The translations under genes were made by a program, and so were the position numbers. From Lachnospiraceae bacterium (GTDB taxonomy: Bacteria > Bacillota > Clostridia > Lachnospirales > Lachnospiraceae), in the NCBI GenBank assembly GCA_015056885.1, contig SVFL01000004.1, forward strand, positions 35,505 through 99,504: a stretch of DNA of 64,000 bases. Reading direction: 5' to 3'. Of this stretch, positions 1 to 64,000 are shown one piece after another. The notes beneath the pieces are model-generated. The model did not search any database, was not told the DNA's origin, and was given only the letters and a program-made list of their open reading frames with translations. Positions within the stretch are counted from its first letter, which is position 1. Every line of letters begins with the position of its first letter.

Positions 1-2
1 AT

Positions 3-59
3 CAGTCAGACCTTGAGATGTTTGAGGAACTGAAGAATTTGAATCCCAATCAGGGCTAA
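3..59 (+). CDS. C-terminal end of a CDS truncated by the window start (...QSDLEMFEELKNLNPNQG*)
   Basis: Open frame 3 from the window edge to TAA at 57-59; too short to identify. Confidence 0.3.
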   Translation, partial: QSDLEMFEELKNLNPNQG

Positions 60-236
60 GTGGTCTGGAATTTGACGAAACGGGGCAATGAAAAGTAATC
101 GGAGGAAGCAGGGAAGGGACTTCTTTATAGCATTTCAACTAAGATTTTTTAACATAGAACAACTTTATCAAGGTTGATTTGGGCGAAGGTGTTTCCGAAG
201 CTCCTTGCAAGATAACAGAACTTGAATAGGTACGAT

Positions 237-279
237 AAAACCTTTGGATAGCGAATGTGCTATTCGGAGGTTTTTTAAT
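237..279 (+). terminator. Rho-independent terminator-like hairpin with T-tract
   Basis: aaacctttggatagc...gctattcggaggtttttt, imperfect stem followed by T run. Confidence 0.5.
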
Positions 280-513
280 ATTAAGATATTAGTGGAATGA
301 CTTATGATGTGTAAGGCAATATGTTGAGGTGAGAGAGAAAAGTAATTGACAAATAGAATAATAGACGATTGAAAACAGGTGCTAAAAGATATATAATGAT
401 AAAGTAAAATCACAGAATAGAGAAAAGGGAGTGGTTAAGATGCAAGATTAAAGAGTATATTCATGTTTAATTTTTTATTATTTACGTTAATTTAAGCAGA
501 GGAAGGAAGCAAT

Positions 514-3500
514 ATGAAAAAACATGTAAGAAAGATTATAGCGTATTTACTTGCATTGGCAATGTGTGTGGGAGGGCTTGATATGCCGGTATACGCAACC
601 GAAAATACTAATTTGGAAGAGTCAGATGTAGAACTTGAATCAGGAAATTGGGATGGAGTAACGAAAGAGAAGATTTATGAAAATGACGAATATAAAATAA
701 CATTTTCCTTGGCTTCAACATGGGATACAGGTTATAATGCAACTATAAGTATTGAAAATGTTGGTGAAGCAAGTATTCAGAATTGGAGACTGAAATACAA
801 ATTTAATAATGATATTGATGCTATTTGGAATGCAGAGATTTCTTCCTGTTCAGAAGATAAATATGTTGTTAAGAACGTGGGCTGGAATCAGGACATTGCC
901 GTAGATGGAAAAGTGGAGTTTGGGTTTTCGGGTAATCAAGCGTTTAACGGGTTTCCGGAAAGCTTCGAATTGGTTCATAACAGCATGATTGTTCAAGAAA
1001 ATGATTATACTGTTGAGTATATCGTGGATGGAGATTGGGAAAGTGGATTCTATGGTTCTATCCTGATAACGAATCATACAGATTCGGATATTGAAGAATG
1101 GATTCTGGAATTTGATTTTGACAGAGAAATTACCGAGATTTGGAATGGTGTTATAGAATCTCATGAAGGGAATCATTATACTGTCAGAAATGCAGAATAT
1201 AATAGCCTGCTTTCTCCCGGAACATCTGTATCTATCGGCATAAAGGGAAGCGAAGGCACTTTGGATGACGTGCCCTGCAATTATGTGCTTTATGCTTGTA
1301 CAGAGTCTGTAACTGAAGAGGACAACGAAGGAGATATATCGGGTGGCGATGAGCCGGATAGTCCGGTTTCAGATGGAGATATTAGCAATGGCGATATTAG
1401 TGGCGGTGATATTAGTGATGGTGATGTCACAGAAGGCGATGTTACTGGAGGTGATGTCACTCAGGGAGATGTTACAGATGGTGACAGTGCAGAAGATGTA
1501 GAGGAGATACAGGATTATACCAGATATTGGAGTGATATGTTGGATACGGATGGAGATGGTCTTCCGGACGAATATGAAAACGACATTGGAACGGATATTC
1601 ATAATCCTGATACAGATGGTGATAAGTTGTCTGATGGGTATGAAGAATTGTATAGCTCAACAGGTCCTTTAGATCAGTATACACTTGGAAATGGGGTAAT
1701 GGATTCTGAATTAGACCCGGACGAAGATGGATTGACAATTCTGGAAGAATCAATATTAGGAACAGACCCCTTAAATCCGGATTCAGACGAAGATGAATTG
1801 AAGGATGGCGAGGAGACCGGTGTTTATGAGACCAAACCTATGGAATGGGACACAGACGGAGACACTATCAGTGACGGAGATGAGGTGAAAATAGGCTTAA
1901 ATCCTCTAGAGGCGGAGACATATGGATATCCGGATGCAAACTATAAATATGAAACAGGAATTGCAGAAGATTCCATAATTTTCACAAAAATTAACGCAGA
2001 TAATAATGATTATCAAATGAGTTTGGAGATGACTGCACAGGGAAGTGTTGTTTCGGAGCTGATTGTTCGGGAAAGTGCATATTCGGAAATATTGAACTCA
2101 GAAGCGGTAGTAGGTAGTATTCCTGAAATTATTCATAGGGGAACAGGCAAGATTGAATCTGTTACAGTAAAATTCAAAATTGACAATGAAAAGATATATG
2201 ATACATATAGCGCAGAGTCTTTGAAAGGTGCGAAAAGATATAATATTTTTATGTATTGTGAGGATGAAAAATTTCCGGTTCCGTTAAATACTGTTGTGGA
2301 TGAAGAGACAAATACCATAAGTGCTACAGTGGATTGTGTAGGAACGTTTTGTGTGGTAGATATGGAATTGTGGCTACAGAATTTGGGATTTGAGATAAAA
2401 AAGGATGACACTTTGGAAGCGAATAGTATATCAATGGAACAAACAATGATGAGCAGTAGAGCCGCGTATGTTAGACCATCAGAAGCTGAAAATACAGATA
2501 AGGGTTTTGTTTGGGTTCCTAAACAAAAGAAAATGGATATTGTTTTATGCATCAATACGGGAGGGAAAATTGGTAACTGTCAAGATGCGGTTTTTATTCG
2601 CGAAAGTCTTTTGGCCATGGTGGAGTATGTATTTAAAAAGAATGATGTCCGAATTTTTGCACTTGATAGAAATGGAAATTTGATAGATTCAGTAGAATCG
2701 TCGGAAGATTTGGCTCGGGCTGAAGAATTAATAGATGCAGCCGTAGCACAGCAGTCTGACTATCAGTATGCTGATAAGCAGATGAAGACCATATTGAATG
2801 AATTAGGGTTGCGGGAGGATGCTTTCAAATTGACGATTTTTTGGGGAGTAACAAGTGCATATGAAAATTTTGATAAGGAAAGAACAGAGATGATAGAGCG
2901 ACAAATTCATTGCGGTTCTATATGTACAGGTGAGTATCATCCAAGCGATAATTTTGCAGGGTTCACAAAGGCTTCTGGAGGTTTCTATGTTCAATGTACA
3001 TCTGCAAAAACAGCTATTATTGATTACATATGTTTGAAAAATATGAACTATACATACAACATTATTACATCCACAGGGTTGAAAAGCGTTGCATTAGAAA
3101 AGGAATTATCATATAGATACTGGACTGATTCGGATGGTGATGGTTTGTCGGATTTGCAGGAGGTCAGAACAGATAGGATTACTCATAAAAGTGATGGAAC
3201 GGTTGCATTACCTACCTACTATGAGTATATCCAGAAATACAATGCACCGGAAGCATGGTTAGTCGATTGGGCTTACAGATACAATGATGTGGAGGATTTT
3301 AATGGGAGAGGAATTCAGGAATTGTTGGAAGAAACCTATGTACTACCTGTTAAGTCTGACCCTACATTAGTGGACTCGGATGGTGATGGGATTTCGGATT
3401 ATGATGAGTGCGTTTGGGATGGCGTGGATGAGAGGTATCGGGATTTGGGACCGCTACATAAGGATACCATAGAGACACTGTTTCCGGAATTTGCTAAGAC

Positions 3501-4371
3501 TGAACATAATGAACCAAAGAATATTTCCTATATCACTGTAAAGGATAATGATGTTGTTGTGCATACTAAAGTTACTTTTTCTGAGGGAGCAAATGAGAAT
3601 GCACTCAAGTATTTAAAGAAAGACGGTTTGGATTTGCAGTATCAGCAAGCATGTGATGACATTATAGCCAGAGTGGGAGAAGATGTAACATTCAAAGATT
3701 TAATTAAAGATGCACTTTCTTCACGTTGGGAAGGAACCTATGAGGGATCTGCATATGATTTTTATGAAGGATTAAAAGTAAATTTTGCAGTGGTTCTTGA
3801 GGAGTATGATACTACTGACTTGAATAGAGCAGTGAGAATTAATGTAAAATATGGTTCTTGTGGAGTGTCGAATGTTAGTAGTAATGGTTGGTATACCAAT
3901 ATTAAGAGAGTTTTTACGCTATATACGGGATATTGCGATGATGTGACACATAAAGATAAAGCGGGAATAGCGTGTAAAAGATATATGAATTCAAGAAAGA
4001 ATATTGTGAATTATTCTGGAACTTGTGCCCATGAATTTGGACATGTGTGGGGAGTTGCAGACATGTATGATGATGCGAATAACGGATATGAGCCAATTGC
4101 CAATGCAGAAATAATATATGACAAGGGCAAACATAGTATGATGGAAGGATATGGTATAATGTTGTGTAATGGCTCTGCTGTTTCAAATGATATTGAAATG
4201 GTATTATTGGCATTTAGTGAAAATAGGGATCAATTTTTCGTTCCGAATGGTGCAGATAAGGAACTGTCCAAGGCAATCAAACAGGATGTTGAATATAGAT
4301 TGAAGGGCAAGATGCGACAGATATTTATATGGAATGAAAGTAAAAAAAACATGGAATTGAAGCAACCATAA
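514..4371 (+). CDS. Secreted multidomain metalloprotease: signal peptide, two CBM2-like domains, GDIS/GDVT repeat linker, thrombospondin-3/calcium-binding-like DxDGDG repeats, degenerate VWA-like domain, C-terminal HExxHxxGxxD zinc protease motif
   Basis: N-terminal signal sequence MKKHVRKIIAYLLALAMCVGG; two W..GF/GY...I.N....I..W.L...F...I...WN modules; DTDGDGLPDEYE / DSDGDGLSDLQE repeats; CAHEFGHVWGVADMYDD. Confidence 0.8.
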   Translation: MKKHVRKIIAYLLALAMCVGGLDMPVYATENTNLEESDVELESGNWDGVTKEKIYENDEYKITFSLASTWDTGYNATISIENVGEASIQNWRLKYKFNNDIDAIWNAEISSCSEDKYVVKNVGWNQDIAVDGKVEFGFSGNQAFNGFPESFELVHNSMIVQENDYTVEYIVDGDWESGFYGSILITNHTDSDIEEWILEFDFDREITEIWNGVIESHEGNHYTVRNAEYNSLLSPGTSVSIGIKGSEGTLDDVPCNYVLYACTESVTEEDNEGDISGGDEPDSPVSDGDISNGDISGGDISDGDVTEGDVTGGDVTQGDVTDGDSAEDVEEIQDYTRYWSDMLDTDGDGLPDEYENDIGTDIHNPDTDGDKLSDGYEELYSSTGPLDQYTLGNGVMDSELDPDEDGLTILEESILGTDPLNPDSDEDELKDGEETGVYETKPMEWDTDGDTISDGDEVKIGLNPLEAETYGYPDANYKYETGIAEDSIIFTKINADNNDYQMSLEMTAQGSVVSELIVRESAYSEILNSEAVVGSIPEIIHRGTGKIESVTVKFKIDNEKIYDTYSAESLKGAKRYNIFMYCEDEKFPVPLNTVVDEETNTISATVDCVGTFCVVDMELWLQNLGFEIKKDDTLEANSISMEQTMMSSRAAYVRPSEAENTDKGFVWVPKQKKMDIVLCINTGGKIGNCQDAVFIRESLLAMVEYVFKKNDVRIFALDRNGNLIDSVESSEDLARAEELIDAAVAQQSDYQYADKQMKTILNELGLREDAFKLTIFWGVTSAYENFDKERTEMIERQIHCGSICTGEYHPSDNFAGFTKASGGFYVQCTSAKTAIIDYICLKNMNYTYNIITSTGLKSVALEKELSYRYWTDSDGDGLSDLQEVRTDRITHKSDGTVALPTYYEYIQKYNAPEAWLVDWAYRYNDVEDFNGRGIQELLEETYVLPVKSDPTLVDSDGDGISDYDECVWDGVDERYRDLGPLHKDTIETLFPEFAKTEHNEPKNISYITVKDNDVVVHTKVTFSEGANENALKYLKKDGLDLQYQQACDDIIARVGEDVTFKDLIKDALSSRWEGTYEGSAYDFYEGLKVNFAVVLEEYDTTDLNRAVRINVKYGSCGVSNVSSNGWYTNIKRVFTLYTGYCDDVTHKDKAGIACKRYMNSRKNIVNYSGTCAHEFGHVWGVADMYDDANNGYEPIANAEIIYDKGKHSMMEGYGIMLCNGSAVSNDIEMVLLAFSENRDQFFVPNGADKELSKAIKQDVEYRLKGKMRQIFIWNESKKNMELKQP
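1369..1490 (+). repeat. 15-bp periodic coding repeat (GDIS[NGD]/GDVT[EGQD] linker)
   Basis: Five-residue periodicity GDISN GDISG GDISD GDVTE GDVTG GDVTQ GDVTD in the metalloprotease. Confidence 0.8.
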
Positions 4372-4390
4372 GAAAGAGGGAGAATAACAG

Positions 4391-4774
4391 ATGAAGAATA
4401 AGATACCTGTGTTACTGCGAGCATTGACGGGGTTCATTCCGCTATGGCTAAACAATGTAGCCAGTTTGCGTTTTTTTGTGTATTTAGACAGAAACCTAAT
4501 AGATGAATTGGGCCTTAGTGGATATTTAGTGCAAAATGGTGTCAGAGAATATCAATATGGAATTGGCTGGCCTGCACAGATAGGAACCTTTGTAATTATG
4601 TTAGTCACTGTTATCTGGATTTTGATTACTTCCCGCTTCCTCTTTAAGGACAAAAAGCATAAACGTATTTATAAAGTGGTCAGTTTGGGTATAACTTTGA
4701 TTATGTATATTTTCTGGGTGTGGTACTATTTGGATTATTATCCATTATTTAATGACATACGGATTTGGTACTAG
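4391..4774 (+). CDS. Small membrane protein, array paralog 1
   Basis: 127 aa, three hydrophobic segments; nearly identical to 6984-7367. Confidence 0.8.
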   Translation: MKNKIPVLLRALTGFIPLWLNNVASLRFFVYLDRNLIDELGLSGYLVQNGVREYQYGIGWPAQIGTFVIMLVTVIWILITSRFLFKDKKHKRIYKVVSLGITLIMYIFWVWYYLDYYPLFNDIRIWY

Positions 4775-4857
4775 ATGGTTATTAGAAGCAGGTGGCTGCA
4801 AGGATGTATTTTCCTATGCAGCTACTATGCTTTTGGTGCAATAAAGAGGATAAATAG

Positions 4858-5244
4858 ATGAAACAAAAGATAAATGTGTTACTGCGTACATTGATAGGTT
4901 TTATTCCACTATGGCTGAATAATATAGTTAGTTTACGCTATTTTTTGTTTGTGGATAGAGAGCTGATTTTTGAACTGGGGTACGATGGTTATTTGGAACA
5001 AAGCGGTATTAGAGAATATCAATTTGGAATTGGTTGGGCTGCACAGATAGGAACTTTTGCAATTATGGTAGCCACAGTTATTTGGATTTTGATTACTTCT
5101 CGGTTTTTGTTTAAGAATAAAAAACACAAACGCATTTATAAAGCAGTCAGTTTGGTGATTACTTTGATTATGTATATTTTTTGGGTGTGGTACTATCTGG
5201 ATTATTACCCATTGAACCAGAATATTGAAATACACTATATGTAA
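4858..5244 (+). CDS. Small membrane protein, array paralog 2
   Basis: 128 aa, same family (PLWLNNIVSLRYF...AQIGTFAIMVATVIWILITSRFLF...YIFWVWYYLDYYPL). Confidence 0.8.
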   Translation: MKQKINVLLRTLIGFIPLWLNNIVSLRYFLFVDRELIFELGYDGYLEQSGIREYQFGIGWAAQIGTFAIMVATVIWILITSRFLFKNKKHKRIYKAVSLVITLIMYIFWVWYYLDYYPLNQNIEIHYM

Positions 5245-5326
5245 CCATTTTAATATTAAGCATAAAGGTAATTAATATCAAGACTATAAATAATTGTGAA
5301 CGGGAAGGGATTATGGCAGATTTTGT

Positions 5327-5731
5327 GTGAAAGAGAGAGAAGAACAGATGAAGAATAAGATACCTGTGTTACTGTGCGCATTGATAGGTTCTATTCCGTT
5401 ATGGCTGAATAATATAATTAGTTTACGCTACTTTATATATTTAGATACAAGTTTGGTGGACGAACTGGGCTTTGACGGATATTTGGATGATAGTGGTATT
5501 ACGCACTACAAGTTTGGAACAGGTAGTGCGGCACAAATAGGTATTTTCTTAATCATGATTGTTTCTGTTATCTGGATTTTAATTACTTCTCGGTTTCTTT
5601 TTCAAGAAAAAAAGAAGAAGATTATTTACAAGGTAGTCAGTATAGGATTGGTGTTAGCTATGTACATTTTCTGGGTGTGGTACTATCTGGATTACTATCC
5701 GTTGACTGGAAATCTTGAAATTTGGTACTAA
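5327..5731 (+). CDS. Small membrane protein, array paralog 3 (likely start at 5348, MKNKIPVLL)
   Basis: Same family; atgaagaataagatacctgtgttactg start identical to paralogs 1 and 6. Confidence 0.8.
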   Translation: MKEREEQMKNKIPVLLCALIGSIPLWLNNIISLRYFIYLDTSLVDELGFDGYLDDSGITHYKFGTGSAAQIGIFLIMIVSVIWILITSRFLFQEKKKKIIYKVVSIGLVLAMYIFWVWYYLDYYPLTGNLEIWY

Positions 5732-5791
5732 AAAGTTATTAGAAGCAGGTGGCTGCAAGGATATATTTCCTTATGCGGCTATCTGCTATCA

Positions 5792-6193
5792 GTGCATATA
5801 GAGGACATTCTTATGAAAAATTTTATCTGTATTATGCTGGGATGGATACCAATATTGGTAAATATAGTAGTTAGCCGATTGTATGCAGGTTATGCCCAAA
5901 TGTGTCTTTTTGATAAAATGGGAATGGATGCCAGACTGGATGAAAATGGAAATGTCCAATATCATTTTGGTGTAGGGAGCGCATCTTTGGTATTTATGCT
6001 GTTGCTGTTATTGGTTTCAATTATATGGATTATTGTTAATGGAAAAGTTTTTTGTGATAAAAAGAAACAAAAAATATATATTCTGGTGCGTGTTGTGATA
6101 GTGGTGGTTATAGATGTCGCATGGATTTTATATTTTCTTATATCGTATCCGTTGACAGGGCATATGATTTGCATAATGCAACAACCATACTAA
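5792..6193 (+). CDS. Small membrane protein, divergent array paralog 4
   Basis: Same architecture and signature (FGVGSASLVFMLLLLLVSIIWIIVNGKVF...YPLTG). Confidence 0.7.
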   Translation: MHIEDILMKNFICIMLGWIPILVNIVVSRLYAGYAQMCLFDKMGMDARLDENGNVQYHFGVGSASLVFMLLLLLVSIIWIIVNGKVFCDKKKQKIYILVRVVIVVVIDVAWILYFLISYPLTGHMICIMQQPY

Positions 6194-6252
6194 TGAATTG
6201 TCTTTTCGAATTGTAGATGATAGTGGATTCATAGTCTTATGAATACGCCCAA

Positions 6253-6471
6253 AGACTTTAAAACGGTTATTTTGCCGACATATTACGAATATATACAGAA
6301 GTATATTGGCGAAGAGAAATGGTTAAAGAAATTGAAGGCGGACATAATGGACCAGAGAATATCAATTTGAAACCGGTTGGGCTGCGCAGATAGGAACTTT
6401 TGCAATCAGGGTAATTACGGTTATCTGGATTATTATCCGCTGCCCCAGAATATTGAAATACACTATATGTA
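6253..6471 (+). pseudogene. Remnants of a metalloprotease gene copy (LPTYYEYIQKY) fused to an internally deleted membrane-protein paralog
   Basis: 6259-6330 encodes T-V-I-L-P-T-Y-Y-E-Y-I-Q-K-Y as in the metalloprotease (GTVALPTYYEYIQKY); 6356-6471 encodes REYQFETGWAAQIGTFAI...VIWI joined to YYPLPQNIEIHYM*. Confidence 0.7.
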
Positions 6472-6491
6472 AGATTGGTGTATAGAGACAA

Positions 6492-6884
6492 ATGAGGAGA
6501 GTTTTCGGGAAGACGAAAAAAGGTGTATTATTACCGTTACCCATAGTATTTAATATAGTTTGCAGTCTGGTCTGTAAGTGGAATGCAGAAAAATTGTTTT
6601 TTCTGTTAGAAAGAGATGAGCGGTTAATGCGTGATGGAGAACTGTATTATTGCATCGGGACGGGGAGTGTTTTGCTGGTGATTATGCTTGCTCTGTTATT
6701 GGTATCTATTGGCTGGATTTGCATGAATGCAAAGATTGTTTATAATGATAAGGATAGCGCACACAAATATAAGGTATGGAGCATTGGTTTTGTAGTGTTT
6801 ATGGATGTATGTTGGATAATACATTATCTTGATTTGTATTCTCTAATTGGAGTCATTCAGATATTACCTGAACCCCCAATGTGA
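6492..6884 (+). CDS. Small membrane protein, divergent array paralog 5
   Basis: 130 aa; IGTGSVLLVIMLALLLVSIGWICMNAKIVYNDKD...YSLIG. Confidence 0.7.
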   Translation: MRRVFGKTKKGVLLPLPIVFNIVCSLVCKWNAEKLFFLLERDERLMRDGELYYCIGTGSVLLVIMLALLLVSIGWICMNAKIVYNDKDSAHKYKVWSIGFVVFMDVCWIIHYLDLYSLIGVIQILPEPPM

Positions 6885-6899
6885 TGTGGAGCGGAACTC

Positions 6900-6983
6900 T
6901 TGAAAAGTGACTTTATATTTATTGGAATGAATGGATCAAAACCATGGAATTGAAGCAACCATAAGAAAGAGGGAGAATAACAG
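6900..6983 (+). pseudogene. Remnant of the metalloprotease 3' end preceding paralog 6
   Basis: catggaattgaagcaaccataagaaagagggagaataacag is identical to the end of the 514-4371 CDS and its junction with paralog 1. Confidence 0.7.
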
Positions 6984-7367
6984 ATGAAGAATAAGATACC
7001 TGTGTTACTGCGCGCATTGATAGGTTTTATTCCCTTATGGCTGAATAATGTGGCTAATTTGCGGTATTTCTTATACATAAGTAGAAAATTGATTTTTGAA
7101 TTGGGCCTTAGTGGGTATTTAGTGCAAAATGGTGTAAGAGAATATCAATATGGAATTGGCTGGCCTGCACAGATAGGAACCTTAGTAATTATGTTAGTCA
7201 CTGTTATCTGGATTTTGATTACTTCCCGCTTCCTCTTTAAGGACAAAAAGCATAAACGTATTTATAAAGTGGTCAGTTTGGGTATAACTTTGATTATGTA
7301 TATTTTCTGGGTGTGGTACTATTTGGATTATTATCCATTATTTAATGACATACGGATTTGGTACTAG
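6984..7367 (+). CDS. Small membrane protein, array paralog 6
   Basis: 127 aa, nearly identical to paralog 1 (4391-4774). Confidence 0.8.
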   Translation: MKNKIPVLLRALIGFIPLWLNNVANLRYFLYISRKLIFELGLSGYLVQNGVREYQYGIGWPAQIGTLVIMLVTVIWILITSRFLFKDKKHKRIYKVVSLGITLIMYIFWVWYYLDYYPLFNDIRIWY

Positions 7368-7564
7368 ATGGTTATTAGAAGCAGGTGGCTGCAAGGAGAT
7401 ATTTCCCTATGCAGCTACCCGCTATCAGGATCGGAGGCGGTGGAAGTAATTGTTCGAGCTATAGAGGCTGAGGGCACGAATGACATAGAGCAAATCTACA
7501 AGAAGCTGAAAGAGTTGAACGAGGCTTGAAAGGGCTTACAATAAACGATATGTATAATAAAAGC

Positions 7565-7600
7565 GAGGGAGTATCACGCAAGGTGATAACTCCCTCATTT
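7565..7600. terminator. Strong bidirectional terminator hairpin
   Basis: gagggagtatcac gcaa ggtgataactccctc followed by attttac; lies 3' of the 7600-8181 minus gene. Confidence 0.75.
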
Positions 7601-8181
7601 TACATCTTGTCTATGTCAATTTCAAACTCCGGTACGTCTCCGGGCTCGGTCTTCTTAGGCCCCACAGATTCCTTGATTTTCTCCCAGCGTTCTCTGGGGA
7701 ATACATAATTGACTGCCAGTGCAATTGCCACACCGATACCGGTATCAATGATACGGTTGATGGAGTAGGGGACAAAGGTCTCCACCGGGGTGTTGAACAA
7801 AATAATGCACAGGATAACGCCGCCGGGCTGGATGGCACCGGGCCAATGAAGCAACAGGCTCACCTTAATCAATACGATAACGCCCACGAACAAAAATGGA
7901 AGAATTAAGGGGCGCATATCACCATCCGGATAAATCTGTATATAGATTGCAAAAATGGCCATTCCAATCAGACCGCCGAAGAGGGTTCCGAAGAGTCTGT
8001 TGCCTCCGTTTAACTTGGAATTGCCCATGTCATTACCCATGCCGAAGATGGCACCGATACAGGCAAAGGTAGGATTTCTGTCAATCAGCTGATAGAGAAA
8101 GGCACAGATACATGCCGCCAAAGCGGTTTTAATATTGCGCATTCCGATATGAAAGCGAGATTTTTGCTGTGGTGTTTCCAT
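7600..8181 (-). CDS. FUSC/aromatic-acid-exporter-like family membrane protein
   Basis: RNIKTALAACICAFLYQLIDRNPTFACIGAIFGMGNDMGNSKLNGGNRLFGTLFGGLIG resembles the N-terminal membrane domain of the ArAE/FUSC family. Confidence 0.7.
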   Translation of the reverse strand: METPQQKSRFHIGMRNIKTALAACICAFLYQLIDRNPTFACIGAIFGMGNDMGNSKLNGGNRLFGTLFGGLIGMAIFAIYIQIYPDGDMRPLILPFLFVGVIVLIKVSLLLHWPGAIQPGGVILCIILFNTPVETFVPYSINRIIDTGIGVAIALAVNYVFPRERWEKIKESVGPKKTEPGDVPEFEIDIDKM

Positions 8182-8305
8182 GGAAATTTCCTCCGAAAAT
8201 TCAAGTTGCTTACTGGGTTCTCATTTGATATAATATAATGTAAAACTTTGCGCCTGTCAATGACAGGTTTTGCCAAAGTGAAACGATTAAAAATACAGTT
8301 TTTGT

Positions 8306-8350
8306 GTGAATATTCACTAATGAATGTATATTCATGCATGAATATGCAAA
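8306..8350. promoter_or_regulatory. Putative ArgR operator (ARG boxes) upstream of argC
   Basis: tgaatattca and atgaatgtatattcat palindromes followed by atgcatgaatatgcaaa; match to the AT-rich TGAAT..ATTCA ARG-box pattern. Confidence 0.65.
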
Positions 8351-8442
8351 AATATTGTATAAAAATTAAAAAGTAGTGGACATTTATGCAAAAAGTGGTA
8401 TGATTACATAAGATATTGTTTTTGAGAATAGGAGAATTTATT

Positions 8443-9501
8443 ATGATTAAGGTAGGAATTATCGGAGCAACCGGCTATGCCGGAGGAGAGTTGGTAAGAA
8501 TTCTGGCAAACCATAAGGATGCAGAAATTGTGTGGTATGGTTCCAGAAGTTACATAGATAAGAGATATTATGAAGTATATCAGAACATGTTCCAGATTGT
8601 GGAAGATGTGTGTAAGGATGACAATTTGCAGGAGCTTGCTGAGCAGGTGGATGTGATTTTCACTGCAACCCCTCAGGGTTATCTGGCAGGTATTCTCACT
8701 GAGGAGATTTTGCAGAAGGTAAAGATTGTGGATTTGTCTGCAGACTATCGTATTAAGGATGTTGCTACCTATGAGAAGTGGTATGGTATCGAGCACAAGT
8801 CCCCTCAGTTTATCGAGGAGGCGGTGTATGGTCTCTGCGAGATTAACCGTGGCAAGGTGGATGAGAAGACTCGTCTGATTGCGAACCCCGGATGCTACAC
8901 AACCTGTTCCATTCTTACCGCTTATCCTATGGTAAAGGAAGGTATGATTGATGTGGACACCCTGATTGTGGATGCCAAGTCCGGTACCTCCGGTGCGGGC
9001 AGAGGTGCTAAGGTGCCCAATCTGTTCTGTGAAGTAAATGAGAATATGAAAGCTTACGGTGTTGCAAGTCATCGCCACACTCCTGAGATTGAGGAGCAGC
9101 TTGGTTATGCAGGAGACTGTGATGTGACCATCAATTTCACTCCTCATCTGGTGCCTATGAACAGAGGTATTTTGGCGACAGAGTATGCGAAGCTTAAGAG
9201 AAAGCCCGACGGCACACTTCCTACTTATGAGGAAGTAAAGGCTGTTTACGATAAGTATTATGCAAACGAGAAGTTTGTCCGTGTGCTTGATAAGGGCGTA
9301 TGTCCTGAGACCAAGTGGGTTGAGGGCAGTAACTATGTAGATATTAATTTTGTGATTGACGAGCGTACCGAGCGCATTATTATGATGGGTGCCATCGATA
9401 ATCTGGTGAAGGGTGCAGCAGGCCAGGCGGTTCAGAACATGAATCTGCTCTTCGGACTTGATGAGTGGGAAGGTCTTGAACTGGTACCTTGTTTCCCTTA
9501 A
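8443..9501 (+). CDS. argC: N-acetyl-gamma-glutamyl-phosphate reductase
   Basis: MIKVGIIGATGYAGGELVRIL, active-site ANPGCYTT, SGTSGAGR; aggaga RBS; start chosen inside ORF 8416..9501. Confidence 0.95.
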   Translation: MIKVGIIGATGYAGGELVRILANHKDAEIVWYGSRSYIDKRYYEVYQNMFQIVEDVCKDDNLQELAEQVDVIFTATPQGYLAGILTEEILQKVKIVDLSADYRIKDVATYEKWYGIEHKSPQFIEEAVYGLCEINRGKVDEKTRLIANPGCYTTCSILTAYPMVKEGMIDVDTLIVDAKSGTSGAGRGAKVPNLFCEVNENMKAYGVASHRHTPEIEEQLGYAGDCDVTINFTPHLVPMNRGILATEYAKLKRKPDGTLPTYEEVKAVYDKYYANEKFVRVLDKGVCPETKWVEGSNYVDINFVIDERTERIIMMGAIDNLVKGAAGQAVQNMNLLFGLDEWEGLELVPCFP

Positions 9502-9539
9502 AAGTTACATAAGAAAGAGAAGAGGTTAAGAAATAGAAA

Positions 9540-10004
9540 ATGCAGGAAAAAAGTTTTACCATACGAGCAATGACCATAGAAGACTACGAGGGTTTGCGCG
9601 CCCTGTGGATGACCATCAAAGGGTTCGGTATCCGAAGCATTGATGACTCCAGAGAGGGTGTGGAAAAGTTTTTAAAGAGAAATCCCGGTATCAGCGTAGT
9701 TGCAATCGCTGAGGATGGCTCCGTGGTAGGCGGAATTCTCTGTGGCCATGATGGCCGAAGAGGTTGTCTGTACCATGTGTGTGTCCATGCAGATTACCGA
9801 AGAATGGGTATCGGCAAGGCCATGGTAGTGTACTGCATGAATGCTTTGAAGGCAGAGGAGATTAATAAGGTAAGCCTCATTGCATTTACGGTCAATGATG
9901 TGGGTAATGCGTTCTGGAACTGCATTGGCTGGACCAAGAGAGAAGATTTAAACTATTATGATTTCACTTTGAATGAAGCGAATATTACAGCATTTAACCA
10001 ATGA
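9540..10004 (+). CDS. GNAT family N-acetyltransferase
   Basis: HVCVHADYRRMGIGKAMV acetyl-CoA-binding motif. Confidence 0.85.
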   Translation: MQEKSFTIRAMTIEDYEGLRALWMTIKGFGIRSIDDSREGVEKFLKRNPGISVVAIAEDGSVVGGILCGHDGRRGCLYHVCVHADYRRMGIGKAMVVYCMNALKAEEINKVSLIAFTVNDVGNAFWNCIGWTKREDLNYYDFTLNEANITAFNQ

Positions 10005-10084
10005 TTATGTATTGGACAGTGCTTGGTAAAGCAGATTGATGTAATATAAAATCGAGTGTGATAAAGAAAAGGATGGTGTCTGTT

Positions 10085-11317
10085 ATGGCAAATATCAAAC
10101 AAATAGAAGGCGGCGTAACCGCAGCAAAAGGCTTTCAGGCAGCAGGTGTAGAGGCTGCCATCAAATATCAGAACCGCAAGGATATGGCACTGGTTTACAG
10201 TACTGTTCCCTGTAAGGTCGCAGGAACCTTTACCACCAATGTAGTGAAGGCTGCTCCCGTTCTTTGGGACAAAAAAGTAGTAGAGGAGTCAGCATTTGCC
10301 CAGGCAGTTGTGGTAAACTCCGGTGTGGCAAATGCATGTACCGGCAAGCAGGGGTTAGATACCTGTAAGGCAGAGGCAGAGTGCGCAGGTAAGCTTCTTG
10401 GTATTCCTGCAGATTCTGTGTTGGTTGCATCCACTGGTGTCATCGGCATGCAGCTTCCTGAGGACAGAATCTGTGCAGGTATTGAAAAATTAGTTGCAGC
10501 CAAGGCAGATACTTTGGAAGCAGGTCTGGATGCAGCGAAAGCAATTATGACCACTGACACTGTACACAAGCAGATTGCCCTTGAAGTAGAAATCGGTGGC
10601 AAGACCGTGACCATGGGCGGTATGTGTAAGGGTTCCGGCATGATTCATCCCAATATGTGTACTATGCTGGGCTTTGTGACAACAGATGCAAATATTTCCA
10701 AGGAACTTCTGCAGAAGGCAGTCAGTGCGGATGTGGTAGATTCCTTTAACATGATTAGCGTGGATGGCGATACCTCCACAAATGATACCCTGCTGGTAAT
10801 GGCAAATGGTTTGGCAGAGAATGCAGAGATTACCACTGAGGGTGAAGATTACGAGATTTTCTGTGCAGCATTGCATGAAATCACTTCCTATCTTGCCAAG
10901 AAGATGGCCGGTGACGGCGAGGGCGCAACCGCACTTTTTGAGACCAAGGTTGTGGGCGCAGACACCAAGGAGAATGCTCGCGTGCTTGCGAAATCCGTAA
11001 TCTGTTCTTCTTTGACCAAGGCAGCAATCTTCGGACATGACGCTAACTGGGGACGTATCCTCTGCGCACTGGGTTACTCCGGCGTACAGTTTGACCCCGA
11101 GAATGTAGATTTGTACTTCCAGAGCGCATCCGGCAAGATGCAGATTTTCGGTAACGGCGTAGCTTGCGATTACAGCGAGGAGGAGGCCACCAAAATCATC
11201 TCCGACCCCGAAGTTACCGCGCTGGTTGACATGCACATGGGCGATGCCGAGGCAACGGCATGGGGCTGTGATTTGAGCTATGACTATGTGAAGATTAATG
11301 CGGATTATCGGTCATAG
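10085..11317 (+). CDS. argJ: Bifunctional glutamate N-acetyltransferase / amino-acid acetyltransferase
   Basis: MANIKQIEGGVTAAKGFQAAGVEAAIK; KGSGMIHPNMCTMLGFVTTDA autoprocessing site; GHDANWGRI. Confidence 0.95.
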   Translation: MANIKQIEGGVTAAKGFQAAGVEAAIKYQNRKDMALVYSTVPCKVAGTFTTNVVKAAPVLWDKKVVEESAFAQAVVVNSGVANACTGKQGLDTCKAEAECAGKLLGIPADSVLVASTGVIGMQLPEDRICAGIEKLVAAKADTLEAGLDAAKAIMTTDTVHKQIALEVEIGGKTVTMGGMCKGSGMIHPNMCTMLGFVTTDANISKELLQKAVSADVVDSFNMISVDGDTSTNDTLLVMANGLAENAEITTEGEDYEIFCAALHEITSYLAKKMAGDGEGATALFETKVVGADTKENARVLAKSVICSSLTKAAIFGHDANWGRILCALGYSGVQFDPENVDLYFQSASGKMQIFGNGVACDYSEEEATKIISDPEVTALVDMHMGDAEATAWGCDLSYDYVKINADYRS

Positions 11318-11481
11318 TAGCGGTACTGAATTGTCAGGATGCTGTGTATATGGAAGCAATTATGCTGAACAGCAGAAATGTAACTTATGAAGGATAAAGT
11401 GCCACTGATTTTCAAAAAATCAGTGCTCTGTTGACTTGATAAAAATGATTTTGTATATACATAATACAATTTCATGTAGCA

Positions 11482-11651
11482 TTGGGCATATACGAAAAAA
11501 TTTATTCGCAAGACCCATAAAAACGAAAAAACGTACAGGTTTTAGATGATTAACTGTATATTTGGGCATATACATAAAAAATGCCTTTCCAGACCCGTAA
11601 ATCCAAGAAAATTTGGGTCCCACAAGGAAATTTTTCTTCATATGCCCAAGC
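11482..11651. repeat. Intergenic repeat: two direct ~80-bp copies plus one inverted partial copy
   Basis: ttgggcatatac at 11482 and 11562 and agaccc[ag]taa at 11511 and 11591 (both offset 80); inverted tcatatgcccaag at 11639-11651 with ttgggtccc internal. Confidence 0.7.
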
Positions 11652-11807
11652 GCCAACCCAACGGCCTGAACATAGACAAATATTTTTATAGCATAAAGAA
11701 ATAACTTATATTTTACCAAGAAACTAACTATATTGTGGCGGGTTTTGTAAGCCAGCCGGAACTGCGGCGTGACTCGCGAATCCCCCACCCAAGAAAGAGA
11801 GGAACCC

Positions 11808-12704
11808 ATGGAAAAAGATATGCAGCAACTTTTAAAGAAGGCCGAGGTACTTATCGAGGCCCTTCCTTATATTCAGAAATTTAACCGTAAGATCATTGTT
11901 GTAAAATACGGCGGAAGTGCTATGAGCAACGAAGAACTTCAGAAGAATGTAATCAAGGATGTAACCCTTTTGAAACTGGTAGGATTTAAACCCATCATTG
12001 TGCATGGCGGCGGTAAGGCTATCAGCAACTGGGTAGGCAAGGTTGGCAAGGAGGCTCAGTTTGTAAACGGCCTTCGTGTGACCGATGAAGAGACTATGGA
12101 AATTGCTGAGATGGTTCTGGGCAGAGTGAATAAGAGTCTGGTATCTATGGTACAGGAGCTTGGTGTTAAGGCGGTAGGTATCAGTGGTAAGGATGGTGGT
12201 CTTCTTAAGGTTGACAAGAAACTTTCCAATGGACAGGATATCGGTTTTGTGGGCGATGTGAAAAAGGTAGACGCCAAGATTCTGTATGACCTTTTGGAGA
12301 ATGATTTCCTGCCTATTGTTGCTCCTATTGGTATGGATGATAATTTTGATACTTATAATATTAATGCAGATGATGCAGCATGTGCCATTGCTAAGGCAGT
12401 GGGAGCAGACAAGTTGGTATTCCTGACAGATGTAGAGGGCTTGTATCGTGACTTCGAAGATAAGTCTTCCTTCATCTCCAGACTGACTGCTTCTGAGGCA
12501 GATGATTTGATTAACAGCGGTATTATCGGCGGTGGCATGCTTCCTAAGCTGAACAACTGTACTTCCGCTATTAAGAATGGTGTAAGCCGTGTACATATTC
12601 TGGATGGCAGAGTGCCCCACTGCCTGCTTCTGGAAATCTTTACCAAACAGGGTATCGGAACCGCTATCATTGCAGATGACGATGATTTGACCCTTTGTAA
12701 CTGA
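11808..12704 (+). CDS. argB: Acetylglutamate kinase
   Basis: [31 protein letters not shown]; start chosen at ATG 11808 with agagagga RBS. Confidence 0.95.
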
Positions 12705-12748
12705 GCAGGTCGTAAGACCTGCGATGACAATCAAACGTAGTTTGATTG
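12705..12748 (+). repeat. Two adjacent perfect hairpins in the argB-argD gap
   Basis: gcaggtc-gtaa-gacctgc (12705-12722) and caatcaaac-gta-gtttgattg (12728-12748). Confidence 0.8.
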
Positions 12749-12774
12749 TACACACGTAAAAAGAGGAGAAACCT

Positions 12775-13968
12775 ATGAGCGAAACAATGAAAACATACAT
12801 TGACCAGGCCGAGAACGACCTGCTTCACACCTACAACCGGTATCAGGTAGTATTGGATAAGGGTGAAGGTGTGTACCTTTATGATATCAACGGCAAAAAG
12901 TATCTGGACTTTGTGGCAGGTATTGCCGTATTTGCTTTGGGATATCATTATCCCGGATATGATGAGGCTGTGAAAAATCAGGTAGATAAGCTGATTCACA
13001 CCTCCAATTATTACTATAATCTTCCTGCCATTGAGGCTGCGGAGCGTATCAAGAAGGCATCCGGCATGGATCGTGTATTTTTTACCAACTCCGGAGCAGA
13101 GGCAATGGAAGGTGCCATGAAAGCAGCTTTGAAGTATGCATGGCTGAAAACAGGGAAGAATGATCAGGAGATTATTGCTATGAATCATTCCTTCCACGGA
13201 AGGACGCTGGGTGCTTTGGCAGTAACCGGAACACCCAAGTATCGTGAGGCATTTTCCGCTGTGGGCGGCAATGTCAAGTTTGCTGAGTTGAATGATTTTG
13301 ACAGTGTACTTGCCTGTGTGACAGACAAGACCTGTGCTATCATCATGGAGCCTGTACAGGGTGAGGGTGGACTTCTTCCTGCTACAGAGGACTTCCTTAA
13401 GAAGGTTCGTGCGCTTTGTGATGAGAAGGATATTCTTCTTATTTTTGATGAGGTACAGTGCGGTATGGGACGTACCGGTTATATCTATGCATGGCAGCGT
13501 TATGGTGTAAAGCCTGATATCATGACCAGTGCAAAGGGACTTAGCTGTGGTGTTCCCATGGGAGCATTTATGATGACGGAGCGTGTGGCTCAGAGCTCTC
13601 TTACCAGCGGAGATCACGGTACTACCTACGGTGGTAATCCTTTGGCAGCAGCAGCTTGTGCCAAGGTGTTTGAGATCTTTGAGCAGGACAATATCGTGGA
13701 GCATGTTAAGCAGGTAGCTCCTTATCTTGAAAAGCGCCTGATGGAGCTTTATGAGAAATATGACTGCATTACCGGTCATCGTGGAGTTGGTCTGATGCAG
13801 GGACTTGTATTTGACCGTCCTGTGGGCGAAATTATCACCAAAGCTTTGGACAAGGGACTTTTGTTAATCAATGCAGGACCCAACATTATTCGTTTTGTTC
13901 CGCCCCTTATCATTACTGAGCAGAATATTGATGATATGATTGCTATTTTGGATACTTGTATTGAGTAA
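12775..13968 (+). CDS. argD: Acetylornithine aminotransferase
   Basis: Class III PLP aminotransferase: FTNSGAEAMEGAMKAALKYA, IIMEPVQGEGG, LLIFDEVQCGMGRTG, TSAKGLSCGVPMGA. Confidence 0.95.
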   Translation: MSETMKTYIDQAENDLLHTYNRYQVVLDKGEGVYLYDINGKKYLDFVAGIAVFALGYHYPGYDEAVKNQVDKLIHTSNYYYNLPAIEAAERIKKASGMDRVFFTNSGAEAMEGAMKAALKYAWLKTGKNDQEIIAMNHSFHGRTLGALAVTGTPKYREAFSAVGGNVKFAELNDFDSVLACVTDKTCAIIMEPVQGEGGLLPATEDFLKKVRALCDEKDILLIFDEVQCGMGRTGYIYAWQRYGVKPDIMTSAKGLSCGVPMGAFMMTERVAQSSLTSGDHGTTYGGNPLAAAACAKVFEIFEQDNIVEHVKQVAPYLEKRLMELYEKYDCITGHRGVGLMQGLVFDRPVGEIITKALDKGLLLINAGPNIIRFVPPLIITEQNIDDMIAILDTCIE

Positions 13969-13983
13969 GGAACAGGAGTTAAC

Positions 13984-15357
13984 ATGCATTTTAAAAAGAG
14001 ATTTTTATCTGTTGCCGCAGTAATTTTGTGTACTGCGGCAGCTGTTTACAGTAGCACTCTGCCTATGGGAAAGGCGGGAGAAACGGGTGACAGCCTGCGT
14101 GTGGGGAGCAATAAAGAGACCATCTATTTTTGGTATACAGATGATTCCATGACCAGCTTCATCAACAGTGCAACCGTGGAATTCGGACAGGATAAGGGCG
14201 TGAGAGTCATTCCCGTGCTGACCTCAGAAGGAGAATATCTGGAGGCCATTGGGCAGGCATCCCTACATGGACCGCAGATGCCGGATTTGTATCTTTTAAC
14301 CAATGATTCATTGGAGAAGGCTTATTTGGCAGGATTGGCAACAGAGACCGGAGATGAGGGAAGTATATGTAATACAGAAAACTTTCCCCAGGCAGCTCTT
14401 TCGGCTGTAAAATATCATGACAAAAATGTTGCCTATCCTCTGTATTTTGAGACCAGTGCATTAATATACAATGCATCCTACATGCAGCAGTGGCAGGAAC
14501 AGCAGGAGGCAAAACTTGCTGCGTCAGAGAGCGGAGAAGAAGTGGTGGATGGCGGAGAAGTGGTGGAAGGCGAGGAGACCAAGGATGTACTTGCCAGCGC
14601 TTCACTTGCCACGGTGGATGATATTCTCACGGTTGCAGATACCTTTGATGTACCGGAAGGTGTGGAAGGTATCATGAGGTGGGATGTATCGGATATTTTT
14701 TATAATTACTGGTTTGTGGGCAGTTACCTAAATGTGGGTGGCGAAGCCGGAGATGATGAGAGTAATATTGATATCAACAATGCGGAGACCATTCAGTGTC
14801 TGGAGGTTTATCAGGCATTGAATCAGTTCTTTTCCATGGAGGCAGATACGATTACTTATGATTCCGTGGTTCAGGAATTTGTTGACGGTAAAATCATGTT
14901 TACCGTGGCAACATCGGACATCATTAAGCGCTTGGAAACAGCCAAGGAAGACGGCAGCTTTGCCTTTGATTACGGAATTACCTCTGTGCCCAGAGTAAGT
15001 GCAGAGCTTGACAGTGCGGCACTTTCCGTAACCGGTGCGGTGGTAGTTAACGGCTATTCCGAGCATAAAAATCTTGCCAATGAATTTGCGGCATATCTGG
15101 TGACCGATTACGCAGACACTCTCTATGAGAAGACGGGCAAGCTTGCAGCATATAACTACACAGATACCGATAACGGCGGTGTGCAGATGTTCAAACAGGC
15201 TTATGCAGACAGTGTTTCTCTGCCGAAAATGATGGAAACCGGTAACTACTGGATTCAGCTGGAGGTGCTCTTCTCCAAGGTATGGAACGGCAGTGATGCG
15301 GCTACCTTGTTGGAGGAACTGGCTAATCAGATTTCCACACAAATTTCAGAAGAATAA
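13984..15357 (+). CDS. Secreted ABC-type sugar solute-binding protein
   Basis: N-terminal signal/TM; YFWYTDDSMTSFINSATVEFGQDKGVRVIPVL, PDLYLLTNDSLEKAYLAG, IMFTVATSDII extracellular binding-protein pattern. Confidence 0.7.
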   Translation: MHFKKRFLSVAAVILCTAAAVYSSTLPMGKAGETGDSLRVGSNKETIYFWYTDDSMTSFINSATVEFGQDKGVRVIPVLTSEGEYLEAIGQASLHGPQMPDLYLLTNDSLEKAYLAGLATETGDEGSICNTENFPQAALSAVKYHDKNVAYPLYFETSALIYNASYMQQWQEQQEAKLAASESGEEVVDGGEVVEGEETKDVLASASLATVDDILTVADTFDVPEGVEGIMRWDVSDIFYNYWFVGSYLNVGGEAGDDESNIDINNAETIQCLEVYQALNQFFSMEADTITYDSVVQEFVDGKIMFTVATSDIIKRLETAKEDGSFAFDYGITSVPRVSAELDSAALSVTGAVVVNGYSEHKNLANEFAAYLVTDYADTLYEKTGKLAAYNYTDTDNGGVQMFKQAYADSVSLPKMMETGNYWIQLEVLFSKVWNGSDAATLLEELANQISTQISEE

Positions 15358-15411
15358 CAAAACCAACCATAGGGCAAACTACTACGAGATAAATCGGAAG
15401 GAGTTTGACAT

Positions 15412-15843
15412 ATGGTTGGTTTTTTGATTGCATTATTATCAGGTGCATTGATGAGTATTCAGGGAGTTTTCAATACGCAGGTGACCAAGGCGTCCGGCAT
15501 CTGGGCGGCCAGTGCATTTGTACAGTTTACGGCTCTTATTGTCTGTATGGGAGCATGGCTGATAATGGAGAGAGGTTCCCTTATGCAGGTTTTTAGCGTG
15601 CAACCCAAGTATATGTTATTGGGAGGTGCAATCGGTGCTTTTATCACATATACAGTTATTCGCAGCATGGATATGCTTGGTCCTGCAAAGGCAGTGTTGT
15701 TAATTGTGGTGGCGCAGCTGCTTGTGGCGTATCTCATCGAATTGTTTGGATTGTTTGGCGCAGATAAACAGCCTTGGGAATGGCGGAAGGCCATTGGAAT
15801 GGCTGTTGCAATTGTGGGAATTATTATTTTTAAGTGGAAGTGA
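15412..15843 (+). CDS. DMT superfamily (DUF606/YdcZ-like) transporter
   Basis: 142 aa, ~5 TM; LIALLSGALMSIQGVFNTQVTKASGIWAASAFVQF. Confidence 0.8.
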   Translation: MVGFLIALLSGALMSIQGVFNTQVTKASGIWAASAFVQFTALIVCMGAWLIMERGSLMQVFSVQPKYMLLGGAIGAFITYTVIRSMDMLGPAKAVLLIVVAQLLVAYLIELFGLFGADKQPWEWRKAIGMAVAIVGIIIFKWK

Positions 15844-15961
15844 TTTAATTCTTAATATTTCTGAATTTATGGGGAAGTGCCTTGCAAATCCCGTATGATT
15901 ATTTTACAATAAATATTGTCAGCAAACGAAAGAAGATTACTTCCCGTTCGATAAAGGAGCG

Positions 15962-16612
15962 GTGAGTATGAAGAAAATAAAAAATAATACAAGACAGAAC
16001 GGCAAACAGGTTGCGGGCAGACATTTGAAATGGGCTGCCGGCGCTTTGTTGTGCGTTGTTCTGACAGGCTGTGGCAAAGCAGATAAAGCAATTCCCATTG
16101 AGTTGGGGACATCCATAGAGAAACAGGATAATCGGCAAGAGGGCGAAGCGGTTGGAGCGGTACCGGCAACGGAAGAAGTAACAACGCCTGAGGAAGTCTG
16201 CGTTTATGTGTGTGGAGCGGTGAATTCGCCGGGGGTAGTAAGTTTGCCCGGAGGCAGTCGGTACAATGACGCCTTGGAAGCAGCCGGCGGTTTTACGGAA
16301 GATGCTGCGAAAGAGGCTGTGAATCTGGCGAAATACATAAGCGACGGAGAGCAGATTTTTTTCCCGACGAAGGAGGAGGCGCAGATGATAGCCGAGTCTG
16401 CGCAAACGAAACAGTCCGGTCTTGTAAATATTAATACGGCGGCGGTTTCAAAATTGTGTGAGCTGCCGGGGATTGGTGAATCCAAGGCACAGGCCATTGT
16501 GGCATATCGGGAGCAAAACGGCGCTTTTCTCAAGACAGAAGATGTTATGAAGGTACCGGGGATTAAAGAGAGCGCATATAATCAGATGAGGGATTTGATT
16601 ACGGTTCAGTAA
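15962..16612 (+). CDS. comEA: ComEA-like DNA-binding lipoprotein (SLBB + helix-hairpin-helix)
   Basis: Lipobox LTGC; VCVYVCGAVNSPGVVSLPGGSRYNDALEAAGG; GLVNINTAAVSKLCELPGIGESKAQAIVAYREQNG. Confidence 0.9.
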   Translation: MSMKKIKNNTRQNGKQVAGRHLKWAAGALLCVVLTGCGKADKAIPIELGTSIEKQDNRQEGEAVGAVPATEEVTTPEEVCVYVCGAVNSPGVVSLPGGSRYNDALEAAGGFTEDAAKEAVNLAKYISDGEQIFFPTKEEAQMIAESAQTKQSGLVNINTAAVSKLCELPGIGESKAQAIVAYREQNGAFLKTEDVMKVPGIKESAYNQMRDLITVQ

Positions 16613-16643
16613 TTAAGTAATAAATATAAAGGATGAGGGTGAA

Positions 16644-17339
16644 ATGGCGGAGAAGAGAGTATTAGTTGTAGACGATGAGAAATTAATTGTAAAGGGTATC
16701 CGTTTTAGTCTGGAGCAGGATGATTATACGGTTGATTGTGCGTATGACGGTGAAGAGGCATTGGATTTCGCACGTAACAATCCGTATGATATTATTTTGT
16801 TGGATGTGATGCTTCCCAAGCTTACCGGCTTTGAGGTGTGTCAGCAGATTCGTGAGTTCTCTTCGGTTCCTATTATTATGCTTACTGCCAAAGGGGACGA
16901 TATGGATAAGATTCTGGGCCTTGAGTATGGCGCAGATGATTATATCACAAAACCTTTCAATATTTTGGAGGTAAAGGCACGTATTAAGGCAATTATGCGC
17001 CGCGTGGAGAGTAAGTCTCCCCAAAAGGAGAACAAGAGCTTTATTGAAAGTGGTGATATGAAGCTGGATTGTGAAGGAAGACGTTTGTACATTAACAATC
17101 GTGAAATCGGACTTACGGCCAAGGAGTTCGAAGTATTGGAACTTCTGATGAACAATCCCAACAAGGTTTATGGCAGAGAAGCTCTTTTGAAGCTGGTGTG
17201 GGGAGCAGATTATCCCGGAGATGTACGTACAGTGGATGTACATATCAGAAGACTTCGTGAGAAAATAGAGGCTAATCCCAGTGAGCCTAAATATGTACAC
17301 ACCAAGTGGGGCGTAGGCTATTATTTTTTGAATGAGTAG
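16644..17339 (+). CDS. OmpR/PhoB family response regulator
   Basis: VLVVDDEKLIVKGI...ILLDVMLPKLTGFEV...ITKPFN; winged helix LLKLVWGADYPGDVRTVDVHIRRLREKIE. Confidence 0.95.
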   Translation: MAEKRVLVVDDEKLIVKGIRFSLEQDDYTVDCAYDGEEALDFARNNPYDIILLDVMLPKLTGFEVCQQIREFSSVPIIMLTAKGDDMDKILGLEYGADDYITKPFNILEVKARIKAIMRRVESKSPQKENKSFIESGDMKLDCEGRRLYINNREIGLTAKEFEVLELLMNNPNKVYGREALLKLVWGADYPGDVRTVDVHIRRLREKIEANPSEPKYVHTKWGVGYYFLNE

Positions 17340-18835
17340 TGGGACAAGGAATGAAAAGGTTACAGGAATTGATTGAATGGATATGGCGGAAAATGCCGCT
17401 TAGGAGCCTGCGACTGAGAATTTTTCTGGTGGTTCTTTTGTTGGGAATGGTTCCCGGCTTTATCGTTGGTGCCAGTATCATACAAAACTACGAGGACCGG
17501 GCGGTGGAGCAGCGTGTTGCGACGGTGCAAAACCAGTTGATGATTGTTGCCAACCATTTGGTTTCCAATGATTATCTGGCAACCTATCGCTCGGATGAGC
17601 AGGTATATATTAACTCCCGAAATGTTATTAATGCGGAGCTTGAGATGATTGCCAATCTTTATGAAGGACGTGTAATGATTATCAACAGCAATTTCAAGGT
17701 TGTTGAGGATACTTATGGCATAAGTGAAGGCAAAATTATTATATCCGAGGAAGTTATTAAGTGTTTTCAGGGAGAAAACATCTCTCACTATGATCCGGAG
17801 CATGGATATATTGAGATGACCACTCCCATCATGGATACTACCGGTGAGAAAAGTGTGATTGAAGGCGTAATGCTGACCAGTATTTCAAACGGCAGTATCA
17901 TAACCATGATGGAGGTGCTCAACCGACGTGTTCTTCTGATTGAGACTTTGCTTGCTGTGGTTGTTTTTGTGTTAGCCATTGCATTGTCCGTATTTATGAC
18001 AAGACCTTTCAATCGAATTACACAGGCCATTCAGCGAATCAATTCCGGATACGGAGATGAAAGTATCTCTGTTCCGGACTATGTCGAGACGGTGCATATT
18101 GTGGACCAGTTTAACCAGCTCTTCCAGCGAATGAAGAGTCTGGATGAGTCCCGTCAGGAATTTGTTGCAAATGTGTCCCATGAATTAAAAACCCCCATGA
18201 CTTCCATAAAAGTTTTGGCAGATGCATTGCTTATGGAGCAGGATGCTCCAGCGGAGCTTTACAGAGAGTTTATGGGTGATATTGTATCGGAGATTGACAG
18301 AGAAAATCGTATTATTACAGATTTGCTTGCACTGGTAAAGATGGATAAGAAGGTGCAGGATTTGAATATTGCGGCAGTCAATATCAATGATATGGTGGAA
18401 TTGATTTTGAAGCGTTTGAGACCGATTGCCCGCAAAAAGGATGTTGAGGTTGTGTTTGAGAGCATGCGTCCTGTAGTTGCGGAAGTGGATGAGGTGAAAA
18501 TGACACTCATCATGACCAATCTGGTTGAGAACTCTATCAAATACAACAAAGATCACGGCTGGGTAAAGGTAGAGCTGGATGCGGATCATCAGTTTTTTAC
18601 TTTTAAGGTCAGTGACTCGGGAATTGGTATTCCGGAGGAGGCGCTGGTTCATATCTGTGAACGTTTTTATCGAGTGGATAAGTCACACTCAAGAGAGATT
18701 GGAGGTACCGGATTGGGCCTGGCGATTACCAAGAGTGCAGTGCTTCTTCACAGAGGAACCCTTACCGTAAACAGTGTGGAGGGCGAAGGCTCCAGTTTCC
18801 TTGTGAAGATTCCTCTGACTTTTATTGTGTCATAA
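17339..18835 (+). CDS. Sensor histidine kinase (HAMP, HisKA, HATPase_c); GTG at 17339 or ATG at 17351
   Basis: TRPFNRITQAIQRI HAMP; FVANVSHELKTPMTSIKVLADALL; NLVENSIKYNKDHG; GTGLGLAITK. Confidence 0.93.
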   Translation: MGQGMKRLQELIEWIWRKMPLRSLRLRIFLVVLLLGMVPGFIVGASIIQNYEDRAVEQRVATVQNQLMIVANHLVSNDYLATYRSDEQVYINSRNVINAELEMIANLYEGRVMIINSNFKVVEDTYGISEGKIIISEEVIKCFQGENISHYDPEHGYIEMTTPIMDTTGEKSVIEGVMLTSISNGSIITMMEVLNRRVLLIETLLAVVVFVLAIALSVFMTRPFNRITQAIQRINSGYGDESISVPDYVETVHIVDQFNQLFQRMKSLDESRQEFVANVSHELKTPMTSIKVLADALLMEQDAPAELYREFMGDIVSEIDRENRIITDLLALVKMDKKVQDLNIAAVNINDMVELILKRLRPIARKKDVEVVFESMRPVVAEVDEVKMTLIMTNLVENSIKYNKDHGWVKVELDADHQFFTFKVSDSGIGIPEEALVHICERFYRVDKSHSREIGGTGLGLAITKSAVLLHRGTLTVNSVEGEGSSFLVKIPLTFIVS

Positions 18836-18871
18836 TGCCGTGGGTGAGGATGGCCCCGGTGGGAGAGATAT

Positions 18872-19801
18872 ATGAAGAAATTATTATGGATATTTTGCTG
18901 TGTTCTGGGCTGCTTGGGACTTGTTGCATGCGGACAGTCGGAGCCGACAGGAGAAAATGTATATCAGATTTATGTAGTCAGTAATTCTGAGACAAAGGTG
19001 GAAACCCATTCCTATGCCATGCAGGCCACGGAATCAGCGGCAATGCTTGATGAGTTGACAGCGTGTCTTTCTACACAGCCGGACAAGCTGGAATATAAGG
19101 TTCCTTTTGCCATGGGATTTGAGATTCTGTCCATGGACTTAAAGGAAAGTAAACTGATTATCAATGTGGATGGGGCTTATATGAATATGCCTGCCACTAC
19201 AGAGGTGCTTGTGAGAGCTGCCATTGTGCGAACCCTGACGCAGCATCCGGATGTGAAATATGTAGGAATTACCGTAGAGGGACAGGAATTGTTTGACCAG
19301 ACCGGTGAGGTTGTAGGTCTTATGAGTGCAGAAACCTTTATCAACAATGACGGTAATGAGATTAATACTTACGAGCCTACACGTGTGAAGCTGTATTTTG
19401 CCAATGCAACGGGGGACAAATTGATTGGTGCTCACCGTGAAAAATATTATTCCACGAATGTGCCTTTAGAGCGTTTTGTGGTTGAGGAACTGATAGCGGG
19501 GCCCAGTGGTAAGGTGGAAGGATTATATCCTACCATCAATCGTGAGGTAAAGATTATCAGTGTCATGACTAAGGATGGAATCTGCTATGTGAATCTGGAT
19601 GCCAGTTTTTTATCTGTGGTCAATAATGTTTCCACGGAGCTTTCAATTTATTCCATAGTCAATTCTTTGGTGGAGCTCAGTACGGTTAATAAGGTGCAGA
19701 TTCTGATTAACGGTGAGGTGCCGGAGAGCTTTGGCAGTGCGGCCTTTGAGCGTAATCTGGACTGTGTTACCACTTTAGAAAGTGAAAATATGAATCAGTA
19801 A
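18872..19801 (+). CDS. GerMN domain lipoprotein
   Basis: Lipobox LVACG; two GerMN-like repeats (PTRVKLYFANATGDKL...VPLERFVVEELIAGPS). Confidence 0.85.
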   Translation: MKKLLWIFCCVLGCLGLVACGQSEPTGENVYQIYVVSNSETKVETHSYAMQATESAAMLDELTACLSTQPDKLEYKVPFAMGFEILSMDLKESKLIINVDGAYMNMPATTEVLVRAAIVRTLTQHPDVKYVGITVEGQELFDQTGEVVGLMSAETFINNDGNEINTYEPTRVKLYFANATGDKLIGAHREKYYSTNVPLERFVVEELIAGPSGKVEGLYPTINREVKIISVMTKDGICYVNLDASFLSVVNNVSTELSIYSIVNSLVELSTVNKVQILINGEVPESFGSAAFERNLDCVTTLESENMNQ

Positions 19802-19833
19802 CAACATGAATTCATCATGGACAGGAGGAGAAA

Positions 19834-22206
19834 ATGAGAAGACCTCTTCTTTTTGGGTCCTTTTGTCTGGTGGCGTTAATAGCGTTAATATATTGCAGGG
19901 GGCCGGCTGAAACGGTAGCCGGTCCGCCTGACGGTACGCAATTGATTGTGACCGGGCAGGTGTGTGACAAGGACGACAATTCTTTTGAAATTCAAATTCT
20001 GGAAATTCTTTCTGATGCTGCATTCACGCAGCAGGACAATTCAAATGATTCCAAACAAAACAAATTAATTATTTCTTGCGATACGCAGGAATTGTTTATC
20101 GGCGCGGAGGTAACAATCCGGGGCGACTTTTATCATTTTTCTCCGGCAACCAATCCGGGGGAATTTGATTATGCAAAGTATTATCATTCCATGGGGTATC
20201 TTGGACGGATTTATGATGCGGAGGTGCTTGCATTATCCGGAGATATAGGACTGCGGGAATATTTGTATAGATTGCGAATGATGTGGAAGGCACGTTTGTA
20301 TGAAGTATTTCCGGAGAAAGAGGCATCTGTTATGGCAGCAATTCTTCTGGGAGAAAAGCAAGATGTGGATGAAGAAATCAGAGGGCTTTATGAGCGGAAT
20401 GGTATTGTACATATTCTCAGTATTTCGGGGCTTCATATTACCATTATCGGAATGGGATTATATAAACTTTTGCGCAAGCTGGGGGTGCCTGTGTGGGCGG
20501 CTGCTATTGGTGGAGCAGTGATATTGATTTTATATGGAATAATGACCGGGTTTGGTGTGTCAGTGTGCAGGGCGGTTGGAATGTATCTGCTTAGGATGTT
20601 GGGAGTGCTTTGGGGGCGGACGTACGACATGCTCACAGCCCTTGGTTTTGTGGGCGCCCTGATGGCGGTGATTCATCCGGCATGGCTGGGACATATGGGG
20701 TATTTACTATCATTTGGTTCTGTGTTAGGGCTTGGATTATTGTTGCCGGCACTGGTAAAGAGTAAGGAAGAACATGAAATTCCTAAGCTCCAAAAATTTG
20801 TTGAGAGTCGTATGCTCAGAGTTGTCCAAAAGATTGGCCATTTTGTAGCAGGACTTCTTAGGGAAGGTTTGCTGGCAGGGGTGTCCATTACGATGACAAC
20901 CTTACCCATACAGTTGTGGTTCAGCTACGAAATATCTATTTATTCGGTATTTTTGAATGCCCTGATTTTGCCGCTGATGAGTGCAGTTATGATTGTTGGG
21001 CTGGTAGTTATGATTGTACCCGGAACAGGTATTGCAGGAACGGTGGATGTAATAATTCTTACAGGATATGAGGGGTTGTGCCACGTGTTTGAAAATTTGC
21101 CGGAGGCTATATGGAATCCCGGCAGACCGACTGTCTGGCAGCTGGTGGTTTATTATTTGCTGTGGGCAATTGTTGTGTGGGGGATACCCTGGTTGCGAGG
21201 AGTGTATAAGAGGGCTGGGGGAAGTTTGCGTATCAGCAAGAGAAGAGTCGTACAGAAGCGGTTGGTTGCACAGAAGGGAGTTAATGCACAGAACGGAGAG
21301 TGCAGACAGAAGAGAGTTGTCAAACAAGGGTGGTTTGTTGTGCAGATGGTGCTTTTGGTCGTTGCGGTTGGGATTTTGGCATTGCCTAAGTATCGGGGAG
21401 ACAGAGTGACCTTTCTGGATGTGGGCCAAGGAGATTGTATTTGCATACAGCTTTCTTCCGGGGAGGTGTATTTGTTTGATTGTGGCAGCAGTAGCAGGAA
21501 GGGCATTGGAGAGAATGTCTTGATTCCCTTCTTGAAATATTATGGCATAAGTGAAATTGATGCAGTTTTTGCTTCCCATGGAGACGCAGATCATACGAAT
21601 GGCTTGGAGAAATTGATACAGCTGTCATCAAAGATGCATGTTGAAGTGGGGCAGTTGGTTTTGCCTTATATGTCAACGGATACATTGCAGGAAGAGTTTG
21701 ATGGATTGGTGGAGGTTGCAGAAGTTGCAAATGTACCGGTTCGAAGTATAGCGGCAGGGGAAATCTGGAATTGCGGAGAGGATTCTTTTGTCTGCCTGCA
21801 TCCCGCAGTAGAAGATTTATTTGAGGGGAATGCCGGGTCTGAATGTTTTTATGTGATGTTGCGTGAGAATGGGCAGATTTTGTCGCTGCTTTTGACAGGG
21901 GATGTAGAGAAGCAGGGGGAGGAGCAGCTGACATCTCGTCTGGCCGAGTGTGGCATCTGTGGAGTGGATGTGCTGAAGGTAGGACATCATGGCTCTAAGT
22001 ATTCTTCTTCGCAAGCTTTTTTAACACAAGCGAATCCCCGAGTCGCTATAATCTCCTGTGGTAGGAAGAATTTCTATGGACATCCTCATGGAGAAACACT
22101 AGAACGATTAGAGCAGGTTGGAAGCCGGATTTTGACTACAACGAAGTACGGTGCGGTTACCGTTGAGTTGGGGGAGACGTGCGAGCTGTGGGGGTGGTTG
22201 GATTAG
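19834..22206 (+). CDS. comEC: ComEC/Rec2 DNA internalization channel with C-terminal MBL domain
   Basis: HILSISGLHITIIGMGLYKLLRKLG; VTFLDVGQGDCICIQLSSGEVYLFDCGS; ASHGDADHTNGL; VLKVGHHGSKYSSS. Confidence 0.93.
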   Translation: MRRPLLFGSFCLVALIALIYCRGPAETVAGPPDGTQLIVTGQVCDKDDNSFEIQILEILSDAAFTQQDNSNDSKQNKLIISCDTQELFIGAEVTIRGDFYHFSPATNPGEFDYAKYYHSMGYLGRIYDAEVLALSGDIGLREYLYRLRMMWKARLYEVFPEKEASVMAAILLGEKQDVDEEIRGLYERNGIVHILSISGLHITIIGMGLYKLLRKLGVPVWAAAIGGAVILILYGIMTGFGVSVCRAVGMYLLRMLGVLWGRTYDMLTALGFVGALMAVIHPAWLGHMGYLLSFGSVLGLGLLLPALVKSKEEHEIPKLQKFVESRMLRVVQKIGHFVAGLLREGLLAGVSITMTTLPIQLWFSYEISIYSVFLNALILPLMSAVMIVGLVVMIVPGTGIAGTVDVIILTGYEGLCHVFENLPEAIWNPGRPTVWQLVVYYLLWAIVVWGIPWLRGVYKRAGGSLRISKRRVVQKRLVAQKGVNAQNGECRQKRVVKQGWFVVQMVLLVVAVGILALPKYRGDRVTFLDVGQGDCICIQLSSGEVYLFDCGSSSRKGIGENVLIPFLKYYGISEIDAVFASHGDADHTNGLEKLIQLSSKMHVEVGQLVLPYMSTDTLQEEFDGLVEVAEVANVPVRSIAAGEIWNCGEDSFVCLHPAVEDLFEGNAGSECFYVMLRENGQILSLLLTGDVEKQGEEQLTSRLAECGICGVDVLKVGHHGSKYSSSQAFLTQANPRVAIISCGRKNFYGHPHGETLERLEQVGSRILTTTKYGAVTVELGETCELWGWLD

Positions 22207-22232
22207 GGGGGGCGGTTTTGAGTAGTAAAATT

Positions 22233-22680
22233 GGGGAATTTCCGACTTGTAGATAAGAGAAGCAATGTAGGTCGGAGAACTAGAGGTGGGAGGATTTGGA
22301 ATGCCCCGACTGGAAACGAGAAGGATTGCTGGAGGTAGGGGAAATGAAGGGGAAGGTGCATGGAATGCCCCGACTGGAAGCGAGAAGGATTGCTGGAGGT
22401 AGGGGGAATGAAGGGGAAGGTGCATGGAATGCCCCGACTGGAAACGAGAAGGATTGCTGGAGGTAGGGGAAATGAAGGAGAAGGTGCATGGAATGCCCCG
22501 ACTGGAAACGAGAAGGATTGCTGGAGGTAGGGGGAATGAAGGGGAAGGTGCATGGAATGCCCCGACTGGAAGCGAAAATGCATGCTAGAGGTAGGAGTGA
22601 TTACGACAAGGGTGAGTGAAATGCCCCGATTAAAAAGTAGGAGAAGTGTTGTAGGTAGGGGACAATGGAAATACGAGGCT
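22233..22680. repeat. 64-bp tandem repeat array (about 4 well-conserved plus 2-3 degenerate units)
   Basis: tgg/aaatgccccga recurs at 22297, 22361, 22425, 22489, 22553, 22617 (exactly 64 bp apart); degenerate unit from ~22233. Confidence 0.9.
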
Positions 22681-22709
22681 ATAAAACAATCAAAACGAGG
22701 AGGAATACA

Positions 22710-23510
22710 ATGAAAACATTAAAAACAGTACTCAATGAAGAAGTGTATTTTTTGGAACAACTTATGAAACAGGCGCAAGCCAGACTTGCGAAGGCACCCA
22801 AAGGATTCTTGCGTATAGTTAAGAAGCGAACGTGGACAGAATATTACTATAAAGGTGCAGAAACAAGCCGCAATGGAAGATATATAGCCAAAAGCGAATT
22901 TGAACTTGTACAAAAAATTGTACAGAGAGATTATGATGAACAATTAGTAAAAACAGCAGAAAAGAGAGTAAATGCAATAACGGAGTTTCTGCGCATATAT
23001 GATATGACGGATCTAAAGGAAGCGTATAGGAAGATGAATCCACATCGCAGAGAACTACTTATAACACATGTATTGTCCGACGAAGAATATATACGGGAAT
23101 GGCAGTCGGTAGAATATGAAGGAAAGCTGTTCATAGATGAAAATCAGGAAATTGTTACGGAGCGTGGAGAAAGAGTACGGTCCAAGTCAGAGAAGATTAT
23201 TGCGGATAAATTGAATATGTTGGGGATCCCTTATCGATATGAATATCCATTGGTTTTGGAAGGGAATGTTAAGGTTTATCCGGATTTTACTATTTTAAAA
23301 ATGCCGGAGCGGGAAGAGGTGTACTTGGAGCATTTTGGAATGATGGATGATGAGGACTATGTGGAAAATGTGCTGTTTAAACTGGCTACCTATGAGAAGA
23401 ATGAAATTTATTTGGGAGTAAAGTTGTTTGTTACCTATGAAACCGGAAAAAGACAACTTAATACAAGAACACTGGATAAGATGTTGAGAAAGTTGTTTTG
23501 CGACACATAA
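22710..23510 (+). CDS. PD-(D/E)XK nuclease-like protein (conserved Firmicutes hypothetical)
   Basis: RSKSEKIIADKLNMLGIPYRYEYPLVLEGNVKVYPDFTIL...YLEHFGMMDDEDYVEN; start chosen at ATG 22710 after aggagg. Confidence 0.65.
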   Translation: MKTLKTVLNEEVYFLEQLMKQAQARLAKAPKGFLRIVKKRTWTEYYYKGAETSRNGRYIAKSEFELVQKIVQRDYDEQLVKTAEKRVNAITEFLRIYDMTDLKEAYRKMNPHRRELLITHVLSDEEYIREWQSVEYEGKLFIDENQEIVTERGERVRSKSEKIIADKLNMLGIPYRYEYPLVLEGNVKVYPDFTILKMPEREEVYLEHFGMMDDEDYVENVLFKLATYEKNEIYLGVKLFVTYETGKRQLNTRTLDKMLRKLFCDT

Positions 23511-23658
23511 TTGTATTTTAGTAAGTGAAAAAGTGGTTGGATGAAAAGAATACGATATATCTGATATAGGGTATCTGTGGTATAATGAAGGGAATCTTAT
23601 TTAAGCAAGATGGGATTTGAAGAAAGCAATCTTTGTATAAAAAGGAGGAACGGATTAT

Positions 23659-24117
23659 ATGAATGAAGAGCGCTATGAGGAACTGACACAGGAATTAATT
23701 CAGACGATTGGGAAAATGCGGAAGGAATTATTAGTGACCAGAATATTCAATGGTATACTGACTGGGATGTTGGTGGTGGTGCTTGTTGTAGGCGGAATTT
23801 GTATGCACAAAGTGCAACAGTACGGAGAGGAACTTGTGGAATATGCGGGGCTGATAGAGGATTATCTTGTAGAGGTTGAGCCGATTTTGGATGAATTGGC
23901 GAAAGTGGATGTGGAAGCTATTAATGAGGCTGTTGAGTCTTTTGATGTGGAATCCCTTAATGCAGCGATAGATGAGATAGATTTTGAGAGCCTGGGAGAT
24001 ACTATTGACAGAATGGATAGTATTTTGGATAGTCTTGATGGAGCCTCTGAAAAGTTACAGGAGGTGACAAGTACCGTAGGAGATTTTTTTGGCTGGTCCG
24101 ATAGGGAAGAAGAATAG
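23659..24117 (+). CDS. Small single-TM coiled-coil-like hypothetical protein
   Basis: One TM (ILTGMLVVVLVVGGICM) then heptad-like VESFDVESLNAAIDEIDFESLGDTIDRMDSILDSL; aaaggagg RBS. Confidence 0.7.
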   Translation: MNEERYEELTQELIQTIGKMRKELLVTRIFNGILTGMLVVVLVVGGICMHKVQQYGEELVEYAGLIEDYLVEVEPILDELAKVDVEAINEAVESFDVESLNAAIDEIDFESLGDTIDRMDSILDSLDGASEKLQEVTSTVGDFFGWSDREEE

Positions 24118-24195
24118 AGGAGCCTGCACATAAAGATTATTATTAAAACACAATGCTTATTGGTAAATATTTGCAATATCATTTATTTCAAGGTA

Positions 24196-24380
24196 TAATG
24201 TACGCGGACACAATGAGCCAAGCGGCTGCGAAGCAGACATTTGGCGAATGTGCGCGAGCCACGATGTAGCAGAGCGGAATCGTGGTGTAATGTACGCGGA
24301 CACAATGAGCCAAGCGGCTGCGAAGCAGACATTTGGCGAATGTGCGCGAGCCACGATGCAGCAGAGCGGAATCGTGGTGT
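24196..24380 (+). repeat. 92-bp tandem duplication containing a ccacgat/atcgtgg hairpin
   Basis: taatgtacgcggacacaatgagccaagcggctgcgaagcagacatttggcgaatgtgcgcgagccacgatg[tc]agcagagcggaatcgtggtgta at 24196 and 24288. Confidence 0.9.
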
Positions 24381-24411
24381 ATTTTTGCGGAAGCATAAGA
24401 GGAGGAGAAAC

Positions 24412-27400
24412 ATGAAAGTACGAAAGCTTGCTTTGAAACGGGCCGCTGCATGGCTGATGGCAGCAGCAATGGTGACAAGCTCGGTGGATATCACAGCACT
24501 TACGGTATCTGCAGAGGAAGGCACGCAAGAAGCAGTAGAAACTGTTGTAAGTGAAGCTGTGGAGAACACAGGCACCACAGACGGAGCAATGGGAAATCCG
24601 GGTGCAATGTTGAAAAATGCCGGCGAGGAAGAGATATTCGTTGAGCTACCTATGGAGACGGTTGAATTGCCGGAGCTTGAGACCTCGGCCGGTTCATTTA
24701 GTTTCTGGGCGCTGGACAATTCCGGCAAGGTTGCCCTAAAGGATGGAAATTATGCCAATTGGATTGATCGTATTGATGCTACCGGTGCTGATTATGTGAC
24801 CACATTTTATAACTGGCTGGTGACTAACAGTAATCCGACGACGGCTGTAACCAATCCCAGGGCAGTAGCTTTAGTTGATCCGGAACTTACAAATGACAGT
24901 AATGTCATTAGAATTGATACCAATGATAATGGAATTAATGATGGATATGTGTATAAGGTGACGGAGTTTACCGGAAGTGGTACCTTTAATTATGTCCCAG
25001 GTTCAGCGGCTAACGGTGATGCTGCACAAGCTGCAGTTGCTGATGATATTGAGGCAAATTGGAATTCGGCTCGTGCGCATATTATAGGCGCATATAGCGC
25101 ATTTGACAGAGATCACCCGGAGGTGTTCTGGTTGAGTGGCGGTAGTACAATGAGCTATCGGGCAAGTATAAGTATAAGTAACAATGGTACTGTAACTTAT
25201 ACTCAGCCGATTTATTTTGTCTTGAAGAGCGATGATTTTGATATTCGTGATGCGAGTTATCGGAATAGTAATACACTGACCACTGTCATTAATGAGACTC
25301 TTGTACAGAATGACAGCGCCTGTGCGACGATTCTTGCCGGAGTACCTGAGGATGCGGATACTTATGAGACGGTAAAGTATTTTAATGAGTGGCTGACCAA
25401 GAATAACTGCTATAATGCAGATATAAATACAGCAGGTCATGATGCAAGGGAATGTACCGGTGCTTTGAATGGTTATAGCGGAACTGCAGGGCCTGTATGT
25501 GAGGCATATGCCCGCGCATTCAAGGTGCTTTGCGATGCAGAGGGGATTCCCTGTGTGCTGGTGGATGGTGAGGCTGATAACGGAAGCGGCGACCCCGAGG
25601 CACATATGTGGAACTACGTGCAGATGGATGATGAGAAGTGGTATGCTGTGGATGTGACATGGAATGACCCTACAGTCTATGGTGTAACATCGAAAGAGTC
25701 AGGTTCCGAGAATGAGAATTATTTCCTGGTGGGAAGTGATACCGAGATTGGCGGAATGAGCTTTATTGAGTCCCATCCGGTTTCTAATACAGTATCTGTG
25801 AATGGTGCATCTTTTATCAATGGTCCTGAGCTGGAGGAGGGTGCGTATGAATATGCGTCCAGAGAACTTTCCGCGCTGACCGTAGCAGAAGAGGTAGTTG
25901 ACATTACACAGGATAGCAGCGGAACCGGTTGGAATTATGATTATGATACAAATACGCTGAGTCTTACAGCAAAAGTTACCGGTAATGTTGTTGCTACCGG
26001 AAATTTGAATATTGCACTTGGCAGTGGGTATGTAATTCAGGGTAATGTTAATGTCACCAATGGTGACCTGACTTTCAGTGGTGATGGTCAGTTGCAAGTA
26101 AATGGAGGCTCTAATTCCGCAGGAAATATTAACATTATCAATGGCAATATGATTGTGGATGGTACGGGTTGTCTGCGTATAGAGCGATCTGCTACGGCTG
26201 ATGCCATCAACATAAGCGATAATATGCACTTTGCAGCTAAGAAAGGTTTGAGTATAAAACCTGTTATTGCCGGAGAATATATTTGGAAATCAGACTCCAA
26301 TGTAATTGAAGCGTTTGGTACAGAAATAGTAACAGGAAAATATGAGACCTATTTTGAGAGTTTTTGTATGGAACATGTGAACATAGTTGCGGGAACAGGC
26401 ACAGAGTCCAAGCATACGCATACAATTACTTGTAAGGACGAAGCGTGCTTGCTTAAAATAAGAGGGTCTCAAGATCATGTGGTAGATAAAGAAAAAAATT
26501 ATAGCTGCAAGGTTAGTGGATGTGGTGCCGGACCGCTTGCGTTGGTAATCGGTGGAACCGGAGAAACTGCTTATGAAGTGCCAATTTACTATTTTCGTGG
26601 CTCCAACGTACTGGTAGCAGAACCGGCTATCTACGATGGCGCTCTGGTTTGGGCTAAGTCTGGGGATACAATTAAGTTGCTTCAGGACATTGCGGTTGAA
26701 AGCAGTAAGATTATGAGATTTCAGTCCCAGGGAACTTATTCGGTAGATTTGAATGGTTATACTCTGAATGCAACAGCTACACCCTTTGACCTTACCGATG
26801 GCAGTACCGTCACCATTACCGGAGAAGGTACATTTATCACTACAGCATCAGATTCCAATATTTCGGCGGCTGATGATTTTGTAGGATATATTAAAACAAC
26901 ACAGGACTCCACCACTACAGTATATGGTCAGGTGGCTCTGACAGAGAATCTGGTCATTGCAGAAGGTGAGACCTACAATTTTGTAAATGGTGCCAAACTG
27001 GTACTTGGAGAGTATGCCGTTACCAACAACGGCACCGTTCTTGTGGACGGTGTGCTTCATGAACATAACAATAATGGAGCAGTGAGTGCATATGCACAGG
27101 TGGACGACGCCAATCATCTCAAGCTGGCAGCATGTCTTGATTGTCCCATTGGACATATTAACAGCTCCGGTGCAAGTGAAGCACATACTTATGTAAGCGG
27201 TGTATGTTCTTTGTGCGAACAAGTTTGTTCTCACGCAAGCGTAGCAGACGGTAAGTGTGTAAACTGTCTCATGCAGTATGCGGCAGCGCTTTCCGATGGA
27301 AGTGCGATCACCTATTATATGGATGTTGCGGCGGCAGTAAGTGCTGCAAATACGCTTGAAGGAGCAGAGGGTTCTTCTATAGTAACGCTTACGCTTTATG

Positions 27401-30400
27401 ATAATTATACTGGTGATATTGAAATCGATAGAGATATTAATAGTACTACAACTTTCTATCTTGATTTGAATGGCCGGACGGTTACCGGTAATGTTACACT
27501 TAAGCACTGTACACAAGAGGTACGTATTACGGGGAGTGGTGCAATTGCGGGAACTCTGACGGTGGCTGATGTTTTTGATGGATTCACAGTTGTTGAAGGT
27601 ATTACAATCCAAAGTCTGGTATCCCGGAGTTCGTCGGCTGTTTATGCCCTTGATAATACGGATTTAGGTAGTGTTTCGGTGAACTGCAACTTTGTATTGG
27701 GCGGCGATGGCACTGCTTGTAATATAGGGGGAAATATTGTCGGCGGAGCGGACAGTAAGATTCAGCTTAATTCCCAGGCGACTGTGGAAGGGACTATTAC
27801 TTCTAATGGTGGGCAGATTTCCTTGAATGGTGCAGACCTGAAGGCGGACATAGATATTGTATTAAACAGTGGCGCACAGATTATAGGAAGCAATGCATTG
27901 GATAGCAATTTCCGGGTAAACATTAAAGCGCCGGAAGGTGTTGTGGTAATACCTGCCAATGGAAGTGTTACACTTAATGTAGACAATTATGTTTCGGTTG
28001 ACGGGTATAAGACGGTTTTGAATGACGATGGAACGATTTCCTTCGTATGTGAACACAAGGAGAAAGTGTATTCTGCAGCAGGTAATAAAATTACCGCAAA
28101 ATGTAAGGTCTGTGAAGATGATATGGGTTCTTTGACTCTTGTAAAACCTGAGAATCCTGTGTATGACGGAATGGAGAAAATTGCCACCGTCAGTGGCACA
28201 ATTGACGGTGTTGATACGCCTGCTATCCGGTATGCGGGTGAAAATCTTGTGAGTGGTAAGCCTGTTAATGCAGGAACCTACACTGCAAGTCTCACTTTAG
28301 GGGAGGGTACGGCCAGCGCGGAATATACCATTGCAGCAGCTTCCTTGGAAAATGCAACGATTGCAGATATTCCCGGTCAGACCTATGATGGTGATGATAT
28401 AACACCTGATCCGATTGTGACGGTAGATGATAAGACTCTGAATAAGGACACAGATTACACGGTTTCTTATGAAGATAATAGGAATGCCGGTACCGCAACT
28501 TTGATTGTTGCAGGTAAGGGAAATTATAAAGATACAATAACCAAAACCTTTGTAATTGATCAGGCAAAAACTCCTGTTATTATCTGGCCTGTAGCAACCA
28601 AGTTGACCTACGGCAAGTCTCTGTCAGACAGTAAGCTTGAGGGCGGCAGCACAGAATATGGTACCTTTGCATGGGAGGATGGAAGTATTATTCCCGGTGC
28701 AGGTGACAAGACATATACGGTAGTATTTACCCCCTCTGCACTTGCTGTGCAGAACTATGCTAATATGACAGTGATGCAGCAGAGTGTGACAGTGACTGTT
28801 GAGAAGGGAGTTCCCGCATGTGAGATTCCCGAAGATTTGACAGCTCGGTATGGTCAGACCTTAAAACAGATTACATTGCCTGAAGGATGGAGCTGGGATG
28901 CTCCGGATACTTTGGTGGGTAATGTCGGGACAAATGAGTTTGGAGCAACATTTACACCGAAGGATACGGCTAATTACAGCACAGTGCAGATGAATCTGAG
29001 CGTGAAAGTTGAGCCTGTTACATTAACGGTTACCGGAGTGACTGCAAAGAGCAGATTTTACGATGGAACCAATGTGGTGAAGATTACCGGTGTGACGATA
29101 AGCGGTATATTGGATGCAGATGAGGTAGCTGTTAATCTTGAGGGATTGACAGGTACCGTAGCCGGTGCCAAAGCCGGAGATTATGATGCTGTGACATTGC
29201 CACAGTTGACTCTGATAGGTGCTGACGCTGCTAATTATATCTTGATACAGCCCACAGAGGCATTCCCCACATCGGTAAGTATTATGAAGTCTAATGCTTC
29301 CATTACTTTAAAATCTGATGTGTACAGAAAGATTTATGGTGATGATGCGTTCTCTATTGCAAGTGATATTACCACGGTGGGAGATGCAAAGCTTGTTTAC
29401 AGTGTCTCCAATGGATTGGATTCCAAGGGCAATCCTAAGAATGCAGATGATATTGTGACAGTGTCCGCGGAAGGTCTGGTGACTATTCTGGGCAGCGGTA
29501 GCGTGACAGTAACTTTGAGCATGGAGGAGACCGCCAATTATTATGGGGTATCCAAGACGATTTCCATTCAGGTAATGGCTTGGGATGATATTCCTCAGAA
29601 TGGATTCTTCATTCGCTCCATGGATGTGGAGACATATACCGGCAAGGCAATCAAGCCGGAACCTGCTGTATATGATGGTAATTCAGAAACGCGTCTGGAG
29701 ATGGGTAGAGATTATACCATTTCTTACAAAAACAATAAAAATGCTTATACTCTGAAGGAAGGAGAGGCGGGCTTTAATCCTAAGAAGGCTCCGACCCTCA
29801 TCATTAAGGGTAAGGGCAACTATGATAAAACGCTTACTGTTTATTTCACCATTCAGCCTCTGGATATTTCTGATGATAACATAAGCATTGAGGCGGATGA
29901 TATCGTAGTTGAGGCGAATGGCAAGGCACAGAAGAAGGCGCCTGTTGTAAAGGTTAATAACAAGAAGCTGGGTAAGGCCGATTTTGCAGTTGCATATCCT
30001 GCGGAAGGTGCGGCTGCTTATACAGAGCCCGGCAGCTATCCTGTTGTGATTACCGGTAAAGGTAATTATACCGGCAGCAGAACCTTGAATCTGATTGTGG
30101 CAGCTAAGGGAAGTAGTCTTGCAAAAGCAACCATTGCTAAGATTCCCGCTCAGGAGTTTGACGGTGTGAATGCAGTGGAACTGGACGAGAATGAGTTGGT
30201 TGTGACCGCTAAGGTAAACGGCAAGAAGGAGATTCTTAAGAAAGATGTTCACTACACGGTAGAATATGTGAACAATGAAGCAATCGGTACTGCAACAGTA
30301 ATTGTCAAGGCAATTGAGGGCAGTGGATTTGCCGGATTTAAGAAGGCAACCTTTAAGATTACAGGTGCGTCTATTGCAAAAGCTACCGTGACAGGTATTG

Positions 30401-31443
30401 AGAATAAAGTCTATACCGGCAGTGCACAGGAACTTGCAATTAAGGTAAGTCTGGACGGTGCATTGGTGGAAGGTAAGGATTACACGGTAACTTATGCGAA
30501 GAACGTGAATGTTGGTACTGCCAGTGTAACCATCAAGGGTATGGGCAAGTACACCGGTACCGTCAAGAAATCCTTTAAGATAACGCCGGCTGACATTACA
30601 GAAATTGTGAGAAATTGGGATGGCGAAATCTTTAGCAAGTATGTAAAGGGCGGAGCGCAGCCTTCCCTGAGAATTCGATTTAACGGAATGATTCTAAAAG
30701 AAGGCAAAGATTATACGCTGACCTATAAGGACAATAAGGATGTCTATATGTCCCGAAATGGTGAATATAACGTAGATAAGACTCCTATGGTTACCATTAA
30801 GGGTAAGGGAAATTTTGCAGGTACAACCAGTAGTGACTTCCTTATTTTGTCAAGACCGCTTAATGATCCCGATGTGCCGGTAATCATGACTGTGGCTGAT
30901 AAGGTTATATCCGACAAGAAGGGAGGATATATCAGCAAGGTGGTACTTACCGATGCAGATGGTAAGGCATTGAAACAGGGTATGGATTACAGCGAACCTG
31001 TTTACACCATGGTAAATGAGAAGGGTGAGACTGTGACCCTGAGCAAAGAGGATACTGCTCCTGTAGGCAGCGTGATTACCGTATCTGTAACCGGAATGGG
31101 TGCATACGAAGGTGGTGAAGATAATGTTCTCACTGCAACCTATCGTATCACTGCCAAGGACTTTACCAAGGCGAAGGTGAAGAGTATTCAGAAAAAGTAT
31201 ACAGGTAAGAATGTAGAACTTACCGCAGAGGACTTCTTGAACGAAGATGGTACAAGTAAGGTGACCATCGGCGGAGAGAATCTTGTATATGGCAAGGACT
31301 TTGAGATTGTTCCCGGAAGCTACAAGAATAACTTGAAGAAGGGCACTGCCAGTGTAACCATTCAGGGTTGTGGCGAGTACGGTGGCATGAAGACCGTGAA
31401 GTTTAAGATTGGTGCAAGAAGCCTGTGGTTTTGGTGGCTGTAA
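24412..31443 (+). CDS. Very large secreted protein: transglutaminase-like domain plus many MBG/YDG-type Ig-like repeats and Cys-rich modules
   Basis: Start at ATG 24412 after aggaggaga (ORF 24241..31443 is over-extended); AGPVCEAYARAFKVLCDAEGIPCVLVDG...AHMWNYV...WYAVDVTWNDP; repeated YTG..I.P.....L..G.DYT..Y..N...GTA...I.G.GNY.GT. Confidence 0.85.
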   Translation: MKVRKLALKRAAAWLMAAAMVTSSVDITALTVSAEEGTQEAVETVVSEAVENTGTTDGAMGNPGAMLKNAGEEEIFVELPMETVELPELETSAGSFSFWALDNSGKVALKDGNYANWIDRIDATGADYVTTFYNWLVTNSNPTTAVTNPRAVALVDPELTNDSNVIRIDTNDNGINDGYVYKVTEFTGSGTFNYVPGSAANGDAAQAAVADDIEANWNSARAHIIGAYSAFDRDHPEVFWLSGGSTMSYRASISISNNGTVTYTQPIYFVLKSDDFDIRDASYRNSNTLTTVINETLVQNDSACATILAGVPEDADTYETVKYFNEWLTKNNCYNADINTAGHDARECTGALNGYSGTAGPVCEAYARAFKVLCDAEGIPCVLVDGEADNGSGDPEAHMWNYVQMDDEKWYAVDVTWNDPTVYGVTSKESGSENENYFLVGSDTEIGGMSFIESHPVSNTVSVNGASFINGPELEEGAYEYASRELSALTVAEEVVDITQDSSGTGWNYDYDTNTLSLTAKVTGNVVATGNLNIALGSGYVIQGNVNVTNGDLTFSGDGQLQVNGGSNSAGNINIINGNMIVDGTGCLRIERSATADAINISDNMHFAAKKGLSIKPVIAGEYIWKSDSNVIEAFGTEIVTGKYETYFESFCMEHVNIVAGTGTESKHTHTITCKDEACLLKIRGSQDHVVDKEKNYSCKVSGCGAGPLALVIGGTGETAYEVPIYYFRGSNVLVAEPAIYDGALVWAKSGDTIKLLQDIAVESSKIMRFQSQGTYSVDLNGYTLNATATPFDLTDGSTVTITGEGTFITTASDSNISAADDFVGYIKTTQDSTTTVYGQVALTENLVIAEGETYNFVNGAKLVLGEYAVTNNGTVLVDGVLHEHNNNGAVSAYAQVDDANHLKLAACLDCPIGHINSSGASEAHTYVSGVCSLCEQVCSHASVADGKCVNCLMQYAAALSDGSAITYYMDVAAAVSAANTLEGAEGSSIVTLTLYDNYTGDIEIDRDINSTTTFYLDLNGRTVTGNVTLKHCTQEVRITGSGAIAGTLTVADVFDGFTVVEGITIQSLVSRSSSAVYALDNTDLGSVSVNCNFVLGGDGTACNIGGNIVGGADSKIQLNSQATVEGTITSNGGQISLNGADLKADIDIVLNSGAQIIGSNALDSNFRVNIKAPEGVVVIPANGSVTLNVDNYVSVDGYKTVLNDDGTISFVCEHKEKVYSAAGNKITAKCKVCEDDMGSLTLVKPENPVYDGMEKIATVSGTIDGVDTPAIRYAGENLVSGKPVNAGTYTASLTLGEGTASAEYTIAAASLENATIADIPGQTYDGDDITPDPIVTVDDKTLNKDTDYTVSYEDNRNAGTATLIVAGKGNYKDTITKTFVIDQAKTPVIIWPVATKLTYGKSLSDSKLEGGSTEYGTFAWEDGSIIPGAGDKTYTVVFTPSALAVQNYANMTVMQQSVTVTVEKGVPACEIPEDLTARYGQTLKQITLPEGWSWDAPDTLVGNVGTNEFGATFTPKDTANYSTVQMNLSVKVEPVTLTVTGVTAKSRFYDGTNVVKITGVTISGILDADEVAVNLEGLTGTVAGAKAGDYDAVTLPQLTLIGADAANYILIQPTEAFPTSVSIMKSNASITLKSDVYRKIYGDDAFSIASDITTVGDAKLVYSVSNGLDSKGNPKNADDIVTVSAEGLVTILGSGSVTVTLSMEETANYYGVSKTISIQVMAWDDIPQNGFFIRSMDVETYTGKAIKPEPAVYDGNSETRLEMGRDYTISYKNNKNAYTLKEGEAGFNPKKAPTLIIKGKGNYDKTLTVYFTIQPLDISDDNISIEADDIVVEANGKAQKKAPVVKVNNKKLGKADFAVAYPAEGAAAYTEPGSYPVVITGKGNYTGSRTLNLIVAAKGSSLAKATIAKIPAQEFDGVNAVELDENELVVTAKVNGKKEILKKDVHYTVEYVNNEAIGTATVIVKAIEGSGFAGFKKATFKITGASIAKATVTGIENKVYTGSAQELAIKVSLDGALVEGKDYTVTYAKNVNVGTASVTIKGMGKYTGTVKKSFKITPADITEIVRNWDGEIFSKYVKGGAQPSLRIRFNGMILKEGKDYTLTYKDNKDVYMSRNGEYNVDKTPMVTIKGKGNFAGTTSSDFLILSRPLNDPDVPVIMTVADKVISDKKGGYISKVVLTDADGKALKQGMDYSEPVYTMVNEKGETVTLSKEDTAPVGSVITVSVTGMGAYEGGEDNVLTATYRITAKDFTKAKVKSIQKKYTGKNVELTAEDFLNEDGTSKVTIGGENLVYGKDFEIVPGSYKNNLKKGTASVTIQGCGEYGGMKTVKFKIGARSLWFWWL

Positions 31444-31467
31444 AATTTAACTGAATGAATGCATAAC

Positions 31468-31497
31468 AAAAGGACGGCATTACTTGCCGTCCTTTAA
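31468..31497. terminator. Bidirectional terminator between convergent genes
   Basis: aaaggacggca-ttac-ttgccgtccttt. Confidence 0.75.
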
Positions 31498-32466
31498 TAC
31501 GGATAAAATTAGCACTTCCACGCTCATCATATCGTTCATGCGGCCGCTCTTGACTGCGGCTTCCGCTTCCACACATTGTTCTACCGCAGCCCGCAGTACA
31601 GATGTCTTAAAGCGGCCTGCCTGGGTTACATATTTGCCTGCGATAAATGGTGGAACACCGATTTTGGGAGCGATGGCTTTGTTGTCATAGCCCCGGGAGC
31701 GCATCTCCTTCACCTGAAGCAACAGGTTACATTGTCTGGCGATGAGAAAGAGGATTCGCATGGGAGGCTCTTTCAGTGCCAACAGGTCATAATACAACTG
31801 TAACGCCTGCTTGGTCTTGCCGTCGGCAATGGCATTAATCATGTCAAAAATATGATTGGTGATGCGGTTGGTACAGATAGTTTCCACATCTTCAGAGGTC
31901 ACAATTTCTTTGTCCATACAATAGCAGATAAGTTTTTCCAGTTCCATCTGAATGTTTTCCATATCGGTGCCGGTTTTTTGCAGGAAAAGCTGCACGGTAT
32001 TTTCTGTGATTTTCTTGCCTTCCTTACCGAGGGTACCGGCAATCCAGCGTTTCAGGGTCTGTTCGTCCTGAACAGTGAATTCCGTTACATAGCCCTTGGC
32101 CTGAACTGCCTTGTAGAGCTTGCTGCGCTTGTCCACGTCACTTTCGGTAAAAACAAAGCAGGTGGTCTCGCTGGGAGCGGTCAGATATTCTGCCATTTTC
32201 TCGCCGCCGGATTTGAACAGTCCGCTGTCGGAAATAAAAATGACACGTCTTTCGGCCAGAAAGGGCATTGTTTCTGCCAAATCGATAATTTCGTTTACAG
32301 GGGTATCTTTGCCGCTGTAAAAGTGGGAGTTCATCTGGTCCCCCTCGGGACAGAGCGCCTTGCGCAGACGGTCCGTGTATTGCTTTTTCAGATACCGCTC
32401 CTCGCCGTAGAGCAGGTAGACGGGTTGAAAATTATTTTGTTTGATATCGTCCTGAATGCGTTGCAT
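31480..32466 (-). CDS. holA: DNA polymerase III subunit delta
   Basis: MQRIQDDIKQNNFQPVYLLYGEERYLKKQYTDRLRKAL; LLFLIARQCNLLLQVKEM...GVPPFIAGKYVTQA. Confidence 0.9.
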   Translation of the reverse strand: MQRIQDDIKQNNFQPVYLLYGEERYLKKQYTDRLRKALCPEGDQMNSHFYSGKDTPVNEIIDLAETMPFLAERRVIFISDSGLFKSGGEKMAEYLTAPSETTCFVFTESDVDKRSKLYKAVQAKGYVTEFTVQDEQTLKRWIAGTLGKEGKKITENTVQLFLQKTGTDMENIQMELEKLICYCMDKEIVTSEDVETICTNRITNHIFDMINAIADGKTKQALQLYYDLLALKEPPMRILFLIARQCNLLLQVKEMRSRGYDNKAIAPKIGVPPFIAGKYVTQAGRFKTSVLRAAVEQCVEAEAAVKSGRMNDMMSVEVLILSVLKDGK

Positions 32467-32651
32467 AATTACCTCGCCTAAAATATTAGCGTAGAATCAG
32501 TCTCTCGGAGCAAAATTCCACATGCTACCATGACAGTATAACACATATGTCTGATTTGAAAAAGTATTGAGATTGTGGGGCTGTTATGCTATGATAAAAA
32601 CAGCGTTATTTCACAAGAAAAAGATTAATTTACAAACGGAGGAAGAGATAA

Positions 32652-33089
32652 ATGAGCAAAGGAAACGGATTTTTGGGAGAATTTAAGAAGTTTATTCTGC
32701 GCGGCAACGTGATGGATATGGCAGTTGGTGTAATTGTAGGTGGAGCGTTTACAGCGATTGTAACCTCCTTGAACCAGGATATTCTCACTCCCCTTTTGGG
32801 TCTTGTGGGCGGTACTGATTTTAGTGATTTGTATGTTGTCATGGGTGAGGGTGAGACTGCACCGGTATTGATGTATGGTAACTTTATTACTGCTGTTATC
32901 AATTTCCTGATTACTGCATTCGTGATTTTCTGCCTGATTAAGACTATCAATACCGTCAGTGACAAGTTCAGCAAGAAGCCTGAGCCTGCTGCGCCTACTA
33001 CCAAGAAATGTCCTTACTGTAAGACTGATATCGCTCTGGATGCAAGCAGATGCCCTCATTGTACTTCTATGTTGGAGGAGAGCAAATAA
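32652..33089 (+). CDS. mscL: Large-conductance mechanosensitive channel with C-terminal zinc ribbon
   Basis: FKKFILRGNVMDMAVGVIVGGAFTAIVTSL; C-term CPYCKTDIALDASRCPHC. Confidence 0.93.
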   Translation: MSKGNGFLGEFKKFILRGNVMDMAVGVIVGGAFTAIVTSLNQDILTPLLGLVGGTDFSDLYVVMGEGETAPVLMYGNFITAVINFLITAFVIFCLIKTINTVSDKFSKKPEPAAPTTKKCPYCKTDIALDASRCPHCTSMLEESK

Positions 33090-33122
33090 GAGGCACTGTT
33101 TGAAGAGTGAAAGGTAGTTACG

Positions 33123-34175
33123 ATGAGTTTGCGAAAGAATAAAAAGTGGATTGTGCTGGCAGGTAGTGTGCTGGTGGCAGGTGTGCTGGCCGGATGCGGA
33201 ACCTCAGGAGAAAAAATAGACAATGCCACACAGCTTTTAGAGCAATTGAATTATGAAGCGGCATTGGCTGAATTTGACCTGGCGGAGGAAGCCGGAGAGA
33301 ATGAGCGCCTGATTGCCAGGGGAAGAGGTATTGCCTACATGGGCCTTACGGACTATGACAATGCCATCGCTAATTTTGAAGCGTCCCTTGGAGCCAGTGA
33401 CGGATTTGTACAGAATGTAGATTTTGATGTAAATTACTATCTGGCGGCGGCCTATTTTAAAAGTGGTCAGTCTCTGGAGGCAGAGGAAGCATACAATGCG
33501 ATTCTTGCATTGCGTCCCGATGAAGAAGATGCTTATTTTTTAAGAGGAAATGTGCGTCTGGAGAGGGGCAATTATGAGGGAGCCAAGGAAGACTTTGATA
33601 AAGTAGTCTCCATGGATTCCAACAACTATGATCGTCTGATAGAAATTTATCGTGCATTGGAGCATTATGGTTATAAGGCGGTGGGACAGGAATATCTGAA
33701 CAATGCCATGAAGGCTGCCGGTGATAAGATGGATAGCTATGACAGTGGACGTATGTATTACTATCTGGAAGATTATCAGAAGGCATGTGTGGCATTGGAG
33801 AAGGCTCGTTCCAAGGGGGATGCGGAGAGTTTTCTGTATCTGGGTAAGTCCTATGAAGCCACAGGGGACTACAATTATGCGGCCAGTGTGTACAATTCCT
33901 GGATAGCTAAGGATACAGGCAGTGCGGCTATTTATAATCAGTTGGGCCTGTGTGAGATGCAGATGGGAAGCTATAAGCGGGCGTTGGATGCTTTTCAGGC
34001 AGGTAAGAAGGTGGAAGGTAATTCTTTGATGCAGACACTTTCCTTTAATGAGATTGTGGCTTATGAATATCTTGGGGAGTATACTCAGGCATCTGTTTTG
34101 CTGGACAGTTATTTGAAGACTTATCCCGATGATGAAGTTGCCAAACGGGAGAAACAGTTCCTGGCTACGAGATAA
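33123..34175 (+). CDS. TPR-repeat lipoprotein
   Basis: Lipobox LAGC; repeated TPR units (YYLAAAYFKSGQSLEAEEAYNAILALRPDEEDAYFLRGNVRLERGNYEGAKEDF). Confidence 0.85.
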   Translation: MSLRKNKKWIVLAGSVLVAGVLAGCGTSGEKIDNATQLLEQLNYEAALAEFDLAEEAGENERLIARGRGIAYMGLTDYDNAIANFEASLGASDGFVQNVDFDVNYYLAAAYFKSGQSLEAEEAYNAILALRPDEEDAYFLRGNVRLERGNYEGAKEDFDKVVSMDSNNYDRLIEIYRALEHYGYKAVGQEYLNNAMKAAGDKMDSYDSGRMYYYLEDYQKACVALEKARSKGDAESFLYLGKSYEATGDYNYAASVYNSWIAKDTGSAAIYNQLGLCEMQMGSYKRALDAFQAGKKVEGNSLMQTLSFNEIVAYEYLGEYTQASVLLDSYLKTYPDDEVAKREKQFLATR

Positions 34176-34220
34176 AGATTGTATACAAGATATAGTGTTT
34201 GTGAAAATAGTATAACAGCG

Positions 34221-34260
34221 AAAAGCTCATGTGCGGAAAAGTCCGCAAGTGGGCTTTTTT
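34221..34260 (+). terminator. Rho-independent terminator
   Basis: agctcatgtgcgga aaag tccgcaagtgggct tttttt. Confidence 0.7.
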
Positions 34261-34306
34261 GATGCAAAAAAGATAAAATTATTCGACCGAGTCAGTCAAT
34301 ATTATT

Positions 34307-34354
34307 CTACAATATGTGACAGAAGTGTCGCAAGAAAAACACCATATATTGTGT
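34307..34354 (+). promoter_or_regulatory. Tandem NrdR boxes upstream of nrdD
   Basis: acaccatatattgtgt at 34339-34354 (near-consensus acaCwAtATaTwgtgt) and weaker ctacaatatgtgaca at 34307; core C positions 32 bp apart. Confidence 0.75.
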
Positions 34355-34479
34355 TTAATAGGGTTTCGGTCATTGACTTTAGTGTCGTAAAATGTTATAG
34401 TGAAACAAATGCCGCTTCGGTGGTAAGTACGGACGAAAAGCACTATTTTAAGGAACACAAGATATTGGGAGGGCAAGGG

Positions 34480-36870
34480 ATGTTTCAGGTAATTAAAAGA
34501 GATGGCACAACAACTGATTTTACATTGACCAAAATCAATGATGCCATCATGAAAGCCTTCGTTGCAACAGAGCGAAGCTACAACAATGATATCGTGGATT
34601 TGCTGGCACTGAGAGTGACGGCAGATTTTCAGGATAGGATTAAGGACGACGGTATTGCGGTAGAAGACATTCAGGACAGTGTGGAGCGTGTGCTGGGCCA
34701 GGCCGGCTACGAGGATGTGGCAAAGGCTTATATTCTGTATCGCAAGCAGCGTGAGAAGATGCGTACCATGAAGTCCACTATTTTGGATTATAAAGACGTA
34801 GTAAACAGCTATGTAAAGGTAGAGGACTGGCGTGTAAAGGAGAATTCCACCGTTACCTATTCCGTGGGTGGACTGATTCTGTCCAACTCCGGCGCAGTTA
34901 CTGCCAATTACTGGCTTTCTGAGATTTATGATGAGGAGATTGCTGAGGCACACCGCAATGCAGACATTCATATTCATGATTTGTCCATGCTTACCGGTTA
35001 TTGTGCAGGATGGTCCTTAAAGCAGCTGATTAAGGAAGGCCTGGGTGGTATCACAGGCAAGATTACCTCTGCGCCCGCAAGACATTTATCTGTACTGTGC
35101 AATCAGATGGTTAATTTTTTGGGTATTATGCAGAATGAGTGGGCCGGTGCACAGGCGTTTTCTTCCTTTGACACCTATCTGGCTCCCTTTGTAAAAGTAG
35201 ATAACTTAAGCTATGCTGAAGTAAAAAAGTGTATTGAGGCATTTATCTATGGTGTGAATACTCCCAGCCGTTGGGGTACACAGGCTCCCTTCTCCAATAT
35301 TACTTTAGACTGGACTGTGCCTAACGATTTGGCTGAGCTTCCTGCGATTGTGGGTGGCAAGGAGATGGATTTCAAATATAAGGATTGTAAGAAAGAGATG
35401 GATATGGTGAACAAAGCGTTCATCGAGACCATGATAGAGGGAGACTCTAATGGTCGAGGTTTCCAGTATCCGATTCCTACTTACTCCATCACCAGTGATT
35501 TTGACTGGTCTGATACCGAGAATAACAGACTTTTGTTTGAGATGACTGCGAAGTACGGTACACCGTATTTCTCCAACTATATCAATTCCGACATGGAGCC
35601 TTCCGATGTGCGAAGTATGTGCTGTCGTCTGCGTCTGGATTTGAGAGAACTGAGAAAGAAGACCGGCGGATTCTTCGGTTCCGGTGAGAGCACCGGAAGT
35701 GTGGGTGTTGTTACCATTAACATGCCCCGTATTGCATATTTGTCTGCTAATAAGAGCGAGTTTTATGCAAGACTGGACCGTATGCTTGACATTGCGGCAC
35801 GCAGTTTGAAAATCAAGCGTGGCGTAATTACCAAGCTGTTGGATGAGGGATTGTATCCTTATACCAAGAGATATCTGGGGACCTTTGATAATCATTTCTC
35901 CACAATCGGTCTGATTGGTATGAATGAAGTGGGACTCAATGCAAATTGGCTGAGAGCAGATATGACAGATGAGAGAACTCAGGAGTTTACCAAGGAAGTG
36001 CTCAATCATATGAGAGACCGTCTCTCTGATTATCAGGAGCAGTATGGTGATTTGTACAATCTGGAGGCAACTCCTGCAGAGAGTACCACATATCGTCTTG
36101 CAAAACATGACAGAAAGCGTTGGCCTGCCATCAAGACTGCAGGTAAGCCCGGTGATGTACCTTACTACACCAATTCCTCACATCTGCCTGTTGAGTATAC
36201 CGCAGATATTTTTGATGCGTTGGATGTACAGGATGAGTTGCAGACTTTGTATACTTCCGGAACCGTGTTCCATGCATTTTTGGGAGAGAAGCTTCCTGAC
36301 TGGAAGGCTGCTGCTGATTTGGTGAGAAAGATTGCGACAAATTACAAGTTGCCTTATTATACCATGTCTCCCACCTATTCTATCTGTAAGGAGCATGGCT
36401 ATCTGGCCGGTGAGGTAAAGCATTGTCCTCACTGTGGTGCAAGAACTGAGGTGTACAGCCGTATCACCGGCTATTACAGACCCGTTCAGAACTGGAATGA
36501 CGGTAAGCTTCAGGAGTACACCAATCGTAAGGAATATGATATTGAGAATTCTGTATTGAAGCGTCCTACCCGCAGCGTTGTGACTTTGTCCAACTTTGCG
36601 GAGGAAGTGCAGGTAAGCGTGGAAGAACCGCATAATATCCGGTATCTTTTCACCACCAAGACCTGCCCCAACTGTAAGCTTGCCAAGGAGTACCTTGAGG
36701 ATGTCAAATATGTGATGATTGACGCAGAGGAAAACATGGAACTGGCAAACCGTTATGGCGTCATGCAGGCACCTACACTGGTGGTTGTGGACGGTGATAA
36801 GCACAAAAAATATGTAAATGCATCAAATATCAAGAAGTACGTTGACCAATTGACGGAAGTTTTGGTATAA
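34480..36870 (+). CDS. nrdD: Anaerobic ribonucleoside-triphosphate reductase (class III) with C-terminal thioredoxin/glutaredoxin-like domain
   Basis: Start at ATG 34480; ATP-cone FQVIKRDGTTTDFTLTKINDAI; zinc site CKEH...CPHCG; ITGYYRPVQNWNDGK glycyl radical region; TTKTCPNCKLAKEYL...MQAPTLVVVDG. Confidence 0.92.
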   Translation: MFQVIKRDGTTTDFTLTKINDAIMKAFVATERSYNNDIVDLLALRVTADFQDRIKDDGIAVEDIQDSVERVLGQAGYEDVAKAYILYRKQREKMRTMKSTILDYKDVVNSYVKVEDWRVKENSTVTYSVGGLILSNSGAVTANYWLSEIYDEEIAEAHRNADIHIHDLSMLTGYCAGWSLKQLIKEGLGGITGKITSAPARHLSVLCNQMVNFLGIMQNEWAGAQAFSSFDTYLAPFVKVDNLSYAEVKKCIEAFIYGVNTPSRWGTQAPFSNITLDWTVPNDLAELPAIVGGKEMDFKYKDCKKEMDMVNKAFIETMIEGDSNGRGFQYPIPTYSITSDFDWSDTENNRLLFEMTAKYGTPYFSNYINSDMEPSDVRSMCCRLRLDLRELRKKTGGFFGSGESTGSVGVVTINMPRIAYLSANKSEFYARLDRMLDIAARSLKIKRGVITKLLDEGLYPYTKRYLGTFDNHFSTIGLIGMNEVGLNANWLRADMTDERTQEFTKEVLNHMRDRLSDYQEQYGDLYNLEATPAESTTYRLAKHDRKRWPAIKTAGKPGDVPYYTNSSHLPVEYTADIFDALDVQDELQTLYTSGTVFHAFLGEKLPDWKAAADLVRKIATNYKLPYYTMSPTYSICKEHGYLAGEVKHCPHCGARTEVYSRITGYYRPVQNWNDGKLQEYTNRKEYDIENSVLKRPTRSVVTLSNFAEEVQVSVEEPHNIRYLFTTKTCPNCKLAKEYLEDVKYVMIDAEENMELANRYGVMQAPTLVVVDGDKHKKYVNASNIKKYVDQLTEVLV

Positions 36871-36889
36871 TCAATTATATTAAGAAATG

Positions 36890-36923
36890 AAAAGGCGTTG
36901 TTGATTGTAGCAGCGCCTTTGTT
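36890..36923 (+). terminator. Rho-independent terminator after nrdD
   Basis: aaaggcgttg...cagcgccttt gttg. Confidence 0.65.
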
Positions 36924-36983
36924 GCGAGGAAATATAGACATCCGAAACGTTTGATGTCAGAACAAATAGAAAAGGAGATACCT

Positions 36984-37916
36984 ATGATTAACAAACTGAT
37001 TACCAAGATTCAGGAAACCAATGCTCCCATCGTAGTAGGCCTGGACCCCATGATGAAATTTGTGCCTGAGCACATTCAGAAGGCTGCTTTTGCAGAGTAC
37101 GGTGAGACCTTAGAGGGTGCTGCAGAGGCTATCTGGCAGTATAACAAGGGCATTGTGGATGCGGTTTATGATTTGATTCCCGCTGTAAAGCCCCAGATTG
37201 CAATGTACGAGCAGTTCGGCATTCCCGGACTGGTTGCATTCAAAAAGACCGTAGATTACTGTAAGGAGAAGGGTCTGGTAGTAATCGGCGACATCAAGCG
37301 TGGTGATATCGGTTCCACCTCCGAGGCTTATGCAGTGGGCCATTTGGGCAAGGTGACCGTGGGCAGCAAGAGCTACTATGGCTTTGATGAGGATTTTGTA
37401 ACGGTTAATCCTTACCTTGGATCTGACGGTATCAATCCCTTTATCAAGGTATGTAAGGAAGAGAACAAGGGTATTATCGTTCTGGTTAAGACCTCCAATC
37501 CTTCCAGCGGAGAGTTCCAGGATCGTCTTATTGATGGCAGACCTCTCTATGAGTGGATGGGTGAGAGAGTTGCGCAATGGGGCGCAGACTGCATGCCTGA
37601 GACCGGCAAGTACAGCAATGTAGGTGCCGTTGTAGGCGCAACCTACCCTGAGCAGGGCAAAATCTTAAGAAAACTCATGCCTAACACCTTTATCCTGGTG
37701 CCCGGTTACGGCGCACAGGGCGGCAAGGGCGCAGATTTGGTACACTTCTTCAACGAGGATGGACTGGGCGCTATCATCAACTCTTCCAGAGGAATCATTG
37801 CAGCTTACCAGCAAGAGAAGTATGCGAAGTTTGGCAGCGAGGGCTATGCAGACGCATCCCGTGCAGCAGTGGAGGATATGATTCAGGATATCGCACAGGC
37901 GTTGGAGAATCGGTAA
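36984..37916 (+). CDS. pyrF: Orotidine 5'-phosphate decarboxylase (type 2)
   Basis: PIVVGLDPMMKFVP, GLVVIGDIKRGDIGSTSEAYA, LVPGYGAQGGKGAD. Confidence 0.95.
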   Translation: MINKLITKIQETNAPIVVGLDPMMKFVPEHIQKAAFAEYGETLEGAAEAIWQYNKGIVDAVYDLIPAVKPQIAMYEQFGIPGLVAFKKTVDYCKEKGLVVIGDIKRGDIGSTSEAYAVGHLGKVTVGSKSYYGFDEDFVTVNPYLGSDGINPFIKVCKEENKGIIVLVKTSNPSSGEFQDRLIDGRPLYEWMGERVAQWGADCMPETGKYSNVGAVVGATYPEQGKILRKLMPNTFILVPGYGAQGGKGADLVHFFNEDGLGAIINSSRGIIAAYQQEKYAKFGSEGYADASRAAVEDMIQDIAQALENR

Positions 37917-37933
37917 GAATAATGAAAACAGGT

Positions 37934-37967
37934 TCCGCACTCTTGGATTTCAAGAGTGCGGATTTTT
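37934..37967 (+). terminator. Rho-independent terminator after pyrF
   Basis: ccgcactctt ggatttc aagagtgcgg atttttt. Confidence 0.8.
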
Positions 37968-38048
37968 TGAAAATGTCATATTTCCTGTTTTTTTTATAAC
38001 AAAAGTATGGTATGATTGTCCATAGGGGAATGTTCAATATAGGTTGAT

Positions 38049-39740
38049 ATGTGGAGAGAAGATATGCGGAAAATAAATTTTTTACGGAAAAAAATATATT
38101 TTTTGTGTGCAGTATTAGCCCTTTTATTGATATGTGTGAATGTTACGAGTGTTCAGGCTGCATCAGAGGCCGAGAAGGGTCGTATCCTCTTCATCAGTTC
38201 CTATTCTTATGGCTGGGATACCGTCCAGATTCAGATTGAGGGTATTAAGGCCGGTGTGAATGGCCAGGCGGTTTTGGACTATGAGTTCATGGATACCAAG
38301 AGAGTAAATGATGAGACATCTGCTCAGCAGTTTTATGAAGGATTGAAGTACCGAATGTCCAAGGTGGACCCCTATGATGTGGTAATTTTGGGTGATGATG
38401 CAGCGCTTTTGTTTGCAGTGGAGCATCAGGAGGATTTGTTTGCCGGGATTCCGTTGGTGTTTGAAGGTGTCAATGATATTGATCTTGCGTTGGAGCTTTC
38501 CAAAGACCCTATGATTACCGGTGTGGTTGAGAAGTTGTCTGTGGAGAAAAACATTGAATTTGGGCGGGTTTTGTATCCCAATGCCACCAGAGTGGTGGCC
38601 ATTCTGGATAGCAGTATTACCGGCCAGGCGGAGCGAAAGTCTTTTTACAGTCATGCAGCCAAGTACCCGGATTTGATTTTTGATGAGATTGATACGTCCT
38701 CACTGACTACGGATGAACTAAAGCAGGCTATCAGTCAGGTGGGAGAGGATTCTATTCTGATTTACATAGTTATGACAGAGGATGCCAGTGGTAAGCAGTA
38801 CACCAATGAGGAGTCTGTCAAGTTGATCGCTGAACATGCCAATGTTCCCGCCATGCGTATGGTAGAGGGTGGTATCGGTCAGGGGCTTTTAGGCGGTAAT
38901 GTGGTGTCCATGCATCTTTCCGGTGAGATTGCGGCGAATCTGGCAATGGAGATTATTAACGGCAGGCCTGCAAGTGAATTAGCGGTTATTGCAGAGAGTC
39001 CCAATGTATATTGTGTGGATGAGCTGGTCATGAAGAAGTTTGGGCTCAGTATGGATTTGGTGCCTGAAGGGGCTGAGATTGTGAATCATCAGCCGGACTT
39101 TTGGGAGCGTAATAAAGAGGCTCTGATTCCCGGAGGAGCGTTTGTAACATTTTTGCTTGTTATCATCAGTTGGGTGGTTTATGATAATTTCCGTCGTAGA
39201 AAACTGATGATTGAACTGGCAGAGGCCCATGAGATTATGGAATCCGCAGCAATGCATGATTTCCTGACCGGTATTCCGAATCGCAGTAAATTCATGACGG
39301 ATTTAAATGAGTTGATTGAAGAGCAGATACCTTGCACATTGATGATGTTGGATATTGATGGATTTAAGCAGATTAATGATACATATGGACATGCTGCAGG
39401 AGATGAAGCACTTCAACAGCTGGCAGACAGACTGAAGTCTGTGAAGTCGCCTATCCTACAGCCATATCGTTACGCAGGTGATGAATTTATTGTTTTGATA
39501 AGAAGTGCACAGCCACAGATTCTGGAAAAGTCGGCGGTGCAGTGCCATCAATTGTTTGATAAGCCTTTTAAACTGGCAGGGAAATCTAATCCGGTTAGTG
39601 GAAGTATTGGATTGGCAAGCTATCCTTCCGATGCAGATGATGCGGAGAAACTGATTGCCTGTGCAGATGAGGCAATGTATCAGGTAAAGAAGAGTGGCAA
39701 GAATAATTACGGATTTTATAAGGATTCTAAGGACGAGTAA
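38049..39740 (+). CDS. Diguanylate cyclase with periplasmic ABC-substrate-binding-like sensor domain
   Basis: ILFISSYSYGWDTVQIQIEGIKAG sensor; one TM; DIDGFKQINDTYGHAAGDEAL...RYAGDEFIVL (AGDEF variant). Confidence 0.88.
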   Translation: MWREDMRKINFLRKKIYFLCAVLALLLICVNVTSVQAASEAEKGRILFISSYSYGWDTVQIQIEGIKAGVNGQAVLDYEFMDTKRVNDETSAQQFYEGLKYRMSKVDPYDVVILGDDAALLFAVEHQEDLFAGIPLVFEGVNDIDLALELSKDPMITGVVEKLSVEKNIEFGRVLYPNATRVVAILDSSITGQAERKSFYSHAAKYPDLIFDEIDTSSLTTDELKQAISQVGEDSILIYIVMTEDASGKQYTNEESVKLIAEHANVPAMRMVEGGIGQGLLGGNVVSMHLSGEIAANLAMEIINGRPASELAVIAESPNVYCVDELVMKKFGLSMDLVPEGAEIVNHQPDFWERNKEALIPGGAFVTFLLVIISWVVYDNFRRRKLMIELAEAHEIMESAAMHDFLTGIPNRSKFMTDLNELIEEQIPCTLMMLDIDGFKQINDTYGHAAGDEALQQLADRLKSVKSPILQPYRYAGDEFIVLIRSAQPQILEKSAVQCHQLFDKPFKLAGKSNPVSGSIGLASYPSDADDAEKLIACADEAMYQVKKSGKNNYGFYKDSKDE

Positions 39741-39772
39741 TTGTATGAAGATTGTGTATTAAAGTGTCAAAG

Positions 39773-39812
39773 TAGGAATAATCCGGCAGAGTGCTGTCGG
39801 GTTATTCCTATA
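39773..39812 (+). terminator. Rho-independent terminator-like hairpin
   Basis: aggaataatccggcag...ctgtcgggttattccta. Confidence 0.6.
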
Positions 39813-40077
39813 TGTAGTAAATATAGTGCATAACTTTTTCAGATATTAAAAACAATCTATGGACATTTGAGAAATTATTTGATAGAATAGCATCAAATAT
39901 GTGGAAAGGAGAATCTGGATAATCAATGGACGACGGGGACGGGAATTATACAAATGAGCCTCTGATATATAACTTGTTGGAATGATAGGGCATAGTCTGT
40001 ACTTGGATGAGTATGAGTAGGCCTTGTTTTTTTGTATCTTTTTATTGTTTTGTATAAGTTATATTAGGAGGAAAAAA

Positions 40078-41397
40078 TTGGAAAATTCAATTATATTAAT
40101 GATTTTGTTACAGGTAATTTTGATTATGTTAAATGCCGTGTTTGCGTGCGCGGAAATCGCGGTGATTTCCATGAACGATACCAAGCTTGCAAGGATGGCT
40201 TCAGAAGGAGATAAGCGTGCGATTCGTCTGGCACGTCTGACCAGTCAGCCGGCGAGATTTCTGGCAACGATTCAGGTGGCAATCACTCTGTCCGGATTCA
40301 TGGGCAGTGCGTTTGCTGCAGAGAACTTTTCCGGTGTGCTGGTGGATTGGGCGGTCGGAATGGGTGTGACTGTTCCGGTCAACGTGCTGGATTCCATAGC
40401 AGTCGTGTTGATTACAGTGATTTTGTCTTATTTTACACTGGTATTTGGCGAGCTTGTGCCCAAGCAGGTTGCTATGCGTAAGGCAGAGCCTCTGGCGCTG
40501 GGGCTGAGTTCACTGATTAGTACCATAGCGACTGTTTTTGCGCCTTTGGTAGGCTTGCTTACCGTTTCTACGAATGTAATATTGCGTTTGTTCCATATCG
40601 ATCCCAATCAGGAGGAAGAGAGCGTCAGCGAAGAAGAAATCCGTATGATGGTGGATGTGGGAAGCGAAAAGGGTACCATCGACCATGAGGAGAAGGAATT
40701 CATCCAGAATGTGTTTGAATTTAATGACCTTTCTGCAGGTGAGGTTATCACACATAGAACAGATGTTGTTATGTTGGATATCAATGATTCAATGGACGAG
40801 TGGAAGGAGATTATTTTTAACAGCAGACATACACGATATCCGGTGTGTGATGGTACGGCGGATAAGGTAATCGGCATTTTAAATGCGAAGGAGTATTTTC
40901 GCATGGAACAGAATGATGACCGGGAAGCTGTTATGGAGAACGCAGTGCGGGAGCCTTATTTTGTTCCGGAGACTGTGAAGGCTGATGTGGTGTTTAAAAA
41001 TATGAGAAAAAAGCATCATGCAATGGCTATTGTTTTAGATGAGTACGGCGGAATGAGCGGACTGGTTACACTTAATGATCTTGTGGAGTTGCTGGTAGGT
41101 GATTTGAACGACGAAATCTCTGATTCAGAGGAGGAACCTATCCGTAAGATGGATGATAATACATGGGAAATAGCGGGTACTGCAGATTTAGAAGAAGTGT
41201 CCGAGGCTCTGGGTGTGAATTTGGAGGATGACGAGGTAGATACCTTTAACGGATTTGTTCTGAACGAATTGGGTACCATCCCAAATGATGGTGAGGTTGT
41301 GGATTTGCAGGTCAGCGGTTTACATATAAAGGCAGCTAAGATTATCAATCATCAGGTGGAAAAGGCACAGGTACATGTAGTGGCCGTGGAAGCGTAG
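40078..41397 (+). CDS. CNNM/CorC (hemolysin family) transporter; TTG start
   Basis: aggaggaaaaaa-TTG; NAVFACAEIAVISMNDTKLARMA; CBS pair; CorC C-terminal domain. Confidence 0.9.
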   Translation: MENSIILMILLQVILIMLNAVFACAEIAVISMNDTKLARMASEGDKRAIRLARLTSQPARFLATIQVAITLSGFMGSAFAAENFSGVLVDWAVGMGVTVPVNVLDSIAVVLITVILSYFTLVFGELVPKQVAMRKAEPLALGLSSLISTIATVFAPLVGLLTVSTNVILRLFHIDPNQEEESVSEEEIRMMVDVGSEKGTIDHEEKEFIQNVFEFNDLSAGEVITHRTDVVMLDINDSMDEWKEIIFNSRHTRYPVCDGTADKVIGILNAKEYFRMEQNDDREAVMENAVREPYFVPETVKADVVFKNMRKKHHAMAIVLDEYGGMSGLVTLNDLVELLVGDLNDEISDSEEEPIRKMDDNTWEIAGTADLEEVSEALGVNLEDDEVDTFNGFVLNELGTIPNDGEVVDLQVSGLHIKAAKIINHQVEKAQVHVVAVEA

Positions 41398-41471
41398 GAA
41401 GGTTGACTACAGCGGTATTATGCATACGAGAAAGTAAATTATTAAACTAAGGATAAAGGGGGATTAATTAA

Positions 41472-42470
41472 ATGGGAAGACATGGTGGAGGTTCCAGAAG
41501 TGGTGGTAGTAGTGGTGGTTCCAGAGGTGGTGGAGGTTCCAGAGGAGGCGGCTCCAGTTCGAGAGTATCTTCAACACCCTTTAGAGGATGCTACAATCGC
41601 TCATATTATGACAGACACGGACGATATCACAGTTACTATACAAGTGACAGAAATTTTGGCAGTCGTAGCGGCTGGAATGTAGGCACAATATTTTCGCTGG
41701 TATTTATCACATTTCATATGTTGATTATGATGGGTGCATTTGGGGTAACAGCATTTAGTTTTGGCGGCAAAGTGCATGGTGACATCAATCGTATTAAAAT
41801 TGTGGACAATGCGGATGTGCTCACGGCTTCGGAGGAGCGTCAGACAATCAGTTTGCTTAATGAAGTATACGAAGTTTCAGGTATGCCTGTTACGGTTTAT
41901 ACGGATTCTTTTGAGTGGAAGCAACATTATAGCAATCTTGAGGTTTATTCAGAAGAATTATATTATCAAATGAGTTATGATGAAGATGCTATGATTATTT
42001 TGTTTACCACAGACAAAGATTCTGATTTTTATGATTGGGAGTATGACATGTACTGTGGAGATGATACGACGAAGTGTCTGTCCGATGCTGCATTTGATAA
42101 ATTGTTGAGTAATTTTCAAAAGGGAATGGCCAGCCAGAGTCTGTGTGAGGCGTTGGATTACTCCTGGAATTCGGTTATGGATGATTTGGCGAAGACGACT
42201 GTCCGATGGGTACAGCTTCCTATATTGCTCTTTCTTGCAGGTATTTACGGTGTATTTTATGTGTCAATTCTTGGTGGTACGAAAAAACAAAGTGACGCAT
42301 ACAAATATTTTCAGGAAAATCCCCACATGTATGAGCATGAACCTATGACTATGTACAGTGAGTGTCCTAATTGTAGGGCGGCAAATACTTCTCAAAGTGA
42401 GACCTGCCCGTATTGCGGAACCCTTTTAAAAATAAGCGACGGTGGTGTACAGTTTGTACGACCTGAGTAA
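41472..42470 (+). CDS. Gly/Ser-rich N-terminus, TPM-like membrane protein with C-terminal zinc ribbon
   Basis: GGGSRSGGSSGGSRGGGGSRGGGSSS; IVDNADVLTASEERQTISLLNEV; CPNCRAANTSQSETCPYCG. Confidence 0.65.
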   Translation: MGRHGGGSRSGGSSGGSRGGGGSRGGGSSSRVSSTPFRGCYNRSYYDRHGRYHSYYTSDRNFGSRSGWNVGTIFSLVFITFHMLIMMGAFGVTAFSFGGKVHGDINRIKIVDNADVLTASEERQTISLLNEVYEVSGMPVTVYTDSFEWKQHYSNLEVYSEELYYQMSYDEDAMIILFTTDKDSDFYDWEYDMYCGDDTTKCLSDAAFDKLLSNFQKGMASQSLCEALDYSWNSVMDDLAKTTVRWVQLPILLFLAGIYGVFYVSILGGTKKQSDAYKYFQENPHMYEHEPMTMYSECPNCRAANTSQSETCPYCGTLLKISDGGVQFVRPE

Positions 42471-42489
42471 AATATAGAACATGTTTATT

Positions 42490-42523
42490 AACGGGAACAG
42501 TGATGGCGCTGTTCTCGTTTTTG
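42490..42523 (+). terminator. Rho-independent terminator
   Basis: acgggaacag tgatggcg ctgttctcgt tttt. Confidence 0.7.
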
Positions 42524-42552
42524 GTTCTTAATAAGGTCATAAAAACTAAGAA

Positions 42553-43393
42553 ATGGAGCCTGTGCCGGGAGGGATGTGTATGGAGTTTAGATACCTTGAA
42601 GAAGAGTATGTGGAAGAGAAGAAACCACTGATTGGCAAGAGGGGAAAACGTATTATTTGGGTGGCAGTGTCGGCTTTAATTGTGGTGGGAATTGTCAGAT
42701 TTGCTCTGATGTTTGGCAGTCAGATTATTGCGGCATCAAGTGTAAAAACCTTGGAGAAGGATTTTTATAGTATGGAGGACGGAACAGTTCTCTTTGGCAG
42801 AAATTTTGATTACAACGGTCGTAAAGCTATGGTAGTGACAACGGAGCCAAAAAACGGATATAAATCCATTTCTACCTGCAATATTGAGTTTTTGGGAATG
42901 CGTAACTCATGGGAGCCGGATGATTTTACGAACAAGATGATGGCGATATCTTCTGTATATGTACCTGTGGATGGTATGAATGAAAAGGGCGTATGTGTGG
43001 CAGTGCTTTCGGTGTCTGCGGGTTCTGCTACGGACCAGAACACAGACAAGCCGGATCTTACTACAACAACGGCTGTGAGATTAATACTGGATAAGGCGGC
43101 AAGCGTAGATGAAGCAGTTGGTCTTTTGGAGCAATAATCAGACACCGGGACCGTATTATGGACAGGGGCTTAATGGCCCCTGCCCAAGATATGCCAAGCT
43201 GATGGAAGGTTATCAGGCATACAATGGCAAGATAACAGAGGAGGAGATGTTGAACGTCATGGCAAGTGCAAGCCAGAAGTACTTCCATCACAACAATACA
43301 CAGTGGACGGTAGTCTTTAATACAAAGGAGAAGACTGCAACATACTGTTATTTTGAGGATTTTGAGACGAAGTATTATTTTGACCTTGAGTGA
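42553..43393 (+). pseudogene. Decayed choloylglycine hydrolase / linear amide C-N hydrolase-like gene (two frames: 42553-43137 and 43109-43393)
   Basis: DGTVLFGRNFDYNG, YVPVDGMNEKGVCVAVLSV, TAVRLILDKAASVDEAVGLL then stop; downstream frame has RYAKLMEGYQAYNGKITEEEMLNVM...QWTVVFNTKEKTATYCYFEDFETKYYFDL. Confidence 0.75.
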
Positions 43394-43397
43394 CTTG

Positions 43398-45053
43398 TTA
43401 TGTATCGCTGACGCCTAATTTGTCTTGATGTTGTTTTAATGAGGCAAATCTCAACAATTGTTTTCGTGAGGAAATCCCCAGTTTACTATAAATATTTCTG
43501 TTATGGTATTTTAAAGTATTTTCTGTAATTCCTAGGATTTGTACGATTTCTTTAGCTGTTTTGCCCGACAAGTATAATTCGTATATTCGGTATTCGGAAG
43601 GGGTAAGAGTACTTAAGTTACAGATAAAGAATTCATAATCTTCCAAAACAATCTCTTTTTTATGTTCTTCAGAAAGCTGCTGAATTTCGCTTTGGGCAAG
43701 AGAGTATTCTGCCAAGGCTTTTTCATAGGCTTCCTTTGTGCGTTGTGTTTCTTCCTCCGCAAGCTTGCGTGATATTTCCAGATTTTTTAATTGTTCTTCA
43801 TAGAGGATATCCTTTTCCTCAAGAAAGGCAAAAAGGTCATCAATTTCCCGTATTTTTAAACTGTTTCCGGATACGTCCTTTGATTTGATTTGCTCAAGGC
43901 TTTGTAATATGGGAGATACATATTTTTGACTTACCCAAAAACAATATACAAATGCAAAGAGTACTACAAAGAGGATTACACCAACAGTTTTTGAATTTCC
44001 TTTTTTAAGCAGACTTTCATATTGTGCTTCGGTGAGCATGATTGCTACAGTGAAGGTGCTATTACCTAATTGTAGGCTTTGTGTTTTGCCAATACATTTC
44101 TCAGTGCCAAAGTCAAATATTGTAAAATTTCTTTTTTCTAAGGTTTGTATATTGGAATCGGCATTGTTATATCGGCTGGAGTTGAATTGGCCCGAATATA
44201 CGTCTTGGTTGGCATCAAGCAAAGCACAAACTAATTGTTTTTCATCGTCCGTTTTCTGTGATAACTGGAAATAAAGATCATTTACTTCAAAACCACAGAC
44301 ACCAATGATATTTTCCTTTAAATCACGGATAGGAACATAAACATATCGTGCTCTTTCCCATGTTTCCGGAATCCCAATGGTAGGGCTTAAAAGATAGTGG
44401 GTTTTATCTGTAAATAAGGAATTGCTTTTGTCAAAAAAATCTGTCTGCATTTCATTCTGCCATCCGCTATGAAAGGTAAGGCTGTTTTCCTTTCCGGTGG
44501 TGAAAGCACCTCGATAAAGAGAAATCTCATTATTTACTGTATTTTCGGAATACATATTAATATATTTCAGGTAAATTCCGTTATAATAAGGCGTTTCTGT
44601 GCCACTGTTGACGGTTGTATTTAAGATATAAAAGGCTCCGCTTGATGGTGTAAGCTGCATATTTAGGTATACGATGTCATACAAATGGCGTTGCAAATCC
44701 ACCAACGTCTCAGAACTATTTTCCAAGTCATCAAATGTTAGGCTGTTTTCGGTTAAATAATGCTGAATGGAGCTCTCTAATTGCTCGGAAAAGGAAATTG
44801 CGTGAGCGGCAATTTTATTGTAGTCACTCTCAATGTTATTGGTATAAGAGAGGAGTTGTGTGTCTAACGCATCTATAATCTGTTTGTTTGCAGGACTAAT
44901 AATACCAAACAGATTAAAAAGCAGAAGAATCAGAGAAAGTACTATGGCTATGGCAGATATAATAAAAACAATAAAACGTCTGCGCATGGAAATGCTTTCC
45001 GCTTTGATTTGGTCGACTATTTTTTGGATATTAACTCGAGTTATTCGTTTCAT
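43398..45053 (-). CDS. Membrane-anchored sensor with C-terminal LuxR-type HTH
   Basis: N-terminal TM, extracytoplasmic domain, second TM, coiled coil, LTPSEYRIYELYLSGKTAKEIVQILGITENTLKYHNRNIYSKLG. Confidence 0.8.
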   Translation of the reverse strand: MKRITRVNIQKIVDQIKAESISMRRRFIVFIISAIAIVLSLILLLFNLFGIISPANKQIIDALDTQLLSYTNNIESDYNKIAAHAISFSEQLESSIQHYLTENSLTFDDLENSSETLVDLQRHLYDIVYLNMQLTPSSGAFYILNTTVNSGTETPYYNGIYLKYINMYSENTVNNEISLYRGAFTTGKENSLTFHSGWQNEMQTDFFDKSNSLFTDKTHYLLSPTIGIPETWERARYVYVPIRDLKENIIGVCGFEVNDLYFQLSQKTDDEKQLVCALLDANQDVYSGQFNSSRYNNADSNIQTLEKRNFTIFDFGTEKCIGKTQSLQLGNSTFTVAIMLTEAQYESLLKKGNSKTVGVILFVVLFAFVYCFWVSQKYVSPILQSLEQIKSKDVSGNSLKIREIDDLFAFLEEKDILYEEQLKNLEISRKLAEEETQRTKEAYEKALAEYSLAQSEIQQLSEEHKKEIVLEDYEFFICNLSTLTPSEYRIYELYLSGKTAKEIVQILGITENTLKYHNRNIYSKLGISSRKQLLRFASLKQHQDKLGVSDT

Positions 45054-45068
45054 GTTTCATGATACCTC

Positions 45069-46433
45069 TTACTTGGCCGACAGGCTTATTAGTTCGGCAA
45101 GAGAAGATTCTGTGAGCTCGTTCATAACAGTATCAGGATCTTCTCCATCAGAGACGCGTCTGAGATATTGCGTATGGGCAGAACGCAAGACGGATTTTAC
45201 ATTGTTTTCAAAAGCATTTTGTGTTTCGGAAGCTCCGTTGTAAAGTGGAAGAGCATAGAAGGAATACTCCCGGCTCATAGTATCAACAGCTTCATAAACA
45301 CTATGATAATTTTCGTTTTCAACTATGCTGATATCTGTAAACAAAGAGTCAAAGGCCTCGTCTGTAATGGGCAGATAACCGGCTTGAGTTACAAAATCAA
45401 GATTATGACCGCTTTCGGTGAGCCATTTGGCGAAAATATAGGCAGCCTGATTTTTTGATTCATTGTCACTTTTCATTGCAAAAAGTCCGCCTCCACGATG
45501 GACTACACCTGCAGAATTATTGGTGAATTTAGGGTATGGCAATGCCATTGTAGTGATGGGTTCCGTTGTATTGTCTGCATAAATAACTTCTTCCGGCTGA
45601 TACAATACATCAGCTGTAGAACCTGTGTTGGCTATTATTTCAACGGTTTTCCATTTTGCGGCAGCATATCCGTCATCCAGACAGATACCACCATAGATTG
45701 CTGTTTGGGCTAAGGGCATCCAAATCTGCTTAAAAGCTTCATCCTGAAGCTGCAACCGGCTGTTGCTAATCAGTTCTTTTCCATGAGCTTTCATACCGAT
45801 ATAAGCATAATTATAATAGTCATTTAATTGGACAAAATTCTGACCATCGGACCAGTCATAGTATTTACGGGCAGCTTCAAAAAGACCATCAAAAGTAGTA
45901 AGGTTTTGGGTCGATACACCGGTTTCAGATTGAAATCTGTCAAACAGGGTTTGGTTGATGAAAAGTGCTTCCGTTGATTTGGCAACAGGTAACATCAATA
46001 AGTTGCTGTCAAAATATCCTTCGGCTAGAAATTCGTCATGAAATCCGGCGAGTTCATTTTCCGTAAAATATTCATTCCACACAAGAAGATTTTCCTGACC
46101 AACAATTTCCACAACGCGGGGATAGGCGGTAAATAAGTCGGGTAAGCTTTCTGCTCCGGGCTCTCCGTTAGCGGATGCGGCTAAGGCCTTATCAATTGCA
46201 GAAGAACTGGTAACAGAAACCACATTAATTGTAATACCATTTTCTTTGCCTGTAGTTCCATTGAATTCGTCAATAATTGTGTTGAGTGGAGATTTGGTCT
46301 GACTGCCATAAACATGCCACATAGTAAGCGTAATAGGGTTTTCCGGACTGGGAGTCTGCTGTTGTGTGCAACCGGACAAACAGGTCATCATAATTGCCAT
46401 ACTTATAATTATTGCGATATATCTTTTAATCAT
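45069..46433 (-). CDS. Extracellular solute-binding lipoprotein (family 1-like)
   Basis: Lipobox LSGC; ITLTMWHVYGSQTKSPLNTIIDEFN...; AAYIFAKWLTESGHNLDFVTQAGYLPIT. Confidence 0.85.
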   Translation of the reverse strand: MIKRYIAIIISMAIMMTCLSGCTQQQTPSPENPITLTMWHVYGSQTKSPLNTIIDEFNGTTGKENGITINVVSVTSSSAIDKALAASANGEPGAESLPDLFTAYPRVVEIVGQENLLVWNEYFTENELAGFHDEFLAEGYFDSNLLMLPVAKSTEALFINQTLFDRFQSETGVSTQNLTTFDGLFEAARKYYDWSDGQNFVQLNDYYNYAYIGMKAHGKELISNSRLQLQDEAFKQIWMPLAQTAIYGGICLDDGYAAAKWKTVEIIANTGSTADVLYQPEEVIYADNTTEPITTMALPYPKFTNNSAGVVHRGGGLFAMKSDNESKNQAAYIFAKWLTESGHNLDFVTQAGYLPITDEAFDSLFTDISIVENENYHSVYEAVDTMSREYSFYALPLYNGASETQNAFENNVKSVLRSAHTQYLRRVSDGEDPDTVMNELTESSLAELISLSAK

Positions 46434-46457
46434 TTTTTATCCTTTCAAAGTAGATTT

Positions 46458-46476
46458 CCCACCCCAATTCCCACCC
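46458..46476 (-). promoter_or_regulatory. Putative intramolecular G-quadruplex motif in the leader of the 45069-46433 gene
   Basis: Minus strand GGGTGGGAATTGGGGTGGG, 25 nt upstream of the start codon. Confidence 0.55.
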
Positions 46477-46647
46477 TTATTGTAATAAAAATACTGAATT
46501 CCCACCCTTTTTGGCTTTTAGGGGTGGTGTGAAGTGTTGAATGGCTTGTTAATATATCATGGGGGAAGATTGTCTTTCCAAATATTATCACACACAATTT
46601 AGACCTAGTCAATGGTGTGAAATGTATTATACGAGGGTGAGAAAAAG

Positions 46648-48957
46648 ATGATATACAATGTGTATTTTGATGTTTTTGCAGTCGTAATTTCTTTCTTTTC
46701 GATTATATTGGCATTTACCAAAAAGGATTTTTGGAAAAGGCAAAACTTTATTCTTTTTATTTTGCTGGTGGCGACATTTTTGGCGTCACTGTTAGATATT
46801 TTAAGCTCCATCGGCAATTCCTATATTGTGGAATGGTCTTATGAACTGAGAGATGTATTGAACTATGGATATTTATCCGTACAAAATATTATGCCTTATT
46901 TGTTTTGCTTGTATATTGTATTCCTGATTGATTTGGATAATAAGCTGAACAGGAAGAGAAGACGCCTGTTTCATATAGGTCTGTCAATTCCTTATGCAGT
47001 GGATGTGGTTTTGCTTTTACTGAACCCTTTTATAAGAGAAGTGTTCTATTACGATTCGAACAGAGTTTACACGCATGACTGGGGCATGATTGTGCTTTAT
47101 GTGAATGCGCTTTTATACATGGTGTTCAATTACTATCTGATGATACGATATGGTAAAGAGGTTCGGTTTGCAAAAAAAGCTACGGTATATCTGTTCCTTA
47201 CAGCCAGCCTTGTAGCAGTTGTTTTCCAGATTCTGATACCTACCATACTGTTACAACTCTGTATAGAGGCTTTATGTCTGTCGGGAATATTATTTACCGT
47301 AGAAAATGAAAATGACATCCTGCACAGTATTTTGCTGTATTTCTTCTTGCTGATTTTGTGTTTTTTTGCCCAGGTAAACATCATCCCCAACGTTTTTCCA
47401 TGGAGGATGATTTCCGGTATTTATTTTATGGCACTGGGAGTATTGCTTGTAATCTATTTTGCGGAACGCATCGTAGACAGAGGACAGCTGAAACGTTGGA
47501 TGATGTTTTGTGCATGGCTGATTGTTGGTTTTATGCTTCTTCGAACGGTAAGATATGAAGTGTTTCCGGTGACATCGGCTTGTGCACGTTATACATGGTA
47601 TTTGTACTATTTGCCTATGCTGTACATTCCACTGTGTACATTTTATGCAACATTGAGCATTGACGGGCAGGAAAAAAGAGAATTTGGCAGAGTCAAATTA
47701 TGGTTTGGAGCAGTGACTTTCTTATTGCTTCTGTGCGTATTGTCCAACGATTTCCATCAGAAAGTGTTTTCTTTTGAAGAGGGCTATCGTAATTGGGACA
47801 GCAGTTATACACATGAATTTGGATATTTTATTGTGATTGGATGGATTTATTGTTTATATGTACTTTCGCTTGTCAGTATGTTCAGAACATGCAGGCTTTC
47901 CAAGGTGAAAAAGAAATGGTGGGTTACGATGATTCCCTTTGTTCTGGGAATTACCATGCAGCTTTTAATCACTTTTGGGAAAATGCCCAAGATGAATGGT
48001 CTTATGGTAATCAATTTTCCGGAAGCGGTATGTTTTATGATAGCACTTTTTTGGGAGTGTTGTATTCGCATTGGATTGATTCCCACCAACAAAGGATATG
48101 GGGAGCTGATGCGAGTATCTTCCTTAGAGTTACAGATCACGGACAATAGTGGAAAAACGGTATATAGGTCCCAATCAGCAAAAGAGATAGAAGATGTATA
48201 TAAGAAAAAGACGGAACCTGTTCTCTTGGATGATGATACAGAGCTGTACTGTGAACGGATTCCCGGGGGATATACCTATTGGCAGAATGATATTTCAGAA
48301 TTGAATGAAATTAACAAAAAGCTGGAGGAGGTCCATTCCCTTCTTGCAGAAGAAACGGACTTGATTCGTTTGGAGAACGAGCTAAAGGAAAAACAGGTCT
48401 CCATTGAGCAGAGGACCAAATTGTATGAACGGATAAATGCCAGAACCATAACACAATCGGGAAAAATTGCTCATTTGGCACAGGCAGCTCTTGAGACGGA
48501 TGACAGACAGGTTCGAAAATACAATGCAGGACTGATTTGTTTCTTGGGTGCATACATAAAACGTTATGCCAATCTGATGTTGCTGGCGGAAAATGAAAAC
48601 ATGATGAGTACGGCAGAGTTGGGAATGGCCATTGCAGAGTCTCTTCGTTATCTTGGAAATGTAGAGATTCCTACGGATTATGTTGGAAACGCAAATGTGA
48701 AGATTCCCACAGATGATGTGATTTTGCTTTATGAAATTTTTGAAAAGCTGGTGGAGAATACGCTATCCAATCTGAAAGCGGTTTATGTCAAGCTGGAGGA
48801 CTCGGCAGGAATTATTCTTAAGATTACATTGGAGGGAGTAAGTGCCGCTTTGGATGAAGATGCAAAAGACAAATTGTTTCAGGCAGGTATCCCTGTAACC
48901 ATAAAGCAGGAAGACGAGAATAGTTATATACGTTTTCGTTTGACAAAGGAGGTGTAG
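46648..48957 (+). CDS. Multi-TM (7TM-like) sensor protein with degenerate histidine-kinase-like C-terminus
   Basis: Many hydrophobic segments in the first ~470 aa; weak N-box-like EIFEKLVENTLSNL; no clear G1/G2 boxes. Confidence 0.65.
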   Translation: MIYNVYFDVFAVVISFFSIILAFTKKDFWKRQNFILFILLVATFLASLLDILSSIGNSYIVEWSYELRDVLNYGYLSVQNIMPYLFCLYIVFLIDLDNKLNRKRRRLFHIGLSIPYAVDVVLLLLNPFIREVFYYDSNRVYTHDWGMIVLYVNALLYMVFNYYLMIRYGKEVRFAKKATVYLFLTASLVAVVFQILIPTILLQLCIEALCLSGILFTVENENDILHSILLYFFLLILCFFAQVNIIPNVFPWRMISGIYFMALGVLLVIYFAERIVDRGQLKRWMMFCAWLIVGFMLLRTVRYEVFPVTSACARYTWYLYYLPMLYIPLCTFYATLSIDGQEKREFGRVKLWFGAVTFLLLLCVLSNDFHQKVFSFEEGYRNWDSSYTHEFGYFIVIGWIYCLYVLSLVSMFRTCRLSKVKKKWWVTMIPFVLGITMQLLITFGKMPKMNGLMVINFPEAVCFMIALFWECCIRIGLIPTNKGYGELMRVSSLELQITDNSGKTVYRSQSAKEIEDVYKKKTEPVLLDDDTELYCERIPGGYTYWQNDISELNEINKKLEEVHSLLAEETDLIRLENELKEKQVSIEQRTKLYERINARTITQSGKIAHLAQAALETDDRQVRKYNAGLICFLGAYIKRYANLMLLAENENMMSTAELGMAIAESLRYLGNVEIPTDYVGNANVKIPTDDVILLYEIFEKLVENTLSNLKAVYVKLEDSAGIILKITLEGVSAALDEDAKDKLFQAGIPVTIKQEDENSYIRFRLTKEV

Positions 48958-48961
48958 CAGG

Positions 48962-50221
48962 ATGCAGTTTGGTGATATGCCGGATATGGCAAGAAACTTT
49001 TTGTTTATATGGCTGATAGTTATTTTTATCCTGGGACTGTACAATCTGTTCCGCTCTGTGCAGGTAAAGGAGAAAAGGCATATTGTGATTTCTACGGTAT
49101 TGCTTGTAATAGAGTATTTATTGCTTCAGATTGCAGCTGACATTTCACACAGGAATATGGAGATGGAGCATGTGGGGCTTAGTGATACACTTGGTCGTAT
49201 TGGCATGATATGGTGGATTGTTCTGATTGCCGGAATCATGGCCATAAGTATTACGCTGGCTTCCTATTTCAGACACTGGAAAAAGGAGCACATTACTCCC
49301 ATGTCTGTAAAGGACAGCATGGATATGTTGCATGCGGGATTATGCTACTGGGAAGAGGGTGGAAGAATTATTTTATCCAATAAGAAAATGGATGAAATCT
49401 GCCTTGCCATTACCGGAGAAATGCTTTTGAATGGAGAAAAATTTTATAAACAGCTGGATGCAGAATGTGTATCCATGCCGGACGGAACCATAAAATTTTT
49501 TTCCCATAATCAGGTTGCATTTGCGGATAAACAAATCTATGAGCTGGTGGCTGCGGATGTAACAGAGCTCTATAAGAAAAATGAACTGCTGGAGCAGGAA
49601 ACGCAAAGTCTGCGGAAGATGAACGAGAGTCTGAGAAGATATAATCAGAATATTGAGGAAATGGTTCGTAAGCAGGAAATACTGGATACCAAGGTCTATA
49701 TTCATGATGAGATGAATCGCTTGATGCTACTTACGACAGCAAATGCAGAGACGCCCATGTCGGAGGAGGATTTTAAAGAGATTCTGACATTGTGGAGAAA
49801 TAATGCAATCCTTCTTGGAACGGAAAACAATAAGACCAAGGTTAATACGGATATTACAGAAGTTAACCAATTAGCTGAGTTATTGGGTGTTCGCTTAATA
49901 TGGGAAGGGGAGCAGGCATCTCTTATGCCGGATACTATAAGAGAAGTATTCATAATGGTTGCCAGAGAGGCCATTGCAAATGCAGTGAAGCATGCAGAGG
50001 CCAAGAACATTACAATCGGAATCCATAAGAAGGAAGATAAATTGTGCATTGGAATTTCCAATGATGGCAGAGTTCCCGGCGGCAAAATATCCCCGGGCGG
50101 AGGTCTGAGCAATATAAAAAGAATGGTAGAACAAAAAAGGGGCCGGTTTAAAGTGGAAGTAAATGAGGCTTTCAAGATGACATTGGAATTTGAAACTAGC
50201 CGATTGGCGGGGGCAAAATAA
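48962..50221 (+). CDS. Membrane sensor histidine kinase (HATPase_c)
   Basis: 3 TM; VYIHDEMNRLMLL; REAIANAVKHAEAKNITIGI; GGGLSNIKRMVEQKRG. Confidence 0.8.
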   Translation: MQFGDMPDMARNFLFIWLIVIFILGLYNLFRSVQVKEKRHIVISTVLLVIEYLLLQIAADISHRNMEMEHVGLSDTLGRIGMIWWIVLIAGIMAISITLASYFRHWKKEHITPMSVKDSMDMLHAGLCYWEEGGRIILSNKKMDEICLAITGEMLLNGEKFYKQLDAECVSMPDGTIKFFSHNQVAFADKQIYELVAADVTELYKKNELLEQETQSLRKMNESLRRYNQNIEEMVRKQEILDTKVYIHDEMNRLMLLTTANAETPMSEEDFKEILTLWRNNAILLGTENNKTKVNTDITEVNQLAELLGVRLIWEGEQASLMPDTIREVFIMVAREAIANAVKHAEAKNITIGIHKKEDKLCIGISNDGRVPGGKISPGGGLSNIKRMVEQKRGRFKVEVNEAFKMTLEFETSRLAGAK

Positions 50222-50269
50222 AAAGATAAGTAATAAAATGATGAATAGTTAGGTAAAAGGGGGTAGTTT

Positions 50270-50896
50270 ATGGCTTATCGCGTTTTAGTGGTGGAAGATC
50301 AGGAAATGCCAAGGCAGCTTTTTGAAATATTCATCAATTCCAGTGAGAATTTTAAGCATGTGGGTTCCGTGGCAAATGCAGGTTTGGCATTGTCCATGTG
50401 TCGGAATCAGCAGGTGGATTTGATATTGATGGATGTAATGACAGAGCTTGGACATAGTGGCTTGGAGGCTGCGGCAGAAATTAAGCAGGTCTTTCCGAGG
50501 ATTAAGATTATAATCGTAACATCCATGCCGGAATATTCCTGGCTGGAGCGTGCACGGGAAATCGGAGTTGACTCGTTTTGGTATAAAGATGGGAAAAAGA
50601 CGGCAATTCTGGATGTGATGAACAGAACCATGGAGGGGGAAAGCATCTATCCGGATACCACACCTCTTATTCAGATTGGCAATAGTACCAATCATGAATT
50701 TACAGAGCGTGAGTTGGACATTTTACGGGAGCTGACCACCGGTGACAGTAATACTGAGATAGGGGACCGGCTGGGGATTTCTGCCAGTACCGTAAAGTAT
50801 CATGTGGAAAACCTATTGTCGAAAACCGGTTTTCATACCCGGACAGAGCTGGCTTCTGAGGCGAGAAGTCTGGGGATCGTAATAAAAGATAAGTAA
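50270..50896 (+). CDS. NarL/LuxR family response regulator
   Basis: VLVVEDQEMPRQLFE; VDLILMDVM; FTERELDILRELTTGDSNTEIGDRLGISASTVKYHVENLLSKTG. Confidence 0.92.
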   Translation: MAYRVLVVEDQEMPRQLFEIFINSSENFKHVGSVANAGLALSMCRNQQVDLILMDVMTELGHSGLEAAAEIKQVFPRIKIIIVTSMPEYSWLERAREIGVDSFWYKDGKKTAILDVMNRTMEGESIYPDTTPLIQIGNSTNHEFTERELDILRELTTGDSNTEIGDRLGISASTVKYHVENLLSKTGFHTRTELASEARSLGIVIKDK

Positions 50897-50928
50897 TGAC
50901 GAATTAAGAATAAAGGAGGAAGTACAAA

Positions 50929-53900
50929 GTGACGAAAGGTTCAAAGAGAAGAATTATAAGTGTGATTCTGTGTTTTGTTTTAGTATTCGGCATGATGCCG
51001 GTAAATACGCTGCAGGTACATGCAGAATTAAATGGCGAGGACACGAATACGGTCTCCGGTAATACAATTTCGGGGAATGATGGTACTAGTGATGGAGAGG
51101 TTGTGATTGGAAATCCGATATATGAGGGAGATACCTTTCTGCAATATGACGGAGCTGTAGCAGCAAATGGATTGATTGAATTAAGCATAGCAGGAGTGGA
51201 GGTCATCAAAGGCTCAAGTGTGCAAAGTAACAGTGCATTTGTTGACAATGGTTACCCGGAAGCTTCTATCGATTCCGTGGAAAACGTAGATGGAGTGCCT
51301 GTCTGGTCCGTAACAGGTCATACAATTACACTGAATAGTGATTTTACATGTGAGGATGGAGATGACGGTATCTATCTGATTCATTCGCAAGGGAAAGAAG
51401 CTACCATTAATGTTACGGGCGATGTTCATATTAAGAACGCATTTCACGGTATACGAAATGAATCGGAAGCACCACGTACTACTATTAATGTAGCAGATGA
51501 AAAAAATTTTCAAATCACATGTGCTTTATATGGAATTACAAACGGAATCAAAGGTTCCAATTCCAGACAGGAACATCGTGTGGAATTAAATGGCGGTAAT
51601 GTCGCAATTACTAATAAAGGATGGAACGGCGATAATACGGGCGGATACGGAATATTCTGTCAGGGCGCTGTGATGAACTGTTATTCCGGCAGTGATGTAA
51701 CAGAAGCGGTTGGAGAAGTATATATCAACAGTAAGCTTATTATAACCTATAAAGACAATGTTCCGGGTGGTGACGGTATTATTACGGGACGTGCCTACGA
51801 CGGAGTAAAGGAGAAATATATTTACCAGCCGGGAAAAGGAGTAAAGCTGGAATCAGGTAAGAATTTATATATATATGTTCGAAATAAATCACTGGGTGGA
51901 TATAATAGTCTTTCCTATGATTCCGGTGTGAGTGGTATTTACGGTTCCGGTAATATTGATTTCCTGCGTGTGGAACCATATTCAGAAATGGATTATGTAA
52001 TATGTAACGATTTTGATGCATTGAAAGCTGCTTTGGAGAATCCTGAGGTTACGGATGTAAGAGTTCAGCTTTCTGCAGTTAATATAATTACAGAAAGTGA
52101 TTTGAACGATGACAGTTATTTTATTACTGTTAACGGCAAGAAAAATATGAGAATCGGTGCCTATAGCCATTCTGTTACGAATCGAATAAAAGTAGATTGT
52201 GATACAAAAGATTATGGCGGAATCATCTATGTAGGTTCCGGTGCCGAATTGAATATATCCAGTGACGGGGCTTCCTCTTTGGAGGCACAGTTTATGCAGC
52301 AGACCAATACAGCAGGAACTATCTTTGCACAAAACAGTATACTCGTAGTTGCAAGAAACGGTGTTGTAAATATGAGTAGTGGTGTGATTGGATATGACTA
52401 TAAAGCAGTGAAAGAGTCAGGGAAACATGGTGATTTTGTATACCCTGTACGAGTATATGACGGAACTTTCAATATGACGGGCGGAGTGCTCAAAGCTTCT
52501 GTTTTTGGTCGTGCCTATGGTAAAACGGAACAGGCTGGTGGTGTTATCAATATATGTAAAGATTCTGCAAATGTCACGGTTGATGGCGGAAGATTAATTA
52601 TCAATCTTGGATTTGACAGTAGCTTAGGTAAGGCTGAGAATGAAGGCTATACATACAAGCAGGCTGTATTCTTTGGAAAAGGTATTTTATCCTCTGCGGG
52701 ATATGATTATGAAGCAGGGTATAAGAGAGCAAATATAATATCAGGTGATTTTTTGCAGAGCACAATAGGAGATGCTGCAAAGGTTCCGTTTCTTGATGAT
52801 GAAGAAGAGTATATGAAAAGGCTGAAAACTCCTCTTGAAAACAATAAGGCGGATGGGGCATTATTTCTTATCACGAATGGATATAACCCAAAAGCTTACA
52901 CTCATTTTATGTTTCAGGTAGTGGATCCGTTAAAAAGTAATATGGAAATGGTCTATGACGAAGAAAAAGATTGTAAAGTGATTAATGTAGATGGAAATAC
53001 TGCACCGGAGCTTTATACGTTGGAGCTTGATCAGTACGATATCTATTCTGATATTCATACACCGGAAGACCAATATCAGAAACCGGTATGGGAATATTCT
53101 TTGGATGGCTATAACTGGAAAACCCCTACTGTTGATAATGGCTTTGTGAAAGAAGATATTAATCTTGAAAGACCATACAAGTTATATCTAAGTTATCAGC
53201 TTGGTAAAGATGTTTATTACAGACTTAAGTTTAATGATACAAACGGAAAGCTTTATTTGATTGATGAAAAGGTTCTGGTACATTACGGTTCTCCGGATGT
53301 ATCATCAGATGTAACTCTGGAATATGATAACGGCATGGGTTATGCAACACCGGATTCCAATGCTGTTATCAGTATCAAAGAGTGGATAGGATTAACAGAT
53401 GGTGAGATGATTCCTTCTCCGTACAATATGACAAAACTTGAAATTGTGCAGGCTCCGGAAGGAAGTACTCTTTGTGGAAAAATATTAGATGAAAATGTAA
53501 AAACATCCTTCAAGTTTCCGCAGGATTTTACAAAATATTCAGGCGATTATGTTCCGGGCAATTATGTGGTTCGTGTAGGTCAGCTTACATCTAAGAACCG
53601 ATGGGTTTATACGGATAAAGTTGTGATTACCATGAAAGTACCGGCAACGGAAATGAAGCTGAACTATGATAAAGACTGTTATTATGACTGTGATGGCGGA
53701 GATAATCCTGTTTATCATGCATCGGGTGTAGGTCTGCTGAATATTGAGACGGCAATTCTTCCGGTAACAGCATCACAGGATACATACACAGAGCCTGTTT
53801 GGGAAAGCAGCAATGAAGAAATTGTAGCAGTGACAGAAGATGGTATGTTAGAGGCGTTAAAACCGGGCAAGGTTACATTGACTGCCACCTCATCACTCGG

Positions 53901-56900
53901 AACTGAGACAATCGATGTAGTAGTTCCTGCGAGCAGATTTGAAATCACAGGACTTGATGCACCTGTATACGGACAGCCGTTTGATACAGAGGTGGAAATT
54001 GGGTCTGATATTGATGTGACACCTACTGTCAGATGGTCAAGCGATACTGTGTCGGGTGCAATAGGTGAAACACCAAATGTGGGTGTGCGTTATTGGTGTG
54101 AGATAACAATACCGATTGGGGATTATGAATTCCCGTTATGGCTGGACTCTAGTGACGATGCTTATGTAGATTATGACGCCATGAATGTGTCGCTTAACGG
54201 TGAATACAATGAAATGAGTAGTGGTGCAACAGGATATCAGGGATTTACAGTTTCGGATGACAGAAAAACAATAACAATCAAATATCTGAGCGACAAAATC
54301 GTTAATCCTGATTCTAAAGAAATAGATACTATATATGTTAATTATAATGAGAAACTATATCACGGTGAGATGAAATCAGACTGGCTAGATAGCGTGGAAG
54401 CTTATTGTGCCGGTGTTGGAAATGAAGTAGTAACATTTGAACCGGGATTAGAAACCACCACCACATCAAGTTCCTATATTATCGGTGGCAATGAGTATGA
54501 GTTTTTCATGACTGCTTCGATATCAGGAGATGATTATACTTTTGCCGAAAACATTACATGGATAATAAATGGTGAAGAAATAGCAGATGAGCGAATGACA
54601 ACAAAATACTGCATGCCTCCTACGAAGAAAATGAATGTTGTCGGTGACCCGGGTGTTGTTGTGATTGATAGCTTTGTACCGGAAACCATTCATATAAAAG
54701 TTGGCGAAACCGCAAATATTGCAGATTATTATAAACTTCTTCCGGAAGAACATGATGCAGTAATCAGTTATGACAGATACTCTGAGTATTTCGACCCGTA
54801 TTTTACCGTATCAGGGGAGGAAGGCACTGTAACCGGTGTTTCTGTAACAGATGACTCATTGCCGGTTGTTGTTAAAGCTAACTATACTGAGACGTTAAGT
54901 GACGGTACGAAAATTACATTTAGAAATGAATATAAAATCGATGTAATGGTCTATGAAAATGACGAAGATAAGCCTGAAACATATAGTGTAACGCTTGATG
55001 GGGAAGCATATACAACTGCGCATGTGGGAGACAAGGTATGTGTGTACAGTGAAGATGACACCCGAATTCTTAAAAATGTGACTGCTGACGGAATTGAGAT
55101 AACTAAAGAAACGAATCCATTCAGTACGGGTTATGACTGCTTTATATTTACAATGCCAGAAAGTGATGTTGAGCTTACGGGTACATGGGAAGATATACCT
55201 GTTTATTACATGGTTCAATTCTCTGTAAACGGTATAGGTAAAAATCCGGCATCACAGAAAATACTTGAAGGAGAGAAAGTTTCTCTTCCGGCAGAACCGT
55301 CTGCAGAAGATATGAGATTTGACGGATGGTTTAAAGACAGTGAATACACTGAAATGTGGGATTTCGAAAATGATATTGTAACAGACAATATAACTCTCTA
55401 CGCAAAAATGACACATGTCCACAATTATAGTGATAATTGGTATACAGATAGTGAAAATCACTGGCATATGTGTAAGTGCGGAGACAGGACAGATGAAGAA
55501 GCACATATCCCTGACCACGAAGGTGGTGCTACAGAAGATTATGCTGTTATGTGTGAGACATGCGAGTATGTAATTGAGGAAAAACTTGAACATGTACATT
55601 CATTTAAAGAGAAAGTAGAAGACGAAGATCACGTTGCAGTTGAAGGTGATTGTTGTAATCCTTATAAATTCTATTATGAGTGTGAAACATGTGGAGAAAT
55701 CAGTACAACAGATATATGGGAATCTGAATTATACGGACCTCATAACATGACAGGTAATTACTGTGATGTATGTGAAACTACATTTTATGATGTATGGGTC
55801 GGAGAAAAACAGATAACAGATAAAAATGCTACTGACGTATTTGGTGACGGTAAGGCATCTTATAATGCTACAACCCAAACATTGACACTCAATGGTTTTG
55901 ATTTAGAGTTAGAGCCTCATTTTTACGAGTCGCGCATCAGAATGGCACAACCGTCTGCATTTATATACAGTGAGAGTGATCTGACAATTAATCTCGTAGG
56001 TGATAATAAGATTGTAAATAACAAAGATATACGCGGAAGCGGAATTTTTGTATTTGATGGAAATCTTACAATCACAGGAAACGGTTCTCTGAGAGTTGAA
56101 GCAAGTTTTGTAGGTATTAATGTTAACGGAACAATTACATTGGAGAATGGAAATGTAACCGTAGATACTGAAACTTTATTTGAAAGTGAATTATCTTCGG
56201 GAATCGGATTTGACAGTATGCTTATGAAAGAAGGAAGTCTTAAGGTAACTACTGATATGGGCGGACTTGCTAAGCTTGATCCGGAAGGAAGTATCATAGT
56301 TAATGGTGGAAGGCTGGAAGTAGCAGTTAATGTTGAGGGTACTACTGCTATAGAACTAAATGAAGAGGAAGACATTGTGCCGTCATTTATTTCCACCGGT
56401 CATTACGAGAATGTTATGAGGATGGGAAGCGTTAATTTGGACGGAAGTGATGCAGATTTTATGGAAAGTGATAAGATGGGTACTTATAAATACATTTGCA
56501 TTTATAAGAATACGGCACCGAGACCAAGTGTGACACCTACATCTACGGCAACTCCAACAGCATCGCCGACACCATCGGAATCACCGGCACCATCAGAGTC
56601 ACCGGCACCATCAGAGTCACCTGAACCATCGGAATCACCGGCACCAACAGGTTCACCGGAACCGTCGGAATCACCGGAACCATCGGAGTCACCGGCACCG
56701 TCAGAATCACCGGCACCATCGGAGTCACCGGAACCATCGGAGTCACCGGTACCGTCGGAATCGCCGGCACCAACAGGTTCACCGGCACCGTCGGAATCAT
56801 CGGCACCGGTAGGTTCCCCAATACCAACCGATGCGCCGGGAACTAATCCGACAATTGCGCCGACTACTGTTCCGGGACCGGGCGATATGAATAATGAAAT

Positions 56901-57345
56901 TGCAGTTGGTACAAAATGTACAGATGACAGCGGTAAGGCGATTTATAAGATTACAAAAACAGCATCAGCAGGGGCAACAGTTTCATATGCCGCTCCTGTT
57001 AATAAAAAAAGTGCTACTATTAGTATTCCGGCGACAGTTAAAATTAAAGGAGTGACATATAAAGTTACCGGAATAGAGAAAAATGCATTTAAGAATTGTA
57101 TAAATCTTAAAAAAGTTACAATTGGTAAAAATATTGCGAGTATAGGAGCCAATGCATTTAACAATTGTAAAAAGCTTAAAAACATTATATTCAAGACAAC
57201 TAAATTAAAGAAAAACAAAGTCGGAAAAAATGCATTTAAGGGAATAATGGCGAAAGCAACGTTTAAATGTCCTAACAAAGTCAAGAAGTCTTATAAGACT
57301 ATTCTTTTGAAAAAGGGAGCAACAAAAAAAGCTAAGTTTAAGTAA
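50929..57345 (+). CDS. 2138-aa secreted surface protein: beta-helix-like N-terminus, BIG2-like, Listeria-Bacteroides (Flg_new) repeat, Cys/His-rich modules, PSESPAP linker, BspA-type LRR C-terminus
   Basis: Signal peptide; VWESSNEEIVAVTEDGMLEALKPGKVTLTATSS; FDGWFKDSEYTEMWDFENDIVTDNITLYAKM; GIEKNAFKNCINLKKVTIGKNIASIGANAFNNC. Confidence 0.85.
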   Translation: MTKGSKRRIISVILCFVLVFGMMPVNTLQVHAELNGEDTNTVSGNTISGNDGTSDGEVVIGNPIYEGDTFLQYDGAVAANGLIELSIAGVEVIKGSSVQSNSAFVDNGYPEASIDSVENVDGVPVWSVTGHTITLNSDFTCEDGDDGIYLIHSQGKEATINVTGDVHIKNAFHGIRNESEAPRTTINVADEKNFQITCALYGITNGIKGSNSRQEHRVELNGGNVAITNKGWNGDNTGGYGIFCQGAVMNCYSGSDVTEAVGEVYINSKLIITYKDNVPGGDGIITGRAYDGVKEKYIYQPGKGVKLESGKNLYIYVRNKSLGGYNSLSYDSGVSGIYGSGNIDFLRVEPYSEMDYVICNDFDALKAALENPEVTDVRVQLSAVNIITESDLNDDSYFITVNGKKNMRIGAYSHSVTNRIKVDCDTKDYGGIIYVGSGAELNISSDGASSLEAQFMQQTNTAGTIFAQNSILVVARNGVVNMSSGVIGYDYKAVKESGKHGDFVYPVRVYDGTFNMTGGVLKASVFGRAYGKTEQAGGVINICKDSANVTVDGGRLIINLGFDSSLGKAENEGYTYKQAVFFGKGILSSAGYDYEAGYKRANIISGDFLQSTIGDAAKVPFLDDEEEYMKRLKTPLENNKADGALFLITNGYNPKAYTHFMFQVVDPLKSNMEMVYDEEKDCKVINVDGNTAPELYTLELDQYDIYSDIHTPEDQYQKPVWEYSLDGYNWKTPTVDNGFVKEDINLERPYKLYLSYQLGKDVYYRLKFNDTNGKLYLIDEKVLVHYGSPDVSSDVTLEYDNGMGYATPDSNAVISIKEWIGLTDGEMIPSPYNMTKLEIVQAPEGSTLCGKILDENVKTSFKFPQDFTKYSGDYVPGNYVVRVGQLTSKNRWVYTDKVVITMKVPATEMKLNYDKDCYYDCDGGDNPVYHASGVGLLNIETAILPVTASQDTYTEPVWESSNEEIVAVTEDGMLEALKPGKVTLTATSSLGTETIDVVVPASRFEITGLDAPVYGQPFDTEVEIGSDIDVTPTVRWSSDTVSGAIGETPNVGVRYWCEITIPIGDYEFPLWLDSSDDAYVDYDAMNVSLNGEYNEMSSGATGYQGFTVSDDRKTITIKYLSDKIVNPDSKEIDTIYVNYNEKLYHGEMKSDWLDSVEAYCAGVGNEVVTFEPGLETTTTSSSYIIGGNEYEFFMTASISGDDYTFAENITWIINGEEIADERMTTKYCMPPTKKMNVVGDPGVVVIDSFVPETIHIKVGETANIADYYKLLPEEHDAVISYDRYSEYFDPYFTVSGEEGTVTGVSVTDDSLPVVVKANYTETLSDGTKITFRNEYKIDVMVYENDEDKPETYSVTLDGEAYTTAHVGDKVCVYSEDDTRILKNVTADGIEITKETNPFSTGYDCFIFTMPESDVELTGTWEDIPVYYMVQFSVNGIGKNPASQKILEGEKVSLPAEPSAEDMRFDGWFKDSEYTEMWDFENDIVTDNITLYAKMTHVHNYSDNWYTDSENHWHMCKCGDRTDEEAHIPDHEGGATEDYAVMCETCEYVIEEKLEHVHSFKEKVEDEDHVAVEGDCCNPYKFYYECETCGEISTTDIWESELYGPHNMTGNYCDVCETTFYDVWVGEKQITDKNATDVFGDGKASYNATTQTLTLNGFDLELEPHFYESRIRMAQPSAFIYSESDLTINLVGDNKIVNNKDIRGSGIFVFDGNLTITGNGSLRVEASFVGINVNGTITLENGNVTVDTETLFESELSSGIGFDSMLMKEGSLKVTTDMGGLAKLDPEGSIIVNGGRLEVAVNVEGTTAIELNEEEDIVPSFISTGHYENVMRMGSVNLDGSDADFMESDKMGTYKYICIYKNTAPRPSVTPTSTATPTASPTPSESPAPSESPAPSESPEPSESPAPTGSPEPSESPEPSESPAPSESPAPSESPEPSESPVPSESPAPTGSPAPSESSAPVGSPIPTDAPGTNPTIAPTTVPGPGDMNNEIAVGTKCTDDSGKAIYKITKTASAGATVSYAAPVNKKSATISIPATVKIKGVTYKVTGIEKNAFKNCINLKKVTIGKNIASIGANAFNNCKKLKNIIFKTTKLKKNKVGKNAFKGIMAKATFKCPNKVKKSYKTILLKKGATKKAKFK
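56565..56815 (+). repeat. Coding 18-bp/6-codon repeat (PSESPA/PSESPE/PTGSP)
   Basis: Repeated ccatcrgartcaccggca units. Confidence 0.85.
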
Positions 57346-57365
57346 ACAAAAAAAGAAAGGAAAGT

Positions 57366-57390
57366 GTGATAATTAAATTATAATTATCAT
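57366..57390. repeat. AT-rich palindrome between 50929-57345 and 57404-58810
   Basis: tgataatta-aatta-taattatca. Confidence 0.6.
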
Positions 57391-57403
57391 ACAAGGGAAA
57401 ATA

Positions 57404-58810
57404 ATGAAAAAAATTGCAAAAAGAATTGGTTCTGCTGTACTTTGTATCACGTTGATGGCAGGCATGCTTTCTACAACTGATTTATCTGTTGAAGCTGCAG
57501 GCAAAAAGTATGTGAAGTCGTTGAAAGTGGCAAAGAGTAGTATTACTTTAATGAAAGGAGACAGCAAAAAAGTAAATGCCACTGTAAAGGTGGTGGGTTC
57601 AGCCAAGAAAACGATTAGTGTAAAGTCGAACAATACAAAAATTGCACTGGTAAAAGTAGGTAAGCCATCCAAAAAGGGAGTTACTTCAATTACAATCAAG
57701 GCTAAGAATGCCGGTGATGCTACTATTACAGTCACAACAAAAGGAAAAAACAAAAAGAATAAGAAGCTTACAAAAAAAATCAAAGTGACAGTTGAAACAC
57801 CAAGTACACCGGCAACCCCAAGTACACCGGCAACACCAAGCACACCGGCAACCCCAAGTACACCGGCAACCCCAAGTACACCGGCAACCCCAAGTACACC
57901 GGCAACCCCAAGTACGCCGGAAACACCAGGTACATCAGAAACACCGGGTACACCGGATACACCAGGTACACCGGATACCCCGGACACACCGGATACCCCT
58001 GTAAGTGAGGTTGTAAAATGGACGACTACAGAAGAACCATTTGAGGGTAGTTATTCAGTTGAAGAGGGCGAAGGCGAAGACAAAGAAGTGGTGAATTATC
58101 CTATTGATCTTCTTAGAAAGTATGTATCTTTTGATCCATGGCCTACAACAAATGAGCAGGTACAGTATGTTATCAAGAATTGTGATGATCCGTATGTAAT
58201 TGCTGCATTGTATGTGGTTGCACTGGATAACTACGTATATAATGGAAGAGGAGACTATTCAGGTGTAACATATCAAATGCTTGAATCACTGATGAACGGT
58301 GCAGGAGCGATATCAGGTTCTGATTATACCCTGAATAATTATGCAAAGGACTTTTTAGTTGAGTATGGTACAAAGAAATGTCCGGTAGAAGGCGGCGAAG
58401 CAGTACTTGCAAGTTCATTTGCATCCCGTGCATACCTGAAAGGTGCTACTCCGTACAATGGATATACTCCGGAGGGTGGCTTAGAAGACAAGACAAAGTG
58501 GCAGATTATTGTTGACCAGTATCCATATTGTTTTGATCAGGTAAATGAAGTGAAAAAATATATCACATTATGTCCGAGAAAATATAGCGAAGAGCAGGAG
58601 ACAGAGGGAGCAGACCCTGTTCCGAATGAACACAGTCAGTCGGTTCGAATAGGTTTTAGATGGAATGGTTCTAAAAATGTATGGCTTCCAACGGATTATG
58701 TGAAGATTAACACAGATCCGGGCAATTCTGCATTGGTACCGTTTGATATCAAAGCATCTGTTTTATTTACAAATAATTACAAGGCACCACAGGAAGATCA
58801 GGGTTGGTAA
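57404..58810 (+). CDS. Secreted protein: Ig-like N-terminal domain, TPATPS repeat linker, C-terminal DUF6935-like domain
   Basis: Signal peptide; VKSLKVAKSSITLMKGDSKKVNATVKV; ATPSTP repeats; YLKGATPYNGYTPEGG...IVDQYPYCFDQ. Confidence 0.75.
   Translation: MKKIAKRIGSAVLCITLMAGMLSTTDLSVEAAGKKYVKSLKVAKSSITLMKGDSKKVNATVKVVGSAKKTISVKSNNTKIALVKVGKPSKKGVTSITIKAKNAGDATITVTTKGKNKKNKKLTKKIKVTVETPSTPATPSTPATPSTPATPSTPATPSTPATPSTPATPSTPETPGTSETPGTPDTPGTPDTPDTPDTPVSEVVKWTTTEEPFEGSYSVEEGEGEDKEVVNYPIDLLRKYVSFDPWPTTNEQVQYVIKNCDDPYVIAALYVVALDNYVYNGRGDYSGVTYQMLESLMNGAGAISGSDYTLNNYAKDFLVEYGTKKCPVEGGEAVLASSFASRAYLKGATPYNGYTPEGGLEDKTKWQIIVDQYPYCFDQVNEVKKYITLCPRKYSEEQETEGADPVPNEHSQSVRIGFRWNGSKNVWLPTDYVKINTDPGNSALVPFDIKASVLFTNNYKAPQEDQGW
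57800..58000 (+). repeat. Coding 18-bp tandem repeat (TPSTPA / TPGTPD)
   Basis: accccaagtacaccggca recurring about seven times. Confidence 0.9.
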
Positions 58811-58832
58811 ATTGTATTAAGTAGAGGAGATT

Positions 58833-59450
58833 ATGAAAATGGCATTATTTGATTCAATTAAAAATCAAGTTACATCTCAATTAAAAAGAGAGGCATCAAA
58901 AGTGGTAAATAATGCGGAGCAAAGTGCTGTGCAGACTACTGCAAAGGGCAAAAATAGTACAGAAAGCTTTACTTTTACGTCTTTGCCTACAAGTGTGGAA
59001 GAATTAAAGACATTACCTGAATCTTCTTTGGACTCTGCATTTAAGACAACAGCTCTTTGTATTGCTGTTTTGTGCAATTTTGAAAATGATGCGAATGCCA
59101 CGTGGGAAATGCTTGACTATTTAAAGGGACCGGAAAGTGTGAATGAAAGAGAAAAAGCATTTATAAAGGAACGTCTTGCGGGCAAGCAGTACAAAACATT
59201 CTCCTTTTTTGAAGGAGCAACGCCGGATAATGCGTATACGCCTATTTTGCCATATACAATTACAGTGAGTGAAAATCCTTATTCCTTTGATGAAGAAAAT
59301 TGGGCAACACTCTATGTTAAAAGTGGTGGGGCAGATGCGCCAAGACCGATTAAATTGCGAAGAAAGCCTTCTACAAACCAGTGGTTCGTAAATGAAATTC
59401 AATGTCTTGCAGATATCAGAATTCCAACAGAGCAGGACGCATGGGCGTAG
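58833..59450 (+). CDS. Cytosolic protein related to the C-terminal domain of 57404-58810 (DUF6935-like)
   Basis: FFEGATPDNAYTPILPYTITVSENPYSFDE; no signal peptide. Confidence 0.7.
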   Translation: MKMALFDSIKNQVTSQLKREASKVVNNAEQSAVQTTAKGKNSTESFTFTSLPTSVEELKTLPESSLDSAFKTTALCIAVLCNFENDANATWEMLDYLKGPESVNEREKAFIKERLAGKQYKTFSFFEGATPDNAYTPILPYTITVSENPYSFDEENWATLYVKSGGADAPRPIKLRRKPSTNQWFVNEIQCLADIRIPTEQDAWA

Positions 59451-59490
59451 GATAACTATATTTTGTTCCTACGTTAAAAAGAGTTTTAAA

Positions 59491-59537
59491 AGGGTTCTAA
59501 ACTTTACTTTGGGGGTAAGGTTTAGAACCTGTTTTTA
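59491..59537 (+). terminator. Rho-independent terminator-like hairpin
   Basis: ggttctaaact...aggtttagaacc tgttttt. Confidence 0.65.
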
Positions 59538-59731
59538 TAAGAAAATTCTTGAAAAGAGCTTTCTTATAAAAACCGCTCCGCTAAGGATTGCACTGCGGCG
59601 GAGCAAAAAATGTTGCTAACGCAACCCAACCCAGGCGGAGAATCTCGCTGGCGAGATTCTATTTTATAAGAAAATTATTGAAAAGAGCTTTCTTATAAAA
59701 ACCGCTCCGCAAGGAACACACTGCGCCGGAG
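59535..59731. repeat. Duplicated palindromic intergenic element (copies 59535-59603 and 59664-59731) flanking a gaatctcgc-tg-gcgagattc hairpin
   Basis: ttataagaaaatt[ca]ttgaaaagagctttcttataaaaaccgctccgc...gcggag twice, offset 129 bp. Confidence 0.85.
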
Positions 59732-59890
59732 AGGTAGATATTGACAAAGCAGAGCGATATTGATACGATGAACACGAGTTTCGAAACGAGAGTTTTGAAA
59801 AGGTTATTTCAAAGATAGATGCGATGATACCGAACTTTATTTTGCAAGTTTGAAAAGGATACCATATAATTGAATTTGGAGGTGCTTTAT

Positions 59891-60514
59891 ATGACGGAAT
59901 ATGAAAAAATGCACAATGGTTTGATTTATGATTGCCTTACAGAAGAATTAGGTAAGGTGCAAAAGTATAGCCATCGCCTTTGTGAACAGTATAATAAACT
60001 CGGTGTTGATGACGATGAAGAAAAGCAAGCGATACTGCGCCAGCTTTTTCCGAATGATGATTTTGGTGGTTACCGTTCAATGGAAACTCCTATTTTTATT
60101 GACAACTATAAAGAAATTGCAATAGGCAAAAACTTTTATTCTAATATACATTTCTCCTTTATTGCAGGCAATACTGTTGAAATAGGAGATAATGTCTTTG
60201 TCGGTCCTTATTGTACACTTGCTACAGGTATTCATTCACTAATTTCAGATGAAAGAAGAATATCTGTTGATGAAGATGGTACGGCACATGATTATGAATA
60301 TGGAAAACCTATCAAAATAGGTAATGATGTGTGGATAGCTTCTAATGTTACTGTTTGTGGAGGCGTTACAATTGGAGACGGTAGTGTTATTGGTGCGGGT
60401 TCTGTTGTAACAAATGATATTCCGGAAGGTGTTTTGGCAGCGGGGAATCCTTGTAGAGTCATTCGAAAAATCACTGAAAAAGACAGTATGTATCTTAAAG
60501 TGAAAAGGGATTGA
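59891..60514 (+). CDS. Maltose/galactoside O-acetyltransferase-like (left-handed beta-helix acetyltransferase)
   Basis: MTEYEKMHNGLIYDCLTEEL; IGNDVWIASNVTVCGGVTIGDGSVIGAGSVVTNDIP. Confidence 0.92.
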   Translation: MTEYEKMHNGLIYDCLTEELGKVQKYSHRLCEQYNKLGVDDDEEKQAILRQLFPNDDFGGYRSMETPIFIDNYKEIAIGKNFYSNIHFSFIAGNTVEIGDNVFVGPYCTLATGIHSLISDERRISVDEDGTAHDYEYGKPIKIGNDVWIASNVTVCGGVTIGDGSVIGAGSVVTNDIPEGVLAAGNPCRVIRKITEKDSMYLKVKRD

Positions 60515-60594
60515 AAATTTATTTTAGTAACAGGATCTTTCAGTCTCACTAAGAGAATGAAAGTATGCGATTATTGAAGTTAGAGGTGTGAATA

Positions 60595-60948
60595 GTGGTT
60601 ATTGAAACGGAGCGTTTATTAATAAGAGAAATGACAGAATATGATTTTGAGGCTCTTTATAAAGTTTTGACTGATTCAGATATAATGCAATACTATCCAT
60701 ATACATTTGATGATACCCGAGTGAAAAGATGGATAAATAAAAATATAGAAAGATATCAGATATTCGGTTTTGGATTATGGGCAGTTTGTTTAAAAGAAAC
60801 AGGCGAGATGATAGGTGATTGCGGTTTGACTATGCAATTAATCAATGGTCAGATAAAGCCTGAAATTGGTTATCATATAAGAAGAGATAAACAGAGAAGA
60901 GGATATGCAAAAGAAATATTTTTCGATAACATGAATAGTCGGATTTAA
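60595..60948 (+). pseudogene. C-terminally truncated RimJ/RimL-type GNAT acetyltransferase
   Basis: IETERLLIREMTEYDFEALYKVLTDSDIMQYYP...EIGYHIRRDKQRRGYAKE then premature FFDNMNSRI*. Confidence 0.65.
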
Positions 60949-61784
60949 ATATTTAGTGTGAAAGTGTTGATATTCCTTACAATACTCTCATCTGCAACAG
61001 CAATGATATAACGTGATTCGTGTGTATATTCACCTTTGTCACCGATTACAATGGCGCCGGCTTCTTTGCAAAGCAATATTCCGGGAGATATATCCCATTT
61101 GTTGCGTGTGAAAATAACAGTGCCTTGTGTTTTACCGGAGGCAAGATATGCAAAATCAATGCTTGCAGCTCCAAACATGCGAACTCTTGCAATATGGTTA
61201 TACATCTCATTCATAATAATTCTTTCATCGCGGATGTCATCGGGGCGTGAGTGCGGGAAATCACCAAAACTAATAATACTTTTATCAAGTGAAGTAAAAT
61301 GAGTTGAGATTTTAGAACCATTCATATATGCACCACCACCTTTTGTGGCATAGTACATTTCGTTGAAAACAGGCAGATAGATTGCAGCGACTACAGGTTC
61401 TCCATTATCAAACATCGAGCATTGAACACCATATAAAGGCATACCTGCCGACATGTTAAAGGTGCCGTCAATAGGATCAATTGTCCATGTTCTGCCATTT
61501 ACAAGTGTGTCGGATAAGGTTTCTTCACTGAGAATTATGTCATCCGGAAATCCGGCATGTATTTTTTTGATGATTGTTTCTTCTATATTGTAGTCTAGGG
61601 TTGTTACGATATCAAAGGGGGACTTATCCATGCAAAATGAGGATGTTGTATGTCCGGAAGCTATATCATAATTCGGTGTTGTTTCATTCGCATTAAGAGT
61701 ATCATTTGATTCTGCTACATTTGTATAAGTTTCTTTGATTACATTTACTATGAATTCAAGTTCATTTGCATATATGTTATTCAT
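60945..61784 (-). CDS. Inositol monophosphatase family protein
   Basis: DIILSEETL; WTIDPIDGTFNMSAGMPLYGVQCSMFDNGEPVVAAIYLPV; KWDISPGILLCKEAGA. Confidence 0.88.
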   Translation of the reverse strand: MNNIYANELEFIVNVIKETYTNVAESNDTLNANETTPNYDIASGHTTSSFCMDKSPFDIVTTLDYNIEETIIKKIHAGFPDDIILSEETLSDTLVNGRTWTIDPIDGTFNMSAGMPLYGVQCSMFDNGEPVVAAIYLPVFNEMYYATKGGGAYMNGSKISTHFTSLDKSIISFGDFPHSRPDDIRDERIIMNEMYNHIARVRMFGAASIDFAYLASGKTQGTVIFTRNKWDISPGILLCKEAGAIVIGDKGEYTHESRYIIAVADESIVRNINTFTLNI

Positions 61785-61807
61785 GATAATAGCTCACTTT
61801 CTCAGGA

Positions 61808-62077
61808 TTAAACTTTTCTATAAACTAAAAGAGCCAGAAGCATACCTATAATACTGGCTAAATTCATCTTAATCATTAAACCAAATGAAATTTTAATGAC
61901 ACTTAAATCAAGTGTAAGCGGGGTTTCAAGTCCAAAACTTTTGCTATAAGAAAGCCACCACAACCAACTGACTTTTGATGTGAGTTCACCAATTAGTCCA
62001 CCTACAACTAAGCCTGATAAAATGAATATTAATAATAACCATGCACTTTTTCTTTTTGTTGTCATATTCGATACCAC
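61808..62077 (-). CDS. DUF4321-like small membrane protein
   Basis: SAWLLLIFILSGLVVGGLIGEL...KISFGLMIKMNLASIIGMLLALLVYRKV. Confidence 0.7.
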   Translation of the reverse strand: MVSNMTTKRKSAWLLLIFILSGLVVGGLIGELTSKVSWLWWLSYSKSFGLETPLTLDLSVIKISFGLMIKMNLASIIGMLLALLVYRKV

Positions 62078-62315
62078 CTGATATTTAAAGTATGTATTTC
62101 AACACATATTAATATTATATATTCGGTTGAGATTTTTTCAAGTTAAAAGGAGAGAAATATTCAGTTATGTAAGCGAAGCGATGCAAAAGGTTGCCACCGC
62201 CGCACACACTTAACAATAAATCAAATAACTCCTAAAGATAAATCATGGCGTTGCATTTTTGTGACAACTATAATAAAACTATAGGAAACGCCAAATATCA
62301 GAAAGGAGAACTGAT

Positions 62316-64000
62316 ATGAAAAAGAGATTTAAAAGAGTAATTTCATTAGTAGTATCAGCAGCAATTATGTTGAATGTATCCAATATGTCAAGTTTAGACA
62401 AGCAAGTAAAAAGCAACTCAATTGTCAAAGCAGCAACAACCTCTTGCTTGGAAATAGCCGAGCCTGCGGGGTATCTTGCAACATATGTGGCAAAGTATGA
62501 ACCGAATATGGGAGTCGAGTATGCACAGTTTCCGTCTAAAGAATATACCGATACATATCGTACAGATGTATTGTTTTATGGGTTGTCAAAAGACGGAAAA
62601 GAATTTACGGCTCTTAACAATGACAAGGCTGTTATGTCGCCGGAAGGATGTCAGAAACTTGGAGCACCTTCGCTTTTTAGAAAACCGGACGGCAGTTATG
62701 GTTTGATTGCTTCGGCGGATAATGGTATGACTTATAATACAAGAGATCAGGTAATTCTCTTTGATTCATATGATTTGCTTTACTTTGAAAATCAAAGAAC
62801 AGTCAAATTAAATGATGAAGGGCTTGCAGTTATTAATCCGCACATTCGATATGACAGCGAGGCAGCTCTTTATAATATATATTGGGAAAGCGATGACAAT
62901 AAATCATATCTAACTACAACCAAGGATTTTGAAACATTCTCAGAATTTGAAGAAACCGACTATAGCAAAGCGACCGTAAAGGGAATACTGCCTGATTATG
63001 CTGTTGAAGAAGAAGCGTCGGTATTTGCGTTGACAAAAGAAGAATACGACAGAATTGAAAGAAAATATTCAAAACTTCACAGCATATCAGTTGAGACAAA
63101 TGATATCAAAGTAAATCCCGGTGAAGAAGTCGTGTTGCCGGAAAAATTAAATGTTATATATAGTGACGGCTCAAAGACTCCGATGGGTGTTGAGTGGAAC
63201 ACGGCAGGGCTTAATCTTAAGAATCTCTCAAAAGGCGAGTATACAGTCACAGGAAAAATGAAAGTAACAAAAGAATACGGAAGTCCGCTTGCCAATTACA
63301 GAGCTGATCCATACGCAATATATGATGAAGAAAAAGGAGTATATTACTTTACAGGCTCCAACATGAATGAGAAGTCAGCAAGTGGCGGTGGAGCATATCA
63401 GAGCTTGGTTATCCGTCAGGCAGAAACTATAGATGGAATAACTGATGCCGAAGAATATGAAATATGGACGGACAGAACACTTGATGACGGAACAAAAGTT
63501 ACGGGCTGGTACTGGGCGCCTGAGATTCACAAAATCGGTGGCAAATGGAGAATGATAGCACAGGCTTCAGTAACAGAACCGGGTGGAAGTTCTGGTTCAA
63601 AACAGTGTATATTTACATGTAACGGAGACGACCTTACAGAACCGGACAATTGGGAATACACAGGATATATTCACAATACAACTGATAATCAGTCGGTGGG
63701 GGCATTTGATACGACATATTTTGAATATGACGGACAAAGTTATTATGTAACTCCAAAATCATCAAAAATCTGGATTACAACAGTTGACCCTGAAGACCCA
63801 TTGTATCCGACGGGACCACTTGTACTTCTTTCGTCAGCAGACAGAGCTTACGAAACCAATAACGGTTCAGGTAAAGCCGGTTACAATAACATGGGTGGCG
63901 GTGTTGTAGGTCAGGCTATTCAGGAAGCGTCGGCAGTGCTCATGCACGATGGCAAGATATTTGTTGCATATGCGGGCTGCACAATTGATATGATGTACTG
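62316..64000 (+). CDS. Secreted GH43-like glycoside hydrolase (truncated by window end; not in the supplied ORF track)
   Basis: Open frame from ATG 62316 (agaaaggag RBS) to the window edge; signal peptide; RADPYAIYDEEKGVYYFTGS...GWYWAPEIHKIGGKWRMIAQ...NTTDNQSVGAFDTTYFEYDGQSYYV. Confidence 0.8.
   Translation, partial: MKKRFKRVISLVVSAAIMLNVSNMSSLDKQVKSNSIVKAATTSCLEIAEPAGYLATYVAKYEPNMGVEYAQFPSKEYTDTYRTDVLFYGLSKDGKEFTALNNDKAVMSPEGCQKLGAPSLFRKPDGSYGLIASADNGMTYNTRDQVILFDSYDLLYFENQRTVKLNDEGLAVINPHIRYDSEAALYNIYWESDDNKSYLTTTKDFETFSEFEETDYSKATVKGILPDYAVEEEASVFALTKEEYDRIERKYSKLHSISVETNDIKVNPGEEVVLPEKLNVIYSDGSKTPMGVEWNTAGLNLKNLSKGEYTVTGKMKVTKEYGSPLANYRADPYAIYDEEKGVYYFTGSNMNEKSASGGGAYQSLVIRQAETIDGITDAEEYEIWTDRTLDDGTKVTGWYWAPEIHKIGGKWRMIAQASVTEPGGSSGSKQCIFTCNGDDLTEPDNWEYTGYIHNTTDNQSVGAFDTTYFEYDGQSYYVTPKSSKIWITTVDPEDPLYPTGPLVLLSSADRAYETNNGSGKAGYNNMGGGVVGQAIQEASAVLMHDGKIFVAYAGCTIDMMY

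What the first reader, a model, noticed from the sequence alone, without database searches (positions are those of the whole stretch)
514..7367. Candidate undescribed system: secreted metalloprotease followed by a six-gene array of paralogous small membrane proteins
Seen: a 1285-aa secreted protein with an HEFGHVWGVAD zinc-protease motif is immediately followed by six tandem ~130-aa, 3-TM paralogs of one family, ranging from near-identical (1 and 6) to divergent (4 and 5). Inference: one large effector plus an expanded set of divergent small membrane proteins resembles effector/immunity loci (orphan immunity arrays) or a secreted protease with membrane inhibitors/anchors. I do not recognise the small family as a named one.
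Basis: partly seen in the sequence, partly recalled or inferred. Interest (0 to 1): 0.82.

Follow-up and report, generated by a model that had tools for sequence, protein, structure and literature searches.

The report
Secreted protease toxin with immunity array
A gut bacterium carries what looks like a secreted, glycan-binding protein with an interchangeable toxin end (here a zinc protease), followed by a row of small membrane proteins that most likely protect its maker; the same body with other toxin ends and other protector rows recurs in the same and related genomes, pointing to a little-studied class of bacterial weapon.

Summary
In detail: a 1285-aa secreted protein (2x CBM2, TSP3 repeats, C-terminal HEFGHVWGVAD zincin) lies 19 nt upstream of six tandem 3-TM paralogs (31-93% identical to paralog 1). 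The effector/immunity reading is supported by comparative evidence.

Remnants of the protease gene and of a seventh paralog lie inside the array. The same genome has two more loci with the same N-terminal body, unrelated C-termini and unrelated membrane-protein arrays; one holds an orphan C-terminal module. The body occurs in 25 of 146 relatives, with C-termini that include known polymorphic-toxin domains (Ntox44, CDI EC869-like, pre-toxin TG), thermolysins, subtilases and a lipase. The next gene is a small membrane protein or lipoprotein in 19 of 24 cases, with tandem paralogs in 9 of 24 (control 0 of 47). The zincin C-terminus recurs on a different N-terminus in four Lachnospiraceae MAGs, each followed by an unrelated 1-TM membrane family.

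I file the locus as a polymorphic toxin with a homogeneous membrane polyimmunity array, closest in layout to TspA/TsaI and TelC/TipC but with a Sec signal peptide and a CBM-TSP3 body that I did not find described. Toxicity and protection are untested.

The parts
369..397 (+). sigma-70-like promoter match (TTGAAA-17-TATAAT) upstream of the effector gene; candidate only
   Evidence: the number of such matches in the region is no more than in shuffles
514..4371 (+). secreted effector, 1285 aa: Sec signal peptide, CBM2 x2, GD-rich linker, TSP3 repeats, beta-sandwich, degenerate vWA-like region, TSP3, C-terminal zincin
   Evidence: the beta-sandwich and vWA-like labels are inferred from position and alignment, not from a Pfam match in this protein
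514..600 (+). Sec signal peptide (MKKHVRKIIAYLLALAMCVGGLDMPVYA)
   Evidence: sequence; hydrophobic segment
650..1263 (+). two CBM2 carbohydrate-binding-type domains (second at aa 166-250)
   Evidence: Pfam PF00553 140 bits, two stretches; boundaries of the first approximate
1528..1923 (+). first block of TSP3 (DxDGDG) calcium-binding-type repeats
   Evidence: Pfam PF18884
3118..3400 (+). second TSP3-like block before the toxin domain
   Evidence: sequence; repeat family D6
3463..4371 (+). C-terminal zincin (metzincin/M6-M7-like) toxin domain
   Evidence: weak M6dom_TIGR03296 match in this protein and independently in four relatives; His, Glu, His, Gly and Asp of the motif invariant in all six aligned homologs
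4030..4062 (+). HEFGHVWGVAD zinc-binding and catalytic motif
4391..4774 (+). paralog 1 (127 aa, 3 TM), putative cognate immunity gene
4858..5244 (+). paralog 2 (128 aa, 3 TM), putative immunity gene
5348..5731 (+). paralog 3 (127 aa, 3 TM), putative immunity gene
5813..6193 (+). paralog 4 (126 aa, 3 TM, divergent), putative immunity gene
6245..6325 (+). remnant of a divergent second effector gene (matches aa 890-916 of the effector, 67% identity)
   Evidence: 37.0 bits against at most 23.1 in 1000 shuffles
6354..6472 (+). remnant of a seventh paralog (matches aa 53-86 and 113-128 of paralog 2; internal deletion)
6492..6884 (+). paralog 5 (130 aa, 3 TM, divergent), putative immunity gene
6915..6983 (+). 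copy of the effector 3' end (encodes WNEWIKTMELKQP-stop) plus spacer, in front of paralog 6
   Evidence: 92% identity over 77 nt to 4321-4397
6984..7367 (+). paralog 6 (127 aa, 3 TM; 93% identical to paralog 1, mosaic)
4772..4850 (+). hairpin element after paralog 1; related copies at 5729-5805 and 7365-7441

Best explanation
The locus is a polymorphic-toxin locus. The large gene encodes a Sec-exported effector: two CBM2 domains as a glycan-binding head, a TSP3 repeat stalk and beta-sandwich (with a degenerate vWA-like part) as the body, and an exchangeable C-terminal zinc-protease (metzincin/M6-like) toxin domain. The six small 3-TM proteins are a homogeneous array of membrane immunity proteins: the first, 19 nt downstream, is most likely cognate; the others are orphan copies left by duplication of an effector-3'-end-plus-immunity unit. 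Proposed mechanism: the effector is exported, binds glycans on neighbouring cells or shared fibre, and its protease cuts an extracytoplasmic part of an envelope protein in the target. In the producer and its kin, the immunity protein blocks the protease through its outward-facing loop 1 and C-terminal tail. Shown here by sequence: modular architecture, C-terminal exchange, linked membrane arrays, effector remnants in the arrays, conserved active-site residues. Inferred: secretion, antibacterial toxicity, target, outward face of the loops, and neutralisation.
For: Two other loci in the same genome share the N-terminal body (about 30-35% identity) but have different C-termini, and the proteins of their downstream membrane arrays are not detectably related to the window family or to each other. 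At one of them (L016) an orphan module holds a fragment 92-98% identical to the effector body (aa 552-677), then a 36%-identical alternative C-terminus, then two further immunity-like paralogs. The body occurs in 25 of 146 relatives; C-termini include Ntox44, CDI_toxin_EC869_like and PT-TG pre-toxin as well as M4 and S8 peptidases and class 3 lipase. The next same-strand gene is a small protein with at least one hydrophobic segment in 19 of 24 against 13 of 47 control genes (p 5e-5); tandem paralogs in 9 of 24 against 0 of 47 (p 2e-5). The window effector matches L094 over aa 310-1283 (43%) but not in the CBM2 head, while its head matches L063, L067 and others with unrelated ends: both ends are exchanged. 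L092-L095 and L113 (zincin C-terminus) each have a membrane-anchored 1-TM gene next; tandem in L092, L093 and L095; L095 has an orphan zincin fragment in its array. Remnants in the window array. Between paralogs, amino-acid changes concentrate in loop 1 and the C-terminal tail (paralogs 1 v 3: 21 of 43 residues there, 19 of 84 elsewhere), with mosaic paralogs 1 and 6.
Against: No experiment. The 3-TM family is nearly private to this genome, so family-level co-occurrence cannot be shown; its one distant relative (about 25% identity) has no protease neighbour on its 8.4-kb contig. Partners of the same zincin C-terminus elsewhere are a different, 1-TM family. The AlphaFold2 model of the zincin domain is poor (pLDDT 47), so the fold assignment rests on the motif and weak profile matches. 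5 of 24 body homologs have no membrane gene next, though two of these (L070, L074) have small soluble neighbours.
Confidence: 0.83

Rival explanations
1. A secreted nutritional or matrix-degrading protease (CBM2 suggests a fibre-associated enzyme) with small membrane proteins that act as its export helpers, anchors or regulators, not as immunity.
For: CBM2 is typical of plant-fibre enzymes; the small proteins are membrane proteins directly downstream in the same orientation.
Against: The same body carries nuclease-type toxin, lipase, subtilase and other C-termini, many with their own unrelated membrane family; a helper of a shared body should be conserved with the body. Six diverging copies, effector fragments in the array and orphan C-terminal modules are not expected for a helper.
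Confidence: 0.08
2. An effector aimed at eukaryotic or host material, with the array as self-protection against a broadly destructive surface protease; kin competition is not the purpose.
Against: Array expansion, C-terminal exchange and matches to curated interbacterial toxin domains (Ntox44, CDI EC869-like) point to bacterial competition. Fragilysin is only a chance-level match (E 0.5).
Confidence: 0.07
3. The six paralogs are an unrelated tandem family that happens to lie next to the protease gene.
For: The family has a distant relative elsewhere without a protease neighbour, and the family itself is not found with other copies of this protease.
Against: The protease 3' end and spacer are duplicated in front of paralog 6 and protease remnants are fused to a paralog remnant: protease and paralog were duplicated as a unit. 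Equivalent arrays follow homologous effectors.
Confidence: 0.02

Closest known systems
Staphylococcus aureus TspA/TsaI (type VII secreted toxin with tandem tsaI genes; PMC9484751)
   Same: One polymorphic toxin gene directly followed by a string of non-identical polytopic membrane immunity paralogs, with a fragment of the toxin gene inside the cluster.
   Different: TspA leaves by the type VII system and depolarises membranes, and TsaI is a 5-TM DUF443 protein. Here the effector has a Sec signal peptide, a CBM2-TSP3 body and a zincin C-terminus, and the paralogs are a 3-TM family without a Pfam match.
Streptococcus intermedius TelC/TipC (PMC6193138)
   Same: Toxin acting outside the membrane of Gram-positive cells, countered by membrane-anchored immunity proteins with multiple paralogs. 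The 1-TM partners of the zincin in L092-L095 look like TipC in layout (N-terminal TM plus exported domain).
   Different: Lipid II phosphatase exported by type VII; no sequence relation was tested or seen by family search.
Polymorphic toxin systems with polyimmunity loci and peptidase toxins (Zhang et al. 2012, PMC3482391)
   Same: C-terminal toxin exchange, orphan cassettes, homogeneous arrays of paralogous immunity genes, HExxH peptidase toxins.
   Different: That survey found nearly all immunity proteins cytoplasmic and its main text does not contain TSP3, vWA, CBM or thrombospondin. Here most arrays are membrane or lipoprotein.
M6/M7-type metzincins (snapalysin, immune inhibitor A)
   Same: HExxHxxGxxD motif; weak profile matches at the active site.
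   Different: All matches are far below curated cut-offs; a separate zincin branch fused to a toxin body.

Membership tests
Polymorphic toxin system | conserved N-terminal trafficking body joined to exchangeable C-terminal toxin domains | tested here: met
Polymorphic toxin system | C-terminal domains belong to recognised toxin families in some members | tested here: met
   Ntox44, CDI_toxin_EC869_like, PT-TG above Pfam cut-offs in body homologs; the window's own C-terminus belongs to no curated toxin family
Polymorphic toxin system | immunity gene directly downstream, varying with the C-terminus | tested here: met
   for linkage and variation; protection itself not tested
Polymorphic toxin system | orphan toxin-end/immunity cassettes downstream of the main gene | tested here: met
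Polymorphic toxin system | toxin inhibits bacteria lacking the immunity protein | not testable with these tools
   needs expression and competition assays
Homogeneous polyimmunity locus | tandem array of paralogs of one immunity type | tested here: met
   (six genes, one family); that they are immunity proteins is inferred
TspA/TsaI or other type VII effectors (LXG/WXG) | LXG/WXG-type N-terminus, no Sec signal peptide, type VII export | tested here: not met
   Sec signal peptide and CBM2 N-terminus; no LXG or WXG match in Pfam
M6 family peptidase | score above the curated cut-off of the M6 model | tested here: not met
   22 bits against 110.8
Zincin/metzincin-type peptidase | HExxHxxGxx(H/D) motif conserved across homologs | tested here: met
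   fold not confirmed because the model is poor

The most novel reading that the evidence does not exclude
Clostridia, Lachnospiraceae above all, deploy a distinct class of Sec-secreted polymorphic toxins that fight at the outer face of the Gram-positive membrane: exchangeable glycan-binding heads (CBM2 and others) on a TSP3 stalk carry exchangeable proteases, lipases and other ends, and outward-facing membrane or lipoprotein immunity arrays protect the producer, without a type VII system. Both the head (targeting) and the toxin end are exchanged by recombination.
Probability: 0.45. Interest if true: 0.78.

Novelty: new variant of a known kind. Interest (0 to 1): 0.64.

Why it matters
Contact or short-range antagonism by gut Lachnospiraceae is, to my knowledge, poorly known compared with Bacteroidales type VI and Firmicutes type VII systems. 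A family with a recognisable body (CBM2-TSP3), readable toxin ends and linked membrane immunity arrays would give a search handle for many new toxins and immunity proteins in common gut commensals, and raises two testable points: that extracytoplasmic proteases and lipases can be interbacterial toxins in Gram-positive bacteria, and that carbohydrate-binding heads set their targets.

Tried and rejected
Genome-wide scan for the 3-TM family found no relative, so co-occurrence of this family could not be tested; an earlier attempt with the divergent members had no usable pattern. AlphaFold2 of the zincin domain failed (pLDDT 47), so I ran no fold search with it. Foldseek of the 3-TM model against the PDB gave nothing (best E 0.94). 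PADLOC gave no match for the effector or paralogs, so it is not a catalogued anti-phage system. No Rfam family in 1-8500. The weak Pfam hits to the small proteins (ATP_synt_H, DUF267 and others) are below cut-offs and were not used. Binary_toxB matches in two homologs are sub-threshold matches to a calcium-binding domain and were not taken as kinship to binary toxins. Distant zincin hits L096-L100 were not used as family evidence. The seven literature searches made turned up no description of a CBM2-TSP3 polymorphic toxin; subscription journals and supplements were not searched.
Full report
Observation. The 1285-aa ORF at 514-4371 has a Sec signal peptide, two CBM2 domains, a GD-rich linker, TSP3 repeats, a second TSP3-like block and a C-terminal HEFGHVWGVAD motif. 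Six small ORFs follow in the same orientation, the first 19 nt downstream. They are one family (paralogs 1 and 6 are 93% identical; 4 and 5 about 31-33% to 1), with three predicted helices, and match no curated family.

The array carries its own history. Between paralogs 4 and 5 lie a 27-codon remnant of a divergent effector gene (67% identity to aa 890-916; 37.0 bits against at most 23.1 in 1000 shuffles) and a truncated seventh paralog. In front of paralog 6 lies a copy of the effector's last codons, stop and spacer (92% over 77 nt). So effector end and small gene were duplicated together. Paralogs 1 and 6 are mosaic: nearly identical 5' and 3' stretches around a divergent patch of about 90 nt that encodes TM1 and the start of loop 1. 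Amino-acid differences among paralogs 1, 2, 3 and 6 are densest in loop 1 and the C-terminal tail, which by the positive-inside rule face outward (topology inferred).

Same genome. Two further loci encode 1249- and 1255-aa proteins with the same CBM2-TSP3 body. Their C-termini differ from the window's, and so do the downstream membrane-protein arrays: about 190-aa 1-TM proteins at one, about 150-aa 3-4-TM proteins at the other, with no detectable similarity between loci. At the first (L016) a fragment 92-98% identical to the effector body is followed by an alternative C-terminus (36% identity) and two more immunity-like genes, the classic orphan toxin-end/immunity module.

Relatives. A profile of the body finds matches in 25 of 146 related genomes, several with multiple loci. 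In the 27 long effectors read, C-terminal halves include vWA domains and Ntox44, CDI_toxin_EC869_like, PT-TG pre-toxin, thermolysin (M4), subtilase (S8), class 3 lipase and DUF4474 domains, plus C-termini shared by a few members that match no Pfam domain. Downstream arrays go with C-terminus type. The next gene is a small protein with a hydrophobic segment in 19 of 24 cases against 13 of 47 control genes; tandem paralogs follow in 9 of 24 against 0 of 47 (control genes come from the same loci; ORF calling is mechanical, TM calls are hydropathy only and also count signal peptides). L070 (PT-TG) and L074 have small soluble neighbours, which would fit immunity placed where a cytoplasm-acting toxin works, but that is an inference from two cases.

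The zincin end. It is rare: 8 of 392 genomes of the order at a loose cut-off. A scan of GTDB genomes found four Lachnospiraceae MAGs with full-length relatives (44-46% identity). There the last 970 or so residues match the window effector (41-43% in L093-L095; 38-51% in two blocks in L092), but the N-terminus is not the CBM2 head, and the next genes are 1-TM membrane-anchored paralogs of 179-192 aa, three in L092 and in L093; L095 has an orphan zincin fragment between two of its 1-TM genes and L093 an effector-body fragment after its three. L113 has CBM2 plus zincin and a single 172-aa 1-TM gene; two truncated zincin modules of G115 are each followed by a 164-167-aa 1-TM gene. Thus the same toxin end is paired with membrane partners of different families. 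Motif residues are invariant in six aligned homologs down to 24% identity; the window protein and four relatives give the same weak M6 match at the active site. The structure model was too poor to use.

Interpretation. The pattern is that of polymorphic toxins with homogeneous polyimmunity loci as defined by Zhang et al. (PMC3482391). That paper notes that nearly all immunity proteins it found are cytoplasmic, with secreted or TM ones tied to a surface-acting toxin. Known Gram-positive parallels are TspA/TsaI, where a toxin fragment also lies in the immunity array (PMC9484751), and TelC/TipC (PMC6193138). The locus works like these but is not a member of either: N-terminus, export route, toxin end and immunity family all differ. 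I therefore call it a new variant of a known kind. The mechanism proposed (glycan-binding head, extracytoplasmic protease, outward-facing membrane immunity) is inference beyond the sequence evidence.

Limits. No function was tested. The 3-TM family could not be followed across species. The literature search covers open-licence PMC papers only.

Noticed in passing
window 4772-4850, 5729-5805, 7365-7441: A hairpin of about 20 base pairs (MFE -29 to -32 kcal/mol, z -3.3 to -5.0) is repeated after paralogs 1, 3 and 6 and found nowhere else in the genome; no T run, no Rfam match. It may be part of the duplicated unit, a transcript stabiliser or a recombination block.
   Followed up: partly
L016 7263-8419: Orphan module: effector-body fragment (92-98% identical), then an alternative C-terminus, in front of two immunity-like genes; a possible donor for toxin switching.
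   Followed up: partly
L085 8208-12980; L060 515-3940; L081 564-4073; L066 354-3578: Body homologs ending in a class 3 lipase, subtilases and a thermolysin; the lipase, one subtilase (L060) and the thermolysin are followed by membrane proteins or lipoproteins. Candidate new toxin types.
   Followed up: no
L075 1592-4006; L082 4125-6797; L071 1608-3293: C-type lectin domains (Pfam, L075 and L082) or a similar-looking stretch (L071) lie within the effector body, another kind of binding module in the same architecture.
   Followed up: no
G128 loci L076-L079: One genome of another family in the order has at least four body homologs, with related C-termini and matching multi-TM downstream genes in three of them.
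   Followed up: partly
L061 about 2349-4200: The C-terminal half of this effector is masked as N in the held genome, so its toxin end could not be read.
   Followed up: no
window 8416-12704: Arginine biosynthesis genes (argC-, argJ- and argB-like, named from memory of their sequences) follow the locus, an ordinary chromosomal setting.
   Followed up: no
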